From Paenibacillus polygoni (lineage in GTDB: Bacteria; Bacillota; Bacilli; Paenibacillales; Paenibacillaceae): a DNA stretch of 64,000 nt. Shown in pieces: positions 1-64,000 of the stretch (position 1 is its first letter; every line of letters begins with the position of its first letter). Made by a program: the position numbers and the translations under genes. The notes below the pieces were generated by a model. That model was given only the letters and a program-made list of their open reading frames with translations. It was not told the origin of the DNA and did no database searches. The stretch covers positions 3,543,501 to 3,607,500 of the forward strand of contig NZ_CP127162.1 in NCBI RefSeq assembly GCF_030263935.1, in the 5' to 3' direction.

Positions 1-2
1 AA

Positions 3-626
3 TGGCTTCTTTTTTGTTTATTGTATATTCCTTTACTCGGGGTATTGTTTATTTATCGTAATGAGATTATGGATTGGTCACAAAATAACGCATCCTATAC
101 GAATCTCACAATCCTCACCACCGTTTTTGCTATATTCCCCGTCCTGCCGTTTAAGCTCATCATCGCTTTATTAGGTTATGCGTTTGGTCCTGTTATGGGA
201 GGTATGGTAAGCTGGCTGGGCACCATGATTTCATCTCTTATTACGTACGGTGTATTCCGCTGGCTGCTGAGAGATACGGGCGACAGTTATTTAAAAAAGA
301 TTCCAGGACTTAAAGGCCTGACGATCATGATGCAGGAGCAAACATTCAGCGCGGTGCTTCTCGCAAGAATGATTCCGATTATCCCCCAAATGGCAGTGAA
401 TGTTTATGCGGGTACGGCTGGTCTCCCTTTCTGGAGTTATATGATTGCTTCGGGGCTCGGAAGATTGCCGAGTATTGCGCTATATGCATATGCGGGTAAA
501 AACGCTGCAGAGCATCCGCTTGCTACGCTTACCATTTTCATCATATATGTCCTGCTTTTGGTACTTGCGTTTGTATCGTACAGAAAAAGGTTAAAGCAAA
601 TACAAGAGGTTGAGGACGGCTCGTAA
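3..626 (+). CDS. TVP38/TMEM64 (VTT/DedA-like) membrane protein, 5' end outside window
   Basis: This is a multi-pass inner-membrane protein of the VTT (SNARE-associated/TVP38) family, whose bacterial members are implicated in lipid or small-molecule handling at the membrane. The frame is open to the window edge (codons from base 3), so the true start lies upstream and the TTG at 21 is probably internal. Support is the family-like stretch [18 protein letters not shown], then a Gly-rich segment, the [17 protein letters not shown] segment and a final hydrophobic helix followed by a basic tail. About 207 residues are present, close to the usual length, so only a short N-terminal part should be missing. 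The substrate is unknown. Confidence 0.8.
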
Positions 627-633
627 CCAAAGA

Positions 634-663
634 TTGGTTTACCGGCCAGGTTTGGGATATAAT
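634..663 (+). promoter_or_regulatory. Probable sigma-A promoter of msrAB
   Basis: A TTGGTT (634-639) and a perfect TATAAT (658-663) are separated by 18 bases, about 57 bases before the msrAB start. The site overlaps the end of the preceding gene. Inference from consensus only. Confidence 0.55.
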
Positions 664-720
664 ACATCTACGCAAAACCTTAAGTTCAATGATCTCATCA
701 AGATTGGAGTGAATTATATT

Positions 721-1683
721 ATGGAACCATTATATACAGAAAAAGCTACATTCGCTGGAGGATGTTTTTGGTGCATGGTGTCCCCTTTTGAAGAGCTTCC
801 AGGCATCCTTCAAGTTAAATCAGGGTACACAGGCGGTCACACCGAGAATCCAACATACGAGGAAGTATGTTCGGATACAACGGGTCACGTAGAAGCGGTA
901 CAAATTACTTTTGATCCAAAAGTATTTCCTTATGAAAAGTTACTAACCCTGTTCTGGCAACAAATCGATCCTACGGATGCAGGCGGACAATTCCATGACC
1001 GCGGTACTTCTTACCAAACTGCTATCTTCTATCATACAGAAGAGCAGAAAGTAAAAGCAGAGGCTTCAAAGCAAGCTCTTGAGGCAAGCGGACGTTTTGA
1101 TAAACCGATCTTCACTCCTATTCTTCCGGCATCTACATTCTATGAAGCGGAAGAATATCATCAAGATTATCATAAAAAGAATCCTGCTCACTACAAACGG
1201 TATCGCAAGGGTTCTGGGCGTGAAGACTTTATAGAGCAACACTGGTCTGCGAGCAAGAAACAAGATAATCTGAGAGAACGCCTGACTCCTATTCAGTACG
1301 AAGTAACCCAAAATAGTGCAACAGAACCTCCTTTCCAAAACGAGTATTGGGATCACGAGGGTGAGGGTATCTACGTTGATATCGTGTCGGGTGAGCCTCT
1401 TTTCAGCTCACAAGATAAATATGATGCAGGCTGCGGCTGGCCAAGCTTTACTCGTCCCTTACGTAGCTACAGCATCAAAGAAAAAACGGATCTTAGCCAC
1501 TTTATGATTCGTACAGAGGTAAGAAGCCGAGAATCAGACTCCCATCTTGGTCATGTATTCGATGACGGTCCTGGTGAGAATGGTCTGCGGTACTGCATTA
1601 ACTCTGCCGCACTTCGTTTTGTACCGAAAGAGGATATGGAAAAAGAAGGGTATGGCGAATATCTTTCTCTGTTCGAAAAATAA
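721..1683 (+). CDS. msrAB: Bifunctional methionine sulfoxide reductase MsrA-MsrB fusion
   Basis: The enzyme repairs oxidised methionine: the MsrA half reduces the S-sulfoxide and the MsrB half the R-sulfoxide. The protein is 320 aa. Residues 1 to about 180 are MsrA, with the catalytic GCFWC motif at residues 14-18. The rest is MsrB, with GCGWPSF and the catalytic Cys in RYCINS. The MsrB half lacks the CxxC zinc pairs of metal-binding MsrB (GEPLFSS replaces a Cys-containing segment), so it should be a zinc-free form. The ATG at 721 is chosen because GGAGTG precedes it at good spacing and MsrA proteins start just before the GCFWC motif; an in-frame extension back to 610 would cross the promoter. 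A hairpin terminator follows. Confidence 0.95.
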
Positions 1684-1697
1684 TATGTCGATCTAAT

Positions 1698-1740
1698 AAA
1701 AGCGCACACTCGTCTATTATGGAGTGTGCGCTTTTTGTTT
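1698..1740. terminator. Bidirectional terminator between msrAB and amj
   Basis: A 14-bp perfect stem (AAAAGCGCACACTC with GAGTGTGCGCTTTT) is flanked by A and T runs on either side. It can therefore end msrAB on the plus strand and amj, whose stop is at 1741, on the minus strand. Confidence 0.9.
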
Positions 1741-2535
1741 TTATAGAAAACCGACAATCCAGCTGATCCATAGGGCAAAAGGAATAAGAAGAAACTGAGC
1801 TGCCACAGTTCCAGCAAGCCGAGATACCAGCATAGACCCATAAATTATTCATGCGGGCTACAGGAATCTCTCCGCGTAACGTACGGTCGCTTAAGAGAGC
1901 TAACTTCGGATCTATCAACATAGCGAGAAGAATGGTCGCAATCCCGTTGATAAGCCCTGTTGATTGTGAAGCGTTACCGCTTGTTGAGGATTCATATATG
2001 CAGCGTACAGAGTAGCAAGTACACCGCAAGTATAGATAGCAGTTACGATCATATTAAGCAGCATGAGTCTGCGGGGGAGGCCCCCTGTCACCAACTGTCT
2101 CATCATAGATAACCGAGGCAGACAGACATAAGACCACGCATTTTTCACTTTTGAAAAATGAAATAATGACTTCATCATTGCCGGGATCGAGCCCGCCTTC
2201 TCTAAATGGACAACCATCCTGGCTGACCAGCGTACCGTTGTCGGAAAGAAAAGGATAGCGATCATCGTGCCTACTGCAGCGGCCAGAATAATGATATGCA
2301 GTCCCATCTGAATGGAACCACCACCGCTTTCTCTAGCGGAATCAATCATAGAACCGAGCAGCGGACCTTGTGCCATATTAGACGTGCGGGATAATAATAA
2401 GAGCATGCCGGACAATGAGATGGCTATTGTTATTCTTCGTGTCCTCATTCCACCGAGCCTTAGTGCATAAGACATACTGTCTGCAGCATGAATAATCATC
2501 GTAAATAAAAAGGGTAGTGCCAATTGATAGATCAT
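1741..2535 (-). pseudogene. amj: Lipid II flippase Amj, with two compensating frameshifts
   Basis: Amj (B. subtilis YdaH) is an alternative to MurJ for flipping lipid II. The first frame, read from ATG 2535 behind AAAGGAG, matches the N-terminal three quarters of Amj (start MIYQLALPFLF, then HAADSMSYALRLGG). It then runs out of frame and stops at 1915. The family sequence continues in another frame (STGLINGIATILLAMLIDPK) from about base 1972. It returns to the original frame at about 1837 (SRLAGTVAAQFLLIPFALW) and ends at a stop at 1743-1741. One base appears lost near 1973/1972 and one extra G is present in the GGG at 1839-1837. The restored product is about 264 aa, the normal family length. 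This could be a true pseudogene or two sequencing errors. Confidence 0.85.
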
Positions 2536-2593
2536 TTAGGGTTACTCCTTTGCCTTAAACGAGTAGTTCAGAAGTCCAGTTCATTTCTCTTCT

Positions 2594-2619
2594 GTTTTTG
2601 TTACCTATATAAAGGGTAA
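2594..2619 (+). promoter_or_regulatory. SigmaB-like promoter upstream of ydaT homologue
   Basis: GTTTTT (2594-2599), a 14-base spacer and GGGTAA (2614-2619) resemble the general-stress consensus GTTTAA-N12-14-GGGTAT, 63 bases before the start codon. The B. subtilis ydaT gene is a general-stress gene, as I recall. Whether this organism has a SigB-type factor cannot be seen here. Confidence 0.4.
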
Positions 2620-2682
2620 TTCATTACAACGTAATAGTAAGATTTCACTGCTAACTAAATTTCGATTACAGGAGGAACCTAT

Positions 2683-3129
2683 ATGCCTTGGAATAAAACA
2701 GATTATCCCCCATCCATGAAAAACTTAGAACCCCGTGTACGCAATAAAGCAATTGAAATCGCCAATGCCCTGCTCGGCGAAGGATATGAAGAAGGCCGTT
2801 CGATAGCGATTGCTACTGCACAAGTAGAAGAATGGAATGAGAATCATCCGGAAAAAGAGACGAAAACTCAAACCAAAACCAGGAAGTCCGATCCTTCTTC
2901 CAAAAAATCAGATTCGCCAGCTCACACCGGTGAACATCGAAACATCCATGTTGTACCTAGCGAGGACGGTTGGGCTGTGAAAAAAGAAGGTAATGAGAAA
3001 CCCGAACATATCTATGATGTGAAGGATGAAGCGGTAAAAGCAGCGAAGGAAATCGTCTCATCCAAAAACATCCGTCTCATTATCCATGATAAGCAGGGGA
3101 AGATCCAAACCTCAAAAATGTACAATTAG
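2683..3129 (+). CDS. ydaT: YdaT-like stress protein (DUF2188 C-terminal domain)
   Basis: A 148-aa soluble protein of unknown biochemical role. The N-terminal 50 residues (MPWNKTDYPPSMKNLEPRVR, then IEIANALLGEGYEEGRSIAIA) match the start of B. subtilis YdaT. A Lys/Ser-rich linker (about 55-90) leads to a DUF2188-type C-terminal domain containing HVVPSEDGWAVKKEGNEKP. A perfect AGGAGG lies 7 bases before the ATG. A possible stress promoter precedes it. The last 4 bases overlap the end of the convergent glucokinase gene. Confidence 0.85.
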   Translation: MPWNKTDYPPSMKNLEPRVRNKAIEIANALLGEGYEEGRSIAIATAQVEEWNENHPEKETKTQTKTRKSDPSSKKSDSPAHTGEHRNIHVVPSEDGWAVKKEGNEKPEHIYDVKDEAVKAAKEIVSSKNIRLIIHDKQGKIQTSKMYN

Positions 3130-4061
3130 GCTTTGCTTCTTACAATCGCAAGCTTTGCAGCACCTACTACTCCTGCTCTATTCCCAAGCTTAGCAGGAAG
3201 GATAGGCACATCCGGACGATCTGCAAAACCATCCATTGTAAATTTTTGAACAAAGGATCGTATCGGTTGGAATAATACATCCCCCTGTTCTGTTACAGCG
3301 CCGCCAATGATAACAGCAGGCGGATTAAAATGATGGATCAGATTGGACAGGCCGACTGCAATATATTCTGTATATTGCAGGATAAGGTCTTGTGCTTTTT
3401 TATTACCTGCTCTCATCTCATCAAATAGGAGTCTGGGATGTTCAGCCCAGGCTTTTTCGCCTGCTTCTGCTGCTTGTCTTTTCAGTGCAGTGACTGACGC
3501 GTATTGTTCCCAACATCCTGCTGATCCGCATGTACAAGGTACACCATTCATTTGAATTACTTGGTGGCCATAGGCTCCTGCATAACCGCTTCTTCCTCGG
3601 TAAGGAAGTCCGTTTAAGATCAAACATCCTCCAATCCCTGTCCCAAGACTTACGCATAGGAAGTGATCCAGATCTTTTCCTGATCCTTGCCACCGCTCCC
3701 CTAGTGCAAGCATGTTGACATCGTTATCCACATAAACGGAGATCCCGATTCTCTTTTCTAATTCTGCTCGCAGCGGAGTACCTTTCCAATCGGGTAAATT
3801 GGCTGTAGCGCTTCCGATCTCCCCCTCCAGGTTTATAAACCCTGCGGTTCCTATTCCAAGAGCAAGGATATGTAAATTATGATATGACGCCTCTTCCAAA
3901 CCATTTTTGGCTATCTCCTCTATTTTGTTTAGTAAGGCTTCCTTGCCATTTTCCGAGTAGGTAGGAAGGGTACGGTCAACAATCAATTCACCCGTAAGAG
4001 TCACGATCCCCGCCTTTATGTTCGTTCCTCCAATGTCAATACCAATGACAGCCTGCTGCAT
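3126..4061 (-). CDS. glcK: ROK-family glucokinase
   Basis: ATP-dependent sugar kinase, most likely phosphorylating glucose to glucose-6-phosphate in the cytoplasm. The 311-aa protein has the N-terminal phosphate-binding motif GIDIGGTNIKAG, the catalytic region VDNDVNMLALGE, and the ROK zinc site CTCGSAGCWEQYAS after a GH pair. GTAGFINLEG and LGTGIGGCLI also match glucokinase members rather than NagC-type repressors, and there is no helix-turn-helix extension. A GGAGGAGG sits upstream of ATG 4061. It appears monocistronic. Substrate choice among hexoses is an inference. Confidence 0.88.
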   Translation of the reverse strand: MQQAVIGIDIGGTNIKAGIVTLTGELIVDRTLPTYSENGKEALLNKIEEIAKNGLEEASYHNLHILALGIGTAGFINLEGEIGSATANLPDWKGTPLRAELEKRIGISVYVDNDVNMLALGERWQGSGKDLDHFLCVSLGTGIGGCLILNGLPYRGRSGYAGAYGHQVIQMNGVPCTCGSAGCWEQYASVTALKRQAAEAGEKAWAEHPRLLFDEMRAGNKKAQDLILQYTEYIAVGLSNLIHHFNPPAVIIGGAVTEQGDVLFQPIRSFVQKFTMDGFADRPDVPILPAKLGNRAGVVGAAKLAIVRSKA

Positions 4062-4173
4062 TCAAGAAACCCTCCTCCAAATGTAGAAAGATCTTTTGCA
4101 TTACAGTATACCTTTTTATGGTTAATATGAGTATGTTTTACTTCTTGAGACAAGAAAAACTGTATTTATACAA

Positions 4174-4212
4174 TAAAAAAACCGTCACATATCGCTATGT
4201 TACGGCTTTTTC
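4174..4212 (-). terminator. Terminator overlapping the end of the yetF-like gene
   Basis: Reading the minus strand, GCCGTAACATA pairs with TATGTGACGGT around a short GCGA loop, followed by seven T. The stem includes the last codons and stop of the yetF-like gene. Confidence 0.75.
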
Positions 4213-5063
4213 GTACTCTGATATGCGCTCATAGCATGGTTCAATGTATCCAGCGCTTCTTGATACTCTAATTGATCCTTATCAGTCTGTGCCAACTTCT
4301 TACGCATCGTTAGTTCATCTTGAAACTGTGTTAGAAGATCAGATATTTGAGCATTAGGCTGGGGCTGAGCTGAATTAGGTAAGGCTTTGCTCCCGGTTTG
4401 GACCGTCAGTTCACCTTTACTGTCCACCTGCCCAATAAAAACATGCTTGAGGGGAAGATGTAAAGCTTTCAGTTGCTTCTGGACCCAGCTTTCATTAAAT
4501 CCTGTATCTTTCAAAGACTCCGGCAGAATACGTCCATCAATAATAATGGTTTTAGGCTCTTGTTCTTTCATTAGTCGATAACCGAGCGCATCTGCGGTGA
4601 GAGGTTGAAATTCCTTTTTGAGCATCACATTAATTTCACCGCTCTGCTCCATAATAGCAAACTCTACATCCGATACTCGGAACACATCTTTCTTACGCAG
4701 CTGTTCTAGAAACTCATCGACTGTAAGCTTTTCTTTCCGTAAATTATCAGCAATTAGTGCACCATTTTCGACAAGGACGGTTGATTTCCCATCAACTACA
4801 TCTCGAAATTTTTTATTCTTCATGGTGAAATACTCAGCTCCGACAGACACTACAATCCATACTGCCAAAGCTACAAATCCCAAGTACCAGGTGCTGTCCA
4901 AGTCCAGTGAGATATATCCAACCAAGTTACCGAGTGTAATCCCTGTAATATATTCAAAAAGGGATAGTTGGGATATTTGTCGCTTACCCAATATTTTAGT
5001 GATAATAAAAAGTACGGTAACGGCTGAAAGCGTCCTCAGCGCAACTTCAATCCAATCGGGCAT
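4200..5063 (-). CDS. DUF421/YetF-like membrane protein
   Basis: Function is not known; YetF-type proteins are membrane-anchored with a cytoplasmic two-domain module. The 287-aa protein starts with three hydrophobic helices within residues 1-80. These include the conserved KILGKRQISQLSLFEYITGI motif. The DUF421 cytoplasmic domain follows (VDGKSTVLVENG, LRKKDVFRVSDVEFAIMEQ). The final 60 residues are a Gln/Asn-rich and then charged helical tail. It lies alone between the glucokinase and pyruvate kinase genes and has its own terminator. Confidence 0.85.
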   Translation of the reverse strand: MPDWIEVALRTLSAVTVLFIITKILGKRQISQLSLFEYITGITLGNLVGYISLDLDSTWYLGFVALAVWIVVSVGAEYFTMKNKKFRDVVDGKSTVLVENGALIADNLRKEKLTVDEFLEQLRKKDVFRVSDVEFAIMEQSGEINVMLKKEFQPLTADALGYRLMKEQEPKTIIIDGRILPESLKDTGFNESWVQKQLKALHLPLKHVFIGQVDSKGELTVQTGSKALPNSAQPQPNAQISDLLTQFQDELTMRKKLAQTDKDQLEYQEALDTLNHAMSAYQSTKKP

Positions 5064-5094
5064 GTAACTACACCTCCAGCTTTTCTATAAGAAA

Positions 5095-5144
5095 GTAACG
5101 AAAGGTTAAGCCATATGCTGCACAGCTTCTAGACCTTTCGTTAC
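5095..5144 (-). terminator. Hairpin downstream of pyruvate kinase
   Basis: A perfect 12-bp inverted repeat (GTAACGAAAGGT at 5095-5106, ACCTTTCGTTAC at 5133-5144) with a 26-base loop lies 26 bases after the pyk stop. On the minus strand it is followed by TTTCTTAT, consistent with a weak terminator or 3' stabiliser. Confidence 0.65.
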
Positions 5145-5170
5145 TGCATCCAAATTATTAACTTTAAATC

Positions 5171-6586
5171 TTACACTTGTACAATTTTAATTAGATTCGT
5201 TGTGCCTGAAATCCCGATCGGTACACCTGCAGAGAGAACTACGGTATCTCCCGATGAGATAAATCCTTTGGTAGCCGCATTTCGAGTAATCGATTCAAAC
5301 ATCTCATCCGTTGAGTTTACTTTTTCCCCAAGGTACGGGAAAACTCCAGAGAAGAGACAGATTTGAGAAAGCACTTTCTCATTAGAAGTAATCGCCAAGA
5401 TGGGAGCTTTCGGACGATATTTGGATATAACTTTTGCCGTAAATCCACTTCCGGTGGAAGCGATGATCACTTTAGCATTTAGTTCCAGGGAAGCACTTAC
5501 GGCACTTTGACTGATCACTTCCGTAATATTCGTTGCATGTTGTTCCCGCTTTTTGAAGAAATTATCGCGGTAATCAATTAAGGATTCTGCTTTTTGGGCA
5601 ACAGCTGCCATGGTCTTCACTGATTCGAGCGGATATTTACCGGCTGCCGATTCACCGGATAGCATAACAACATCTGCACCCTGAAGCACCGCGTTTGATA
5701 CATCACTTACTTCGGCCCGGGTTGGACGCGGATTAACCTGCATTGAATCCAACATGTGAGTAGCTACAATCACCGGTTTACCTGCCAGATTACACTGCTT
5801 GATAATATCAATCTGCATCATCGGTACATCTTCGATGGGAACTTCAACCCCAAGATCACCGCGGGCAATCATCACACCATCAGAGGCTTCAATGATTTCT
5901 TTTATATTGTCCACGCCTTCTTGGTTTTCAATCTTGGAATAGATCTGAACATGTTCCGCCTGGTTTTTCTTCAGTATGGCCCGGATCTCTTCCACATCTG
6001 CTGCTTTACGTACAAACGATGCTGCAATCATCTCAATGTTATTTTCGAGACCAAATGCAATATGTTTTTTATCACGCTCGGTTACACCCGGAAGCGTCGT
6101 TTTGATCCCAGGCAGGTTCACGCCTTTTCTTGGCTTCAGAACGCCTCCGTTTAAGATTTGGCAATAGATTTCCGTACCTTCTACCTTCTTTACATTTAAG
6201 GCAACGAGTCCATCATCAATGAGAATGGTATCTCCCGGATTTACGACCTCATTCATTTCCGCGTAATTGACACCAATTCGGTGAACTTCTCCTAGAATCT
6301 CCTCGGTCGTCAAGATCAGCTCTTTCCCTGTTTCCAAAGTGACAGAAGCCTCTTTGAGTTTACCAATCCGTATTTCCGGTCCTTTAATATCCAGCATAAT
6401 GGGGATAAAAGTTCCGAGATCTTTTGCTGCTGATCTAACGCGTTCCATACGATTCACATGCTCTTCCAGCTCTCCATGAGCCATATTTATCCGAGCTACG
6501 GTCATTCCTGACTGTATCATTTGTTTCAGTAAGTCAGTGGAATCACAGGCGGGTCCCATTGTACATATGATTTTTGTTTTCAACAT
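5171..6586 (-). CDS. pyk: Pyruvate kinase
   Basis: Final step of glycolysis, phosphoenolpyruvate plus ADP to pyruvate plus ATP. The protein starts MLKTKIICTMGPAC at ATG 6586, preceded by GAGGAG; an upstream extension to 6652 has no support. Visible signatures are MLDIKGPEIRIG, the MIARGDLGVEVP active-site loop and the ATHMLDSM segment. Length is 471 aa. It therefore lacks the PEP-utiliser-like C-terminal extension (about 110 aa) present in B. subtilis and Geobacillus enzymes, and ends directly after the allosteric C domain (GISGTTNLIKIVQV). It is flanked by hairpins and appears monocistronic. Confidence 0.96.
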   Translation of the reverse strand: MLKTKIICTMGPACDSTDLLKQMIQSGMTVARINMAHGELEEHVNRMERVRSAAKDLGTFIPIMLDIKGPEIRIGKLKEASVTLETGKELILTTEEILGEVHRIGVNYAEMNEVVNPGDTILIDDGLVALNVKKVEGTEIYCQILNGGVLKPRKGVNLPGIKTTLPGVTERDKKHIAFGLENNIEMIAASFVRKAADVEEIRAILKKNQAEHVQIYSKIENQEGVDNIKEIIEASDGVMIARGDLGVEVPIEDVPMMQIDIIKQCNLAGKPVIVATHMLDSMQVNPRPTRAEVSDVSNAVLQGADVVMLSGESAAGKYPLESVKTMAAVAQKAESLIDYRDNFFKKREQHATNITEVISQSAVSASLELNAKVIIASTGSGFTAKVISKYRPKAPILAITSNEKVLSQICLFSGVFPYLGEKVNSTDEMFESITRNAATKGFISSGDTVVLSAGVPIGISGTTNLIKIVQV

Positions 6587-6721
6587 TTTACTTCTCCTCA
6601 CAATGTTTTGATTATCAAGCAAGCAAATTATGAACTTAAGCATCCTATTCATACCAAGTATGTGTACTCATCCAGTAAATCATGTAAAAGTAAACTTCCT
6701 TTTATTGTGTATGGACATAAT

Positions 6722-6762
6722 AAAAAAACCGGCACAAAGGTATGAAACCCTCATGCCGGTAA
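6722..6762 (-). terminator. Terminator of the CD3324-family operon
   Basis: On the minus strand ACCGGCA ... TGCCGGT forms a stem with a second inner GGT/ACC pairing, followed by seven T. It lies 13 bases after the stop of the CD3324-family gene. Confidence 0.88.
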
Positions 6763-6772
6763 TTCGTATTCA

Positions 6773-7039
6773 CTACCATGTTTTCACAACAATTTTACGA
6801 ATGCTTTCACTTGAAAGATGATATTTCTGAACAAGTTCAGGTACGGTCCATCCCTTGGAATAATGAAGAGTGATTTCTGCGTTACGCTGAGCCAGCTCCT
6901 TGCGGGCTCCGCTTTTTTCACCCCATCTTGCTCGTTCTTCGGTAGCTTTTGGTATATAGATCAGATCACCCTGGATATATTTTTGAATCTCTTTTAACAG
7001 GCTAGGGGGAAGCGCTTCTCTTCCATTTTTGTACCTCAC
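6773..7039 (-). CDS. CD3324 family protein (small HTH-type)
   Basis: An 88-aa protein of the CD3324 family, small predicted DNA-binding proteins with a Mor-like helix-turn-helix. The conserved N-terminus (YKNGREALPPSLLKEIQKYI then GDLIYIPK) and the C-terminal HTH (WTVPELVQKYHLSSESIRKIV) are both present. Translation starts at GTG 7039 behind AGGAGG at 9-base spacing. It is the last gene of a chain of tightly packed small ORFs from 7378 downwards. The dyad in front of that chain suggests autoregulation, but its target is unknown. Confidence 0.85.
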   Translation of the reverse strand: MRYKNGREALPPSLLKEIQKYIQGDLIYIPKATEERARWGEKSGARKELAQRNAEITLHYSKGWTVPELVQKYHLSSESIRKIVVKTW

Positions 7040-7112
7040 GATAAAGGTCCTCCTCGAATACGGATATGTTTGATCTCAAATTTTGTTTCCATGCGCTATA
7101 TAAATTTTGCAT
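7002..7112 (-). CDS. Possible 36-aa peptide overlapping the CD3324-family start
   Basis: ATG 7112 follows AAAGGAGGCG at 7-base spacing, an excellent ribosome site. The ORF of 36 codons (starts MQNLYSAWKQNL, ends KRSASP) runs 38 bases into the next gene in another frame. It may be a leader that couples translation to the CD3324-family gene. No family is recognised; the evidence is the ribosome site and the 2-base gap from the preceding ORF. Confidence 0.45.
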   Translation of the reverse strand: MQNLYSAWKQNLRSNISVFEEDLYREVQKWKRSASP

Positions 7113-7114
7113 GT

Positions 7115-7312
7115 TTACGCCTCCTTTCGATTTGTTGGTTTTAGAATCCACTGCGAACTATGCCGCTTAAAAACAAAAAAAACCTTGGATCTATTTTGCT
7201 CCAAAGGTAGTTCATTACTTATAAACATATGTGCAGTGCTGCTTTGACTTGACTCAGAGGTTAAAATATCCTGCTCAGATCCGAGTAACTCAGCTGCATT
7301 ACAGATGATCAT
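7115..7312 (-). CDS. Possible 65-aa small protein in the CD3324 unit
   Basis: The ORF starts MIICNAAELLGSEQD at ATG 7312 and ends TNRKEA, with its last codons carrying the ribosome site of the next ORF. Its start directly abuts the TGA of the preceding 21-aa ORF, so coupled translation is plausible. No known domain is seen; it is Ser/Gln-rich with a short hydrophobic-basic segment near residue 45. Confidence 0.45.
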   Translation of the reverse strand: MIICNAAELLGSEQDILTSESSQSSTAHMFISNELPLEQNRSKVFFVFKRHSSQWILKPTNRKEA

Positions 7313-7378
7313 TCATCTATGACACCTTGGTTTTTTCGTATGAAATTGTGGTATTTGAATGTACTGATATGTCAACAT
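7313..7378 (-). CDS. Possible 21-aa leader peptide
   Basis: ATG 7378 is preceded by GAGGAGG at 7-base spacing. The 21-codon ORF (MLTYQYIQIPQF, then a basic end) stops with TGA directly before the ATG of the 65-aa ORF. It is the first translated element after the promoter and dyad upstream. Too short to judge by composition. Confidence 0.4.
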   Translation of the reverse strand: MLTYQYIQIPQFHTKKPRCHR

Positions 7379-7419
7379 GCCGCTTCCTCCTCTCTTTGTT
7401 TTTTGATATGTAATCAAAT

Positions 7420-7489
7420 CAATTTCATAACTCTTATGAAATTGGATTCCATCTACATTTATTATAATTTTGGACGTTCAGATATACAA
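7420..7489 (-). promoter_or_regulatory. Promoter and 25-bp dyad operator of the small-ORF chain
   Basis: On the minus strand, TTGTAT (7489-7484), 17 bases and TATAAT (7466-7461) form a good promoter. About 17 bases downstream lies a perfect dyad, CAATTTCATAA-N3-TTATGAAATTG (7420-7444), placed like a repressor operator over the early transcribed region. Confidence 0.6.
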
Positions 7490-7742
7490 CCATTATATTT
7501 TATAATTCCCTTATTTTTCAAAACGGATAGTTATAAAGAGAGGAGAGACATATGTCCTCCCCCCTTATCAATGCTTCTTTCGCCTAAGCGAAAGTCACCT
7601 CACGATTTTTGATCAAATGGATCATCTCCTTTCAGAAAGAATTTCGTCGGCCCGACAACCACATTATAACTCCCTTCTGCTGAGAAGAGACAGTGAAAGA
7701 AACGTTATAATTAATCTTTACCTGACTGATCTTATACTAACT
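7490..7742. other. AT-rich intergenic stretch
   Basis: No convincing gene is visible. It holds two short palindromes, GACATATGTC near 7548 and CTTTCGC-CTAA-GCGAAAG near 7572-7589. It separates the divergent or tandem minus-strand units around it. Confidence 0.5.
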
Positions 7743-8240
7743 TCAAGGCACCGTGTTCAGTACAACTTCTTGATCTTGGTTATATGTAATTTTATAAGCA
7801 ATAACACCAGGCAGTATTTTATTCATTTCTTCTTCCGTCAGCTGACTCGTATCAAGTAGAAATTCTCCGTTAACATGAAGACTCTCTCTTTTCTTTAGAA
7901 CCCGATCATAGATAAGAATCTGTTTCTCCGGGTGAATTTGCAGGTTTGCTGCCTCAACCGAAAGGATCGGTTCTACCGATTGAATCGTTAGAGACTGATG
8001 GGTATGATTCTCTATGGTCCCTGAATAAGATAAGGTCACTTCATGCTGAGGTTGATCAGGGATAGACTCTCCGAATCCACTGATTAGGAGCAGCTTTTCA
8101 TTCATAGGAGCAGTCCCTGTCATTTGTATCATTTTCGTTAATAAGATAAAAATCCCAAGCAATATTAATACGACTCCGCCGAACGTTCTCTTGTTAGATA
8201 GTATAGTGCTCACCATCCCCCACCCCCATTCAATTCCCAA
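7743..8240 (-). CDS. Hypothetical single-pass membrane protein
   Basis: A protein of at most 165 aa that I do not recognise. One hydrophobic helix (about residues 20-37, GGVVLILLGIFILLTKM) follows a basic segment. The remaining 125 residues are predicted to be extracytoplasmic and beta-rich (HEVTLSYSGTIENHTHQSL), resembling small exported domains that follow a signal anchor. The start is uncertain: TTG 8240 (weak GGGAG upstream), or the ATG eight codons later, directly preceded by a G-run. A tandem repeat tract lies just upstream. Confidence 0.6.
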   Translation of the reverse strand: MGIEWGWGMVSTILSNKRTFGGVVLILLGIFILLTKMIQMTGTAPMNEKLLLISGFGESIPDQPQHEVTLSYSGTIENHTHQSLTIQSVEPILSVEAANLQIHPEKQILIYDRVLKKRESLHVNGEFLLDTSQLTEEEMNKILPGVIAYKITYNQDQEVVLNTVP

Positions 8241-8280
8241 ATCTCCCTATTACTAAAAATCACACGATCGTAACCTCCCT

Positions 8281-8345
8281 ATCTTAGCATCACAATCTTA
8301 ACATCACGATCTTAACATACGATCTTAACATTACGATCTTAACAA
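8281..8345. repeat. Imperfect 13-14 bp tandem repeat tract
   Basis: The unit ATCTTAACATCACG recurs about four and a half times with small changes (ATCTTAGCATCACA, ATCTTAACATCACG, ATCTTAACATACG, ATCTTAACATTACG, ATCTTAACA). It lies between the preceding membrane-protein gene and the YitT-like gene terminator. Confidence 0.85.
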
Positions 8346-8359
8346 ACTTCCGCAACGAA

Positions 8360-8390
8360 AAAACGCCTGGATTCCTCCAGACGCTAGTCT
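8360..8390 (-). terminator. Terminator of the YitT-like gene
   Basis: On the minus strand CGTCTGGA-GGAA-TCCAGGCG forms an 8-bp stem with one G-U pair and a GGAA tetraloop, followed by six T. Confidence 0.88.
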
Positions 8391-8418
8391 TCGTTTCTAT
8401 TTACTTGCAGCCCTTTAA

Positions 8419-9255
8419 CTAGGAACCTCCTGTACTGGATGGATGCACGCTTACTCCCGCTAAGCTCCGCTGGCTATTCGTAAGAATAGCTTTTGCAGGT
8501 TTCGGGGCAGGCTGTACAACCGGTACGGTGGATGAAATTTTTACTTTATCTTGTATCGCTTGTTTATATGGTACACTTGGCACTGTTTCGGTTTTAGGAT
8601 GAGACTGATTAGACCCTTGTGTAACCAAGGTAATTAATTTGCCTGATATCCAAACAGCAAGGATCGTATACAGCGTCTCTTTCAGCGGCATAAAAGCAAG
8701 AGATACTACCAAAACCACTGCATCCATTAAAAAGAATACAGTACCTATCTTAAACCGGCTCCGCTGACTTATGAGTACCGCTAGAATATCATCTCCACCG
8801 GTCGCACTGCCGCTTCGTATGACGAGGCCTGCGCCGATCCCCGTTAAAATACCAGAGAATATGGCTGCAGCAAGCAAGCTTCCGTGCAAATTAATGACAA
8901 GCGGAGAATATCTCTCGCACCATTCATAAAACAAGGAGAACGATATGGCTCCTAATAATGCTTTGTACATATACTTACGTCCCATCAAATACCAAGCAAT
9001 CAGAATAATTGGCAGATCAAGCAGTAAAGAAGTAAGCGCAGCCGGCCATCCGGCGATATAACTTCCCAGCAGGGCAAGCCCTACAAACCCACCTTCTGAT
9101 AGATGATTGACATAATTAATATGATAAAACGCAAATGCCATCAGCATCGTTCCAAACATCATCATGCCTGTGCTTTTCAAAAAAGCAGGCAGTGCAGGAA
9201 CTTTATTACCATACCTCTCAGTTTCTTTCTTTCGTAGTTGTTCCATTGTCCTCAT
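8419..9255 (-). CDS. YitT/YczE-type (DUF161) membrane protein
   Basis: A 278-aa integral membrane protein of the YitT family, whose transport substrate is not established. It has about six hydrophobic segments, the conserved EGGFVGLALLG near residue 55, and the family motif SGSATGGDDILAVLISQ near residue 150. The cytoplasmic DUF2179 domain of classical YitT is missing; it is replaced by a roughly 60-aa Pro/Ser/Lys-rich tail. ATG 9255 is preceded by GAGGGAA. Its long leader carries two small ORFs with ribosome sites, so it may be post-transcriptionally controlled. Confidence 0.82.
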   Translation of the reverse strand: MRTMEQLRKKETERYGNKVPALPAFLKSTGMMMFGTMLMAFAFYHINYVNHLSEGGFVGLALLGSYIAGWPAALTSLLLDLPIILIAWYLMGRKYMYKALLGAISFSLFYEWCERYSPLVINLHGSLLAAAIFSGILTGIGAGLVIRSGSATGGDDILAVLISQRSRFKIGTVFFLMDAVVLVVSLAFMPLKETLYTILAVWISGKLITLVTQGSNQSHPKTETVPSVPYKQAIQDKVKISSTVPVVQPAPKPAKAILTNSQRSLAGVSVHPSSTGGS

Positions 9256-9346
9256 ACAGATTCCCTCGCATTATTAGTAGTTTGGTCGATTGACCGTACC
9301 TATGCGGGAGGTGCTCTATAGAGGAATTCATCCTTCGAATTTTCAT
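9218..9346 (-). CDS. Possible 42-aa upstream ORF overlapping the YitT-like start
   Basis: ATG 9346 is preceded by GGAGAGG at 6-base spacing, a better site than that of the downstream gene. The ORF (starts MKIRRMNSSIEHLPH) ends 38 bases inside the YitT-like gene in another frame. Overlap of this kind is typical of translational coupling, but no homology is known to me. Confidence 0.45.
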   Translation of the reverse strand: MKIRRMNSSIEHLPHRYGQSTKLLIMRGNLYEDNGTTTKERN

Positions 9347-9550
9347 TTATAACCTCTCCTTACGCATAAGTACCGTCATCATTTATGGGTGACTTGTTCT
9401 ACTTACGTAAGGGAAGCTAAGTATAGGAGGAATCGTTGCGTTTCCAAATCGTCCTTTGGGGCTCTGTCCTTCGGGGACTCATGGTATCCAGATCCTTTCT
9501 TGTTTAACCATATATTTTGCTCGCACGAGCAGTTCTAATACATATGATTA
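9256..9550 (-). ncRNA. Structured 5' leader of the YitT-like gene
   Basis: From the extended -10 promoter at 9556-9564, about 290 nt of leader precede the YitT-like ATG. It contains the hairpins GCTCG-TG-CGAGC (9531-9542), GTCC-N5-GGAC, CCAAA-N6-TTTGG and the palindrome CTTACGTAAG, plus the two small ORFs. It does not match the conserved core of any riboswitch class I know. Confidence 0.4.
9417..9482 (-). CDS. Possible 21-aa leader peptide rich in Arg/Thr
   Basis: ATG 9482 follows AAAGGA at about 10 bases. The peptide starts MSPRRTEPQRTIWKR and ends at TAG 9417. It is encoded across two predicted hairpins (GTCC-N5-GGAC and CCAAA-N6-TTTGG), which is the layout of an attenuator-type leader. 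Confidence 0.35.
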   Translation of the reverse strand: MSPRRTEPQRTIWKRNDSSYT

Positions 9551-9555
9551 CCCTT

Positions 9556-9564
9556 ATTATAACA
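9556..9564 (-). promoter_or_regulatory. Extended -10 promoter for the YitT-like gene
   Basis: The minus strand reads TGTTATAAT, an extended -10 element. No clear -35 hexamer is seen, which is usual for this promoter type. Confidence 0.5.
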
Positions 9565-9911
9565 TGCTTTAAACATAGAGAAAAAGTAAAAACGACCTGT
9601 CCCTTATAATTTATGTGGGGGCTCCTGCGTTTAGGAACGGCATATTGCTATAAATGTATGGTTTTTTGTCTTTGTTACCATGATGCCAAATTTCCTTTTC
9701 ATAAGATACAAGGTTTCCTTCATATATTGATCTATGAAATTTGTAGCACATTCTCTTTATGTTCCTGTTGCTTCAGTCGCAGTGAACTAGTACTAATGAC
9801 TCGTTCTTTGCCATGTGATGTTTTTGGGTTCGTCAAAAAAGGGTAAATGGTATAATATAGAAAAAGATCTAAATATAAACTGAAATCCCGTTAAGCGAGG
9901 CGGAGCGGACT
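9565..9911. other. Intergenic stretch before the TIR gene
   Basis: No gene is supported; a 77-codon plus-strand frame at 9613 has no ribosome site and a Cys/Phe-rich composition. A TGGTATAAT extended -10 at 9848-9856 is the likely promoter of the TIR operon. Confidence 0.5.
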
Positions 9912-10949
9912 ATGATGACTAAAAAGCCTAGAGCGTTCATTGGATGTTCTCTTGAAGCGAAGCCTATAGCCGCAGCGGTGCATGAAAACCTTAGATATGC
10001 GGCTGAAGTGACTCCTTGGTATACCGGTGTATTTAATCCGGGGAATTATACGATTGAGGATCTCGAAAAAGAAGTACAAAATAATGACTTCGCCATTTTC
10101 ATTTTTCATCCAGATGACGTCGCGAAAATTCGTGGCAAAGTGGTAGCAACGGTACGGGATAACACCCTGTTCGAGATGGGTCTTTTTATGAGCAAGTTAG
10201 GTAGAAAACGCATATTCTTTATATTACCAGAGCATGTGAAGGAACTCGAAGATACATCCCAAGTGGAAGGCATGCGAATGCCATCCGATCTGCTTGGACT
10301 CGGGTCCTTACATTATGAAATCCGCTCAGATGGGAAATGGGCCCCCGCCGTGGCAGTGGCCTGTAATAAGATCACAGAAGTTATGGATATGCTAGGCCCA
10401 TGGACTGACCTTTCGGTTCAAAAGGAAATAAACAAGGTCCGCCAAGAAGAAGATAGTAAACGAATTCAGCTTCTCAAGCTGCTTCGCTTCTTTCGCGAAC
10501 TGCTGCGCTCCCGTAAGGCTGATGACCAGATGCTTCACCGAATGAGTGATACGCTGAGAACCACATTTGTCTCCCGTCCTCATTTTCTTGTCCGAGGAAC
10601 TACCGTTCATCGGACCACAGAATCCGGATATCTCCAGCAAGTGGCAGGAAATGTGGGAGAGATTGGACGTAAATACTCACTGGATGTAAACGACGGGAAA
10701 TCTCCGGATGATCCAAGCCGGATCCTTACCGTAGATGCTTTTAAAGAGAATAAAATCAAGGTCAACTTATATGACGATTATCTTGAGAAAGAATATATGC
10801 TGTGCTATCCTGTAGCAAGTAATTATGTATTCACCGTGCATCTTGTGGGACATCTCGAGGCAGGTGACGAATTATTTCAGCAGATTGACCATGATAATCG
10901 CCAATTATTCAGTGCTATTCATGACCTGTTAGGAGGAGAAATGGGATGA
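9912..10949 (+). CDS. TIR-domain protein, Cap12/Pycsar-effector type, with C-terminal sensor-like domain
   Basis: Residues 5-165 match the TIR-like nucleotide-binding domain found in CBASS Cap12 and Pycsar effectors. Visible features are AFIGCSLE at the start, NDFAIFIFHPDDVAKIRG, and the signature RDNTLFEMGLF with the presumed NAD-hydrolysing Glu88. MPSDLLGL follows. A charged helical linker (about 168-212) joins a 130-residue C-terminal domain of mixed alpha/beta pattern that I cannot name with confidence; its spacing is GAF-like. The 345-aa protein starts at ATG 9912 behind GGCGGAG. It overlaps a small downstream gene by 4 bases. No CD-NTase or cyclase gene is present in the window, so the trigger is unknown. 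Confidence 0.8.
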   Translation: MMTKKPRAFIGCSLEAKPIAAAVHENLRYAAEVTPWYTGVFNPGNYTIEDLEKEVQNNDFAIFIFHPDDVAKIRGKVVATVRDNTLFEMGLFMSKLGRKRIFFILPEHVKELEDTSQVEGMRMPSDLLGLGSLHYEIRSDGKWAPAVAVACNKITEVMDMLGPWTDLSVQKEINKVRQEEDSKRIQLLKLLRFFRELLRSRKADDQMLHRMSDTLRTTFVSRPHFLVRGTTVHRTTESGYLQQVAGNVGEIGRKYSLDVNDGKSPDDPSRILTVDAFKENKIKVNLYDDYLEKEYMLCYPVASNYVFTVHLVGHLEAGDELFQQIDHDNRQLFSAIHDLLGGEMG

Positions 10950-11176
10950 AACCGATCAGACAAAGGCTCACAAAGAAAAGAGGAGCCCCCAAGGTGCGTC
11001 TGAGCGCTGCCCCGGATTCCACCGGACCTGCACCCGAAAGTGACAGAGGCGACCTTTTCAAGAAACCAGATCAGCCTATTACTACGTTAGGGCCGTCACT
11101 AAAGGGCAAAGAGCGTCCATACAAGGTCATTTTGGAAAAAGAAGCTCTCTATGACAAACCGCAATATATGGCTTAA
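10946..11176 (+). CDS. Small basic protein coupled to the TIR gene
   Basis: A 76-aa protein of unknown function, starting at an ATG inside the ATGA overlap with the TIR gene and preceded by AGGAGGAG at 7 bases. It is rich in Lys, Arg, Pro and Ser (QRLTKKRGAPKVRLSAAP) and looks largely disordered. The end has a short conserved-looking stretch (PYKVILEKEALYDKPQYMA). The tight coupling suggests a partner or regulator of the TIR protein. Confidence 0.7.
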   Translation: MKPIRQRLTKKRGAPKVRLSAAPDSTGPAPESDRGDLFKKPDQPITTLGPSLKGKERPYKVILEKEALYDKPQYMA

Positions 11177-11212
11177 GTATGAACCATCTGCATATCATAT
11201 CTAAACTAGGTT

Positions 11213-11257
11213 AGGACGGCTCACTTTTCTAATAGGTGATGCTCGTCCTTTTTTCTT
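11213..11257 (+). terminator. Terminator of the TIR operon
   Basis: AGGACG and CGTCCT close a stem with an inner TCAC/GTGA pairing, followed by six T. Confidence 0.8.
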
Positions 11258-11400
11258 ATGTATCCAAACCCCAAACGTATATTTCAAGAGGATGCAGCAA
11301 TAAGTAATCCCTCCCTCTTAAACCACTCGCCCAGGATTTCTCCTAGATTATCCACTTGCCAAAAAGTATAATGCCATCTTATATTGAATAGTATAATATA

Positions 11401-11415
11401 GGAACATATGTTCTG
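11401..11415 (+). promoter_or_regulatory. LexA (SOS) box upstream of an orphan gene
   Basis: GGAACATATGTTCTG contains the palindromic GAAC-N4-GTTC core of the Gram-positive LexA/DinR operator. A TATAAT lies immediately upstream at 11392-11397, so LexA bound here would cover the promoter. Confidence 0.75.
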
Positions 11416-11470
11416 TAAATTATAAATAACAAATTTTATTTATATTACCGATTGCTAGGAAGTGAAAAGG

Positions 11471-11863
11471 ATGACGGTGCCATCCACCCCTCCCGCTCCC
11501 TCTGAAGCGGACCATTTGCTAATCAAAAAGTATCTCATCTACACATTAATTCTAGACGTTCTTGAACAGGATATTGATTCGATAAGGCAAGTTGCTCTGC
11601 ATATGCCTGAGGTATATATACTGCGTCTTTCCAAGCTTCAATCTGAGGTTACCGTGTCCCTGACGAGCCTTCGTTCAGATATGCGTACCCGCGGAATCCG
11701 GGTATATGAAGAGTCGAAACAAAAGGAAGGCATCGAAGCCCTCTACTTATGCAGGGGATATCGGCGGCGCCTGTTTCTTCTATGGACCTTTGCTAAAACA
11801 GAGGTAAAAAAAGAAATGAGTGCGTATCTTGGTATAGATCTGTCTGCAGGTTCAGAAAGGTAA
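11471..11863 (+). CDS. Unknown 130-aa protein, probably SOS-controlled
   Basis: I do not recognise this protein. After a Pro-rich start (MTVPSTPPAPSEAD) it is mainly alpha-helical. It contains KKYLIYTLILDVLEQDIDSI, then a basic middle (RTRGIRVYEESKQKEGIEAL), and an aromatic/basic helix near the end (RRRLFLLWTFAKTEVKKEM). ATG 11471 is chosen because AGGA lies 10 bases upstream; GTG 11462 is the alternative. A LexA box 56 bases upstream suggests induction by DNA damage. It stands alone between two terminators/promoters. Confidence 0.7.
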   Translation: MTVPSTPPAPSEADHLLIKKYLIYTLILDVLEQDIDSIRQVALHMPEVYILRLSKLQSEVTVSLTSLRSDMRTRGIRVYEESKQKEGIEALYLCRGYRRRLFLLWTFAKTEVKKEMSAYLGIDLSAGSER

Positions 11864-11924
11864 AGAGAGAGTTCATTCCGCCTCTTTTATGTCCTTTATG
11901 AAGAACTCACTTTATTACATATCA

Positions 11925-11953
11925 TTACACATTATAGAATTTCATGTCATAAT
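11925..11953 (+). promoter_or_regulatory. Promoter of the cysteine synthase gene
   Basis: TTACAC (11925-11930), 17 bases, CATAAT (11948-11953), 33 bases before the start codon. No S-box or T-box is visible between it and the gene. Confidence 0.6.
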
Positions 11954-11986
11954 AACAGGAACTTGGATCGTAAAGGGGACTATGGC

Positions 11987-12940
11987 ATGAATTCTAAGCA
12001 GACAACACCCTCGAAACATAAAAATCGGTTAATTGCTGAGCATGTTACAGATCTTATCGGAGATACACCGGCTGTAAAATTACAGCGTATGCTAGGTTCT
12101 GAACATGCTGAAGTTTATGTAAAGCTCGAGTATTTTAACCCCAGCGGAAGTGTAAAAGACCGCGCTGCCTTCAATCTGATCCGACAAGCAGAGCTTGACG
12201 GACTGCTGCTTCCTGGCTCAACCATTATTGAACCGACAAGTGGAAATACGGGCATTGGCCTGGCGATGAATGCGGCAGCCAAAGGATACAAAGCCATTCT
12301 TGTCATGCCCGATAATATGAGCAAGGAACGCATTCAAATCTTGAGAGCGTATGGCGCAGAGGTCGTACTCACTCCCGCTTCAGAACGGATGCCTGGTGCA
12401 ATTCGTAAAGCACAGGAGCTAAAAGAAAGCATTCCTCACAGCTTTATTCCGCAGCAATTTGAGAACAGCGCAAACCCTGATGCACACCGGACTACGACTG
12501 CACTTGAAATCCTTACCCAAATGGAAGGAAATCTGGATGCCTTTGTGGCCACTTCTGGCACCGGAGGAACGATTACAGGGACAGGTGAGGTTCTGCGCGA
12601 ACACCTTCCGAGCATAAAAATCTATGCAGTAGAACCCGCAGGTTCTCCCGTTCTATCTGGCGGTAAACCAGGCCCTCATCAGTTAGTTGGAACAAGTCCC
12701 GGCTTTATTCCTCCCATCGTAAATACAGACGTCTGGGATGAAATTATCCAGGTGAAGGATGAGGAGGCTCTTCATACGATGCGGCAACTCGCCTCACAAG
12801 AAGGGTTACTGGTTGGACCTTCTTCCGGAGCATCGGTGTGGGCGGCTATGCAGATTGCAATACGGCTAGGACCTGGACATAAAGTGCTTTGTATCGCTCC
12901 AGATACGGGCGAAAGATATCTAAGTATGGGCATGTTCTAA
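11987..12940 (+). CDS. cysK: Cysteine synthase (O-acetylserine sulfhydrylase) family
   Basis: PLP enzyme making L-cysteine from O-acetylserine and sulfide. The protein is 317 aa. The PLP lysine lies in NPSGSVKDRAAF, the substrate loop is PTSGNTGIGLA, the phosphate loop is TSGTGGTITGTG, and the C-terminal PSSGASVWAA is present. ATG 11987 follows AAAGGGGA; the upstream in-frame TTG overlaps that site. It is monocistronic with its own promoter and terminator. Some paralogues prefer other acceptors, so the exact nucleophile is inferred. Confidence 0.92.
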   Translation: MNSKQTTPSKHKNRLIAEHVTDLIGDTPAVKLQRMLGSEHAEVYVKLEYFNPSGSVKDRAAFNLIRQAELDGLLLPGSTIIEPTSGNTGIGLAMNAAAKGYKAILVMPDNMSKERIQILRAYGAEVVLTPASERMPGAIRKAQELKESIPHSFIPQQFENSANPDAHRTTTALEILTQMEGNLDAFVATSGTGGTITGTGEVLREHLPSIKIYAVEPAGSPVLSGGKPGPHQLVGTSPGFIPPIVNTDVWDEIIQVKDEEALHTMRQLASQEGLLVGPSSGASVWAAMQIAIRLGPGHKVLCIAPDTGERYLSMGMF

Positions 12941-12987
12941 CGTTTCACCTCTGCCTCTGTCTATTCATCACAAAATTTAAAAATAAT

Positions 12988-13057
12988 AAAAGACCTGTTA
13001 TGATCCGCTTCAAGTCTAACGTTATGACTTGAACTGGGTACAAAACAGGTCTTTTTT
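12988..13057. terminator. Bidirectional terminator between cysK and the DinG-like gene
   Basis: A 12-bp stem (AAAAGACCTGTT with AACAGGTCTTTT) encloses a second perfect 8-bp stem (TTCAAGTC with GACTTGAA). T runs are present in both directions. Confidence 0.9.
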
Positions 13058-13087
13058 AGGTTGATTCTATCTTCTTTTATAATGATA

Positions 13088-15064
13088 CTACAGTGATTCT
13101 ACTGAGAGCTTAGCTCCAGGGGGCAAGACGGCTTCGACTCGCTCTCTCACATTGGAATTAGCTAGAATTTCTGCATCCAGAATCGCAGCAATCCCTTCAT
13201 CTGTGGAAGAACGAATGAGTCTGCCGAGTCCTTGGCGCAGACGAAGCAGCATGTACGGCAGATCTACTTCTTCATATGCTGAATCAGCAGCTTCCCGTTT
13301 AGCCATAAATACAGGATCCTCCGGCGGGTAAGGAAGTGACCAAATGATAACATTGGAGAGCGAAGGTCCAGGTACATCTAGTCCTTCCCATAGACTAGCC
13401 GCACAAAGTACACTTTCCTCCGTATTCTGGAATTCCGCAATCAAGCTGCTGATCTCCCGGTCTCCTTCATAAAGCATCTTATAGGATGCAAAGTAAGGAT
13501 GATGAGAAGCTGCTTTTTTAAATTCACGAAGTTCATTCATCGTTTTAAACAACAATAAAGCTCGTCCATCGGTACGCTTGATTAGTTTGGCAGCCATCGC
13601 GAGTTTCTTCGCTGCAGCAACTTCCATTCGCATATCTCCTTCTCCAAGGAGTTCACTTGGGGCAATCAGTTTCATCTGCTTCTCGTAATCGTATGGTGAG
13701 TTTACAGAGAAAGATAAATAATCACTGATCCCAAGGCTGCTGGCTACATAATCAAACGATCCATCGACCGAAAGGGTTGCTGAAGAAAATACGATCGGCA
13801 TTTGGAGTCCAAATACTCGTTCCTCTAATACTTCTTTGACTGTTTGCGGCATAATGGCAAGTGTGGCTGCCCCGTCCTCACTTTCTTCTGCCCAGCAAAT
13901 ATAATGAGCCGGGTCGCGGAACAGATGAAGTGCCGTTTGAATCATTTCCAAATGCTCTTCGACAATACGCAGTTTATATTCATCTAGTGTATGAAGTCCG
14001 CTTTCAAATACAAGCTCTTCATCAATCGCTTCGATCGTACTTTTCCAGCGATTCAGTTCACTAAGCAGTTTATCATCGATGCGGACACGTTTTCGGTCGG
14101 AACCAGGTATGGCTGTACTTTGTTCTGCAACCAGTTCAAAGACCAGCTGGCTCTGATCAATCGAATCCTCAATTCGCAGTGCGAGTGTCTCCCGAACCTC
14201 TCCATCTAATAGCCGAGTAACAATCTCTTCATAAGCACTATGTTTCAGCTTATAACTAAGAGCATGCTGTGCAGCCGATTCAAGTAAATGTCCCTCGTCG
14301 AATACAACCGAACTATGCTCAGGAAGCAGCGGAAGCTGACCTTCTCTTTTTCTTCCTTCATAAGTCCATACATGCTCCATGTAATAATCGTGGGAACAGA
14401 TAATAATGTCTGTCGCCTTGCGGTAATAATCACGAGACAGCGTCATGCCGCAGCGATGTCTTTTATCACATACAAAACAGTCCTGAAAAGTATCCCAGTT
14501 GATCTTATTCCACTGTTCATCATTTAGATTCGGGTATTCCTTACGATCTCCATAGGGGTAAAAAGACTGCATCGTGCCCGGTGAATGGACAAAATCAGGA
14601 AGTGTTTCATATACGTCTTCAATGACAGCTGCATCTTCATCCTGAAGACGAACACTGTCTATTTTTTTGAGACAGAGGTATTGATCCGGAGATTTTCCAA
14701 GTCTTGCATCGATCTGTAAGTCCAAATAACGGGCAAGCTTAGCAATATCCCCTTCTTGCTTAACAAGCTGCTCAATGAGCGACTCATCTGCACAGGCAAT
14801 GACTGCTGGTTTTCGTGTATACCTTGCATAGTTAACTGCATACAGCAGATACACAAGTGTTTTCCCTGTGCCTACTCCTGCTTCAGCAAAAATTGTTTTC
14901 TTATTCGCATAGGCTCTTTCCAGTTGGTAAGCCATAAATATTTGTTCATCACGGATATCAAATCCATGTTCAGGTAGTACATCATAAAAAACGTCCGCTA
15001 CCCAGTCGCCGACCTGCTTGACGAAGGGTTCTGACGGATCATAGGAGAAAGGATATCGCTCCAT
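13088..15064 (-). CDS. DinG/XPD-type ATP-dependent DNA helicase
   Basis: Superfamily 2, 5'-3' helicase of the iron-sulfur DinG/YoaA group (B. subtilis YpvA-like). Of 658 aa, the Walker A motif is AEAGVGTGKT (61-69) and the DEGH box is at 256-259. Four Cys suitable for a 4Fe-4S cluster are C131, C196, C199 and C205. The C-terminal half carries LWEGLDVPG and the RQGLGRLIRS motif VI. No exonuclease domain precedes the helicase, unlike B. subtilis DinG. ATG 15064 is preceded by GGAGGCGTAACC. Role in R-loop or damage processing is inferred from the family. Confidence 0.9.
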   Translation of the reverse strand: MERYPFSYDPSEPFVKQVGDWVADVFYDVLPEHGFDIRDEQIFMAYQLERAYANKKTIFAEAGVGTGKTLVYLLYAVNYARYTRKPAVIACADESLIEQLVKQEGDIAKLARYLDLQIDARLGKSPDQYLCLKKIDSVRLQDEDAAVIEDVYETLPDFVHSPGTMQSFYPYGDRKEYPNLNDEQWNKINWDTFQDCFVCDKRHRCGMTLSRDYYRKATDIIICSHDYYMEHVWTYEGRKREGQLPLLPEHSSVVFDEGHLLESAAQHALSYKLKHSAYEEIVTRLLDGEVRETLALRIEDSIDQSQLVFELVAEQSTAIPGSDRKRVRIDDKLLSELNRWKSTIEAIDEELVFESGLHTLDEYKLRIVEEHLEMIQTALHLFRDPAHYICWAEESEDGAATLAIMPQTVKEVLEERVFGLQMPIVFSSATLSVDGSFDYVASSLGISDYLSFSVNSPYDYEKQMKLIAPSELLGEGDMRMEVAAAKKLAMAAKLIKRTDGRALLLFKTMNELREFKKAASHHPYFASYKMLYEGDREISSLIAEFQNTEESVLCAASLWEGLDVPGPSLSNVIIWSLPYPPEDPVFMAKREAADSAYEEVDLPYMLLRLRQGLGRLIRSSTDEGIAAILDAEILANSNVRERVEAVLPPGAKLSVESL

Positions 15065-15268
15065 GGTTACGCCTCCAACACTATCAAATTCTTATTAGGC
15101 AAACTCCAATTATCTCATGAATAAAAACATTTAGCAACCTCTCCTTTCTTGCCAAATCTATCTGATCTCAGTCCTTCCTTATGCATAAAAAAACGATGGT
15201 AACGCCATTCTACATTTATGAGAATTATCAGATTCCACCTTTTTATTAAAAGAAATGAGGTGTATATC

Positions 15269-16240
15269 ATGACTTCCTGGATTATTCGTTCCGAACTCCC
15301 GTCTGATTTCCATGCGATTGCGGAACTGCACGCCCTGGCTTTTGCCTATAACTTTGGAATGGGAGAAGCTGCTCTTGTCAGTGCCCTTCGTACACGGAAA
15401 AATTTCGATTCCGAACTCTCCCTTGTCTGCCTAAAGAACGATCGATTCATCGGTCATATTCTGTTCACCCCGCAAGAAGTACAAATAGAAGGAAACAAGG
15501 TGAAAAATCTAATCCTAGCTCCTCTATCCGTTCATCCTGAATATCAAAAACAGGGTGTTGGCTCTGCTTTAATTACCGAAGGATTACACCGCGCTCAGCA
15601 GAAAGGATATGAATTATCCACAGTACTGGGCCACCCGCATTTCTATAGCCGATTTGGCTTTAGAAGCAACGCATGGATGGATGAACAAGTGAAAATCCCG
15701 CTCGAAACGATCTTTGTAACGGAAACCAAGCCCTTCCTCCGGGAGCGGCGTGTAGAGTCCAGCGATCTTCCTATACTATATGAGATGTGGGAAACCAATT
15801 ACGGCCTATCTTCTTTTTCAATCCTCCCGGGACATTCACTCCTTGACTGGATCAGCCCGTCTAACAAAGTACGTGCATCTTCCATTCTAATCGGTGAAGA
15901 ACTAGCAGGTTATATCCGCTATCGCGAGAGAGAACCTAATTCTATTATTATGTTACTTGCACGTGACAGAGAAGCTTTTGTCTACATTACATCCTATTTA
16001 AAAGAGAAGCTAAATCCGCTTCAAAACACCCACCTGCTTCTTCCCATATGTTCTATATCTCCGCTTCTTAAGCAGCTGGATTGGGTTTATGATATCACAC
16101 AGAAAACATATGCCGAATACATGGTCTTCATACTAGATGGACTGTCACGTCCCAGTTTACTTTCCTATTTTAAAGACATTCATAATGGGACGAAAACTAG
16201 AGGATATCTAATCTGGCCAACTGAATTTGATCTTTGTTAA
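15269..16240 (+). CDS. GNAT-family N-acetyltransferase
   Basis: A 323-aa acetyltransferase. The N-terminal GNAT domain (about residues 1-150) shows the acetyl-CoA loop VHPEYQKQGVGSALI and the YhbS-like HPHFYSRFGF signature. The C-terminal 150 residues form a second domain that may be a degenerate GNAT fold. The ATG at 15269 follows AATGAGGTG; extension to 15218 lacks a ribosome site. Substrate unknown. Confidence 0.85.
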   Translation: MTSWIIRSELPSDFHAIAELHALAFAYNFGMGEAALVSALRTRKNFDSELSLVCLKNDRFIGHILFTPQEVQIEGNKVKNLILAPLSVHPEYQKQGVGSALITEGLHRAQQKGYELSTVLGHPHFYSRFGFRSNAWMDEQVKIPLETIFVTETKPFLRERRVESSDLPILYEMWETNYGLSSFSILPGHSLLDWISPSNKVRASSILIGEELAGYIRYREREPNSIIMLLARDREAFVYITSYLKEKLNPLQNTHLLLPICSISPLLKQLDWVYDITQKTYAEYMVFILDGLSRPSLLSYFKDIHNGTKTRGYLIWPTEFDLC

Positions 16241-16358
16241 AACAGCGTGTATAGAATTGATGGATTCTTTTTGACAGACAAAAAAACCGGTTAATAGAGC
16301 CCGACTTTTTTTAAAGCTTCTATATATAGCATATTTACGTTCTGAGCATATAGCCCAT

Positions 16359-16565
16359 TTACATTCTCAGCATAATCTTCCCTGTCTGCGAAAGATCATA
16401 CCCAGAAATCATATGAAGCTCATGACGAAATACATCTGAACGAAAGATATCAAGCACGGTTTGAATGAGTGCCGTATTCTCGGGTTGATCCAGGAAGACC
16501 AGTTTATAACGTTCTTTAATAAGCGGAATAAATTCAACCCTAGCTTTGAAATCGATTTCGTATTG
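16359..16565 (-). pseudogene. Remnant of a YvgK-like molybdate regulator (C-terminal PBP-like domain)
   Basis: Only the last 68 codons survive, opened by an in-frame TGA at 16568-16566 with no start codon. The product (YEIDFKARVEFIPLIKERY ... LHMISGYDLSQTGKIML) matches the end of the periplasmic-binding-protein-like domain of HTH regulators that sit beside modAB. In B. subtilis the equivalent gene is yvgK, next to yvgLM. The HTH and most of the ligand domain are gone. The last bases are partly duplicated downstream (TATGCTGAGAATGTAAAT versus TATGCTCAGAACGTAAAT, both minus strand). Confidence 0.7.
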
Positions 16566-16631
16566 TCATCTCATCTATTCATAATATAATTAATTATATT
16601 TAAATATAATCAATGATAATGTTAGGATGAT

Positions 16632-17486
16632 ATGATGATCAAAATGACTAAGGTTAGTTATGTTTGTTTATGTTTCCTCTTCATGATGCTTCTAACCGCA
16701 TGCGGTAGCACAGGTAGTACACCGGGCTCTACTTCTACATCTACAAAGCAACAATCGCAGCAATCTACTTCAGAGTTATCCTCTACACAGGCTGAGGTCA
16801 CTGAGCTCACCATTTCAGCTGCAGCAAGCTTAACGGATGCGCTGGAAGAGTTACGGCCGATCTTTGAGGCGAATTATCCGGAAATCCAGCTTACTTTTAA
16901 TTTTGGAAGTTCCGGCGCACTGCAGCAGCAAATAGAACAAGGTGCTCCCGCCGATCTCTTTCTATCCGCTGCGGAAAAGAATATGCAGACTCTGATTCAA
17001 AACCATCAGATCCTGGAAGGTTACTCTGAAACGTTGTTAACAAACGAACTTGTGCTAGTGTCCGCCAATAACAGAGAGTTTGATATAACATCTGAAGCGG
17101 ATCTAACGAATTCGGAAGTAAAAGTTGTAGCCATCGGTATTCCAGAGAGTGTTCCTGCTGGGAGTTATGCTAAAGAAGCATTAGAAAAACTGGGCTTATA
17201 CGATAAACTGCTTCCGAAGATTATACAGGCTAAAGATGTGCGTCAAGTAGTACAGTATGTTGAGACAGGTAACGCTGACGCAGGTTTCGTATATAAAACA
17301 GATGCTGTTCTATCTAAAGTCAATATTGTACATACGGTTGATTCAGAGCTTTATGCACCCATCCATTATCCAGTGGGTATTATTCAAGCAAGTAAACACA
17401 TCAAGGAGGCCAAAATATTCTATGAATTCCTTACATCCGATGAGGCCAAGACCCTATTTCAGAAATATGGGTTTAAAGGTCTTTAG
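16632..17486 (+). CDS. modA: Molybdate ABC transporter substrate-binding lipoprotein
   Basis: Binds molybdate/tungstate outside the membrane and delivers it to ModB. The 284-aa precursor has a lipoprotein signal ending LLTACG, with the lipidated Cys at residue 24. A Ser/Thr/Gln-rich linker follows. The ModA fold starts at ELTISAAASLTDALEEL; FNFGSSGALQQQIEQGAPAD and the C-terminal GNADAGFVYKTDA are typical. AGGATGAT precedes the start. modB follows after 6 bases. The regulator usually found beside it survives only as a fragment. Confidence 0.93.
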   Translation: MMIKMTKVSYVCLCFLFMMLLTACGSTGSTPGSTSTSTKQQSQQSTSELSSTQAEVTELTISAAASLTDALEELRPIFEANYPEIQLTFNFGSSGALQQQIEQGAPADLFLSAAEKNMQTLIQNHQILEGYSETLLTNELVLVSANNREFDITSEADLTNSEVKVVAIGIPESVPAGSYAKEALEKLGLYDKLLPKIIQAKDVRQVVQYVETGNADAGFVYKTDAVLSKVNIVHTVDSELYAPIHYPVGIIQASKHIKEAKIFYEFLTSDEAKTLFQKYGFKGL

Positions 17487-17492
17487 ATAGAA

Positions 17493-18164
17493 ATGCCTAT
17501 GATTGATTGGAATTTATTCTGGGCACCCGTCCGATTGTCACTAATGATCGCATTGCTATCAAGCATGGTAACGATCATTGTAGGAAGCTTACTCGCAAAA
17601 TGGATGTCTAGAAAAACATTCCGCGGAAAGCTAATTCTTGAAACTGCGTTCATGCTGCCCATTGTACTGCCTCCTACCGTTGTTGGATTTTTGTTACTTG
17701 TTCTTTTTGGCAGAAACAGCTTTGTGGGTACAATAATAGAGCGCATATTTGATGCTCCTCTGCTATTCACATGGTGGGCAGCCGTTATTGCTTCAATTGT
17801 TGTATCTTTCCCCCTTGTCTATCAAACGATGAAAGTGGGATTTTCGTCTGTTGATAGAGAGCTTGAAGCAGCCGGCCGTTCCATCGGTGCAAATGAATGG
17901 CAAGTCTTTCGCTATATTACACTTCCTCTTGTATGGCCTTCTCTTATGACCGCCTATATACTTGGATTCGCTCGGTCGCTGGGGGAATTTGGGGCTACAC
18001 TCATGATTGCAGGCAATATCCCAGGAAAAACGCAGACTGTACCCACTGCTATATATATCGCTGTAGACAGTGGGAATACAACCATGGCATGGGTATGGAC
18101 CGTCTCTATTATTGTTATTTCTTTCCTCCTTTTACTAATAACAGGCCGTACTAAAACGACATAA
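17493..18164 (+). CDS. modB: Molybdate ABC transporter permease
   Basis: A 223-aa integral membrane protein with five to six helices forming the molybdate channel. The ABC-interaction EAA loop is ELEAAGRSIGANEWQVFRYI, and the family motif GFARSLGEFGATLMIAGN is present. It starts at ATG 17493 with AAAGG upstream, coupled to modA. No modC ATPase gene follows; a strong terminator does, so an ATPase must be supplied from elsewhere, as in B. subtilis yvgLM. Confidence 0.94.
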   Translation: MPMIDWNLFWAPVRLSLMIALLSSMVTIIVGSLLAKWMSRKTFRGKLILETAFMLPIVLPPTVVGFLLLVLFGRNSFVGTIIERIFDAPLLFTWWAAVIASIVVSFPLVYQTMKVGFSSVDRELEAAGRSIGANEWQVFRYITLPLVWPSLMTAYILGFARSLGEFGATLMIAGNIPGKTQTVPTAIYIAVDSGNTTMAWVWTVSIIVISFLLLLITGRTKTT

Positions 18165-18193
18165 AATGATAACAGCTTTGTAATGATCAGCCC

Positions 18194-18231
18194 AACAACC
18201 CGTGATTTCTAAAAATACGGGTTGTTTTTTT
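18194..18231 (+). terminator. Terminator of modAB
   Basis: AACAACCCGT and ACGGGTTGTT form a perfect 10-bp stem followed by seven T. Confidence 0.92.
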
Positions 18232-18315
18232 GTTATAATCTTACCAACGAACTAGAAAATAAAGGGTATTATATGAAATAATAGATAAATATTTTGTAAC
18301 AAAAATAAGAAAATT

Positions 18316-18351
18316 AATAATTTTGGTTACAATATTGTAACCAAAATTATT
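18316..18351. repeat. 36-bp perfect palindrome (GTTACAAT/ATTGTAAC type)
   Basis: AATAATTTTGGTTACAAT is followed directly by its exact reverse complement, with no spacer. It contains the GTTAC-N-TGTAAC words also found at 18466-18483 and 21530-21546. One WalR-like half-site pair (GGTTAC-N5-TGTAAC) can be read on each strand. Confidence 0.85.
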
Positions 18352-18465
18352 ATTTCAATTCTTTCGAATAGTGATAAACTACCCCCTTTAAAGGAACTTA
18401 ACCTATCTCCATAAGTATATAACTAAATATTCTGCCAAGTTTTAGTGTGCAAAATATGAATCAAT

Positions 18466-18483
18466 GGTTACAACATTGTAACA
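18466..18483 (-). promoter_or_regulatory. WalR-type box upstream of the NlpC/P60 gene
   Basis: The minus strand reads TGTTAC-AATGT-TGTAAC, a full match to the WalR (YycF) consensus TGTWAH-N5-TGTWAH. The plus strand reads GGTTAC-AACAT-TGTAAC, one mismatch. It lies just upstream of an AT-rich -10-like region (about 18500-18509) preceding the riboswitch. WalRK controls autolysins in Firmicutes. Confidence 0.55.
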
Positions 18484-18507
18484 TTTGATGCTTTTTTTAT
18501 TATATAT

Positions 18508-18655
18508 TAGTTACAGTTGATTAATATTAATAAAGCCGAATCTACTAATTGGTACGGGGGACGATTTACATACTTGGGGTGAATGGATGATGAAGATCCT
18601 AGAGTACCTTCTACTCAAACCCGTCAACTAACCTCGGAGGCTAATGGAGGAATAA
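18508..18655 (+). ncRNA. c-di-AMP riboswitch (ydaO/yuaA class)
   Basis: The conserved core words occur in the right order: GCCGAATC (18535-18542), GGTACGGGGGAC (18551-18562), TTGGGGTGAAT (18574-18584), and ACCCGTCAACTAACCTCGG (18619-18637) followed by AGGC. It ends just before the GGAGG ribosome site of an NlpC/P60 hydrolase, a classic target of this class. High c-di-AMP is expected to switch the gene off. Exact ends are approximate. Confidence 0.88.
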
Positions 18656-18661
18656 ATAAGA

Positions 18662-19519
18662 ATGAAGAAATTTGGTAAATGTATGTTATTAACTACTCTG
18701 CTTGGAGCAGGCTTAGTATTTGGGAATTCACAAGTGGATGCATCTTCTTCAAGTTCAAATAGTGTCAATGTACAGCTTAATGATAGTCTTGTTAATTTCG
18801 AAGATGCATCTCCTTTTTTAGATAATAATGCTAGAACGCAAGTTCCATTGCGTAAACTTGCAGAAGAAATGAATTATACCGTAAGTTCCTCTAAATCAGG
18901 ATCTACTACAACGGTTACTATTAAAAAAAATGGAACTACAATTAAAATCAAAACAGGTTCCACAACAGCAACAGTTAATGGAAAAAGTGTAAGTCTTGAT
19001 ACTCAAGTATTTATTCGCGACAGCCGTACATACGTTCCACTTCGTTTTGTATCCGAAGCTATGGGTAGTGACGTTGTTTGGAAAAAAAGCTATTCTCTTG
19101 TTATGGTAAGTACTACAGGTAAAACATACAGCCCGATTCTTGTAGGGAATGATCATGTAAAAGGAACGAGCATTGTTCAAGAAGCTACCAAATATATAGG
19201 TACACCTTATGTATATGGAGGTTCTACTCCAAGCGGATTTGACTGCTCTGGTTTCGTGAAATATGTTTTCGAGAAACACAACGTATCCCTTCCGCGTACA
19301 GCTGCTTCCATGTATAACACCGGAACTTCTGTATCAAAGAGTAATCTGAAACAAGGCGATCTTGTTTTCTTTAATACAACAGGTACTGTCTCTCATGTCG
19401 GCATCTACGTTGGAAACAATAGTTTCATTTCTGCCACTACTTCCAGTGGTATTAAAATCGACAGCCTGAGTAACACTTACTGGGGTCCTAAATATGTAGG
19501 AGCAAGAAGTGTACTTTAA
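18662..19519 (+). CDS. Secreted NlpC/P60 cell-wall hydrolase with copper-amine-oxidase-like N-domain
   Basis: Probable D,L-endopeptidase cutting peptidoglycan stem peptides outside the cell. The 285-aa precursor has a signal peptide (residues 1-27). A copper-amine-oxidase-like N-terminal domain follows (about 35-150, with ARTQVPLRKLAEEMNYTV and SRTYVPLRFVSEAMG), common in Paenibacillus exported proteins. The NlpC/P60 domain (about 168-285) has catalytic Cys in GFDCSGFVKYVF, His in VSHVGIYVG and a later Trp/Tyr-rich end. GGAGG lies 11 bases before the ATG. Upstream are a c-di-AMP riboswitch and WalR-like sites, tying it to cell-wall homeostasis. Confidence 0.93.
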   Translation: MKKFGKCMLLTTLLGAGLVFGNSQVDASSSSSNSVNVQLNDSLVNFEDASPFLDNNARTQVPLRKLAEEMNYTVSSSKSGSTTTVTIKKNGTTIKIKTGSTTATVNGKSVSLDTQVFIRDSRTYVPLRFVSEAMGSDVVWKKSYSLVMVSTTGKTYSPILVGNDHVKGTSIVQEATKYIGTPYVYGGSTPSGFDCSGFVKYVFEKHNVSLPRTAASMYNTGTSVSKSNLKQGDLVFFNTTGTVSHVGIYVGNNSFISATTSSGIKIDSLSNTYWGPKYVGARSVL

Positions 19520-19538
19520 TATAAGATTAGAATGATAA

Positions 19539-19834
19539 GAAGACATTCACTCCGCGTGTTGGAGTTGAATGTCTTCTTTGTCTTAGAAGTTTCTTACGGT
19601 GACTTCGGGTTGTACCCTGCTTTCGCTTCCAGCACATTGATTTGAAGGTGTGGAGATATGGGAGTATATTGTTCCTTTGGGGTGTAGTAATGTCCTACAG
19701 TGCCGCCTGAGGGCTCAGAACCAGGGTTTATTGTTATCTAATCATTTGCGATCACTACCTCTCATGATATGCGCTATATACAGTCAAAAAAAGGTACGGT
19801 CCCTCAATTACTTTTGAGGAGCCGTACCTTTTCT
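19539..19834. repeat. Two hairpins resembling the ends of the IS1182-type element, in inverted order
   Basis: The hairpin at 19539-19584 (starts GAAGACATTCACTCCG) equals the reverse complement of the hairpin inside the right end of the IS at about 59966-60006 with about 4 differences in 41. The hairpin at 19786-19834 (GGTACGG ... CCGTACC) closely matches the left-end hairpin at 58393-58442. Similarity continues outwards for about 20 bases (TTATGAG then AGA, CTTT and TCAG). Order and orientation fit an inverted IS lacking its transposase. Both hairpins also act as terminators, the first for the NlpC/P60 gene. Confidence 0.6.
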
Positions 19835-19940
19835 TTATGAGAGATCTTTATCAGGCATCTTTATGAGAACTCTTCATTAGAGGTCTTTATTAGTGACACT
19901 CTTTTAGAAGAATTCATTATTTCATCTCTAAACTGAATCC

Positions 19941-20612
19941 CTATTTTGTGAATACATGATTTCCTATTGTTTTTATAATAGGTCGTGCTTTACTCCAAGC
20001 CGATGTGGCAATCTTCGGATTGTAATAATAGAGCGCTCCCCCTGTTGGATCTTCCCCATTCAGCGCACGCTTTGCTGCTATATAGGCAGAGGAATTCGGA
20101 GTAAGGTTATACTGACCGTCATCCACCGCAGTAAACTGTCTAGGATGAAGGATAACATCTTTTATGGAACTCGGGAACTGATTAGACTGCACCCGGTTCA
20201 GGATTACAGCAGCTACTGCCACCTGTCCTATTAATGATTCTCCCCTTGCTTCCCCATTTACAGCTTTAGCCAAAGCATTCAGTGTAGCTCCTGAGGCAGG
20301 CGCCTTAGCCTTCAAAGCAGCTATCGTTCGCTTACCTGCCTTTCCATCGACAGCAAGACCACTCCGCTTCTGGAAGCTTTGAACAGCCTTCTCTGTCTGT
20401 GATCCATAGTATCCGGTTACTCCAGCAGATAAGTAGCCTAGCGTTCTGAGTCTCTCTTGCAGGTCTACCACTTCAGCGTGCTGAGTTCCTTTTTGAAGAA
20501 GCATTGCACTGGCCGGGGAAGCGGCTCCTACTGTACCTATTGCGATCGATCCGCTTAAAAGTAACCCTGCTGCGAATGTTTTCCATTTTTTGTTATGATT
20601 TAATTTGTTCAT
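19941..20612 (-). CDS. SleB/CwlJ-type cell-wall hydrolase with PG-binding domain
   Basis: A 223-aa exported hydrolase. After a signal peptide ending near SPASA comes a peptidoglycan-binding domain (LQERLRTLGYLSAGVTGYYG). A Hydrolase_2 (SleB-like) domain follows, with the catalytic-type Glu in AVNGEARGESLIGQVAVAAV and the terminal ALYYYNPK motif. ATG 20612 is chosen because the signal peptide starts there and GGAGG lies upstream; an ATG at 20639 lacks a site. It is a paralogue of the next gene. SleB-like enzymes are lytic transglycosylases of spore cortex, but vegetative roles occur. Confidence 0.88.
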   Translation of the reverse strand: MNKLNHNKKWKTFAAGLLLSGSIAIGTVGAASPASAMLLQKGTQHAEVVDLQERLRTLGYLSAGVTGYYGSQTEKAVQSFQKRSGLAVDGKAGKRTIAALKAKAPASGATLNALAKAVNGEARGESLIGQVAVAAVILNRVQSNQFPSSIKDVILHPRQFTAVDDGQYNLTPNSSAYIAAKRALNGEDPTGGALYYYNPKIATSAWSKARPIIKTIGNHVFTK

Positions 20613-20679
20613 ATATCCTATGACAACCTCCAGATTCATGATGTAAGTGTAATTGCGGGATCTGGCTTTGCCGATCCTG

Positions 20680-20723
20680 AAAAAAAAGCCGGGAGAAAGG
20701 GAATTTTCCTGCTTTCTCCCGGC
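20680..20723 (-). terminator. Terminator of the upstream SleB-like gene
   Basis: On the minus strand GCCGGGAGAAAG and CTTTCTCCCGGC form a perfect 12-bp stem followed by eight T. Confidence 0.93.
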
Positions 20724-20780
20724 GAAGTGTTATTTAAGTACCATCATTCTTACAAATTCAATATTTATTTTGTAAAAGAT

Positions 20781-21419
20781 TTATTTTGTGAAAACATGAT
20801 TACCAAGTCTTTGTGTAACGGGCCTAGAACTCATCCAAGAAGAGGAAGTGTACTTCGGATTATAGAAGTATAGAGCACCTTTAGAAGGATCATATCCTGT
20901 CAAAGCTCTGCGAGCTGCCTCATAGGCACCCGCTGTCGGCACACTTAGTTTGCCGTCCGCCGCAGGTGCAAATTGTCCTTTTTGAAAAATCACGTTCGTA
21001 ATAGCATTCGGAAATGCCGAGTTCTGAACACGATTAAGAATGACAGCACCTACTGCAACTTGTCCAGTAAATGATTCTCCTCCGGCTTCATCTTGAATAA
21101 TACCTGCCAGATGTTTTAACACTTTATTATTAATCGGCGCTTTGGCTTTCAGTTTGGCTTCTGTCTTGGGACCAACCTTTCCATCGATAGCTAAGTTGTT
21201 CACCCTCTGGAATTTCTTCACAGCTGCAACCGTTTTGTCACCATAGTAACCACTGATACCAGCCCAGAAATAATTTATTTTATTCAGTCTTTCTTGGACC
21301 TCAACTACTTTGGAACTTCTACTACCCTTCTGTAGTGTCGCAGCACTAGCCGTTGTTGATGCACCCAGTATAGAAAGAGCACAGGCACATGTTAAGATAA
21401 GTGTGGGTATTTTTTTCAT
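20781..21419 (-). CDS. SleB/CwlJ-type cell-wall hydrolase, paralogue
   Basis: A 212-aa precursor with signal peptide (residues 1-26, ending TASA), a peptidoglycan-binding domain (VQERLNKINYFWAGISGYYG) and a Hydrolase_2 domain (IIQDEAGGESFTGQVAVGAV, KGALYFYNPK). It shares architecture and most motifs with the adjacent downstream gene, so the pair arose by tandem duplication. GGAGG precedes the start. A perfect WalR-type box overlaps its probable promoter, which argues for vegetative wall metabolism rather than a purely spore role. Confidence 0.88.
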   Translation of the reverse strand: MKKIPTLILTCACALSILGASTTASAATLQKGSRSSKVVEVQERLNKINYFWAGISGYYGDKTVAAVKKFQRVNNLAIDGKVGPKTEAKLKAKAPINNKVLKHLAGIIQDEAGGESFTGQVAVGAVILNRVQNSAFPNAITNVIFQKGQFAPAADGKLSVPTAGAYEAARRALTGYDPSKGALYFYNPKYTSSSWMSSRPVTQRLGNHVFTK

Positions 21420-21517
21420 TAGTCTTACATATCCTCCGTTTCATTCGTGATCAGATGCCTTGCATCATAAAATCTCATCACTGAATTTGGCGGCGCTAAA
21501 AGTAACACCTAACGTGT

Positions 21518-21546
21518 ACTATAACATAAGTTACAATTTTGTTACA
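21518..21546 (-). promoter_or_regulatory. WalR-type box and -10 element of the SleB-like gene
   Basis: The minus strand reads TGTAAC-AAAAT-TGTAAC (21546-21530), an exact TGTWAH-N5-TGTWAH match. TATAGT follows at 21523-21518, preceded by TGT as in an extended -10. The box therefore sits at the -35 position, as in WalR-activated genes. Confidence 0.65.
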
Positions 21547-21559
21547 TCTGTCAATAGAC

Positions 21560-22777
21560 CTAATCTGCAAGTTCGATGCCTTTTGTTTCCTTTCCTAGCA
21601 CGAGTACCGCTGCTGCACCAACTAATACCGTAATAAAGAATAAGGTGAATATTGTGCTAAAAGAAACCCCTTTTTGGACCAAAAGACCTACAAGAAGCGG
21701 CGCAATCACGCCTCCGATTCGGCCAACAGACGCAGATAACCCCACGCCAGTAGAACGTGTTCTCAGCGGATATAGTTCCGGTGTATATGCATACATGCCT
21801 CCCCATGCGCCCAGGTTAAAGAAAGAAAGTGACATTCCTGCAATAATTAAGGATAATTCGGAGCCGGCATTTCCAAACCAAAGCGCACTAAATCCTGTCA
21901 TCACTAAATATACGACGAGTACAAATTTTCTCCCGAATTTCTCAATAAAGTAAGCCGCAGTAAAATAACCTGGCAACTGTGCGAGTGTCATAATAAGTAC
22001 ATACTGAAAACTTTTAACGAGTTCATACCCTTTGGACGTCATGACACTCGGCAACCATAAAAACATGCCATAGTAAGAAAATACAACCGTAAACCATAAG
22101 ATCCATAACATCAGCGTGGTCTTCCGATGTTCTGCAGACCAAACCGATTTAAATTTCTCTCCAAAGCTAACCTTTTTCAGTTCCTTTTTCTTCTTGAATT
22201 CAGGTGGGTCCTGAATGGCTTTGCGTAAGTACAGCGCGTAAAATGCCGGTAGTGCACCGATTAGAAAAGCTACACGCCATCCATACTCAGGAATGATGAA
22301 AAAAGAAATGAGAGCCGAAATAATCCAGCCTGCAGCCCAAAAACTTTCAAGCAGAACAACGGCTCGTCCTCTTTCCTTAGCGGATACCGATTCTGATACC
22401 AGCGTAGAGGCAACCGGAAGCTCTCCTCCAAGACCAATCCCGGCAACAAAGCGAATGAGGCAAAGGAACACATACCCAGTAGCTAAAGCTGAAAATCCGC
22501 TTGCTACCGAGAAAATAAGCAGCGTCCACATTAAAACGGCTTTTCTCCCATACTTATCAGCCAGTGTCCCTGCGAGGGCAGCTCCAACGACCATCCCAAT
22601 CGAAGTGGAACTTGAGATAAGCCCTACTTCGCCTGGACTAAGGAGCCATTCCTTCGCCAAAGCAGCTACGATAAAGGACATCATACCTACTTCCATGGCA
22701 TCAAACATCCAGCTCAGCCCAGCGCTAAAAAGCAGCTTACGTTGTTTCGGATTTTGTAAGACTTCGAGTTTACTCAT
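21560..22777 (-). CDS. niaP: MFS transporter, NiaP-like (niacin uptake)
   Basis: A 405-aa, 12-helix major facilitator. The sequence tracks B. subtilis NiaP (YceI) closely as I remember it: GLSWMFDAMEVGMMSFIVAA, GMGLGGELP-like AGIGLGGELPVASTLVSE, RGRAVVLLESFWAAGWI, FSYYGMFLWLPSVM and the GKETKGIE end. NiaP imports nicotinate, possibly other aromatic acids. No NiaR site was recognised. It is separated from the polysaccharide locus by a terminator. Confidence 0.8.
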   Translation of the reverse strand: MSKLEVLQNPKQRKLLFSAGLSWMFDAMEVGMMSFIVAALAKEWLLSPGEVGLISSSTSIGMVVGAALAGTLADKYGRKAVLMWTLLIFSVASGFSALATGYVFLCLIRFVAGIGLGGELPVASTLVSESVSAKERGRAVVLLESFWAAGWIISALISFFIIPEYGWRVAFLIGALPAFYALYLRKAIQDPPEFKKKKELKKVSFGEKFKSVWSAEHRKTTLMLWILWFTVVFSYYGMFLWLPSVMTSKGYELVKSFQYVLIMTLAQLPGYFTAAYFIEKFGRKFVLVVYLVMTGFSALWFGNAGSELSLIIAGMSLSFFNLGAWGGMYAYTPELYPLRTRSTGVGLSASVGRIGGVIAPLLVGLLVQKGVSFSTIFTLFFITVLVGAAAVLVLGKETKGIELAD

Positions 22778-22860
22778 CGTAATACTTTTGCTCCCTTATG
22801 TAATATATTTGAAGTGAAACCTATCATCTTATTTATAATGATTTAAGACAGCCTGTCAAC

Positions 22861-22914
22861 AAAAAAAGAGAACAGTCTGCTTATCTAAAGTAAGCATACT
22901 CTTCTCTTTTTTCT
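22861..22914. terminator. Terminator downstream of the polysaccharide locus
   Basis: AAAAAGAGAA and TTCTCTTTTT form the outer stem with an inner TGCTTA/TAAGCA stem. It can act on either strand and lies 37 bases after the last gene of the minus-strand locus. Confidence 0.8.
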
Positions 22915-22950
22915 ACTATCTTTTATTTCCGCAACAAGATTTAGGTTTTC

Positions 22951-23907
22951 CTATTTATTTTCTTTACGAACAAGAGATACATCATCCTTCATTTTCTTAT
23001 ACCACACTTCATAATGATGTACCGCAAGTCCTGCAAAGGACTGATGTTTTGTGCCAAGTTCAGCCGCTGTTTCCATCTCTGATTCCATATTCGGAACTGC
23101 TTTCCGGTAAAAAGTTAGATGTTCGCCTTCCTCGGTATGACCAAGCTCGGCACCGATCCATACCTTCTTGTCCAGCTCATCTGCTTCCGCAAGTTCTTCC
23201 TTGGAGAGATCGTACATTTGCTGACCGCTGTCTCGATAAGCCATGATGGCAATCGCATCAAATTGATCAATCATCCAACGACTAAGTGTCCCCTTACCAT
23301 CTGGACTTTCTCGTTTATCAAGCCAAAAAGGAACTGCTGCGCTCATATAGAGATTTCCTTCAGAACCTGCCTGAATCCACTCCTCTATATTTGCGCTCCA
23401 TTCTGTAATGACTGATTGCTCCTCTTGTTCCCAGCGCCGTAATTGATACGGCTCGACATCAAACTGTACACCTGCAAACTGCTCCTCTGGTGCTGCTTCC
23501 TGGTTAAATTTCTTTACCCATTCCACCCAGGCGGTGCCTTCTTCTCGTTTTTCTGTATAAGCCCAGTCTGCATGACCATTGAGTGCGTGGACTGAAATGT
23601 CGTGAGCTTGTGCTTCCGCATTGAAATGTCGATATGCTTCAGGGGACACACTTTCTTTCGTTTGCAGAAAAACAGTATTCACCTTTTGTTCTGCTAAGAA
23701 ATTCACAATTTCATCTGTACGCTCTTCAATGATCGAAGCATCCCATAGCCATGTCGCTTTATTTTCATTCACTTCAGGTGATTTCAGCATGAAATACAGG
23801 ATAAGTAAAAGGAAAAAGATCATGATACAGCAGCTTCCTTTTACCCATGCCGGCCATGAATTCCATGCGTATCCTCCTTTATTCGGCGGCTTCTGCGCAG
23901 TGTTCAT
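22951..23907 (-). CDS. Signal-anchored TIM-barrel-like protein of polysaccharide locus
   Basis: A 318-aa protein with a hydrophobic anchor (about residues 25-42, rich in Leu/Ile/Phe) and an extracytoplasmic domain. That domain has the look of a glycosidase or deacetylase-like barrel: WLWDASIIEE, KVNTVFLQTKESVSPEAY, GVQFDVEPYQLRRW and FDAIAIMAYRDSG are positioned like beta-strand ends of the GH18/GH-like superfamily, with acidic residues in FDVEP. The exact family is not recognised. It is the last gene of the unit; ATG 23907 lies just after the dehydrogenase stop and probably depends on coupling. Confidence 0.65.
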   Translation of the reverse strand: MNTAQKPPNKGGYAWNSWPAWVKGSCCIMIFFLLLILYFMLKSPEVNENKATWLWDASIIEERTDEIVNFLAEQKVNTVFLQTKESVSPEAYRHFNAEAQAHDISVHALNGHADWAYTEKREEGTAWVEWVKKFNQEAAPEEQFAGVQFDVEPYQLRRWEQEEQSVITEWSANIEEWIQAGSEGNLYMSAAVPFWLDKRESPDGKGTLSRWMIDQFDAIAIMAYRDSGQQMYDLSKEELAEADELDKKVWIGAELGHTEEGEHLTFYRKAVPNMESEMETAAELGTKHQSFAGLAVHHYEVWYKKMKDDVSLVRKENK

Positions 23908-23917
23908 CGTATCGTTT

Positions 23918-25282
23918 TTAAGCAAATACCGCTTCTTCCTGTGACGCTGCCGGATGCTGTACAGAATGGCCTATTTTATAAATGTGCGGTAATGGATATT
24001 CTTTGAATGCATTACGAGTGTCAAGTACAGGTACGCCCAGCGATGCGATTTCATCATACTCTAGGTTCTTATGGTTCGTAATTAATACGATGCAGTCATA
24101 TTCTTTGAATTTAACTGGGTTATACTCCACACTATGAACTGTTTCTCCATGTTTATCGCGGAAAGTATCTGCATACGGATCAAAGTATTCTACATTCGCA
24201 CCTGCTTCTTTAAAGAGCTCGTAAACTTCAAGAGCTGGAGATTCACGAAGGTCTGCAATGTTTGGTTTGTACGCCATACCGAGCAGCAAAATGTTCGATT
24301 TACGAATGGATTTCGCATATTCATTTAGAATGGTTGCTGTTTTGTTCATAACGTAATACGGCATATTCTCATTAGTGGATTGAGCAAGTTCAATAAATTG
24401 GCTGTAGAATCTAAAACCTTTCGCTTTCCAGGATAAGTACATTGGATCAAGCGGAATGCAGTGTCCACCGATACCTGGGCCCGGATAGAATGGCATAAAG
24501 CCAAATGGTTTTGTAGCAGCTGCGTCAATGACTTCCCAAATGTCGATTCCCATGCGGTCACACATCATTGCCATTTCATTTACAAACGCAATATTGATAC
24601 TGCGGAATGTATTTTCAAGCAGCTTGGACATTTCTGCAATTTTTGGATTGGATACAGGAACTACGGTTTCTACATACTGGCTGTACAGTGCTGCTCCGAG
24701 TTTTAAGCACTCTTCGGTAGTACCGCCAATTACTTTTGGTGTATTAAAAGTTGTAAATCTGCCGTTTGACGGATCGACGCGTTCTGGTGAGAAGCAGAGG
24801 AAATAATCTTCTCCTACTTTTTTACCAATTGCTTCAAGTTTATGCTCAATCAATTCTTCCGTTGTACCAGGATAAGTTGTGCTCTCAAGCGTGATGAGCA
24901 TACCTTCCTTCATATGAAGTTTGATTTGGTCTACCACGGTTTCAATGTATGATGTATCGGGATCTTGGTTTTCACTGAGCGGTGTTGGCACACAGATACT
25001 TAGTGCATCAATCACACGCAGCATGCTGTAGTCTGTTGTTGGCTGAAAACGACCGCTTTGCATTACTGTTTTCAGTTCTTCCGAAGAAATATCATGAATG
25101 TAGGACTCGCCTTGATAAATACTCTCCACTTTGGATGGGTCTAGATCAATACCGATTACCGTAAATCCTTGCTTTACCATTTCTACTGCGAGCGGCAGGC
25201 CAACATATCCTAGTCCTACTACACCCAACACGGCTTTCTTGTTTTCAATTGCGTTCATTAAATTATGGAATTGCTCTTTCAC
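23918..25282 (-). CDS. Nucleotide-sugar dehydrogenase (UDP-GlcNAc/UDP-Glc 6-dehydrogenase type)
   Basis: Oxidises a UDP-hexose to the corresponding uronic acid with NAD, supplying acidic sugar for polymer synthesis. In 454 aa, GLGYVG (23-28) is the NAD loop, LLENTFRSINIAFVNE holds the catalytic Lys/Asn partners, and the nucleophile is Cys275 in PGPGIGGHCIPLDP. SPERVDPSNG and the C-terminal KPNIADLRESPALEV resemble WbpA/WecC-type UDP-HexNAc dehydrogenases more than Ugd. GTG 25282 follows GGAGGGTG at 7 bases. Substrate is inferred. Confidence 0.9.
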   Translation of the reverse strand: MKEQFHNLMNAIENKKAVLGVVGLGYVGLPLAVEMVKQGFTVIGIDLDPSKVESIYQGESYIHDISSEELKTVMQSGRFQPTTDYSMLRVIDALSICVPTPLSENQDPDTSYIETVVDQIKLHMKEGMLITLESTTYPGTTEELIEHKLEAIGKKVGEDYFLCFSPERVDPSNGRFTTFNTPKVIGGTTEECLKLGAALYSQYVETVVPVSNPKIAEMSKLLENTFRSINIAFVNEMAMMCDRMGIDIWEVIDAAATKPFGFMPFYPGPGIGGHCIPLDPMYLSWKAKGFRFYSQFIELAQSTNENMPYYVMNKTATILNEYAKSIRKSNILLLGMAYKPNIADLRESPALEVYELFKEAGANVEYFDPYADTFRDKHGETVHSVEYNPVKFKEYDCIVLITNHKNLEYDEIASLGVPVLDTRNAFKEYPLPHIYKIGHSVQHPAASQEEAVFA

Positions 25283-25441
25283 AGTACTTCACCCTCCAAA
25301 TGGAATTTTAGGTAAGCAGGTTGCATCATTTGGTTGCGATGATACACAGCTCACATACTTTTTATGTGTTAAATCAGGACTACCTTATCAGTTTGAAATC
25401 TACTATTTTACAAGCTACGATTACTGTAAGTTCTATGATTT

Positions 25442-26248
25442 CTATTGAAAACAGCGGCGAATACGGGCATCGAGTTCCACAGGTGAAAAAGGTTTGGTTA
25501 CATAATCTTCTACACCTTTTTCAAAACACTGGGTGATGGTCTGCTCTACTCGCTGGTCTGTCAAAACAATTACTTTTGGCTGCTGTTTTAGATCCAGGTT
25601 TTGAATCTGATGGATAAAAGGAACTCCACTCATCCCGTACAAATTAAGTTCGGTCAGAATAAGATCCGGTTCCACTTTTACAGCCATATCGAGGGCACTA
25701 AGTCCATCCACTGCTTCATAAATGTCATACCCTTGCAAAGCAAGGCGGATTTGAAGAAATTCTCTTGTTGATTTTTCTTGATCTACAATGAGAATCTTAC
25801 CTGGCCGTACCGCTGTTTCATTTGGTGTATATAATTTGATATCTGCATCCGTACTGAGTCTTGCAGATTCAGCCATACTTTTCAGCATGTGTTTGCTTGC
25901 TTTCCCCATCTCAGGAAAACTTGCAATCGTCAGACGCGGATCTACACCTGGTAGCACTTGCATCAGACTCTGTTTGATTAACAGGGCCTGATAATGTGTA
26001 CGATTAAGTGACATAAAAGGAAGGAAGACCGCAATCGTATTTGACTGCGTATCTTTCCAGACCTGATATTCCGTTTCGCAGGTCCTTGTGAGAATATCCT
26101 GCAACTCCGCATCCGGCTGCTGGTCCCTATCCATGCAGTGAACAAACACAACGCCGCTGTTTTCGTTAGCCATTCCTTTTAGCTGCTCATCCAGAATGTC
26201 ATATACACTGTCCTTCACCTGGCGCTCAAGAGTTACTGTATTTGCCAT
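25442..26248 (-). CDS. Regulator: degenerate GGDEF-like N-region plus pseudo-receiver domain
   Basis: The C-terminal part (about residues 155-273 of the longest frame) is a CheY-like receiver: ILIVDQE, then LILTELNLYGMSG, VIVLTD and VTKPFSP. Counting from Thr235 and Lys257, the residue at the phospho-acceptor position is Glu205, not Asp, and the second acidic-pocket residue is Gln. The N-terminal 130 residues resemble a worn GGDEF fold (TIASFPEMGKASKHMLKSMA near its end) without a GGDEF motif. No output HTH is present. It may act as a protein-interaction or ligand sensor for the adjacent GT2. Start ATG 26248 has AAAGGTGG upstream. Confidence 0.75.
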   Translation of the reverse strand: MANTVTLERQVKDSVYDILDEQLKGMANENSGVVFVHCMDRDQQPDAELQDILTRTCETEYQVWKDTQSNTIAVFLPFMSLNRTHYQALLIKQSLMQVLPGVDPRLTIASFPEMGKASKHMLKSMAESARLSTDADIKLYTPNETAVRPGKILIVDQEKSTREFLQIRLALQGYDIYEAVDGLSALDMAVKVEPDLILTELNLYGMSGVPFIHQIQNLDLKQQPKVIVLTDQRVEQTITQCFEKGVEDYVTKPFSPVELDARIRRCFQ

Positions 26249-26290
26249 AAGACTCATCTCCACCTTTCAACATTTAACTTTTATCCTTAC

Positions 26291-27730
26291 TCAAGCAGCC
26301 TCTTCGGCTTTTGGTTCTTCCCAGCTTTGTCTTGTCATTGTGCCCCAAGAGTTGTTATTTTGCATAAACTGAATATGCCCTTGTACTCTCCAAAGAACGC
26401 CAAGCTGATGATAACCAACAAACTTTAGAGCAGAAAAAGCTAACATTTTTACAAGATCAGATGGTTTTGGATAACGGCGGAATGCAATCTCTTCGAGTAT
26501 CAAGGCTCCTACACTCAGCAGATAGCCGCTTAAGAAATTAAGAAGACCGAAAATGAGAAGTACAGGCCATGCCGTCATATCCAGCATAACGTAAGCCATT
26601 AAAGCTAGAAGTCCAGTAATCCGGAAATAAGGATTCAGTGCCTCGAAAAAGATGTTATACGGCATCGTGAGCATCCCCATTGTTTTATACTTGGGTCTGA
26701 ACATCATATTTCCGTTCTCCAGCATATTTTTCAGGTTTCCCCGACCCCAGCGTTTACGTTGATTCGAAATAATCTGGTACGTATCTGGAGCTTGCGTCCA
26801 GCAGACTGCCTCTGGACAGAATGCAATACGATACTTTTTCTTGTTGTCCAGCATATAGCGATGAAGCTTGATAATGATGTTCATGTCTTCTCCGGGATAT
26901 CCATCACGATATCCACCTACTGCAATAACAGCCTCTTTCTTAAATACTCCAAAAGCACCGGAAACGATAATCAGCCCATTTATTGAACTCCACCCAATCC
27001 GTCCGCCAAGGAACGCTTTTAAATATTCAATAGATTGAAACATCGGCCACATTTTACGCGGAAGTGACACATCTTTTACAGCACCATTTTCAATCTTGCA
27101 TCCATTTGCAATACGAACATCTCCGCCGATCGCAACGGTCTCTTCTGGATTCTCCAGATACATACGAGCCATACGAATCAGCGCATCCTTTTCAAGTAAT
27201 GAATCTGCATCAATCGATGAGATCAGAGGATAATGCGAGAAATTAATTCCAGCATTCAGCGAATCCGCTTTTCCGCCATTATTTTTGTCAATGAGATAGA
27301 GAAAAGGATAATCCGGGTTATGATATACGCCGCGAATCTGCTCACATCTGATCGTTCCGCGGAAAGTCGGATTTTGAACGGGTTTAAGTCCAAATTCTTT
27401 AATGAGTACAGGTATCGTCTTATCTGTAGAACCATCATTGACGACAATGACCTCATATTTCGGGTAGTTAAGTGTCATCAGACATTTTACGTTTTCTATA
27501 ATCGTCAATTCTTCGTTATACGCAGGTACCAAAAGCGAGATTGGAGGCACGACATCCGACCCCGCTAAGCTTTTAAAACTGGAATACTCTGCTCGGCGGC
27601 GAATTGTAAAGATATCTCTGTACGAAAAACATAAAATTCCAAAATATAAGACAGTAACAAAAATAACGTAATAAATGATAACCATTCCATAACCAAGCAA
27701 TATATCTCTAAGCAGTGAAATCCCCTCCAA
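26291..27730 (-). CDS. Processive family-2 glycosyltransferase (polysaccharide synthase)
   Basis: A membrane synthase that should polymerise a UDP-sugar and extrude the chain. The protein has an N-terminal helix, then the GT2 core with VVNDGSTD (97-104), DAD (174-176), GED (280-282) and QRKRW (324-328), the set seen in PgaC/IcaA, hyaluronan and cellulose synthases. Three or four C-terminal helices follow (about 350-450). No PilZ domain is seen. The gene overlaps the HEAT-repeat gene by 23 bases. The TTG at 27730 overlaps its own ribosome site (GGAGGGG), so the real start may be a CTG or ATG further on. Confidence 0.92.
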   Translation of the reverse strand: MEGISLLRDILLGYGMVIIYYVIFVTVLYFGILCFSYRDIFTIRRRAEYSSFKSLAGSDVVPPISLLVPAYNEELTIIENVKCLMTLNYPKYEVIVVNDGSTDKTIPVLIKEFGLKPVQNPTFRGTIRCEQIRGVYHNPDYPFLYLIDKNNGGKADSLNAGINFSHYPLISSIDADSLLEKDALIRMARMYLENPEETVAIGGDVRIANGCKIENGAVKDVSLPRKMWPMFQSIEYLKAFLGGRIGWSSINGLIIVSGAFGVFKKEAVIAVGGYRDGYPGEDMNIIIKLHRYMLDNKKKYRIAFCPEAVCWTQAPDTYQIISNQRKRWGRGNLKNMLENGNMMFRPKYKTMGMLTMPYNIFFEALNPYFRITGLLALMAYVMLDMTAWPVLLIFGLLNFLSGYLLSVGALILEEIAFRRYPKPSDLVKMLAFSALKFVGYHQLGVLWRVQGHIQFMQNNNSWGTMTRQSWEEPKAEEAA

Positions 27731-28907
27731 TAACCTCTGACATACGGCGAGTTTGTTTTTCTTTCGGTGAAGTTCCGAAATAATGTTGATAGATTAGTCT
27801 TTTCTTGTTTAATGTCATCATTTTTTCAACTTCTTCTTGGCCGTCAGCCGTAGCCATCGCACGCTCTGTATAGGCAAGAGCTGCTTCTCTAGCCGTACCG
27901 CTTGCCGTAGCCGCTGTTTCACAAAGCACTTCAAAACCGCGCACACCAAGTCCCGCAAGACTTTCTGCACTTTGATTACGCACAAGCAGTTCTGCATCAC
28001 TCAGTCCTTTTTGTAACAGCTGGATGCTGTCTTCCGTGTGGATGGAACCAAGAGCATTTGCCATTGCTGTTCTAACCTCAGGATTTGAATCTCGCATTAA
28101 CTCTTTCATCGTTTGATCCTTGAGTACGGGACCTCTGCTTAAATAAAGTTTAATCGCATCTGTACGGATGGTTTCATCCTTCGAACGGAACAACCGGATC
28201 ACAGCCGGCATCACTTCGGGAGAAGCATAAGCATAGGAAGCAACAAGCCCTACTTTTACATCATTATAGTGATCTGATTCAAGCAGTTCTTGCAGCAGAT
28301 TACTCGGTGTAAGACTCGTTTCCATCAGAATGTCAGCAGCGAGTTCATAAACTGGTTTTCCTTTATCAAGGAGATATCTGAGCATCTCTTTCAGTTCAGC
28401 AGGCCGTTCTGCACATTTCGCTGCCGCTCTGGCGTATATGACAGCATGTGCTACCTTTTTCTCTTCTTTTAGGACTTGCAGCAAAGCTGTTGTCGCTTCG
28501 GAAGCTCGTATTCCACCGAGCCTGTAAGCAGCTTCTATGGTTTTGCTGGTCGAGATGCTGTCAAGCTGTTTCATTTGCTTCGCAATATAACCCGTTTCCC
28601 TAGCTATGTCGCGTAGTTTTGCAGCATGCTCTCCTTTAATCTGATCATGGATGGCGATTAACCGATCCATAATGACTTCCTCTTCTATTTTTGTCAGTTT
28701 TCCTGGTGGAAGCTGAATTTTCTCATTCCCCGTGAGGTTTGCCTGAACATAAACGAAGTAATCCTTGTGTTTCCTTGTATACTCTTCTTTCTTGCGTTCT
28801 TTTGAATTGTGGGTCGTTTTCATCGTTATGAGCAAACCAATCCCCACGACAATGAGTCCTGCGCACAAATAAAGGAAAGTGTACGCCAGGGCCAAATTAG
28901 AAAACAT
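27708..28907 (-). CDS. Membrane-anchored HEAT-repeat protein
   Basis: A 399-aa protein with one N-terminal helix (about residues 8-28), a charged linker, and a long alpha-solenoid of HEAT-like repeats. Examples are TALLQVLKEEKKVAHAVIYA, EVMPAVIRLFRSKDETIRTD, and TAMANALGSIHTEDSIQLLQ. No catalytic motif is present. AAAGGAGG lies 10 bases before the ATG and overlaps the end of the previous gene. Tight coupling to the GT2 suggests a scaffold for the synthase or for the regulator. Confidence 0.85.
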   Translation of the reverse strand: MFSNLALAYTFLYLCAGLIVVGIGLLITMKTTHNSKERKKEEYTRKHKDYFVYVQANLTGNEKIQLPPGKLTKIEEEVIMDRLIAIHDQIKGEHAAKLRDIARETGYIAKQMKQLDSISTSKTIEAAYRLGGIRASEATTALLQVLKEEKKVAHAVIYARAAAKCAERPAELKEMLRYLLDKGKPVYELAADILMETSLTPSNLLQELLESDHYNDVKVGLVASYAYASPEVMPAVIRLFRSKDETIRTDAIKLYLSRGPVLKDQTMKELMRDSNPEVRTAMANALGSIHTEDSIQLLQKGLSDAELLVRNQSAESLAGLGVRGFEVLCETAATASGTAREAALAYTERAMATADGQEEVEKMMTLNKKRLIYQHYFGTSPKEKQTRRMSEVIGGDFTA

Positions 28908-28923
28908 GGATAAGTATCCTCCT

Positions 28924-31188
28924 TTATTTTTGCTCTGTTTGTAATTCTGAGTATGTTTCTTTCATGAGATCATAGCTCTTTTTAAAACGTTCACTATAAT
29001 TCACAGTTTCCCATGGGTCCCATGTATAAGCCTGAATGTCTTGTATATCAAATGTATCCTCTGTGCCTCCAGGCCAAGATACGTTGCCGTTGCTCAGATC
29101 CGTCAGCCAAGGGATCAGCCGAATTCCTTCCGTTGTTACCGTCTGAAATTCCTTGTTTTCTGTTAACGGACTGTAATCAATGACCTGCAGTGAACTTGGA
29201 TCTCCAAAACCAAGCAGCATCCACGGAATGCGAACCTCTATTTCTTTTCCTTCATACTGCCAAAGAGTTAGTGAATCGTAATCAGCAGCATCGGGGTTGG
29301 TCGTACCCCGGTTTAATAGGCCTACAACTTCATCCATATAAGGATGGGCATATTTGGTATCAGGCGGATTCATCAACAGACTGATGGCCAGCTTCCAAGG
29401 AACGAACGACGGTGTATCCTTTGTTTGCTCCTCCAGCATCCAGTAACCTTCCGGTCCGTATAATCGCTGATTAAAGTCATAGCTTTTTGCGATCGCTACT
29501 TCCGATTCCTTGTCGCTACCTATTGTAATCAGCGTTTCCAGATCTCCGCCTTTCAGTGTTTTACCTGGAAGAGATTCAAGCGGCTGATTGCCGCCAGGAA
29601 GTGTATCTGTACCGATATTTAGCTTCGTTTTAGATGGATCGAAAGGTTCATCAAGTGTGATCCCCATATATAAGTAAGCTTCATCATGAGTTAATTGGAT
29701 ACTCTCGATACCTTCTGTTTTTCCCTGCCAAAGCTGAATTTGCTCAGCTGGAAGCTTGGACCAATCACCCAGTTTCCCATCGATAAACAGCTGGTTTTGT
29801 TTGCCTGCTTCCATGGCGAGAATGCCGAACATCTTCTCATTTGTGAGTACGTTCAGCCAGTAAGCTTTACGATCTGCAGGAATTTCGAGTGGCATCGTAT
29901 TCCACGTCTTTTTAAACCACTCATCCTGCCACATGAAGAGAACAGCTCCCGCATATCCTTCGTCAAAAATGTCCTTGGTTAGCGACTGGTTAATCTCGCC
30001 TTGCTCCTGCTCATTATGACCGCCTTGATCTTTACCTCCAGGACCATAATGTGAAATGCCGAGAGAAGACGGAACTCCGTATTCTGTAATCATTATAGGT
30101 AGATCGGGAAACTCGGATTTAAGCTTACGTAAGTACGCTTTGTACGTGTTGTATTCCCCTTGTTCATCTTTTATCGTCTGCAGCGTTTTGTCTGTACGGA
30201 AGAAGTCTGGATAATAAGGATAGACGTGATAGGCTGCAAAATAACCGCCTTGCCAATTCACAGGTTCAATATGTCTCGCATCTACGCTTACCAAATCTTC
30301 TTCAAATAAAGGCTCGCCTGGATGTTCAAGCACATCGGTTGTAACCCAGTTGGTAAACGTTAATGGGTGTTCCCATCCGTATTTCTGTTCTTCCTTAGCT
30401 ACTTCATCCAGCAGCTCAGCAAGCCAGTTCTCGAAGGGGCTCGCCTCTTTTGTACCTGAAAAGTGTTCTCCCTCATAACGAGGATGATCCGAGTACTTGT
30501 TATTCGTATCCTCTACCATCTCCGGGTCCCACTCGGTACCCAAATGCCATGCTAGCAGATACTGGCCCACATTTGCTCTGTACTTACCGCTCGATTCTCC
30601 ATTCACATGCGGGATATCCGCATCTCCATACACTGCCGATACTGCCTTTTTTATTTCTGCTTTAAATTTTTCTTCAATTCCTTCGGCAAAAGCGTCCTTT
30701 TGCTCAATCAATTGTTCTTCTGGTGACCAGATTCCTTGCATGAAGTACAGCGGGTGTTCCTTGCCTTTGTTATACTCAGCGAGCGCTGAATAAAACACGG
30801 GCTGATGAACGGTATAGATGCGGATTACATTAGCACCCAGATCTTCAATCTGTTGAAACCATCTAAGATAATCTTCTTTTACTAGCGGAAATTCACCTGG
30901 GTAATGACCCGGTTTCGTTGAACCCAGGTTAACCCCCTTCACAAACAGTTCTTGCCACTGTCCTTCCTGGCTGTATTGTAAGAACTGATTGCCTTCTGTT
31001 TTGAATTTCAGCTTCGTTCCGTCTTCTGCTGTAAAAGTATTTTGTGCTGGTTTCAAGTAGGAGTATGCCGCCCATCCTCCACCGCCAAAAATAAGAATGC
31101 CAATTAAGATGCCTACAGCAAATCGTTTTCTTTGTCGTCTGCTCATGGTTTCCTGGTTCGCTCCACTTCTAAAATCATTCTTAGTCAT
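28924..31188 (-). CDS. Membrane-anchored glycoside-hydrolase-like protein with C-terminal CBM9/DOMON-like domain
   Basis: A 754-aa extracytoplasmic protein on an N-terminal anchor (about residues 24-45). Residues 80-440 look like a clan GH-A (beta/alpha)8 barrel: GVNLGSTKPGHYPGEF, LGANVIRIYTVHQP, WHLGTEW with Glu219 as possible acid/base, and PIMITEYGVPSS with Glu369 as possible nucleophile. Residues 460-700 resemble a beta-sandwich sugar-binding domain (FIDGKLGDWSKLP). It is the first gene of the locus and could trim or release the polymer. ATG 31188 has its ribosome site far upstream behind a hairpin; the ATG at 31146 (after CCAGGAAACC) is an alternative start. Confidence 0.78.
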   Translation of the reverse strand: MTKNDFRSGANQETMSRRQRKRFAVGILIGILIFGGGGWAAYSYLKPAQNTFTAEDGTKLKFKTEGNQFLQYSQEGQWQELFVKGVNLGSTKPGHYPGEFPLVKEDYLRWFQQIEDLGANVIRIYTVHQPVFYSALAEYNKGKEHPLYFMQGIWSPEEQLIEQKDAFAEGIEEKFKAEIKKAVSAVYGDADIPHVNGESSGKYRANVGQYLLAWHLGTEWDPEMVEDTNNKYSDHPRYEGEHFSGTKEASPFENWLAELLDEVAKEEQKYGWEHPLTFTNWVTTDVLEHPGEPLFEEDLVSVDARHIEPVNWQGGYFAAYHVYPYYPDFFRTDKTLQTIKDEQGEYNTYKAYLRKLKSEFPDLPIMITEYGVPSSLGISHYGPGGKDQGGHNEQEQGEINQSLTKDIFDEGYAGAVLFMWQDEWFKKTWNTMPLEIPADRKAYWLNVLTNEKMFGILAMEAGKQNQLFIDGKLGDWSKLPAEQIQLWQGKTEGIESIQLTHDEAYLYMGITLDEPFDPSKTKLNIGTDTLPGGNQPLESLPGKTLKGGDLETLITIGSDKESEVAIAKSYDFNQRLYGPEGYWMLEEQTKDTPSFVPWKLAISLLMNPPDTKYAHPYMDEVVGLLNRGTTNPDAADYDSLTLWQYEGKEIEVRIPWMLLGFGDPSSLQVIDYSPLTENKEFQTVTTEGIRLIPWLTDLSNGNVSWPGGTEDTFDIQDIQAYTWDPWETVNYSERFKKSYDLMKETYSELQTEQK

Positions 31189-31194
31189 CGTAAG

Positions 31195-31224
31195 GCAAAA
31201 ACGAGTTTTGCAATGCCTCCCTTT
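31195..31224 (-). promoter_or_regulatory. Displaced ribosome site with intervening hairpin
   Basis: AAAGGGAGG (31224-31216) lies 27 bases before ATG 31188. The hairpin GCAAAA-CTCG-TTTTTGC (31211-31195) sits between them and would bring the effective spacing to about 10. A TTG-started 10-codon ORF overlapping the ATG is another reading. Confidence 0.4.
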
Positions 31225-31338
31225 AATTTACAGATTGCCTGCAATGCAGAATCGGATTCTGTCGTTTGGCGAATGTCTGTAACTTCTCTATTAACTATAT
31301 CGCCAAGCTTTCCCTTTTGTAACTAGGCTAATGGAAGC

Positions 31339-31418
31339 AAAGATGGATTGGATAATATTGCCCAGTTTCAAAACCTGATCCTGGGTTTAGGGGCCGATCA
31401 TCCTAAAAATCCATCTTT
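31339..31418 (-). ncRNA. Compact three-way-junction element in the polysaccharide-locus leader
   Basis: An 11-bp perfect stem (AAAGATGGATT/AATCCATCTTT, 31339-31349 and 31408-31418) closes two adjacent hairpins, CCCAG/CTGGG (31361-31385) and TTTAGG/CCTAAA (31386-31407), joined with no spare bases. The two loops carry TGATC and GATCA, which can form a 5-bp kissing contact. It lies within the predicted 330-nt leader of the minus-strand operon. No known riboswitch consensus fits. Confidence 0.55.
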
Positions 31419-31527
31419 CTTTTTACGGCTCTGTCTACAGCAAAGCAACAACTGAACTTTTCCCTAAGTTATCAAGGAAAATCCTTACTCATCAGTAGTT
31501 ACAGCCCTGTTTTCCTTCCCTTCCGCC

Positions 31528-31556
31528 TATATAATGTAACGCATGTAATCATCCAA
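31528..31556 (-). promoter_or_regulatory. Probable promoter of the polysaccharide locus
   Basis: On the minus strand TTGGAT (31556-31551), 17 bases, TATATA (31533-31528). Transcription would start near 31521, giving a long leader before ATG 31188. The rest of the 31.19-31.95 kb gap shows a TTGGCGA/TCGCCAA hairpin (near 31258-31300) but no gene. Confidence 0.5.
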
Positions 31557-31903
31557 AGTTGCTATTTGTTTACAATTTTGACCCTAGTTATTACAAAATT
31601 GATACTATAGTCCGATATCAAAAACGCGAAAATCCTTGATATATCAGCATTCTTCAAAAATCAAACTTTACAAAAAAATCGGATGGTCCTGTATCCAGGA
31701 CATATTTATTTAATTTCCCTTAACATTCTGCTTATCTTCTCCTGATTTCTGACTCCCTGGTCTCAAATCACTCGCTTTTTATGTTAAAAACCGAGTCCTT
31801 TTTCCTAATTTCTAAGCCTTTCCGAGTATTTCAGAAAATCTCATTTCTTTTCAAAAAAATTCCGGTTGCTGGATGTATATTTCTCCGTTATTCTTATAAA
31901 ATA

Positions 31904-31917
31904 AGAACATGTGTTCT
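31904..31917 (+). promoter_or_regulatory. LexA (SOS) box of the polY cassette
   Basis: AGAACATGTGTTCT holds the GAAC-N4-GTTC palindrome of the LexA/DinR operator, 33 bases before the polymerase start codon. Confidence 0.8.
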
Positions 31918-31949
31918 AATACAGAACGAATGAAGAGGAGTATGGTCTT

Positions 31950-33191
31950 ATGGAGCGGAAAAAACGTGTGATTATGCTGGCGGACTGTCAGTCTTTTTAT
32001 GCCAGTGTGGAGAAGTCAGCCCATCCGGAGTATACGAGTCGCCCCCTTGTCGTTGCAGGTGATCCGGCTCGCAGGTCCGGCATTATTCTTGCAGCCTGTC
32101 CACTGGCCAAGACCTACGGAATTACCACAGCCGAGCGCTTGTCAGATGCCATTGCCAAATGCCCTGATGTCGTTGTAGTAAAACCTCGTATGGCAGAATA
32201 TATCCGGGTTTCTCTCCATATTACAAGCATTTTCCAATCCTATACGGATCTTGTCGAGCCCTACAGCATTGATGAACAATTTCTTGATGTAACAGGGAGT
32301 CTAAGGCTATTCGGTTCACCAGAAGCAATCGCCCGCCAGATCCAGCAGCAAGTTTGGCTCGAAACCGGAGTACGGGTGCGAATTGGAATTAGTGATACCA
32401 AAGTTGTGAGCAAAATGGCCTGTGATTTGTTTGCGAAGAAAAATAAGACCGGAATCTATATTCTTCCGAAGGAAGAGATAGCCGATAAACTCTGGTCTAT
32501 GCCCATTCGAGATATGTTTATGGTCGGCTCGAGAATGGCTCATCATTTTTATAAGATGGGTATTCATACGATTGGGGATTTAGCTCGCACTCCTCTCCCT
32601 CGCCTGCGTGACCGCTGGGGTGTCAATGGGGAAGTCTTATGGCGTATTGCGAACGGAATAGATGATTCGCCGGTAAGACCCGGCACTTTTATGCAGCAGC
32701 AAAAAGGAATTGGTCACCAAATGACCCTTCCGAGAGACTACACTACATGGTCAGAGATTCGTGTTGTGCTACTAGAACTGGCTGAACTTGTTGCAAGAAG
32801 GGCTAGGGAGAAAGGACTTATGGGCCAGGTTGTATCTGTAGGCTGCCGCGGAACCGACTTTGACAAACCCACTGGTTTTTCCAGACAAATGAAAATAAAG
32901 GAACCGACGCAAATTACCGCAGAAGTCTATAACGCAGCCTGTGAGTTATTCCAGCGCTACTGGGATGGTCAGCCCGTAAGAAGAGTGGGTGTGTCTCTTA
33001 CAGAACTGGTCCCTGATACGGAATATCAATTAACCTGGTTTGATAACCGGGAGCAACAACGGGAACTTGATAAAGTAACTGACGCGATCAAACGCAAGTT
33101 TGGAGACACTGCTATTATTCGTGCTTCCTCTCTTGAGCATGCAGGTCAAATACATGATCGTTCCCGCAAAATTGGAGGTCACTATCGATGA
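31950..33191 (+). CDS. Y-family DNA polymerase (UvrX/YqjW type)
   Basis: Error-prone translesion polymerase expected in the SOS response. In 413 aa, the metal-binding motif ADCQSFYASVE opens the palm, and SIDEQFLDVTG carries the catalytic Asp-Glu pair. A helix-hairpin-helix segment (TIGDLARTPLPRLRDRWG) and a little-finger domain follow. The N-terminus and YolD neighbour place it with UvrX/YqjW rather than DinB/YqjH. AAGAGGAG precedes the ATG; the last 4 bases overlap the yolD-like gene. Confidence 0.93.
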   Translation: MERKKRVIMLADCQSFYASVEKSAHPEYTSRPLVVAGDPARRSGIILAACPLAKTYGITTAERLSDAIAKCPDVVVVKPRMAEYIRVSLHITSIFQSYTDLVEPYSIDEQFLDVTGSLRLFGSPEAIARQIQQQVWLETGVRVRIGISDTKVVSKMACDLFAKKNKTGIYILPKEEIADKLWSMPIRDMFMVGSRMAHHFYKMGIHTIGDLARTPLPRLRDRWGVNGEVLWRIANGIDDSPVRPGTFMQQQKGIGHQMTLPRDYTTWSEIRVVLLELAELVARRAREKGLMGQVVSVGCRGTDFDKPTGFSRQMKIKEPTQITAEVYNAACELFQRYWDGQPVRRVGVSLTELVPDTEYQLTWFDNREQQRELDKVTDAIKRKFGDTAIIRASSLEHAGQIHDRSRKIGGHYR

Positions 33192-33523
33192 GTAAAAAAT
33201 TACAACAAAACGGATTATTTGAATCCTCCCGCATGATGCTTCCCGAACATCGCGAAGCTTATGTACAACATCAGCAAAAATTAGCTCCAAGGTCCCGGCC
33301 GATCCTTGATCCTCAAGCGTTCGAAGAAATGTCACGTCTGCTTGCCGAGTCGCTGATGTTAAAAGAGCCTGTGACAATCGTCCTGTTCGATGAGTGGGAA
33401 GATGTCCATCTTACCGGAACCGTTGTCAAATTTGATCAGGCAGGAAGATCGATTCGTATACAGGACCCGGCCGGATTCCATGATGTTCGAATGAGACATA
33501 TTATTGATGTTCATGCTAACTAA
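33188..33523 (+). CDS. YolD-like family protein
   Basis: A 111-aa partner found next to UvrX/YqjW-type polymerases (YolD in SP-beta, YqjX in B. subtilis). The family motif region is LFDEWEDVHLTGTVVKFDQ, an SH3-like or OB-like beta segment, and the N-terminal half is helical (RPILDPQAFEEMSRLLAE). Translation is coupled to the polymerase by an ATGA overlap. It is thought to modulate polymerase activity; no enzyme motif is present. Confidence 0.9.
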   Translation: MSKKLQQNGLFESSRMMLPEHREAYVQHQQKLAPRSRPILDPQAFEEMSRLLAESLMLKEPVTIVLFDEWEDVHLTGTVVKFDQAGRSIRIQDPAGFHDVRMRHIIDVHAN

Positions 33524-33598
33524 CCTGCTGAATGATAACGGGAGATTTGGTAAGGAGTCATGCGTTATACTGATACAAAAAAGGAAGGTGGGCTAACT

Positions 33599-34273
33599 TT
33601 GTGCGGAAGATTCACCCTAGGTGTTACGATGGAAGAATTGATGCTTCGTTATATGCTTGATGATATTCCAGAGTATATTGATTACCGCCCCCGCTATAAT
33701 ATCGCCCCAACTCAGCAGGTTATTGCGGTTATCCATGATGGTACTAAACGAAGAGCGGGTACACTCCGCTGGGGACTGATCCCTCACTGGGCAAAAGATA
33801 TCCGCATCGGCAGTAAATTAATCAATGCCCGAAGCGAGACTCTTCTCGAGAAACCCGCCTTTCGCGAATCCTTTCTCCGTAAACGCTGCCTTATACCAGC
33901 CGATGGTTTCTATGAATGGCAAAAGCAGGAGAATGGCAAAAAAGTACCCTTTCGAATCACCATGGAAGACAAGGGTATTTTTAGTTTTGCTGGATTATAC
34001 GATGTATGGATAAGCCCGGAAGGGCAAAAAGTCAGCAGCTGTACCATTGTTACCACTAAGCCGAATTCTCTTATGTCTCCCATTCATGATCGTATGCCTG
34101 TTGTCATCCCTTCAAGGCAGGAAGATCAGTGGCTGAATCGATCCATTCAGCGCCCAGAGGAAATATCCTCCCTACTTAGCCCCTATCCTGCGAATCAGAT
34201 GCTGGCTTATCCGGTATCTGCTGCTGTAGGCAAGGTAGCGAATGACAGTATCGAGCTGATCTCACCGGTATAG
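33599..34273 (+). CDS. SOS response-associated peptidase (SRAP/YedK/HMCES)
   Basis: Forms covalent crosslinks with abasic sites in single-stranded DNA to protect them. The start is TTG 33599 behind AAGGTGGG, giving Met-Cys-Gly-Arg-Phe, so Cys2 becomes the N-terminal nucleophile after Met removal. A longer reading from 33560 would bury this Cys and is rejected. NARSETLLEKPAF (with the active-site Glu), RCLIPADGFYEW and the HDRMP motif are all present. Length 224 aa is normal. Location right after polY-yolD supports shared SOS control. Confidence 0.93.
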   Translation: MCGRFTLGVTMEELMLRYMLDDIPEYIDYRPRYNIAPTQQVIAVIHDGTKRRAGTLRWGLIPHWAKDIRIGSKLINARSETLLEKPAFRESFLRKRCLIPADGFYEWQKQENGKKVPFRITMEDKGIFSFAGLYDVWISPEGQKVSSCTIVTTKPNSLMSPIHDRMPVVIPSRQEDQWLNRSIQRPEEISSLLSPYPANQMLAYPVSAAVGKVANDSIELISPV

Positions 34274-34327
34274 CGGAAGTATCCTGGAGTAACTTTAAGT
34301 TTTAGATCGTTTCCAATACAAAAAGAA

Positions 34328-34362
34328 AGGGTGCTGGATATAACATCAGCACCCTCTTTTTT
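34328..34362 (+). terminator. Terminator of the SOS cassette
   Basis: AGGGTGCTG and CAGCACCCT form a perfect 9-bp stem followed by CTTTTTT. Confidence 0.92.
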
Positions 34363-34448
34363 CAGTTTACCCGCACAAAACGCAGGGCCATCCTTCTAGA
34401 TCGGTCTAGATCGGCAAGAATCTAAACAAAGACCAGCCTGCACCCCAT

Positions 34449-34736
34449 TCAGCGAAACATGCCCCATAGTTTAATGAGATGCAAAGTATTGTTTGGATCT
34501 ATCTTTTGGTCAACCACAAATTTGACAAAACGTTCCTCATCTGCCGGCGTAAATTTCTCATTCAATATAGCAGCAGACGATTTGATCAGTCGCCTTACTT
34601 TGGCACTATTCTGAAGATCCGATTTTGTAACTCCATCAACCAGCAATTTAACACGTTCCTTCGCTGCTGGATTTTTCATCTTTATCTTGATTCGCTCCAC
34701 CAGCTGCGGACTAATGCCATATTTTTGATAGCTCAA
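34449..34736 (-). CDS. spoVIF: Stage VI sporulation protein F
   Basis: A 95-aa sporulation protein (B. subtilis YjcC/SpoVIF) needed for normal coat assembly in late sporulation. The family-typical start GISPQLVERIKIKMKNP and the run EKFTPADEERFVKFVVDQKI are present. Translation starts at TTG 34736 with GGGAGGTG at 8 bases. It stands alone next to recG and confirms a spore former. Confidence 0.85.
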   Translation of the reverse strand: MSYQKYGISPQLVERIKIKMKNPAAKERVKLLVDGVTKSDLQNSAKVRRLIKSSAAILNEKFTPADEERFVKFVVDQKIDPNNTLHLIKLWGMFR

Positions 34737-34825
34737 AGAACGTTACACCTCCCGCATATTGTAGTCCCTCATTACTATATGCGAGTGATGCCCGTCCACT
34801 TGACCTCTATTTTATAAAACATGAT

Positions 34826-36871
34826 TTAATCCATGATATCGCCTTGGAAAATTTGCTCCTTCTGCAAGAAACCTCGTAACGCCTCGTAGCTAGGCGAAGT
34901 CCAGAATGACTCACTTGATACGAGTGACGCAGCATCATCACGAGCCACCTCAAGCACTTCAAAGTCGCTGACCATATCCGCGATCTTAAAGTCAGGCATA
35001 CCGCTCTGCTTCGTTCCAAAGAAATCTCCAGGTCCTCGCAAATCCAGATCCCGCCGCGATACCTCGAATCCATCTTCCGTTTCTGTCATTACCTTCATTC
35101 GCTCTTGCCCTATCTCTGACTTCGGATCAGCAATAAGTATGCAGTATGATGCATGGGAGCCTCTCCCTACACGCCCGCGCAGCTGATGAAGCTGTGAGAG
35201 TCCGAATCGCTCTGCATCCATAATAATCATCAGCGTGGCATTCGGTACATCGACCCCCACCTCAACTACCGTAGTGGATACAAGCATCTGGGTCTTATTC
35301 TCATAGAAAAGCCGCATCGACTCTTCTTTCTCTGACGGCGTCATCCGCCCGTGCAGAAGACCTACCTGGTACTGAGGAAGGGCTTGCTGCATTGCTACAT
35401 GCAGGTCAATCGCATTCTGAACATCAAGCTTCTCCGATTCCTCAATAAGAGGACAGATCAGGTACGCTTGACGACCTTGATTTAGTTCTCGAGTAATAAA
35501 ACCAATGACCCGGTCCATCATATCGTGCTTCACCCAGTAAGTAGAGATGGGAATTCTCCCTTTAGGACGTTCAGAGATAGTGGATACATCAATATCACCA
35601 AATGCCGTGATGGCAAGTGTTCTTGGGATTGGGGTAGCGGTCATCGTGAGAACATCTGGATTGTACCCTTTGCGGCGCAGCACACTGCGCTGATTGACCC
35701 CAAACCTATGCTGTTCATCCGTAACAACAAGGCCAATATCTCGGAAGAACACATCATCTTGAATAAGAGCATGCGTACCTACAACCACGTCGATAAGTCC
35801 CATTTGCAGTCCTGCTAAAATCTCTTTTCGTTTACGACCTGGTGTGCTTCCTGTGAGCAGAGCTACCTGGATATCAAAAGGGGTAAACAGCTTTTCAAGT
35901 GAACGCATATGCTGTTCTGCCAGTATTTCGGTCGGCACCATTAATGCCCCCTGAAATCCAGACCGTACCGCAGCGAACAAAGCGATGGCAGCAATGACCG
36001 TTTTACCGGAGCCCACATCTCCTTGAAGCAGCCTGTTCATGCAGTACGGAGAGCGCATATCATGCAAAATTTCCAGTTCAACTCGTTTCTGAGCATCCGT
36101 AAGCTCAAAAGGTAAACTGCGAACAAATTCTCGAACGGTGCTATTGGAAACGGTATGTACGACTCCATCGCTTTTCCCTCGATTGATAGCACGAAATGCT
36201 TGCATCTTCAGTTGAAATAAAAAAAGTTCCTCGTATACCATACGTCTACGTGCTTCTTGACCAGCCTCTGGATCACCAGGCTGATGAATCAGTGCGATCG
36301 CCCGTTTACGAGGCATGAGGTTATATTTACTAAGCAGTTCAGCAGGAAGCAGTTCAGGCACAAGGTCGCCATATTGCTGAAGTGCTTGGTTAATGGTTTT
36401 CCGCAGCCAATTCTGTGTTATCTTCCCGCCTATAGAATAGACAGGCTGAACAGACCCGGTGCGTACGGCTCCTTTGTCTGGAAATTCGGACTCCGAGACG
36501 GTAAGCTGCATTCGTTTCTGGTCCCATTTTCCCGTCAGCGTGATTTCTCGATTCGGCGTTAACTGATCTTTCAGAAAATGGCGATTAAACCATGTCGCTG
36601 AGAACATAAAATCTTCTGCCATCATCCGGCAAGTGAGTCTCGACTTGCGACCATATCGTTGCAGTACAGGTACACCCATGATTTTCGCCTGAACCGTTAC
36701 TCGATCCCCATCTTTTACCTCTGTTAAAGAACGCAGACGGTAATCCTCATACCGGAAAGGATAATATTCAAGCAAATCTTTCACTGTATAAATGCCAAAG
36801 GCGTGAAGCTCTTCTTCTTTAAGAGCACTCACGCCGCTAACTTGCTTCACCGATGTTTCTTCTAACAACAT
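34826..36871 (-). CDS. recG: ATP-dependent DNA helicase RecG
   Basis: Branch-migration helicase that rewinds stalled forks and processes Holliday junctions. The 681-aa protein has the N-terminal wedge/OB domain (VTVQAKIMGVPVLQRYGRKS), Walker A GDVGSGKTVIAAIA, a DEQH box in VVTDEQHRFGV and the TATPIPRTLA motif III. The C-terminal QLRGRVGRG and RGPGDFFGTKQSG motifs are present. Length matches the family. It lies 15 bases downstream of the degV-like gene, in the same order as the ylo-recG region of B. subtilis. Confidence 0.97.
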   Translation of the reverse strand: MLLEETSVKQVSGVSALKEEELHAFGIYTVKDLLEYYPFRYEDYRLRSLTEVKDGDRVTVQAKIMGVPVLQRYGRKSRLTCRMMAEDFMFSATWFNRHFLKDQLTPNREITLTGKWDQKRMQLTVSESEFPDKGAVRTGSVQPVYSIGGKITQNWLRKTINQALQQYGDLVPELLPAELLSKYNLMPRKRAIALIHQPGDPEAGQEARRRMVYEELFLFQLKMQAFRAINRGKSDGVVHTVSNSTVREFVRSLPFELTDAQKRVELEILHDMRSPYCMNRLLQGDVGSGKTVIAAIALFAAVRSGFQGALMVPTEILAEQHMRSLEKLFTPFDIQVALLTGSTPGRKRKEILAGLQMGLIDVVVGTHALIQDDVFFRDIGLVVTDEQHRFGVNQRSVLRRKGYNPDVLTMTATPIPRTLAITAFGDIDVSTISERPKGRIPISTYWVKHDMMDRVIGFITRELNQGRQAYLICPLIEESEKLDVQNAIDLHVAMQQALPQYQVGLLHGRMTPSEKEESMRLFYENKTQMLVSTTVVEVGVDVPNATLMIIMDAERFGLSQLHQLRGRVGRGSHASYCILIADPKSEIGQERMKVMTETEDGFEVSRRDLDLRGPGDFFGTKQSGMPDFKIADMVSDFEVLEVARDDAASLVSSESFWTSPSYEALRGFLQKEQIFQGDIMD

Positions 36872-36886
36872 AAAGCATCCCTCATT

Positions 36887-37747
36887 TTATGCCGGCCATA
36901 CAAAAATAGCAATCGTTCCAAAACCTACGTGGCTGCCAATAACAGCACCAATGTTCGGATAAACCACTTCACCGAGTTCAAACCGAGTTTCAATCAGTGA
37001 GATAAAAGTTTCAGCCGAGGCAGGATTGGCTGTATGACCGACAGCAATATTAATTCGTTGACCCGCAAAGTCTTGTTCAAACATTTGAATGATGCGTTCC
37101 ATTGCTTTTTTCTGGCCTCTAATCTTCTCGACAGCGTAGATAATTCCCTCATTGTCTATCGATAGAACAGGCTTAATATTAAGCAAGGTTCCAAGCACAG
37201 CTGAAGCTTTACCGATTCGTCCGCCTTTTTGCAAATATTCTAAGGTATCCACTAAGAAGTACAGTTTACGCTGCTCATGAAGCTTTAGTACAGCGGCTTC
37301 GATCTCCTCTGCATTCTTTCCCGCCTGTGCCAGCTGTGCAGCATGTAAAGCGAGCAGTCCATACCCATAGCTGGCAGATTTAGAATCAATAACCGTAATC
37401 TCTGCCGTCTGCTCATCTTCGAGCATCGATTTACCAAGCAGTGCAGATTGATATGTTCCGCTCATACCTGAAGATAAGTGAATCGAAACAATCTGGCTGC
37501 CTGGATGATCATTCAGAATTTGGCTGTACACATTCATAAACTCGACTGGTGAAGGCTGAGAAGTGGTAGGCAATACCTTAGCTTTCCCAAGTTTCTCATA
37601 AAACGTAGCAGGACTGAGTTCAATCCCATCGAGATATGTTTCCTGATCAAATACGACTCGAAGCGGAACCACATGAATCTGATACTTCGCAACAAGTTCA
37701 TCAGGAATATCCGCAGTACTATCCGTAACAATGAAAACTTGGCTCAT
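36887..37747 (-). CDS. DegV family fatty-acid-binding protein (FakB-like)
   Basis: A 286-aa DegV-fold protein. Such proteins (FakB) present a fatty acid to the kinase FakA. VTDSTADIP at the start, TTSQPSPVEF and IHLSSGMSGTYQSA are the lipid-head-group loops, and EYLQKGGRIGKASA is the family signature. It is directly downstream of fakA (24-base gap), which supports a functional pair. ATG 37747 has AAGGGGG upstream. Confidence 0.9.
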   Translation of the reverse strand: MSQVFIVTDSTADIPDELVAKYQIHVVPLRVVFDQETYLDGIELSPATFYEKLGKAKVLPTTSQPSPVEFMNVYSQILNDHPGSQIVSIHLSSGMSGTYQSALLGKSMLEDEQTAEITVIDSKSASYGYGLLALHAAQLAQAGKNAEEIEAAVLKLHEQRKLYFLVDTLEYLQKGGRIGKASAVLGTLLNIKPVLSIDNEGIIYAVEKIRGQKKAMERIIQMFEQDFAGQRINIAVGHTANPASAETFISLIETRFELGEVVYPNIGAVIGSHVGFGTIAIFVWPA

Positions 37748-37771
37748 GAAAAAGGACCCCCTTATTTATGA

Positions 37772-39553
37772 TCAAGCTTCAACCGAGAAGAGATAGGCAT
37801 AGATTGGCTGACCGCCTTCGTGTACTTCAATCTCTGCATTTGGATATTCAGCAGCAAGCCATGATGCTAGACGCTCTGTATCTGCCTCATCGGCTTCTTC
37901 ACCTGACAGTATTGTAATTACTTCATCACCGCTCTCAATCATCTTGCTCAGCAGCTGCTCACAAGTAGGAACGAGACCTTCCTCCGTAGCCACAATTTTG
38001 GAATCATAAATACCAATAAAGTGTCCTGCTTTAATCTCAAGATCATCGAATACCGTGTCTCTTACCGCATAGGTGACTTGACCAGAGCGAACATGAGCAA
38101 TGGCTTCGAGCATATTTTCTTCATTGGACTCTGCACTTTCATCTTCCTGGAAAGCAAAAGCAGCAGAAATTCCTTGTGGAATTGTCTTACTTGGAATGAC
38201 GGTAACAAGACGCTCTCCTTCTAACAAATCTCTTGCCTGTTTAGCAGCAAGAACAATGTTAGAGTTATTCGGCAGAATAAATACATGTTCTGCGTCGATG
38301 GAATGAATGGCTTTCACAAAATCTTCTGTACTCGGATTCATGGTTTGTCCACCCGACAGAACAATATCTACTCCAAGACTTTTGAATACCTCTTCGATCC
38401 CTTGACCAGAAGAAACAGCAATAAAGCCAAATGGAGCAAGTTCATCTGCCGGCGGTATGGACAGTTCTGGAGTACGCTCTTGTTCTTGCGGAATCTCTGC
38501 AAAGAGTTCTGGCTCTGCGGCAGCATCCATACCTGCTGTCAGCAAGTCACGATGCTGTTCACGCATGTTCAGGATATGAATTTGTGTTATTTCTCCGTAT
38601 TGAAGCGCTAAGTTAAGTACATCACCTGGTGTTTTGGAGTGAACATGTACTTTAATGATCTCATCATCTGAAATAATAATGATGGAATCTCCATTTACTG
38701 ACAACGCTTTCCTAAAATATTCCTCATCAAATGGCGTTCCCTGTGCATCACCTAACTGACGGTTAATGAAAAATTCCATATCATAAAGGAACTCAATATC
38801 CTCAGTCTCCAGTCTAGCTTGCGCTGTGTCAGGAAGTTCACGATGAACCGGTGGTGTAGTTGGCACTGCTTTTGCAACAGAAGCCGGCGGAGTTATTTCC
38901 TTAGCAGGTTGAACTTTAGAATCTGTATCGGCAGTTCCGCCTAATAAGTGCTCCATAAATCCTTCATAAATATATACAAGTCCTTTACCGCCGGAATCAA
39001 CAACGCCTACCTGTTTAAGTACAGGAAGCATTTCCGGTGTTAAGGCAAGAGTTTCATTTGCTTTCTTTAGTACTTCGCTCATAAGTTCAGTAATGTCAGT
39101 GGTTCGACGAGCATAATAAGTCGCATGCTTTGCCGCTTCCTTGGCAACTGTGAGGATTGTACCTTCAACTGGTTTTACTACAGCCTTATATGCGGTATCC
39201 ACACCGCTCTGGAGGGCAGCAGCAAATTGAATTGTATTCAGCTCCTCATATGGGGCAGCGTAACGACTAAAGCCTCGGAATAACTGCGACAAAATCACAC
39301 CCGAGTTCCCCCGCGCACCCATCAGCAGGCCTTTCGATAAAATCCCTGCACAGCTTCCAATGGAACTAGAGCTGTTTCTTTTAAGTTCGGCCACACCGGC
39401 GCTCATTGTCAAATTCATATTTGTACCCGTATCTCCATCTGGAACAGGAAATACATTGAGGGAATTGACATGTTCAGCATGCTTATGCAATTGATCCGCT
39501 CCGGCTAAAACCATCGCGTAGAAATCTGTTCCATTTAAAGAACGTTTACTCAA
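37772..39553 (-). CDS. fakA: Fatty acid kinase FakA / DAK2-domain protein (YloV)
   Basis: Phosphorylates fatty acids bound to FakB, feeding phospholipid synthesis. The kinase domain (DAK2/DhaL-like) holds NVFPVPDGDTGTNMNLTM with the metal-binding Asp cluster, and GARGNSGVILSQL. The middle and C-terminal domains follow (VVDSGGKGLVYIYEGFM). TTG 39553 is chosen: AGGAAGGGG precedes it at good spacing and FakA normally begins near here. This gives 593 aa; an in-frame start at 39655 would add 34 residues. The Asp23/YloU gene that usually precedes it is absent. Confidence 0.9.
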   Translation of the reverse strand: MSKRSLNGTDFYAMVLAGADQLHKHAEHVNSLNVFPVPDGDTGTNMNLTMSAGVAELKRNSSSSIGSCAGILSKGLLMGARGNSGVILSQLFRGFSRYAAPYEELNTIQFAAALQSGVDTAYKAVVKPVEGTILTVAKEAAKHATYYARRTTDITELMSEVLKKANETLALTPEMLPVLKQVGVVDSGGKGLVYIYEGFMEHLLGGTADTDSKVQPAKEITPPASVAKAVPTTPPVHRELPDTAQARLETEDIEFLYDMEFFINRQLGDAQGTPFDEEYFRKALSVNGDSIIIISDDEIIKVHVHSKTPGDVLNLALQYGEITQIHILNMREQHRDLLTAGMDAAAEPELFAEIPQEQERTPELSIPPADELAPFGFIAVSSGQGIEEVFKSLGVDIVLSGGQTMNPSTEDFVKAIHSIDAEHVFILPNNSNIVLAAKQARDLLEGERLVTVIPSKTIPQGISAAFAFQEDESAESNEENMLEAIAHVRSGQVTYAVRDTVFDDLEIKAGHFIGIYDSKIVATEEGLVPTCEQLLSKMIESGDEVITILSGEEADEADTERLASWLAAEYPNAEIEVHEGGQPIYAYLFSVEA

Positions 39554-39740
39554 GTGAGAATTCCCCTTCCTAGCTTGATGCGGGAGCTTGTTCAAAAAGG
39601 CTCGTGCCTTCGAGAAAAACTCTAACATCCGTTGTTCCGCTGAGTAGTGACTCAAGCGACAGCGGTCTTTCCGCAGTATTATGGACTATACCCCATTGTA
39701 CTATAATCATGAGGAGAAATAAATAAAGTTTTTGTTTATG

Positions 39741-39770
39741 TTGACTAAGCTTTTTCTTATATGATATTAT
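39741..39770 (+). promoter_or_regulatory. Promoter of rpmB
   Basis: TTGACT (39741-39746), 18 bases, TATTAT (39765-39770). About 105 nt of leader separate it from the AGGAGGTG ribosome site. Confidence 0.6.
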
Positions 39771-39883
39771 ATTTAAGTATTGTTTTATGCAGGTGTATTG
39801 GATTAAGTATGGCCAAAATTGGTCTGAAGTACAACCATTGACCTTGCGGATAACGGTTACTTTCAGAATAGGAGGTGTAATCT

Positions 39884-40072
39884 ATGTCTCGCAAATGTTA
39901 TGTGACAGGTAAAAAACCGGGTAGCGGTAACCATGTTTCTCACGCTAACAACCGTAACCGCCGTTCCTGGGGCGTAAACGTTCAAAAAGTTCGCATTCTG
40001 GTGGACGGTAAGCCAAAACGCGTTTATGTTAGCACCCGTGCTCTGAAAGCCGGTAAAGTAACTCGCGTATAA
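39884..40072 (+). CDS. rpmB: 50S ribosomal protein L28
   Basis: A 62-aa large-subunit protein. [20 protein letters not shown] and [19 protein letters not shown] match bacterial L28. Only one of the four Cys of the zinc form is present, so it is the Cys-minus type. It is divergent from the fakA operon and preceded by a perfect AGGAGGTG. It also flanks spoVM, as in B. subtilis. Confidence 0.97.
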
Positions 40073-40101
40073 TCTTAGCTACGTCTATAGAATACAAAGA
40101 C

Positions 40102-40136
40102 AAAAAGCACCTCGCCTTCTGACTAGGTGCTTTTTT
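40102..40136 (+). terminator. Terminator of rpmB
   Basis: AAAAAGCACCT and AGGTGCTTTTT form an 11-bp stem; the T run is part of the stem and continues. Confidence 0.93.
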
Positions 40137-40208
40137 CATGTCTGGATTTCGGCGACCCTTCCTATGCCAGCTCTTCTCAGCGTAAAATGAACACACTTCA
40201 AGCCGATT

Positions 40209-40286
40209 TTATTTCTGGAACGTGTTAAGGATCGCTTTTACAAAACCTCCCAAAAACTTCGGAAGCTTAAACGTGTAGAATTTCAT
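40209..40286 (-). CDS. spoVM: Stage V sporulation protein M
   Basis: A 25-aa amphipathic peptide, MKFYTFKLPKFLGGFVKAIL and five more residues, nearly identical to B. subtilis SpoVM. It marks the curved outer forespore membrane and anchors the coat scaffold SpoIVA. The curvature-sensing Pro9 is kept. GGGGAGGG lies 7 bases before the ATG. It sits between rpmB and the rpe group as in B. subtilis and is easily missed because of its size. The terminator upstream at 40376-40411 isolates it, so it needs its own sporulation promoter. Confidence 0.93.
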   Translation of the reverse strand: MKFYTFKLPKFLGGFVKAILNTFQK

Positions 40287-40375
40287 ACTTAACCCTCCCC
40301 ATCATCCTCATGTGTCACCTTTTATCGTGCAAGAAGCCCTTCCTATTCGCCTTAGAACCAAAACCAGGATTATAC

Positions 40376-40411
40376 GAAAAAAGGCTACATGAGAATCGCG
40401 CTCATGTAACC
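40376..40411 (-). terminator. Terminator after the rpe-coupled membrane gene
   Basis: On the minus strand GGTTACATGAG and CTCATGTAGCC form an 11-bp stem with one G-U pair, followed by six T. Confidence 0.88.
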
Positions 40412-40453
40412 ATATTTATGCAGAACACTGTCTTGCTATGCCACTAGCTTTGC

Positions 40454-40714
40454 TTAAACCTGCGGCGGATTCATTTTTATAAAGGTATATGCCGACCATA
40501 ATAAGATAAATAATAAGTAATATACTGCGGTAAAAATAACAAAAGTAATGCGAATCCCTTTTCGCTCAAACTTACGGAAAAACCAAATCACAAGAATAAC
40601 ACCAAGAAGCGATACGACTGCATTAATAGGAGAAGGGAGTAATGCAAAGGAACCTAATAAGGTTCCCGTAACAAGACTAATAAGCGAAGTCCACATTGCT
40701 TCTTTAAAGGTCAT
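40454..40714 (-). CDS. Small membrane protein coupled to rpe
   Basis: An 86-aa protein of unknown function with three hydrophobic segments (SLISLVTGTLLGSFALL, INAVVSLLGVILVIWFF, and FVIFTAVYYLLFILLW). ATG 40714 lies one base after the rpe stop and is preceded by GGAGG inside the rpe end, so translation is coupled; a longer start inside rpe is unlikely. It occupies the place of thiN in the B. subtilis order. Confidence 0.75.
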   Translation of the reverse strand: MTFKEAMWTSLISLVTGTLLGSFALLPSPINAVVSLLGVILVIWFFRKFERKGIRITFVIFTAVYYLLFILLWSAYTFIKMNPPQV

Positions 40715-40715
40715 T

Positions 40716-41378
40716 TTATCCTCCGAGGCTTTGACGTATCTCAGTAATTGCTTCTGCACGATCTTCTCTTCCAAATACAGCACTGCCAGCAACGAGTACG
40801 TCGGCTCCTGCCTCCACTACAAGCGGAGCTGTCTCTTTCGTAATTCCTCCATCTACTTCGATATGAACGTCAGCACGTCCTCTCTCACGTAACGAGCTGC
40901 GAATTTCGCGGATTTTACGTAATGTGCCTGGAATAAATGCTTGTCCTCCAAAACCAGGATTCACGGTCATAACCAGCACCATATCTACATCATCCAGAAC
41001 TTCCCCTACATGAGCTGCAGGAGTGCCAGGATTGAGCGCTACGCCTGCCATGATCCCATGTTCCTTAATCATATGAATCACCCGGTGCAGATGAACACAA
41101 GCCTCTGCATGCACCGTAATCATACCCGCTCCTGCTTTTACAAAATCAGCAATATAAAGCTCTGGATTTTCAATCATTAAATGTACATCCAGCAGGAGAC
41201 TTGTATGTGGTTTAATCGCTTTTACAATCGGGGGTCCAAGCGTAATATTAGGAACAAAATGTCCGTCCATAACATCAACATGGATCCAGTCTGCACCAGA
41301 AGCTTCTGCTTCCGCTACTTCAGCGCCAAGGCGTGCGAAATCTGAGGATAGGATAGATGGTGCGATTTTAATTGTCAT
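40716..41378 (-). CDS. rpe: Ribulose-phosphate 3-epimerase
   Basis: Interconverts ribulose-5-phosphate and xylulose-5-phosphate in the pentose phosphate pathway. The 220-aa TIM barrel shows [14 protein letters not shown], the metal-site stretch [33 protein letters not shown] and VDGGI. It starts 2 bases after rsgA and belongs to the prpC-prkC-rsgA-rpe order known from B. subtilis. Confidence 0.97.
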
Positions 41379-41380
41379 AG

Positions 41381-42292
41381 TTAGTACCTCCGCTTCTTGT
41401 CCTTCATTTCTTCTAAAAACTGAACGTAATGTTGATATCTGCTTTCTGCAATCAGGCCGTCTATTTTGGCACGAATCACTTCACAGCCTGGTTCATGCGT
41501 GTGCGTACACCCTCGGAATTTACAACCGCCTGAGTACTCGCGGAACTCACGGAAACAATCTCCAAGCTCTTCCACACCGATCTCAAGGAAATCGAGTTGA
41601 CTAAAGCCCGGGGTATCCGCAACGAAACCTCCGTTATCGAGCGGGATCAGCTCCACATGACGTGTGGTATGTTTCCCCCGGCCAAGTTTCATACTGATCT
41701 CGTTTGTTTCAAGAGCTAGTCCAGGCATCATTGCATTTAATAACGATGATTTTCCTACACCCGATTGTCCTGAAAAAACACTGATTTCACCCGCAAGATG
41801 TTCCTTCAGTTCGTTAAAACCAAGTCCTTCCTTAGAACTTGTACGAATGACCTCGTAGCCGATTTTCTTATAGAGTTCAATAATTTCTTTATATTTTTGT
41901 TCGCTTTTCTCATCCACCAAGTCACTCTTGGTTAGACATATGATAGCGGTAAGACCCGCCTGCTCAATGTGTACCAAAAATTTATCAAGCAGCTGAACAT
42001 TCATTTCTGGTTCTTTTAATGAAAATACAAGTACGGCAAGACGCGCATTTGCCATTGGCGGCCGAATCAGTTCTGTCTCTCTTTGCAAAACTTCAGTAAC
42101 GGTTCCTTCTCCATTCTCGGTAAGAACGTATTTTACTCGGTCGCCTACCAGCGGGGAGATGCCTCTATTTTTGAAGACCCCTCGCCCTCGGCATTGAACG
42201 GAGGATTCCGAATCGATCGGAGCTCCATCCTCTCCAAGTGGCTTAACATAATAATATCCGCTTAATGCTTTAATAATAACTCCATCGAGCAT
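41381..42292 (-). CDS. rsgA: Ribosome small subunit GTPase RsgA
   Basis: Circularly permuted GTPase (YloQ/CpgA) that helps mature the 30S subunit. In 303 aa, an OB fold (about 1-70) is followed by G4 (LTKSD), G1 ([14 protein letters not shown]) and G3 (DTPGF) in permuted order. A zinc-binding C-terminus, [14 protein letters not shown], closes the protein. It lies between prkC and rpe; a strong hairpin separates it from prkC. Confidence 0.97.
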
Positions 42293-42339
42293 GAATCCAC
42301 CGTCCTTTATACTTTTCCTATTGCTGCGGAATATAAGAA

Positions 42340-42360
42340 CAGGCGCCTATTCGGCGCCTG
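42340..42360 (-). terminator. Hairpin between prkC and rsgA
   Basis: CAGGCGCC-N5-GGCGCCTG is a perfect 8-bp GC-rich stem; on the minus strand it is followed by TTCTTAT. It may be a partial terminator or a processing site. Confidence 0.65.
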
Positions 42361-42391
42361 AAATGAAGAGTGTATACTCATATTTCATCTA

Positions 42392-44632
42392 TCACTCATC
42401 GCCATCCTCATTATCGGATGGATCTTCATCTCCCTGACCGTCACCTTGATCATCGTTCTTATTGTTACCGTTCTCTCCATTATTACCCTTATTGTCATTC
42501 TTCTCACTATTGTTCTTATTACCATTACCATTACTGTTGCCATTACCGTTGCCGTTGCCGTTACCATTACCTTTATCGGCATTTTTTTCTGGTTCTTTTG
42601 CAGGAGTACCCGGTCCTTCGTCTCCTCCTCCGCCTTCTTCCGGCACAGCATTCGATTTGATCTCAGGAATTTCTACATTGCCGTTCTTAGCGTCAAAGTA
42701 TCCCACCTTGTAGGTTTCCACAAGCTCTCCATCCCGATAAACCGTTACATAACCATCCCGATTAGGTGCAAGCACGAGCGGAACGGAGAAGGTCTGTGCT
42801 TTATTAATCGTTTGGGTACCCCACTCCTGATTTTCCCCTCGAGCATCTGTATACACGACTCGAACTTTACTGTTCTTCCCTTCCTCACTAGGTGCAATAA
42901 GGAAAGCGAACGTATATTCAATCGTTTCCGGCGAATACCCGGTACTTACATAGATTGTAATTTCTGTACCTGGTGCAATGGAGGAGCCCGCGTCTACTGG
43001 CCACTGCTGTGTAACTTTTCCTTTTTCCACTTGAAAACTGGACTCTTCCTTGATTTCAGCAAGTTTTAAATTGTTATCTTCAATCAGTTTAACTGCTTCA
43101 GAACGTGATTTATTAATTAGATCAGGCATTAATATGAGTTCTGGGCCTTTGCTGACGGTAAGGATTATTTCAGCAGTATCTGGATCAAATTCGGCCCCTG
43201 GCGCAATCGACTGACTAATGACTGTCCCTACAACCGCATCACTGAAACTTTCTTCTTTTTTGATCTGATTATCATTTTTTATATTAAGAGCCAGCAGCTT
43301 TTGAACAGCGTCTTCGTAGTTTTCACCCGTTACATCCACCATTTGTTCTTGGGGCTTCTCAGCACCTATAGTTAGGTCAATTAAGGAACCTTTTTTAACA
43401 AGACTGCCTTCTGGTTTACTCTGTTTAAATACAATTCCAGGTTCGACTCCCACTTTGTATTCTGCAATGACTTCATCGACTTCGAGTCCACTGTCCGTAA
43501 GAAGCTTTCTCGCCGCATCTTCGTCTAAAGAAATGACATTCGGAACAGGTACATTCGGAACAACTAGCACTTTCTCTACATAAAAGACGACTCCAGCGAG
43601 AGCGATAAGGACAATGAGAGTTAAAGTTACCCAAAAAGTTGCCCGTTTCTTAGCTCTCTTATTTGGCTTTGCATTGTGATCAGCAGGTTCCGGATCAATC
43701 CTAGATGTATCTGTGTTTACAGCAGCATACTGTTCTGGTTTAATAGCTGGAATGACTCGCGTTTGATCAATATCAAACTCATCGTCAAACATCGCCTTCG
43801 GTTCCTGAAGCCGATCAGGAAACAAACAAGTCTCAAGATCGGTCTGCATCTCAAGAGCCGATTGATATCGCTCATTGGGATCTTTACGCATCGATTTGAG
43901 TATAATATTCTCAACACTTTGCGGAATCAGCGGATTCAGAAGTCTCGGTTCCTCAAAATCTTCTTGAAGATGTTTAAGGGCCACACTGATCGGACTTTCC
44001 CCTAAGAAAGGAAGCTGTCCTGTGAGCATTTGGTATAGAACAATACCAAGAGAGTATAGATCGGATTTTTCACCCGTCACTACCCCTTTAGCATGTTCAG
44101 GTGAAAAATAATGCACCGAACCTACGACAGAACCGGTTTGCGTTATTGTCGTAGACGTTACTGCCCGAGCAATTCCAAAGTCTGTCACTTTTACCCGGCC
44201 GTTTCTGCCTATCAAAATATTATGCGGCTTAATATCCCGATGAATAATCTGATTATGATGTGCATGATCCAGTGCATCCGCAATTTGGCAAGCGATTCTT
44301 ACCGCTTCCTCTACTTGCAGCGGCGCACGTTCTTTAATAATCTCGTTTAAGTTCTGTCCTTCAATATATTCCATAACAATGTAATGAATTTCGTCTTCTT
44401 GCCCCACATCATAAATACTGACCACATTCGGGTGGGATAAAGAAGCAGCGGACTGGGCTTCTCTACGAAAACGTCTAATAAATTCTTCATCATGTACAAA
44501 CTGTTGGCGAAGAACTTTGATTGCAACATTACGGTTCAGCAGAATATCTTGAGCCTTATAAACCAAGGCCATGCCGCCCCCGCCAATGCGTTCTATCACT
44601 TCATAACGACCGCCAAGCTGATGTCCGATCAT
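42392..44632 (-). CDS. prkC: PASTA-domain Ser/Thr protein kinase
   Basis: Membrane kinase sensing muropeptides, involved in wall control and spore germination. Of 746 aa, residues 10-270 are the kinase, with Lys39, HRDIKPHN (131-138) and DFG (151-153) and a Thr-rich activation loop (TSTTITQTGS). One helix (about 335-352) leads to three extracellular PASTA repeats (about 355-560) and a further beta-rich domain. Unusually, the last 65 residues are a Gly/Asn then Asp/Glu-rich low-complexity tail encoded by hexamer repeats. ATG 44632 overlaps the prpC stop. Confidence 0.95.
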   Translation of the reverse strand: MIGHQLGGRYEVIERIGGGGMALVYKAQDILLNRNVAIKVLRQQFVHDEEFIRRFRREAQSAASLSHPNVVSIYDVGQEDEIHYIVMEYIEGQNLNEIIKERAPLQVEEAVRIACQIADALDHAHHNQIIHRDIKPHNILIGRNGRVKVTDFGIARAVTSTTITQTGSVVGSVHYFSPEHAKGVVTGEKSDLYSLGIVLYQMLTGQLPFLGESPISVALKHLQEDFEEPRLLNPLIPQSVENIILKSMRKDPNERYQSALEMQTDLETCLFPDRLQEPKAMFDDEFDIDQTRVIPAIKPEQYAAVNTDTSRIDPEPADHNAKPNKRAKKRATFWVTLTLIVLIALAGVVFYVEKVLVVPNVPVPNVISLDEDAARKLLTDSGLEVDEVIAEYKVGVEPGIVFKQSKPEGSLVKKGSLIDLTIGAEKPQEQMVDVTGENYEDAVQKLLALNIKNDNQIKKEESFSDAVVGTVISQSIAPGAEFDPDTAEIILTVSKGPELILMPDLINKSRSEAVKLIEDNNLKLAEIKEESSFQVEKGKVTQQWPVDAGSSIAPGTEITIYVSTGYSPETIEYTFAFLIAPSEEGKNSKVRVVYTDARGENQEWGTQTINKAQTFSVPLVLAPNRDGYVTVYRDGELVETYKVGYFDAKNGNVEIPEIKSNAVPEEGGGGDEGPGTPAKEPEKNADKGNGNGNGNGNGNSNGNGNKNNSEKNDNKGNNGENGNNKNDDQGDGQGDEDPSDNEDGDE
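42519..42571. repeat. Hexanucleotide repeat tract inside prkC
   Basis: About nine 6-base units of the ATTACC / GTTGCC type encode the Gly-Asn run of the PrkC tail. Gain or loss of units keeps the frame. Confidence 0.85.
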
Positions 44633-45411
44633 ACGTTACCCCCCTGTTCCTCGCCGCTAGCTACCGCTTCGGGCATTTCAAAAAGGGCAACCGTTATATT
44701 ATCATCCCCGCCAGCAAGCAGTGCCAGCTGAAGCAGTCTTTCCGCCCGTTCAGACAGTAGAAGATCCGCTTGTCCGACAATCGTAAGAATCTGTTCACTG
44801 CTGACCATATTACTTAAGCCATCACTGCAAAGCATCAGCACATCTCCTGGTTTCATTTGGACAGAATAAAGATCTACATCTACTTCCTCATCTGTACCAA
44901 GTGCTCTCGTGACGACATTTTTAAGTGGATGCACTTGAACTTCTTCTTCACTGATCTGACCGTTTTTAAACAGCTCATTTACAAGAGTATGATCCTCCGT
45001 GAGCTGTACTACTTTATGATCCGATATCAGATAAGCTCTGCTGTCTCCAATATGACCTATAACCCCAGCCGAATCGCTCATCAGAACAGCAACAACAGTG
45101 GTCCCCATATTATGAAACTTTTCATTTTCTGCAGCCTGACGAAAAATCACCTCGTTCGCATGCAGAATTGCATCACTTAGCGCAGCTGACAGTGTCGATA
45201 AAGGCAGTTCAGTCTCAAGCCCGGACAGATCCTGTGATACCGTTTCTACAGCGAGGCGACTCGCTGTATCCCCGGCCAAATGACCTCCCATGCCGTCCGC
45301 AACAATACCAAGAATATAACCTTGATCTAATTGGCGAACCCAGGCTGAATCTTCATTCACGGAACGAACCCGCCCTACGTGGCTGACATGTACTGTATTC
45401 ATCACCTTCAT
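44629..45411 (-). CDS. prpC: PP2C-type Ser/Thr protein phosphatase
   Basis: Counterpart of PrkC that removes phosphate from its substrates. The 260-aa PPM-fold enzyme shows VRSVNEDS, VADGMGGHLAGDTASR, GTTVVAVL, HIGDSRAYLI, LCSDGLSN and GGDDNITV, the metal-binding Asp set. The start at ATG 45411 has GAGG six bases upstream, overlapping the rlmN stop. The stop overlaps the prkC start by 4 bases. Confidence 0.96.
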   Translation of the reverse strand: MKVMNTVHVSHVGRVRSVNEDSAWVRQLDQGYILGIVADGMGGHLAGDTASRLAVETVSQDLSGLETELPLSTLSAALSDAILHANEVIFRQAAENEKFHNMGTTVVAVLMSDSAGVIGHIGDSRAYLISDHKVVQLTEDHTLVNELFKNGQISEEEVQVHPLKNVVTRALGTDEEVDVDLYSVQMKPGDVLMLCSDGLSNMVSSEQILTIVGQADLLLSERAERLLQLALLAGGDDNITVALFEMPEAVASGEEQGGNV

Positions 45412-45419
45412 CACTCACC

Positions 45420-46460
45420 TCATGCTTCCATGTGCTTGGCGCGCAGCTGTCCGCATGCTGCCGCTATATCGTGTCCTTGCTCTCTGCGAATGGTTACATT
45501 AATGCCTTGCTCGGCAAGAATTCTTTGGAACTGGAATATGTCTTTACGTGCGGTTCTTACATATTTCCGTTCCGGCACATGGTTAACTGGAATCAGATTC
45601 ACGTGACATATCATATCTTTAATTACGCTTGCGAGTTCCTCAGCATGTTCAGGCTGGTCATTAACTCCGCCGATCAGTGCGTATTCAAAAGTAATTCTTC
45701 GTCCTGTTTTCGCCTGATAATAACGCAAAGATTCCATCACATCATCAAAAGGAAAACGGCGGTTAACCGGCATAAGCTTGGAACGTAATTTATCATTTGG
45801 CGCATGAATGGAGATGGCGAGATTAATCTGCGTGTCTTCATCCGCGAATTGATAAATATTAGGAACAATACCGCTTGTAGAGACGGTAATATGGCGCTGT
45901 CCGATATTAAGTCCTTTTTCATGAATCATCGTTCTAAGGAATTTCATCGTTTCGTCATAGTTCTCAAATGGTTCTCCTGTACCCATAATAACAATGCTGC
46001 TTACACGTTCGCCGCGTTCATCCAAAATCTGCTGAGAACGAACTACCTGAGCAATAATTTCACCCGCTGTAAGGTTACGTTTTAGTCCTCCGAGTGTGGA
46101 AGCACAGAAAGTACAACCTACACGGCAGCCTACCTGCGTTGTTACACAAACACTATTTCCATAATTATGTTTCATGATTACTGTTTCAATTGCGTGATCA
46201 TCATGCAGTCCGAATAGGAACTTAACGGTACCATCTTTAGACTCAAATTTAGTAATTTCACGCAGCGTAACAAACTGGAACTGATCATTAAGTTTTTCAC
46301 GCAGTGCTTTCGAGAGATTCGTCATCTCAGAGAAATCATTTACACGTTTAACATAGATCCAATCGTATATTTGCGCAGCACGAAATTTAGGTTCACCGTT
46401 CTCTTTAGCCCACGCTTCTAGCTCTTCGAGCGTGTAATCATATATAAAAGGCTTCGTCAT
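45420..46460 (-). CDS. rlmN: 23S rRNA/tRNA adenine-C2 methyltransferase RlmN
   Basis: Radical-SAM enzyme methylating A2503 of 23S rRNA and A37 of some tRNAs. The 346-aa protein has the CxxxCxxC cluster in [12 protein letters not shown], the [10 protein letters not shown] region, and the C-terminal Cys of the ping-pong mechanism ([11 protein letters not shown]). ATG 46460 precedes the conserved N-terminal helix; the extension to 46508 has no site. It leads the rlmN-prpC-prkC unit. Confidence 0.96.
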
Positions 46461-46637
46461 TATTTTCAACACCTGTTCTTTCTTCTTAAATAAAGTATCG
46501 TAAAGCAAAACATCGTCATCTTATCATTCTACCCATTTTAACATATAATCCCGCATTCATCCATGAAAGCTGATGTTACAGCCTGTCCTACGTAAATATG
46601 ATCTGCCCCGCATCAAGCTTCTTAAAAGCAACAAGAA

Positions 46638-46666
46638 GCCGCCTAAACCTTACGGTTTACAGCGGC
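46638..46666 (-). terminator. Terminator of the coaBC-rsmB unit
   Basis: On the minus strand GCCGC-TG-TAAACC-GTAA-GGTTTA-G-GCGGC folds into a two-part stem, followed by TTCTTGTTGCTTTT. It lies between rsmB and rlmN; the rest of this 290-base gap shows no gene. Confidence 0.75.
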
Positions 46667-46749
46667 AATCAATTCATCTATGGGTTTAAAATCTTATAAA
46701 GCTTAGCAGACATCAGGTAAGGATACAACATCCTTTTTATCTGCACAAG

Positions 46750-48165
46750 CTATCTAAGACGTTTTAATCTGGCAATATAAAAACCATCACTGTTAAACTT
46801 CTGAGGAAGAATCTGAATTCCATACCCCTCTTCAGTAACACAGGATTTCACCTCTTCATTCATACTTTCCGCAGGAGGAACGGCTGCATAATCAGGGTGT
46901 GAAGCTAAAAATTCACGGACAACCTGGTCATTTTCTTTAGGCTCTGTAGTACAAGTACTGTAGACTAATATACCACCTGGCTTAAGAAGTTTTGCCGTCC
47001 GGCTGAGAAGTTCACTCTGCAAACTGCTGATTGCTTCCACATCCTCGGGCGATTTCGCCCAGCGCAGATCCGGCTTGCGCCGAATGACCCCGAACCCTGA
47101 ACACGGAGCATCAAGCAAAATCCGATCAAAAGAAGCCTCAGGATAATACGTATCCAAATCCAGCGCATCGTGACAAACCGTTTCAATACTTCCGAGGCCA
47201 AGACGATCTGCTTGGTCCTGAATTAATTTGACCTTATGAGGGTGAATGTCGTTCGCAATAATAGAACCTTGGTCCAGCATCTTCTCACCAATATGAGAGG
47301 TTTTGCCTCCTGGTGCAGCGCAGCAATCGAGCACAGTCATTCCCGGCTTCGGTTCTACCGCCTCAGCAACAAGCATTGAACTTTCGTCCTGTACAGACAA
47401 CATACCATCTTTATACCAAGAGGTAAGTGCCATGTTACCGCCGCTTGATACAATAATTCCGTCTTTACTAATCATGGACGGCATTACGATATGACCCGCT
47501 TCTTCCATCTCTTGCATTAATTTATCGCGGGAAATCATGGTCGTATTGACACGAACACTGACTGGCGGCGCTTCATTATTGGCACGGCACATTGCTTCGG
47601 CTGTATGCTCTCCGTACTGGGCGACCCATCTTTTCACGAGCCATTCCGGGTGAGAGTGCGTAAGGGCAATACGCTTCACTGCGGGTAAATCTTCTGGAAT
47701 TTGTAACTGATCAAGATTCCGAAGCATGTTACGCAGCACCCCGTTCACCATACCTGAAATGCCCTGATGACCTTTCCGTTTCGCAATATTTACCGCTTCA
47801 CTGACAGCTGCATGATCAGGAATTCGATCAAGGTATAGAATTTGATACAGACTAAGACGAAGCAAGTTCCGAACCCAAGGGGTTAGTTTTTTCAGTCCTT
47901 TCGCAACATAGGACTCCAGGAAGTAGTCCAATGTGTTACGCCGAGCTATTGTTCCATATACGAGTTCAGTAGCCAGGCCTGCATCCGCAGGACTTAGATC
48001 AGCGCTTTTTAACACTTGATTCAAGAGCAGATTACTGTATGCTCCCTCTTCTTCCACTGCGGTCAAAATGTTCATCGCCGCTTCACGACTGGTTATACTT
48101 CGTTTCTTAGGTGCAGAAGAAGCTGACTGTTTCTTAATCGCTTTATGCTGCTCAGATGACTTCAC
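46750..48165 (-). CDS. rsmB: 16S rRNA cytosine-967 C5-methyltransferase
   Basis: The 471-aa enzyme combines an N-terminal NusB-like RNA-binding domain (about 25-160) with a Fmu/Sun methyltransferase domain. LDCCAAPGGKTSHIGE is the SAM site, DAPCSGFGVIRRKPD holds one catalytic Cys and YSTCT the other. GTG 48165 overlaps the fmt TGA (GTGA). A Lys/Ser-rich N-terminal tail of about 25 residues is longer than usual. Confidence 0.96.
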   Translation of the reverse strand: MKSSEQHKAIKKQSASSAPKKRSITSREAAMNILTAVEEEGAYSNLLLNQVLKSADLSPADAGLATELVYGTIARRNTLDYFLESYVAKGLKKLTPWVRNLLRLSLYQILYLDRIPDHAAVSEAVNIAKRKGHQGISGMVNGVLRNMLRNLDQLQIPEDLPAVKRIALTHSHPEWLVKRWVAQYGEHTAEAMCRANNEAPPVSVRVNTTMISRDKLMQEMEEAGHIVMPSMISKDGIIVSSGGNMALTSWYKDGMLSVQDESSMLVAEAVEPKPGMTVLDCCAAPGGKTSHIGEKMLDQGSIIANDIHPHKVKLIQDQADRLGLGSIETVCHDALDLDTYYPEASFDRILLDAPCSGFGVIRRKPDLRWAKSPEDVEAISSLQSELLSRTAKLLKPGGILVYSTCTTEPKENDQVVREFLASHPDYAAVPPAESMNEEVKSCVTEEGYGIQILPQKFNSDGFYIARLKRLR

Positions 48166-49124
48166 TTCAACACCGTCCCTGCTTTGAGAGATCCGCCGCG
48201 AGCGAAATCAGAAGCTTGCATGACTTTCTTGCCTGCAGGCTGTACTTCATGAAGCCACAGCGAGCCATCTGAAGTCTTCACTTCGATACCAAGTTTAGAT
48301 AAGGAAAGTACCGTTCCCGCTTCAGCTTCTTTTTGTCCGCTGGATGCATGTTTATACTCATCCGGCAGCGCCAAAGGATTTACCGCCGACCATACCTTAA
48401 ATACCTGCTCGTCCCACAGGGTAAAAGCTCCTGAATAAGGAACAAGTCCACGAATCTGATCGTAAATCTCTCTTGCAGAGCGCTTCCAATCAATCTTCTC
48501 ATCTTCTCTTGTCAAGTTCTTCGCATAAGTTGCTTCCTCATCATTTTGCGGTATAGCCGTCACTTTACCGCTGATCAGGTTAGGCATTTCACGAATCAGC
48601 AAGTCAGATCCCGCTTCGCTCAGCTTGGCGAACATCGTACCTGACGTATCTTCGTCCGTAATCGGAACTTCCACTTTGGAGATCATGTCCCCAGTGTCGA
48701 GACCTTCCGCCATATACATCAGCGTAACTCCTGTAACTTTTTCCCCATTTATAATCGAACGCTGAATTGGAGCTCCGCCGCGATATTTGGGAAGTAGAGA
48801 ACCATGTATATTAACACATCCGTACTTCGGCATATCTAGAACAGCTTTAGGCAAAATCTGACCGAAAGCAGCCGTCACAATGAGATCGGGCTCCCATTTC
48901 GCAAGTTCTGCCACCGATTCTTCATCACGAAGACGGCGAGGCTGAAACACAGGAATTCCATGTTTCAGCGCAGCCTCTTTTACAGGAGTTGGGGTTAATA
49001 TTTTTTTGCGACCTTGCGGTTTATCTGGCTGAGTTACTACGAGTTTTACGGAATACCCTTCTGCCAGCAATTTTTCAAGTGCAGGTACGGCGAAATCAGG
49101 TGTCCCCATAAAAACAATATTCAT
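48162..49124 (-). CDS. fmt: Methionyl-tRNA formyltransferase
   Basis: Formylates initiator Met-tRNA. The 320-aa protein starts MNIVFMGTPDFAVPALEKLL at ATG 49124 behind GGGGG; extension to 49172 would overlap def. The formyl-transfer motif region VNIHGSLLPKYRGGAPIQR and YMAEGLDTGDM are present. It lies 4 bases after def, the common def-fmt pair. Confidence 0.97.
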   Translation of the reverse strand: MNIVFMGTPDFAVPALEKLLAEGYSVKLVVTQPDKPQGRKKILTPTPVKEAALKHGIPVFQPRRLRDEESVAELAKWEPDLIVTAAFGQILPKAVLDMPKYGCVNIHGSLLPKYRGGAPIQRSIINGEKVTGVTLMYMAEGLDTGDMISKVEVPITDEDTSGTMFAKLSEAGSDLLIREMPNLISGKVTAIPQNDEEATYAKNLTREDEKIDWKRSAREIYDQIRGLVPYSGAFTLWDEQVFKVWSAVNPLALPDEYKHASSGQKEAEAGTVLSLSKLGIEVKTSDGSLWLHEVQPAGKKVMQASDFARGGSLKAGTVLK

Positions 49125-49128
49125 ATCC

Positions 49129-49620
49129 TTACCCCCTGTTACTGCGATTCGGCAAATCTGCTCCGATTTCATATATTTTTTCAGCTAGATCGGTGAACAA
49201 AACTCCGTTTAAATGATCAATTTCATGCTGGAAAGCACGTGCAAGAAGACCGCTTCCTGTAATCGTAATTTCTTTACCTTCACGATCGAGGCCTTTAACC
49301 GTTACCGTCTCTGCACGGCGGACATCTCCGTTATAACCAGGAATACTCAGACAACCTTCGGGACCAAATTGCTCGCCTTCCTTGGACACGATCTCCGGAT
49401 TAATCATTTTGATAAGACCGTGATCATCTCCTGTATCAATAACGATCAGACGTTTCAAAATTCCGACTTGCGGAGCAGCAAGTCCTACTCCTTCAGCGTC
49501 ATACATTGTATCCGCCATATCATCCAGCAGTTTTTGCACGTTTGGCGTGATTTTGGTAACTTCTTTCGCAACTTTACGTAGTACATCATCAGGTTCTTTT
49601 ACAATTAATCGAATTGACAT
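49129..49620 (-). CDS. def: Peptide deformylase
   Basis: Metalloenzyme removing the N-formyl group from new proteins. All three motifs are present: GVGLAAPQVG, EGCLSIPG (metal Cys) and QHEIDHLNG (metal His pair). The 163-aa length from ATG 49620 matches the type 1 (B. subtilis Def/DefB-like) form; an ATG five codons upstream is the alternative. Confidence 0.97.
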   Translation of the reverse strand: MSIRLIVKEPDDVLRKVAKEVTKITPNVQKLLDDMADTMYDAEGVGLAAPQVGILKRLIVIDTGDDHGLIKMINPEIVSKEGEQFGPEGCLSIPGYNGDVRRAETVTVKGLDREGKEITITGSGLLARAFQHEIDHLNGVLFTDLAEKIYEIGADLPNRSNRG

Positions 49621-49684
49621 CTTAATGGACACCATCCTATACGCTTATAAGTTATGTTTTTATTCTATGATCAAACCGCTTGGC

Positions 49685-52270
49685 TTACATCAGCATTTGC
49701 GGATCAACATCTATACTAATCAGTAAATCTTTCCCTTGAAAATCTTGTTCCATTTGACGAGCGATGTCCCGAACAAGCCCGGTGGCATCGATATCACCAC
49801 GCCATTTTACCATACATTGAAATCTGTATCTATTCTTCAGTCTCGCCATCGGAGAGGCTACCGGTCCAAGTACATCCAAAGCATCAGCACTAAATTTATC
49901 TAGACTTCCAAGCTGTCCTCGCTTCCCAGCCTGTTCCTTGAGCATCCTCGTGTAGTTTTCAGCAGCTCGCACAAGCAGTGGAAGCTGTTCATGTGAGAAT
50001 GTGACGAGGATCAAACGGCAATAAGGAGGATACTGCAAAATCTTGCGATGCTTTAATTCTTCCCTAATAAAATGGTTGAAATCATGCTTGCTTGCATGAA
50101 CGATAGAATAATGTTCTGGCGTGTAAGACTGAACGAATACTTCCCCAGGCAGTTGATGCCTTCCTGCTCGGCCTGCAACTTGTGTCAGCAATTGGAATGT
50201 TTTCTCCGCTGCACGGAAATCAGGTAAATTCAGCGCCGAATCAGCCGTAATTACACCGACAAGAGTGACATCTGGAAAATCAAGCCCTTTTGCTACCATC
50301 TGCGTTCCAAGCAAAATATCGGCTTTTTTCTCCCTAAAAGCTTTCAGCAGTTTTTCGTGTGATCCTTTTTCTGTTGTTGTATCTACATCCATACGAATCA
50401 CTCGAACGCCAGGGAACAACTTCGCCAGTTCTTCTTCTACCCGCTGCGTACCGGTTCCAAAGTAACGAATATGTTCACTCCCGCAGTCAGGACAAACCTC
50501 TGGTACCACTTCTGCATATCCGCAGTAGTGACATCGCATATTATTTGACCGCTGATGATATGTTAACGAAATATCACATTCGGGGCAGGTTGCCACATAA
50601 CCGCAGCTTCGGCACATTACAAAGGTAGAATACCCTCTTCGGTTTAGCAGCAATACCGTCTGTTCACCCTTTTCAATTCGCTCCGCAATCCCTTTATGTA
50701 GAGCCCGGCTGAACATGGAACGGTTGCCGTCCTTAAGTTCTTCTCGCATGTCTACAATGTGAACAACAGGCAGTTCATTTCCAAGCGCACGCGTAGGCAT
50801 CTCAAGCAGTACCGGCGCGAATTCATCATTGCTTTGCGATCTTGCAGCGTAATAACTTTCCATGGAAGGCGTTGCAGAGCCAAGAATAACGACAGCTCCC
50901 TGCTGACGAGCACGTTCTACTGCTACATCTCTTGCGTGATACTTCGGCGTTTCTTCTTGTTTATAAGAAGTTTCGTGTTCTTCATCTATGATAATGAGAC
51001 CCAGGTGTTCAAAAGGAGCAAATACGGCGGAACGAGCCCCAACGGCTACTTTTGCCTTACCTTCACGAATTTTACGCCATTCATCGTATCTTTCCCCGCC
51101 AGAGAGTCTGCTGTGCATCACAGCGACTTGATCACCAAAACGCCCCTTAAATCGCTCGACCATCTGAGGGGTGAGTGATATTTCGGGGACGAGGACAATA
51201 GCCTGACGATCTTGCTCAATCGCCCGCTGTATTGTCTGTAAATACACTTCTGTTTTTCCGCTTCCGGTTACTCCGTGCAAAAGGAATACCCCTTGTTTGC
51301 GCTCGTCCAATTTCTCCACAATCTTCTGATATACAGCCTGCTGTTCCAAAGTTAAAGGCAGCGGCTGAGTAGGTGTGAAGTGCCGTCCTTTATAAGGATC
51401 GCGAAATACTTCGACATCTTCAAGTACAACAAGCCCCTTGTCCTCTAAACCCTTCACTGTACCCGCGGATACCTGTAAGCCAGAGAGCACTTCTTTTAAT
51501 GCCATGGGCAAAAAAGAGCTCATCTCTATCAAATAAGAAAGCACTTCTTTTTGTCTCTTTCCCTTTGCTGGAAAATCGGCAAGAGCAGCCTCTGCCTCCT
51601 CTAATGAGACCGCAAGGTCAATAGAACGCAGTGTTTTCTTTTGCAGCTTATCCTTAATCGACTGGTTCTCTTGAAGCACACCTGTACGAAGCAGCTCTTT
51701 AATAAGGTCAGCGTCTTCAGGGTACCGTTTACCTAAATGATCTAATGTGACTTGTTCCTTACTTCGAACATATCGAATAATTTCATTTTTCACTTTGAAT
51801 GTCTCATTATCTTCGGGCAGATCAAATAGTACGCTGTCCGTCTTGTGTATACTTCTAGGTACGGATGAATCCTTGCTCTTCGTAGATTCTGCGGCAGATT
51901 GTTCCTGTGTCTCACTGTTGACTGAGATATAACGCTTGGCCTTTCCTTTTAGAGCCGTTGGAATCATTGCCTGCAGCGTAAGGATCCGATTGGAAGCATA
52001 CCGCTTGCTCATCCATCCTGCGAGTTCAATGAGATCTGGTGAAAGCGGTGGTACAAGATCAAGTAATTCTCCAATCGGCTTCAACTTGAACGTTGTATTT
52101 GTATGATCCGCGATGGAGATTACAAACCCTTGAACTGTTCGATGGCCAAAAGGGACTCCCACCCTGCTTCCTACTTCGACCCAGCCTAAAAGGGATTCGG
52201 GAATTAAATAATCGAATTCGCGGTCAGTATCCTTCGCTGGTACATCCACAATTACTTTCGCAATCTTCAA
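49685..52270 (-). CDS. priA: Primosomal replication protein N' (PriA helicase)
   Basis: Restarts stalled forks by loading the primosome. The 861-aa protein has an N-terminal DNA-binding domain (ending about 110), Walker A GVTGSGKTEVYL, the DEEH box and eight zinc-binding Cys. The Cys lie between CRSCGYVATCPEC and CPDCGSEHIRYFG. TTG 52270 is the start, with GGGAGGGAG 7 bases upstream; the longer frame from 52306 would overlap coaBC. Confidence 0.96.
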   Translation of the reverse strand: MKIAKVIVDVPAKDTDREFDYLIPESLLGWVEVGSRVGVPFGHRTVQGFVISIADHTNTTFKLKPIGELLDLVPPLSPDLIELAGWMSKRYASNRILTLQAMIPTALKGKAKRYISVNSETQEQSAAESTKSKDSSVPRSIHKTDSVLFDLPEDNETFKVKNEIIRYVRSKEQVTLDHLGKRYPEDADLIKELLRTGVLQENQSIKDKLQKKTLRSIDLAVSLEEAEAALADFPAKGKRQKEVLSYLIEMSSFLPMALKEVLSGLQVSAGTVKGLEDKGLVVLEDVEVFRDPYKGRHFTPTQPLPLTLEQQAVYQKIVEKLDERKQGVFLLHGVTGSGKTEVYLQTIQRAIEQDRQAIVLVPEISLTPQMVERFKGRFGDQVAVMHSRLSGGERYDEWRKIREGKAKVAVGARSAVFAPFEHLGLIIIDEEHETSYKQEETPKYHARDVAVERARQQGAVVILGSATPSMESYYAARSQSNDEFAPVLLEMPTRALGNELPVVHIVDMREELKDGNRSMFSRALHKGIAERIEKGEQTVLLLNRRGYSTFVMCRSCGYVATCPECDISLTYHQRSNNMRCHYCGYAEVVPEVCPDCGSEHIRYFGTGTQRVEEELAKLFPGVRVIRMDVDTTTEKGSHEKLLKAFREKKADILLGTQMVAKGLDFPDVTLVGVITADSALNLPDFRAAEKTFQLLTQVAGRAGRHQLPGEVFVQSYTPEHYSIVHASKHDFNHFIREELKHRKILQYPPYCRLILVTFSHEQLPLLVRAAENYTRMLKEQAGKRGQLGSLDKFSADALDVLGPVASPMARLKNRYRFQCMVKWRGDIDATGLVRDIARQMEQDFQGKDLLISIDVDPQMLM

Positions 52271-52274
52271 GGGT

Positions 52275-53486
52275 TTACTCCCTCCCCTCCATTTGCGAAA
52301 TTGCAATTTGAAATACTTGTCTTGCGACTTCGTCTTTTGATATTACGGCTATTTCTTTAACTAATCCATGCTTGTCATAGATTTCAACGGCATTGGTATC
52401 CGTCCCAAAACCTGCTCCTGGTTTTGTTACATCATTAGCCACGATAAGATCCGCATTTTTTCGTTCTAATTTTCCTTTTGCATGGAATTCAATATCATTT
52501 GTTTCCGCTGCAAATCCAATCAAATATTGATGTGTTTTTTCTTTACCAAGCGATTCTAAAATGTCGATGGTTTTGACAAGAGACAGCGTGAGTGTATCGT
52601 CTTTCTTCTTGATTTTTTGTTTTGCAGCTTCCGCAGGTCTATAATCTGCCACGGCCGCAGCTTTAACCATAATATCCGTCTCTGGCCAAAGTTTATGGAC
52701 CGCCTCATACATCTCCTCAGCAGACTGCACTTTCACTACGTTGACATCTGCCGGATAAGGAACCTGCATATTGGCGGCAACAAGGGTAACCTCCGCCCCC
52801 ATGTCTTTCGCAGCGGCCGCAAAGGCCACTCCCATTTTCCCAGAAGAATCATTCGTTATATATCTAACAGGGTCAATTCGCTCAATGGTTCCGCCTGCGG
52901 TAACGACAACCTTTTTCCCTGCCAAACATCCTTTTTCAGATTGACGTTCAAAGAATGTTTCTACCACAGCTGCGATCGTTTCCGGTTCTTCAAGCCTGCC
53001 TTTTCCTACATAGCCGCAAGCAAGCTGACCTACACCAGGTTCGATAAAATGAACCCCTCTCGAATGAAGGGTATTCATATTCGCAACAACCGCAGGATGT
53101 TCATACATATGAACATTCATAGCAGGAGCAATCATAACAGGAGCTGTCGTGGCAAGGAGTGTTGTGGTCAGCATATCATCGGCAAAGCCATGTGCCATTT
53201 TAGCAATGGTATTTGCTGTTGCCGGAGCAACAAGTACAAGGTCCGCTGTATCTGCTAAATGGATATGAGAGACAACCGAAGCATCTCGTTCATCAAATGT
53301 ATCGGTATAAACCGGATTTCGCGACAGTGATTGCAAGGTAAGCTCTGTGATGAACTTCTTAGCAGATTCGGTCATAATCACATGCACCTCTGCCCCTTTT
53401 TGCACGAGCTTGCTTGTCAGTGCTGCTGCTTTATATGCTGCAATGCCTCCTGTTACTCCGAGCACGATTTTTTTACCTTTCAACAT
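52275..53486 (-). CDS. coaBC: Phosphopantothenoylcysteine decarboxylase/synthetase
   Basis: Bifunctional coenzyme A enzyme. The N-terminal flavin-dependent CoaC decarboxylase shows LGVTGGIAAYKAAAL, APAMNVHMYEHP and GQLACGYVGKGRL with its catalytic Cys. The C-terminal CoaB ligase shows VTAGGTIERIDPVRYITN and IGFAAETND. The protein is 403 aa from ATG 53486, preceded by AGGGGGA. It sits between rpoZ and priA as in B. subtilis. Confidence 0.97.
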   Translation of the reverse strand: MLKGKKIVLGVTGGIAAYKAAALTSKLVQKGAEVHVIMTESAKKFITELTLQSLSRNPVYTDTFDERDASVVSHIHLADTADLVLVAPATANTIAKMAHGFADDMLTTTLLATTAPVMIAPAMNVHMYEHPAVVANMNTLHSRGVHFIEPGVGQLACGYVGKGRLEEPETIAAVVETFFERQSEKGCLAGKKVVVTAGGTIERIDPVRYITNDSSGKMGVAFAAAAKDMGAEVTLVAANMQVPYPADVNVVKVQSAEEMYEAVHKLWPETDIMVKAAAVADYRPAEAAKQKIKKKDDTLTLSLVKTIDILESLGKEKTHQYLIGFAAETNDIEFHAKGKLERKNADLIVANDVTKPGAGFGTDTNAVEIYDKHGLVKEIAVISKDEVARQVFQIAISQMEGRE

Positions 53487-53573
53487 ATGCGCTCCCCCTG
53501 TTCTTATCATAGATCATGTCAATAACTACGCTTGTATCTTTCGTTAAACAGAAGCAAAAAAAGAAGTAGAAAG

Positions 53574-53598
53574 AAAAAAATAACAACCTTCCGGTTGT
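53574..53598 (-). terminator. Terminator of remA-gmk-rpoZ
   Basis: On the minus strand ACAACC-GGAA-GGTTGT forms a tetraloop hairpin followed by TATTTTTTT. coaBC downstream must then use readthrough or its own promoter. Confidence 0.8.
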
Positions 53599-53654
53599 CA
53601 CTTTTATCAGGGTGTTACCTATATTAGTAATTCAGTAAAGATAGATGAGTAGAA

Positions 53655-53876
53655 TTATGCTTGGTTTTCTTCTTTTTCGTCAGTACCTGGCTCTACTTTG
53701 ATCATGTCGTCATAAATCTCTTCAAGAGCAACGCCCACTTGTTTATGAGATTTAGGATTTCTAAGTTCGGATTTTTCACCTTCACGAAGCTGTCTAGCAC
53801 GTCTGGATGCAGCAACTACAAGAGAATACTTACTGTCGACTTTGTTCATCATTTCATCAATAGATGGATATAACAA
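53655..53876 (-). CDS. rpoZ: DNA-directed RNA polymerase omega subunit
   Basis: A 73-aa subunit aiding RNA polymerase assembly. The TTG at 53876, with GAGGTG 6 bases upstream, gives the standard start MLYPSIDEMM. YSLVVAASRRARQL and the conserved KSHKQVGVALEEIYDD region are present. It follows gmk as in most Firmicutes. Confidence 0.95.
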   Translation of the reverse strand: MLYPSIDEMMNKVDSKYSLVVAASRRARQLREGEKSELRNPKSHKQVGVALEEIYDDMIKVEPGTDEKEENQA

Positions 53877-53896
53877 TACGAACACCTCATTCGATT

Positions 53897-54472
53897 CTAT
53901 TTTTTCGCTACTTTACAATGTTCGGCGATGATGATTGATTCTATTCGCTTGCACGCCAAATCAATTTCATCATTAACTACCGCATAATCATATTTTTCTA
54001 AAAGACTAATCTCTTCAGCAGCAACAGTCATCCGGTGATCAATCGTTGCTTGGTTCTCCGTACCGCGGCCTTGGATACGGTCTTTTAGTTCATCGAGCGA
54101 AGGAGGCAGTAAAAACACAAAAATTCCTTCTGGGAATTTTTCTTTTACTTTAAGCGCTCCTTGCACCTCAATTTCGAGAATAATATCTTTGCCTGATTCA
54201 AGCGTCTGTTCTACAAAATCACGCGGGGTACCATAGTAATTACCCACATATTCCGCATGTTCTAGTAGTTCATCTTTTTCAATCATATCAAGAAATTGTT
54301 CACGGCTTTTGAAAAAATAGTTCACTCCGTTTTCTTCGCCAAGTCTTGGCTGGCGTGTCGTTGCCGACACAGAGTACGTCAAATTAGGAACTCGTTTACG
54401 CAAAGCAGTACATACCGTTCCTTTTCCTACACCCGATGGGCCAGATAATACAATAAGTAATCCCTTAGACAT
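53897..54472 (-). CDS. gmk: Guanylate kinase
   Basis: Converts GMP to GDP. The 191-aa enzyme has the P-loop [11 protein letters not shown], the GMP-binding [19 protein letters not shown] and the lid [13 protein letters not shown] 54472 is preceded by GGAG at 6 bases. It lies 14 bases after remA. Confidence 0.97.
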
Positions 54473-54486
54473 ATTACACTCCATTT

Positions 54487-54747
54487 TTATTCGTCGTTGT
54501 CATCGTCTTTAGAAGATAGACGATGGGCAACCGTCTCCGGCTGCACTGCGGACAAGATCACATGATCACTGTCAGTAATAATTACAGCACGTGTTCTGCG
54601 TCCATATGTAGCATCAATGAGCATATGACGATCTCGTGCTTCCTGGATAATTCTTTTGATAGGCGCTGATTCAGGGCTAACAATAGATATGATACGATTC
54701 GCTGAAACGATATTACCAAATCCTATGTTAATGAGTTTAATCGCCAT
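54487..54747 (-). CDS. remA: Extracellular matrix regulator RemA (DUF370)
   Basis: An 86-aa DNA-binding protein that in B. subtilis activates biofilm matrix operons and osmoprotection genes. [20 protein letters not shown] and [20 protein letters not shown] match RemA. It is of interest here because an exopolysaccharide locus lies in the same window. The C-terminus (SSKDDDNDE) is acidic. Confidence 0.95.
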
Positions 54748-54830
54748 ATTCAGGTTCGTCCCCCTATAACTTTTGATCCTTCTCGCAAAGCATTGTTGTT
54801 ATTTGGCAGCAAGCTTACCTTCATTCTAGA

Positions 54831-55721
54831 CTACTCTAGATTTGCAGCCTGTTCCCTAATTTTCTCAAGCTCGGCCTTCATGTCCATCACGAGATTAACC
54901 AAGGTCAGGTGATGAGCTTTTGTACCGATGGTGTTCACTTCACGATTCATTTCCTGAATCAAGAAATCAAGTTTGCGACCTACAGGGTCAGGACTGGTCA
55001 GTAATTGCCTACACTGCGTAAGATGACTAGAGAGACGAGTCAGTTCCTCATCTATGTTGGATCGGTCCGCAAAAATCGCAATCTCCATACCAAATTTATG
55101 TTCATCAAAAGATCCATCTGATATCTCGGTCAATCGCTGCCTCAGTTTATCTCGATATTCGGTCACTACATGAGGTGCAAGCTCAACCATCTTTTCATGA
55201 TAGACCTCTAAACTTGAAATCCGGGTCTCTATATCTTTCGCAAGGTGACTTCCTTCACGAGCTCGCATATCCACCAGCTCCTCAAGGGCATGAGTGATCC
55301 CCTCTTGCAGCGCAATGTCCCAAGCTTCATCTTCTGTTGCCACTCGGAGAATTGCTTCTTCCGGTTTCAGAAGCACGCCAGGAAGTGAAAGTACATCTGA
55401 TATTTCCATATTCCCTCTCATTCCATAACGAAGCTCGAGTTCTTTTGCGGCTTCTAAATAAGAAGCTACTACCTCTTCGTTAAGGACTGGGTTCAGATGA
55501 CTCTCCACTGAAAGTTCCTTCGTTATAAATACGTCAATCCGTCCACGCCTTAGCTCGCGCTGTATGATTTTACGAAGTCCATCTTCGTAGCGTGTCCACT
55601 CCCGCGGCATTCGGAATACCACTTCGCAATACCTGTGGTTCACAGACTTCATTTCAAACAATACATTATAGCCGCCATAGCTGAGCGAATATTGACCGTA
55701 TCCGGTCATGCTGAATGACAT
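54831..55721 (-). CDS. yloC: YicC/YloC family endoribonuclease
   Basis: YicC-type proteins are RNases implicated in small-RNA turnover. The start at ATG 55721 gives MSFSMTGYGQYSL, the family N-terminus, and 296 aa; a longer frame to 55781 is not favoured. SVNHRYCEVVFRMPRE and the C-terminal DFLIQEMNREVNTIGTKAH are typical. It precedes remA as in B. subtilis. Confidence 0.92.
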   Translation of the reverse strand: MSFSMTGYGQYSLSYGGYNVLFEMKSVNHRYCEVVFRMPREWTRYEDGLRKIIQRELRRGRIDVFITKELSVESHLNPVLNEEVVASYLEAAKELELRYGMRGNMEISDVLSLPGVLLKPEEAILRVATEDEAWDIALQEGITHALEELVDMRAREGSHLAKDIETRISSLEVYHEKMVELAPHVVTEYRDKLRQRLTEISDGSFDEHKFGMEIAIFADRSNIDEELTRLSSHLTQCRQLLTSPDPVGRKLDFLIQEMNREVNTIGTKAHHLTLVNLVMDMKAELEKIREQAANLE

Positions 55722-55896
55722 CGGCATCACATCCATTACACTATTGTATCGGATTATAGTGGTTGAAACAAGTATGAACATTGCGCTTCATCCCCGTTTA
55801 ATTCCTACCATTATTGCCTAAAAAAGGGCTTCCTAGTAGAATAAATGAATACTTTTTCTAAAAAAAGATGCTGAACATGGATAAGGAGACCCTCTC

Positions 55897-56301
55897 ATGA
55901 AAACAGAACTTCAACTTATTGTCCGTCCAACCGAAATCGATGTGAATGGCCATGTCAATAATGCAAAGTATTTAGAGTATCTCGAATGGGGAAGAGAAGA
56001 ATGGTACGAAGCTATGGGCCTCCCCTATAACAAACTGCTGCAAGAAGGATTTCAAACGGTCACCGTTAACATTAATATTAACTATCGTAAAGAATGTGTT
56101 CAGAATGATCGGCTCACCGTGATCACAGAACCAGAAAAAGCCGGGAACTCAAGTTATGTATTGAAACAAACAATTATGAACGAGACAAATGTTGTCTGTG
56201 CTGATGCGGTCGTAACTAGCGTAACGATGGATCCATCTAGTCGAAAAAGTAAACCTTTGCCCGAGATGCTGCGAAAATTCTTTCCGGCAAATCAGTTATG
56301 A
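55897..56301 (+). CDS. Acyl-CoA thioesterase (hotdog fold, 4HBT type)
   Basis: A 134-aa single-hotdog protein that likely hydrolyses acyl-CoA. VRPTEIDVNGHVNNAKYLEY carries the Asp-x-x-x-H-V-N-N active-site motif, and YLEWGREEWYEAMG is the hotdog helix. AAGGAGA precedes the ATG. It is divergent from yloC and convergent with yitJ, interrupting the ylo order. The physiological substrate is unknown. Confidence 0.88.
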   Translation: MKTELQLIVRPTEIDVNGHVNNAKYLEYLEWGREEWYEAMGLPYNKLLQEGFQTVTVNININYRKECVQNDRLTVITEPEKAGNSSYVLKQTIMNETNVVCADAVVTSVTMDPSSRKSKPLPEMLRKFFPANQL

Positions 56302-56319
56302 AACTCATTCCGGCATAGT

Positions 56320-56371
56320 AAAAAAAGGGTGCCTTTGCTGCAGAGTTCATTTCCGCAGCAAGGCACCTTTC
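56320..56371. terminator. Bidirectional terminator between thioesterase and yitJ genes
   Basis: GGTGCCTTTGCTGC and GCAGCAAGGCACC form a long stem (one bulge) with A and T tracts outside. Confidence 0.88.
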
Positions 56372-56404
56372 TAATAAAGTCAAAATAAAAATTGATAATA
56401 AAGT

Positions 56405-58297
56405 TTAATTTATAATTGCTGCTGATCCCTTTTTCTCCATAATGTGATTTGACTTTTCCCATACAAACTTCGTCAGTTCTTCGCTCATATCATAGAACAT
56501 AAACGGCGTCATAATATAGATTCCATTGAAATGCTCCATAGCAACTTCGATCAATTCTTTGGCAATTGCAGTACCCGTCGCTCTGCCTTCTTCCCCTTCA
56601 AGCCCTGCCATCTGCTCTCTTACCTCGTCTGATAAAAGAATACCAGGAACCTCGTTATGCAGATATTCGGCATTACGGCCGCTCGCAAGCGGCATGATTC
56701 CAATAAAGATTGGAATCTCAAGATGCTTGGTCGCTTCCTTAAGCGCAACAATCAAATCTTTATCGTACACAGGCTGGGTCATGATGTAATCCGCACCTGC
56801 CGCTATTTTTTTCTCTAAGCGCTGAACTGCCTTCTCTATATATTTTACATTTGGATTAAAAGCAGCACCTACTACAAAATCCGCTTTTTGTTTCAGCGGC
56901 TTACCTGAAAAGGCAATTCCGTCATTCAGCTGTTTGATCATTCGAATAATTTCAAAAGAAGTCATATCATATACCGAGCTTGCCCCGGGTAGATCACCAA
57001 ACCTAGCTGGATCACCGGTTACTGCAAGAACGTGATCAATGCCTAAGGCATCAAACCCCATCAGATGGGACTGAGTCCCAATTAAATTTCGATCTCTGCA
57101 GGCAATATGGATCAAAGGCCTTATCCCTGTCTGTTCCTTCACGAGGTAACCTAGTGCCATATTGCTCATACGGGTAACCGCCAGGGAGTTATCGGCCAGT
57201 GTCAGCGCATCAACCCCTGCTGCTTTTAGACATTTCGCACCTTTTAGGAACTTTTCAATATCGAGATCCCTAGGCGGGTCGAGTTCTACAATAACGGTAT
57301 GGCGTTCTTTGACCAGATCCACGATGGTAGGTTCTGTACGTGTTTTTTCAGATTGATCCAAGGATACAAACGAACTTCTGATTTCATCACGTGTGAATAA
57401 TGCCTCTTCATTGAGCGGCGGAAGGAGAGCTGGCTGATATGCTGCAAGTGCTTCAGCTATTGCCTTAATGTGCTCAGGTGTGGTACCGCAGCAGCCGCCA
57501 ATAATGCGGGCGTTCAGATCTGCAAAACGAACAGCGGTCTGTCCAAAATACTCAGCAGATGCGCCAAATCGAACTTCACCATCAATATAGTCAGCAATCC
57601 CTGCGTTAGGATATACGGACATAGGAATACCGATATCAGACACCGTTTCCATCGCACGCATGATGGCATTTGGACCTGAGCGGCAGTTAAATCCAATCAC
57701 ATCTGCTCCTTCTCCATGTAAGATGGAGAAGGCTTGAGGCATAGTGTAACCATCGAGTGTTCTTCCAATATCGTCAATGGCAAACTGGCAGATAACAGGA
57801 ATTTCAGACTGTTTTCTTATACTCCGGAGTGCGATCAAGAGTTCTTCAACATCATAAAAGGTTTCGAGCATGATCCCATCAACGCCCTCTTCAATCAGCG
57901 CGGTAACTTGCTCCTCATAATAATACCCAAGTTTACTTTTCGAAATATCAAAACGTTTACCGGCTCTAATCGAACCTGCAGCCCCAACTACATATCCTCT
58001 TCCATTTAAAGCTTCCCTGGCAATCCGAACTCCCGCCCGGTTAATGTCCACCACTTTGTCTTCTAGACCGAATTTGGAAAGTTTATCGTAATTGGCCGAA
58101 TACGTATTGGTCTCAATCAGTTGTGTGCCTGCATCGATATACTGCATATGTACATCAAGAATGACATCAGGTGATTCTAGATTCAGTTCCTCATAGGAGA
58201 TTCCGACAGGAAAACCCTTTTGATATAAATAAGTACCTATCGCCCCATCGCCAATCAGGATTTCCTTTTGCAACACCTTGCGTAGATCCACCCTCAT
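56405..58297 (-). CDS. yitJ: Bifunctional homocysteine S-methyltransferase / 5,10-methylenetetrahydrofolate reductase
   Basis: A 630-aa fusion for methionine synthesis. Residues 1-290 are the zinc homocysteine methyltransferase: LIGDGAIGTYLYQKG, IGFNCRSGPNAIM with one zinc Cys, and GGCCGTTPEHI with the other two. Residues 330-610 are MetF-like, with VELDPPRDLDIEKFL, VLAVTGDPARFG and YIMTQPVYDKD. GGGAGGAG lies just before ATG 58297. B. subtilis yitJ has a SAM riboswitch; here only 70 bases separate the start from an IS, and no S-box is seen. Confidence 0.93.
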   Translation of the reverse strand: MRVDLRKVLQKEILIGDGAIGTYLYQKGFPVGISYEELNLESPDVILDVHMQYIDAGTQLIETNTYSANYDKLSKFGLEDKVVDINRAGVRIAREALNGRGYVVGAAGSIRAGKRFDISKSKLGYYYEEQVTALIEEGVDGIMLETFYDVEELLIALRSIRKQSEIPVICQFAIDDIGRTLDGYTMPQAFSILHGEGADVIGFNCRSGPNAIMRAMETVSDIGIPMSVYPNAGIADYIDGEVRFGASAEYFGQTAVRFADLNARIIGGCCGTTPEHIKAIAEALAAYQPALLPPLNEEALFTRDEIRSSFVSLDQSEKTRTEPTIVDLVKERHTVIVELDPPRDLDIEKFLKGAKCLKAAGVDALTLADNSLAVTRMSNMALGYLVKEQTGIRPLIHIACRDRNLIGTQSHLMGFDALGIDHVLAVTGDPARFGDLPGASSVYDMTSFEIIRMIKQLNDGIAFSGKPLKQKADFVVGAAFNPNVKYIEKAVQRLEKKIAAGADYIMTQPVYDKDLIVALKEATKHLEIPIFIGIMPLASGRNAEYLHNEVPGILLSDEVREQMAGLEGEEGRATGTAIAKELIEVAMEHFNGIYIMTPFMFYDMSEELTKFVWEKSNHIMEKKGSAAIIN

Positions 58298-58367
58298 TCT
58301 CCTCCCGTCAATTCCCTATATTTCACACTAATGTAACATAAAAGCATAAAAAGAGGGAACTAGTATG

Positions 58368-60059
58368 GAGGCCACTGAAAAAGTCTACTCATAAAAAAAG
58401 GTACGGATCCTCAAAAAAGTTGAGGATCCGTACCTTTTTTTCGCTTATAATTAATGCATCATGAAAAGTAGGTGAGCGGATGATTCGACAACAACAAACC
58501 TTGGTTCTGAGTCCTTATGCGGCACTGTATGACATTGTTGTACCGAAGGACAATATGCTTCGTCAAATCAATGAATTGGTGGACTTCACTTTTATATACG
58601 AAGAGTTGGAAGCAAAATATTGCTTAGACAATGGACGTAACGCCATTGACCCGATTCGCATGTTTAAATATTTATTACTGAAAGCTATATTTGAACTCTC
58701 TGACGCAGACATTGTTGAACGCTCTAAGTATGACCTGTCGTTTAAATTTTTCTTGGCATGGCACCAGAAGACTCGGTAATCGATCCAAGTTCTCTAACGA
58801 AATTCCGCAAACTACGTTTAAAAGATATGAACCTACTCGACATGCTTATCGGGCAGACCGTAACCCTTGCGATTGAGCAGGGTATCTTAAAAAGCACCTC
58901 TATCATCGTAGATGCCACGCATACGAAAGCTCGCTACAACCAGAAATCACCGCAAGAAATCCTGCAAGACCGTGCGCGGAAGCTGCGCAAAATGGTTTAC
59001 ACGATGGATGAATCGGTCAAAGCCAAAATGCCAGTAAAGAACGTGAACCATGTGCTCGAAGACGAAATTGCGTACTGTCAAAAACTTGTCGCTTTCATCG
59101 AAGAAGAATCCGGAATCGCACAGGTGCCAAAAATTGTAGAGCCGCTTAATCTTCTGAAAGAGACGATTGAGGATGATGTAGAGCAACTGCGCCTTGCAGC
59201 AGATCCAGACGCGCGCGTAGGACACAAGAGCGCAGATAGCGCCTTTTTCGGTTACAAAACACATCTAGCGATGACCGAGGAACGTCTAATAACGGCAGCT
59301 GTCATTACGACGGGCGAGAAAAATGATGGAAAACAATTACTGACACTGATCGAAAAAAGCCAAGCCGCCGGGATGCAGGTCAAAACGGTAATTGGAGATA
59401 CGGCGTATTCTGAGAAGGATAACCTGATCTACACGAAACAAAACGAGATTGAACTTGTAGCGAAACTTAATCCACTCATTACACAAGGTGCTCGTAAGAA
59501 AGAGGACGAGTTTCTGTTCAACAAAGATGCTGGCATGTACGTTTGTCCAGCCGGACACATGGCGATTCGAAAAGCACGACAAGGGAAAACAGGCATCAGT
59601 AAAAACCAACAAGACACCTATTTTTTCGATGTGGAACTCTGCAAACGCTGTCCGTATAAGGAAGACTGTTACAGAGAAGGAGCCAAGAGCAAAACGTATT
59701 CCGTGACAGTAAAATCCGACGAACACTTGGAACAGAAGGCGTTCCAGGATACAGAATATTTCAAAACAAAATCGAAGGAACGCTACAAAATTGAAGCAAA
59801 GAACAGTGAACTCAAACATGGGCACGGGTATGATGTAGCCACATCCTCGGGTCTGCTTGGCATGCAACTGCAAGGTGCGATGGCCATATTCGCTGTAAAT
59901 CTCAAACGAATACTGAAATTAGCAGACTAAGAACTACTAGTGAATACAGAATTATGAAGACAAAAAGAGGACATTCATCTCCAAAACACGGAGTGAATGT
60001 CTTCTTTTTACACTATTTGCACAGCCTCCAAAGAAAAGCGCAAGTTCTTCAGTGGCCTC
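58368..60059 (+). mobile_element. IS1182-type insertion sequence
   Basis: A 1,692-bp element bounded by 12-bp perfect inverted repeats, GAGGCCACTGAA (58368-58379) and TTCAGTGGCCTC (60048-60059). An 8-bp direct repeat CTAGTATG flanks it (58360-58367 and 60060-60067). Strong hairpins lie inside each end (58393-58442 and about 59966-60006). It is inserted between dapF and yitJ, both on the opposite strand. Confidence 0.93.
58480..59930 (+). pseudogene. IS1182-family transposase, frameshifted
   Basis: The N-terminal frame (from ATG 58480 behind AGGTGA) encodes the transposase N-domain (MIRQQQTLVLSPYAALYD up to DLSFKFFLAWH). It then leaves the family frame and stops at 58779. The rest resumes at 58758 (MAPEDSVIDPSSLTKFRKLR) and runs 390 aa. 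It has the DDE-type domain (IVDATHTKARYN, VIGDTAYSEKDN) and the Cys-rich segment CKRCPYKEDCYRE. The expected join is FFLGMAPED, so one G appears lost from TTGG(G)CATGG near 58756. No classical slippery heptamer is in frame there. Confidence 0.9.
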
Positions 60060-60089
60060 CTAGTATGTCCCCTCTTTTTGTCAAAATCC

Positions 60090-60926
60090 CTATTCAATTA
60101 TTTTTCCGGTGAATACAAATGCGGCTGGCCCTGTCATATATACATGATTATCCTCTTCATTCCATTCAATGAACAAATCTCCGCCCTTCAGACGAACCCA
60201 AGCAGATCTTTCCGTAAGCCCGTTTAATACAGAAGAGACAAGCGTTGCACAAGCTCCTGTCCCGCATGCCAGTGTAGGACCGGCTCCGCGTTCCCATACT
60301 CTCATGTCAATATGCTCTCGATCTTTTACCGTAGCAAATTCAACATTTATTTTTTTCGGGAAGAAAGGATGTGCTTCTAGTTTCGGTCCCCAAGAGGCGA
60401 GATCAAAATGCACGGCATCCTCTACATAAATAACACAGTGCGGATTACCCATGGATACGGCGGTAAACCGGAAACCGCTCCTTCCTGCTTCAATCGGCTG
60501 ATCCACTACCGGACTCTGATCTATGGTAGTAGGTATCTTAAGACCGTCCAGTACAGGTGCGCCCATATCTACCCGTACTTTACTTACCTTCCCATCCTCT
60601 ACCGTCAGCCCGACAGGTTGTACACCTGCTCCAATGGTCTCAATGGTAATCTGCTCCCGGTCAATGTATCCATGATCGTATACATATTTAGCTACACACC
60701 GGATCGCATTACCGCACTGCTCTGCTTCCGTACCGTCTGAATTTATGATTCGCATCTGAAAATCAGCCTTCTCCGAAGGTAAAATATATACCAAGCCGTC
60801 GGCACCAATTCCAAAAAAACGATTGCACCATTTGATTGCTAGTTCTGCAGCATCAGAAGGCAGCTCTTTCTCGCCATAGATCACAACAAAATCGTTGCCT
60901 AGTCCGTGCATTTTCGTAAATTCCAT
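60090..60926 (-). CDS. dapF: Diaminopimelate epimerase
   Basis: Interconverts LL- and meso-diaminopimelate for lysine and peptidoglycan. The 278-aa protein has both catalytic Cys motifs, EQCGNAIRC and ACGTGACATL, and the start MEFTKMHGLGNDFVVI. It lies between the IS and the calcium ATPase gene; its stop is 23 bases from the IS target duplication. Confidence 0.97.
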   Translation of the reverse strand: MEFTKMHGLGNDFVVIYGEKELPSDAAELAIKWCNRFFGIGADGLVYILPSEKADFQMRIINSDGTEAEQCGNAIRCVAKYVYDHGYIDREQITIETIGAGVQPVGLTVEDGKVSKVRVDMGAPVLDGLKIPTTIDQSPVVDQPIEAGRSGFRFTAVSMGNPHCVIYVEDAVHFDLASWGPKLEAHPFFPKKINVEFATVKDREHIDMRVWERGAGPTLACGTGACATLVSSVLNGLTERSAWVRLKGGDLFIEWNEEDNHVYMTGPAAFVFTGKIIE

Positions 60927-61055
60927 AATAAAACTCCACTCCTTTTAGCTTGTCATGGCCCCGATGTCATCTTCGCCTGTAACCATGTAATCAATACGTG
61001 AGTAAGCGACTTTTCAGGTTAGCATATCCTAAGGAGTGGAGGAATTGTATTGATT

Positions 61056-63842
61056 TTATGCTGAAAATTTTGTACTTTTCGGTGTGTACCCGCTTGTAGC
61101 CAGTCTGCGCCGATTCTTCCGGCCTCCCCATACGCTTCCTGCACCAAGCAAGAACGTTGGAATTCCTGCCGCTACGATAACAAGTGCCCATTCTCTCAGA
61201 TCAAGCGCCGTAGTCTTGAAAATCGGCTGGAGCTGAGGTGTATACATGACGCCTAACAGCAGTACTACAGAGGAAATAACGGCAAGCACCAAATATTTGT
61301 TCTGCAGTGGGTTTCGGTGAAAGATAGATCTTGAACTCCGGCAGTCAAAAACATGAATGAGCTGCGCCATAACCAGTGTTGCAAAAGCCACCGACTGTGC
61401 TTTCACTAGATGAGCAGGATTATGCGGATCGATGCGAAGCGTAATCCAGAATGCAGCAAGTGTGCATAATCCAATCAGCACGCCGCGGCTAATAATTTTC
61501 CAGCCCAATCTCCGGGCAAAAATATTTTCTTTCGCTGATCGCGGCTTATGTTCCATTAAATCCTTCTCCGCCTGATCCACACCGAGCGCCATAGCCGGGA
61601 GCCCATCGGTAACCAGGTTCACCCAAAGAATCTGTATCGGAAGAAGCGGTAGCGGAAGACCTGCCATCATCGCAAAGAACATCGTTAAGATTTCACCAAC
61701 ATTTGACGCGAGCAGATAACGGATGAACTTCCGGATATTTTCGTAGATGTTCCGCCCTTCTTCTATCGCTGCTACAATTGTAGAGAAGTTATCATCACTT
61801 AAAATGAGCGCGGAAGCTTCTTTCGTAACATCTGTTCCGGTAATCCCCATCGCAATCCCAATATCTGCGGCCTTAATTGCCGGCGCATCATTTACACCAT
61901 CACCTGTCATCGCAACGACATGCCCTTTTCGCTGTAATGACTTCACAATCCGCAGCTTATGTTCCGGTGATACTCTCGCATACACATAGATCTGATCCAC
62001 TTCTTTATCGAGGTCGTCATCACTGAACTGAGTTAACTGCTGTCCTGTCATCACTTTCCCGCCGCGAGGCAGAATACCGAGCTGATGTGCAATCGCTTCT
62101 GCGGTAAGAGAATGATCACCTGTAATCATGACTGTCTTAATTCCGGCTCTTCTACAAGTCGCAATGGCATCTCTTGCTTCTTTACGCGGCGGATCAATCA
62201 TGCCGGCAAGTCCGACAAATACAAGCTGGCTTTCTGCCTTACACTCATCGTCTACCTGTTCTTCCGGTCTTACTTCACGATAAGCCATGCCCAGCACTCG
62301 AAGTGCAGAACTCGCCATTTTCTCATTCGCCTGAATTACTTGCTGCCGGATCGCTGAGGTAAATGGAATGACTTTGTCATCCCATAAAATATAGGCACAT
62401 TCCTTAATGAGTACATCTGGTGCACCCTTTGTAAAAATAAGTCTGCCTCCCTGATGTTTCATCAGTACGGACATTAGTTTGCGTTCAGAATCAAAAGGAA
62501 ACTCCTGAGCTCGTTCATATAGTCCCGATAAGCTTTGAGGAGACATTCCAAGCTTAGAGGCCAAGGTAACAAGCGCGCCCTCTGTAGGATCCCCCTTTAG
62601 TATCCATTCTGTTTCCTCATTGCTCTTTTTATTACGCGTGTCCGTAACCGGTACTTCTTCAATAAGTGCGTTGTTGCATAAACTGCTGACTTGAAGAAGT
62701 CTGCGCAAGGATTGATCATTCTTCAGATCTATTACATGATCTTGAAGTGTAATATGACCTACCGGTTTATAGCCTTCTCCTGTGACTTTGAGCTGTCTTC
62801 CGCCCTGCCACACATCCGTTACTGTCATTTTGTTCTGAGTTAAGGTTCCTGTCTTGTCTGAACAAATAACAGAAGCTGAACCAAGCGTTTCTACAGAGGG
62901 AAGTTTACGAACAATTGCTTTTCGTTTGATCATCCGCTGTACACCAAGCGCAAGTGCGATGGTAACAATAGCAGGCAATCCCTCAGGTATTGCGGCAACC
63001 GCAAGACTTACACCCGCGAGGAACATACCAATGGCAGGCTGTCCATGTAAAATACCAGCTACGACAACGAGTACCGTAAGCACCAGGGATACGATAATCA
63101 GGATCTTTCCAAGCTGTTCCAGGCGGTGCTGAAGCGGTGTTTCCTGTGCTTCTGTATTCTGTATGAGGTCTGCAATTTTCCCCATTTCGGTATCCATTCC
63201 CGTACGAATGACGACCCCTTTTGCCGTTCCTCTCGTAACCATGGTACCCATGAAGCCAACATTCTTGAGGTCTCCAAGCGGAAGATCTTCCTGCTCAATA
63301 GCATTACTGTGTTTACCTACAGGTACTGATTCGCCCGTTAAAGCAGATTCTTCCACGTCACAGTTACTTGTCGTAATAAACCGGATATCCGCAGGGACAC
63401 GGTCTCCGCTTTCCAGAAAAATAATATCGCCCGGTACAAGGTTTTTAGCCGGGATTTGTTCTACTTTTCCATCCCTCAGCACTTTTGACGTAGGAGCTGA
63501 TAATTTTTTTAGTGCGCTAAGAGAACGTTCAGCTCTGAATTCCTGAATAAATCCAAGAATTCCGTTTAATAAAATGATAGCAATGATCGTTATTGCATCC
63601 AGGTATTCACCCAGGAGTCCAGATAACAGCGTAGCTCCTACCAAGACAAGCACCATAAAATCTTTAAACTGATTTAGAAAAAGGGTGATTGGAGAAATTC
63701 CTTTTCCTTCTGACAGCTCATTTGGTCCTGACTTCTTCTGCCTGTTTGCTGCCTCATCCTTGGTTAGACCTAGCTGCGGCTCCACATCTAATTCTGACTT
63801 CAGCTCGTCTGCACCCATCTGATGCCACTTCTTCTGTTCCAT
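61056..63842 (-). CDS. yloB: Calcium-transporting P-type ATPase (YloB type)
   Basis: A 928-aa SERCA-like pump exporting Ca2+; in B. subtilis YloB affects spore Ca2+ and membrane physiology. The N-terminal cation-ATPase domain is followed by [13 protein letters not shown] (actuator), the phosphorylation site [15 protein letters not shown], the nucleotide-binding KGAPD, and [11 protein letters not shown]. The SERCA-like TM4 IPEGLPA and TM6 NLVTDGLPA are present. In B. subtilis it is next to yloC; here dapF, the IS, yitJ and a thioesterase intervene. Confidence 0.94.
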
Positions 63843-63922
63843 ATTCCAAGGTTCCCCTCCCGCTCTTTAGTCCTGTGCCTGTCCAGCTTTTCTTACATGT
63901 GTACATTGCATCAGTCAAAATG

Positions 63923-63975
63923 CCACTTGTCTAATGCCGGACAAACTTCTAAAACTACTGTATTCGGACAAGTGG
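63923..63975. repeat. 9-bp inverted repeat upstream of yloB
   Basis: CCACTTGTC (63923-63931) and GACAAGTGG (63967-63975) are perfect arms around 35 bases, in the region that should hold the yloB promoter. It could be an operator or a leader stem; the window ends too soon to tell. Confidence 0.5.
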
Positions 63976-64000
63976 GGAAATATCACACAAAGAGAGCTCT

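Follow-up and report, generated by a model that had tools for sequence, protein, structure and literature searches.

Six minus-strand genes of one Paenibacillus genome (31188-22951 in the window, that is, the whole 64,000-nucleotide stretch of DNA that was analysed) probably encode a synthase-dependent exopolysaccharide machine that combines a HEAT-partnered GT2, a HexNAc-uronate supply, a non-cyclase gene 4 product and two outer proteins with GH folds. On the best reading, this HEAT-containing machine belongs to none of the ica, bcs or pss/yda types. The features of the locus are as follows.

31294..31323, minus strand: promoter candidate, sigma-70-like GTTACA-18-TATAGT, by consensus match; adjoins a block conserved in close relatives
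28924..31188, minus strand: gene 1, GHA, N-terminally membrane-anchored GH-A fold, 754 aa, with a beta-rich C-terminal part
27708..28907, minus strand: gene 2, HEAT, 399 aa, HEAT repeats, single N-terminal hydrophobic segment at 11-29
26291..27730, minus strand: gene 3, GT2 synthase, processive motifs NDGS, DAD, GED, QRKRW
25442..26263, minus strand: gene 4, regulator, C-terminal receiver and N-terminal GGDEF-like domain without GG[DE]EF
23918..25282, minus strand: gene 5, nucleotide-sugar dehydrogenase with Cys275, nearest to UDP-ManNAc dehydrogenase models
22951..23925, minus strand: gene 6, anchored GH-like protein, invariant Asp156 and Glu158 (DVEP), homologue of PDB 10yv
22861..22913, minus strand: strong intrinsic terminator 3' of gene 6, -24.4 kcal/mol, z -4.45

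All six open reading frames named in the first-pass annotation are present on one strand in the order that it gave (GHA, HEAT, GT2, regulator, dehydrogenase, GH-like protein), and the successive gaps of 16, -23, 27, 159 and -8 nt agree with its picture of an operon-like unit with overlaps and short gaps. The start of gene 1 is probably to be corrected to 31146, from a conserved MSRR-like start, giving 740 aa, and GT2 probably starts with CTG at 27715, inside the last part of the HEAT gene. The TATAGT of the gene 1 promoter candidate is kept in 9 of 10 aligned sequences, the window being one of them; across the region, sigma-70-like sites are not above chance (18 found vs 18.9 expected). An internal promoter may fit in the 159-nt gap before the dehydrogenase gene. 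No Rfam match (known riboswitch) was detected within 21000-33000, up to E 1.

The pairing of HEAT with GT2 is a conserved trait of the system. Gene 2 had been described as a membrane HEAT-repeat protein, and its repeats exceed the Pfam cut-off. GT2 carries NDGS98, DAD174, GED280 and QRKRW324, so that the D, DxD, ED and QxxRW motifs are all found, and their residues do not vary among the 16 sequences aligned; the last three motifs, like Cys275 of the dehydrogenase, were located as reported earlier. By these motifs, gene 3 would be a processive-type GT2. Of 80 named loci, 79 have the HEAT, GT2 and receiver genes side by side on one strand, the remaining locus sitting on a contig that ends early, and the spacing across these loci ranges from -253 to 115 nt between HEAT and GT2 and from -82 to 278 nt between GT2 and the receiver gene. 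HEAT-GT2 adjacency was also seen in 30 of 30 fetched family loci, 12 of which are among the 80 named ones, and, in 40 class-level loci chosen by GHA and not by HEAT or GT2, HEAT directly precedes every family GT2 visible (31/31, in 30 loci). This search for co-occurrence bears out the proposal that HEAT and GT2 are conserved neighbors, and the proposal of a distinct synthase system is supported too. The scores of GT2 and of gene 5 fall under every named equivalog cut-off, which weighs against the preferred reading, as does the lack of a family for GHA. Because HEAT is encoded very close to GT2, translation of the two is likely coupled. As for the complex and its topology, we infer that HEAT, with one membrane helix and a solenoid that is probably cytosolic, would be a partner holding or gating the synthase, and that the chain would be threaded through the membrane helices of GT2 itself.

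Excerpts of the published accounts attribute one GT2 synthase, a linked glycosidase-like gene and a c-di-GMP receptor to Listeria pssA-E and B. subtilis ydaJKLMN (PMC4125290, PMC13274460); the pss receptor is a degenerate GGDEF protein, and pss also has a BcsB orthologue and the c-di-GMP-binding PssE (excerpt of PMC4125290). By these excerpts, the window operon resembles the pss/yda type in the single GT2 synthase, the linked glycosidase-like gene and, for pss, possibly a degenerate-GGDEF-type protein, but it includes a HEAT subunit and a nucleotide-sugar dehydrogenase and lacks a BcsB-like protein and a recognised I-site, a contrast that draws on Pfam (no BcsB-like match in the six proteins at E 0.1) and on the published descriptions. 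The parallel to yda drawn in the first-pass annotation is loose, given that none of the six proteins is BcsB-like. Among NCBIfam models, GT2 scores best on TIGR03937, the model of the IcaA/PgaC poly-GlcNAc synthases, but its 139.6 bits are far under the cut-off of 422.3, and none of the six proteins reaches the cut-off of a deacetylase family. Cellulose synthase BcsA (TIGR03030) differs further (43.9 vs the 699.1 cut-off), and no PilZ match was found in the six window proteins with Pfam. The score on TIGR03111 of the XrtG-associated GT2 systems is 109.7 vs a cut-off of 363.95, with no exosortase model among the matches listed for the six proteins; the literature search found no paper naming TIGR03111.

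Related gene sets are common in Bacillus-like bacteria: of the 398 genomes sampled from the class of the window, 107 have a GHA relative, and two records that carry the name Clostridia contain GHA as well. We give roughly an even chance to the broader proposal of an unnamed, class-wide Gram-positive class of synthase-dependent exopolysaccharide systems, in which HEAT would be coupled to GT2, the core would also include GHA and a receiver/GGDEF regulator, the forms would run from diguanylate-cyclase-linked to dead-scaffold ones, a branch with the dehydrogenase would make a HexNAc-uronate polymer, and several lineages would have their own UDP-GlcNAc supply genes. If so, many genomes hold an undescribed exopolysaccharide machine, the HEAT solenoid is a new kind of synthase partner, the forms make a natural series, with an active cyclase at one end and an inactive regulator at the other, that would test how a synthase leaves c-di-GMP control, and an acidic amino-sugar polymer might be obtained from the system. 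The literature matches listed include no description of a HEAT-GT2 system; supplements and most subscription papers lie outside that search, and a description may exist elsewhere.

The receiver of gene 4 has Glu at acceptor position 205, and when the modelled gene 4 protein was compared with known structures, receiver domains filled the matches listed. The weakest item of the first-pass annotation is the degenerate GGDEF domain assigned to the N-terminal part of this protein: the predicted topology is GGDEF-like, intermediate sequences connect the gene 4 type with GGEEF relatives, and the gene 4 profile is collinear with these relatives over 230 columns (E 1.4e-26, the receiver alone already giving E 3.1e-27), but Pfam finds no GGDEF domain in 16 family members and the N-terminal domain compared alone has no significant match. 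Proteins of the window type were not recovered by a GGDEF profile built from the relatives (best E 0.064). The probable ancestor of gene 4 is a diguanylate cyclase of receiver-GGDEF-receiver layout. The lineage of the window has lost the GG[DE]EF motif and mostly has Glu where the phospho-acceptor Asp would be; the I-site RxxD is present in 5 of 6 regulators that keep the GGEEF motif and was not found in the window regulator or the nine relatives compared. With regard to regulation, we infer from the missing active-site motif and from the Glu that most relatives have at the phospho-acceptor position that gene 4 would encode a regulatory or structural subunit, not a c-di-GMP producer.

An earlier model held that HEAT substitutes for a c-di-GMP/PilZ partner and so makes the system c-di-GMP-independent. 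The window proteins indeed have neither PilZ nor a Pfam GGDEF domain, but relatives such as L185 and L209 encode a receiver-GGEEF-receiver protein beside HEAT, along with GT2 and GHA. HEAT is therefore common to both states, its role as a substitute was rejected, and the c-di-GMP-independent model is very improbable; what appears to have decayed in the window lineage is the GGDEF part.

Gene 5 scores 267.5 and 248.7 on the two UDP-ManNAc dehydrogenase models, 198.6 on TviB, 159.8 on AglM and 148 on TuaD, all under the cut-offs, and the two other dehydrogenases of the genome are TuaD-like (489.6) and TviB-like (420.2). With TuaD 100-120 bits under the UDP-ManNAc dehydrogenase models and 51 under TviB, and with a separate TuaD-like enzyme present, UDP-glucose dehydrogenase is not favoured as the best label. 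The same scores and enzyme weigh against a hyaluronan-like or type-3-capsule-like synthase, in which gene 5 would be a UDP-glucose dehydrogenase and GT2 would alternate GlcNAc (or Glc) with glucuronic acid; this arrangement seems unlikely to us, although GT2 and a sugar dehydrogenase share one operon, GH2 beta-glucuronidases and galacturonidases are among the best structural matches found for GHA, and the glm genes of relatives fit a GlcNAc supply. Under the preferred reading of a HexNAc-uronate supply, gene 5 would oxidise UDP-GlcNAc, perhaps epimerised first to UDP-ManNAc, to a UDP-HexNAc-uronate, and GT2 would polymerise HexNAc and/or HexNAc-uronate.

Genes for glmS, glmU-like or glmM are present in 29 of the 80 named loci. 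All 14 tested genomes whose locus includes glmS carry two or three full-length copies of that gene, and all 11 whose locus includes glmM carry two copies of it; the window genome has one glmS and one glmM, with no glm gene in the window locus and none found in the closest Paenibacillus loci. HexNAc chemistry of the polymer is suggested by the glm genes of the other loci and by the best scores of gene 5, which fall on UDP-ManNAc dehydrogenase models; the lack of glm genes at the window locus and in its closest Paenibacillus counterparts weighs against it. The polymer containing HexNAc-uronic acid that had been put forward earlier is plausible from the glm genes of relatives and the dehydrogenase type, but uronic acid cannot be general, because the dehydrogenase is missing from 13 of 79 named loci.

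The annotation of gene 1 as membrane-anchored and GH-A-like holds up: an AlphaFold model and structure searches agree on the GH-A fold, and Glu219 and Glu369 are invariant in 42 of 42 aligned sequences, so that the modelled barrel fold and the two Glu at catalytic positions give the protein a clan GH-A-like fold. GHA has no Pfam family (neither the window protein nor 16 GHA members scanned), its fold relatives GH157 and GH2 are at 17-18% identity, and PDB sequence searches with a single sequence or a profile returned nothing up to E 1. Residues 469-514 weakly match the Firmicu-CTERM model TIGR04145 (19.1 bits, cut-off 50). Since 10 of the 40 class-level loci have GHA with no family GT2 in view, GHA also works elsewhere. 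Gene 6, expected to be an anchored barrel-like protein, is predicted to be one by its profile match (E 2.4e-31) to PDB 10yv, a solved structure that was entered as a putative GH97; no paper on this entry is among the literature matches listed. A test for an association of gene 6 with the N-terminal extension that long GHA proteins have gave a negative result.

GH-fold proteins can transglycosylate, and both of those encoded here have an N-terminal membrane segment. These two properties, along with downstream genes that, judged by eye, resemble wall hydrolases, fit a wall-bound glycopolymer (secondary wall polymer or teichuronic-acid-like) attached by GHA and gene 6 as transferases. We nevertheless regard this alternative as improbable, given that Pfam detects no lipid-carrier transferase, flippase or LCP-type domain in the six proteins and that GT2 bears processive-synthase motifs. 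In the exopolysaccharide machine that we prefer, the two anchored proteins would act on the growing chain outside the membrane, by trimming, transferring or anchoring it.

The genome also has a paralogous GHA-HEAT-GT2 locus, with genes for CotH, VTC (a polyphosphate polymerase domain) and DUF4956. These resemble the accessory set that lies beside Gram-positive Pel operons (pelDEADAFG), as an excerpt of PMC7112168 describes, but the polymerase of the HEAT system is a GT2, and no Pel family match was found among the six window genes with Pfam and NCBIfam models. In GHA2, the GHA protein encoded at the paralogous locus, Ser replaces both Glu residues, and the first Glu is missing from a second GHA-like protein of L192, so that hydrolysis may not be needed.

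The operon in the window is real and conserved, probably representing a variant of synthase-dependent exopolysaccharide assembly that, as far as we searched, is undescribed. As the first-pass annotation claimed, six open reading frames (ORFs) share one strand (31188 to 22951, minus), encoding, in order, an anchored GH-A-fold protein (GHA), a HEAT-repeat membrane protein (HEAT), a predicted processive synthase (GT2), a regulator with a putative degenerate GGDEF-like domain and a receiver, a nucleotide-sugar dehydrogenase, and an anchored GH-like protein (gene 6). Successive intergenic distances are 16, -23, 27, 159 and -8 nt. A stem-loop with a T run lies 3' of gene 6 (-24.4 kcal/mol, z -4.45; 0 of 200 shuffles equally stable). 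A sigma-70-like site, GTTACA-18-TATAGT, lies 5' of gene 1, its TATAGT being retained in 9 of 10 aligned sequences (window counted); such sites are not above chance in the region (18 observed vs 18.9 expected). An Rfam search of 21000-33000 gave no match. A conserved leader block, TTGTAAT...TGTAAA...CAACTTT (31553-31600, minus strand), lies far 5' of gene 1, and a second, CTTCCAT.AGCCTAGTTAC, adjoins the promoter-like site. Downstream of the operon, at 18662-21419, three genes resemble wall-hydrolase proteins by eye (NlpC/P60-like, SleB-like).

The pairing of HEAT with GT2 as conserved neighbors, on which the first-pass annotation could be checked, held in all three samples. HEAT was matched at E 0.001 in 59 of 148 Paenibacillaceae genomes, and in 42 of these below 1e-30 (window counted); in 30 of the 41 non-window genomes of the latter set, we examined the locus, and all 30 carry HEAT-GT2-receiver-dehydrogenase on the same strand in that order. 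GHA is immediately upstream in 29, the exception being L064, where it sits downstream as part of a fusion with a gene 6 domain. Scanning named genomes with the GHA alignment yielded 575 confirmed places, the best 80 of which were analyzed (Paenibacillus, Fontibacillus, Cohnella, Brevibacillus, Aneurinibacillus, Ammoniphilus and one Neobacillus mesonae; 12 of the 30 family loci recur here). The nearest GHAs in the named genomes, from Paenibacillus sp. J45TS6 and P. gallinarum, are 97% and 95% identical to that of the window. HEAT, GT2 and receiver genes are ordered on the same strand in 79 of the 80, the lone exception, L138, being a contig of 4.6 kb; by ORF calls, HEAT-GT2 spacing is -253 to 115 nt and GT2-receiver spacing -82 to 278 nt. 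The dehydrogenase was found in 66 of these 79 loci and is missing from 13, which show the order HEAT-GT2-receiver-GHA. Across Bacilli, GHA was matched at E 0.001 in 107 of 398 genomes; we inspected 40 places in 39 genomes, namely the window genome's paralog and 39 others, three of which duplicate earlier loci (L219 = L142, L220 = L145, L221 = L064). A family GT2 (>300 bits) is visible at 30 of the 40 places, and each of the 31 GT2s is directly preceded by a same-strand HEAT ORF (family profile, E <=5e-5); 10 places have no family GT2 in view. In the window genome, HEAT_2 matches six genes, two of which directly precede one of 18 GT2 matches. Identity to the window is 27-48% for HEAT and 62-80% for GT2, so HEAT diverges faster, which would suit, without proving, a structural-partner role.

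Several architectural variants were seen. Gene 6 domain and GHA are naturally fused in a single protein at L221:16071-19148 and L201:9196-12237, and in L058 gene 6 is matched twice within one 596-aa protein. In one Paenibacillus group (L050, L051, L066, L067, L095 and L130, with L095 a duplicate of L051), the HEAT ORF stops at ~251 residues, so that the anchored N-terminal half remains. Genes resembling, by eye, a UbiA-type prenyltransferase, a small EmrE/ArnE-like protein and a membrane glycosyltransferase occupy the first 5 kb of L132, L135 and L142, adjoining cassettes without dehydrogenase. GT2 in the window seemingly starts at a CTG (27715), just 3' of GGAGG and overlapping the HEAT gene end; this apparent start recurs in 38 of 79 named loci, and in several species no in-frame ATG, GTG or TTG lies close upstream.

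The regulator appears to descend from a more complete protein. In L185 and in L209, the latter assigned to Litchfieldia salsa by a 100% match, HEAT, GT2 and GHA share the cassette with a regulator that carries GGEEF, a stand-alone receiver and a histidine kinase, and Pfam assigns receiver, GGDEF and receiver domains to the L185 regulator. GG[DE]EF is retained in 6 of 14 regulators listed, five of these six with RxxD at I-site spacing. The window-type profile and the GGEEF proteins align collinearly along 230 columns (E 1.4e-26; the receiver alone already gives 3.1e-27). Within the 14-sequence set, the relatives' GGDEF profile matched motif-less regulators (L205, 8e-38; L193, 7e-8; L190, 7e-5; L208, 9e-4); none of the window-type regulators was found (best E 0.064). 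The predicted helix/strand order of the gene 4 N-terminal domain is GGDEF-like. The phospho-acceptor position holds Glu in 69 and Asp in 10 of 79 sequences. With moderate confidence, we infer that gene 4 is a former diguanylate cyclase, now a fixed subunit.

At least one of glmS, glmU and glmM lies within the examined stretch of 29 of the 80 named loci (representatives confirmed by NCBIfam), glmU frequently as the uridylyltransferase part alone; L143, L145, L146, L147 and L148 have all three 3' of the dehydrogenase. Because glm positions vary by lineage (Cohnella has them 5' of GHA and dehydrogenase-free loci 5' of HEAT; Brevibacillus and others carry them 3' of the dehydrogenase, and further loci between gene 6 copies), the gene arrangements suggest repeated recruitment. 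No glm gene lies in the examined stretch of the window locus, nor in those of the relatives closest to it. Full-length glmS is present once in the window genome and two or three times in 14 of 14 others, all picked for a locus glmS (17 handles, 15 distinct genomes); glmM is present once and, in 11 of 11 others picked for a locus glmM, twice (13 handles, 12 genomes). The dehydrogenase scores highest with UDP-ManNAc dehydrogenase models (267.5, 248.7), followed by TviB (198.6), AglM (159.8) and TuaD (148), all below model cut-offs; UDP-ManNAc-uronate dehydrogenase and Cap5O top its PDB matches, and the genome's two other dehydrogenases, run as controls, are TuaD-like (489.6) and TviB-like (420.2). 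From sequence similarity, the substrate would be of the UDP-ManNAc type; for a HexNAc-uronate polymer, we see the chances as evenly balanced.

Among known systems, pssA-E combines a BcsB ortholog with a degenerate GGDEF protein that binds c-di-GMP (PMC4125290), and ydaJKLMN comprises ydaLMN together with genes for a putative glycosyl hydrolase and a c-di-GMP receptor (PMC13274460). The window operon, in contrast, has no BcsB match in Pfam, and no c-di-GMP site was recognized in it. Our literature searches found no account of a HEAT-GT2 system and, among the matches listed, GHA relatives are named, where named, as hypothetical or uncharacterized proteins or "family 2 glycosyl transferase". We lean toward a synthase-dependent exopolysaccharide machine with a HEAT subunit. 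A paralogous locus in the window genome has the following layout.

L182:4965-13578 (C1, about 4867464-4876077): DUF4956-CotH-GHA2-HEAT2-GT2b-VTC, where GHA2, HEAT2 and GT2b are paralogs of GHA, HEAT and GT2

A gene 6 relative adjoins this locus. In Gram-positive Pel operons, CotH, a poly-phosphate polymerase and DUF4956 are reported as accessory genes (PMC7112168); by association only, this may link the HEAT-GT2 module to exopolysaccharide. GT2b shares 36% identity with the window GT2, whose motifs it retains. In GHA2 (26% identity to GHA), Ser replaces both Glu residues, and the second GHA-like protein of L192 lacks the first Glu.
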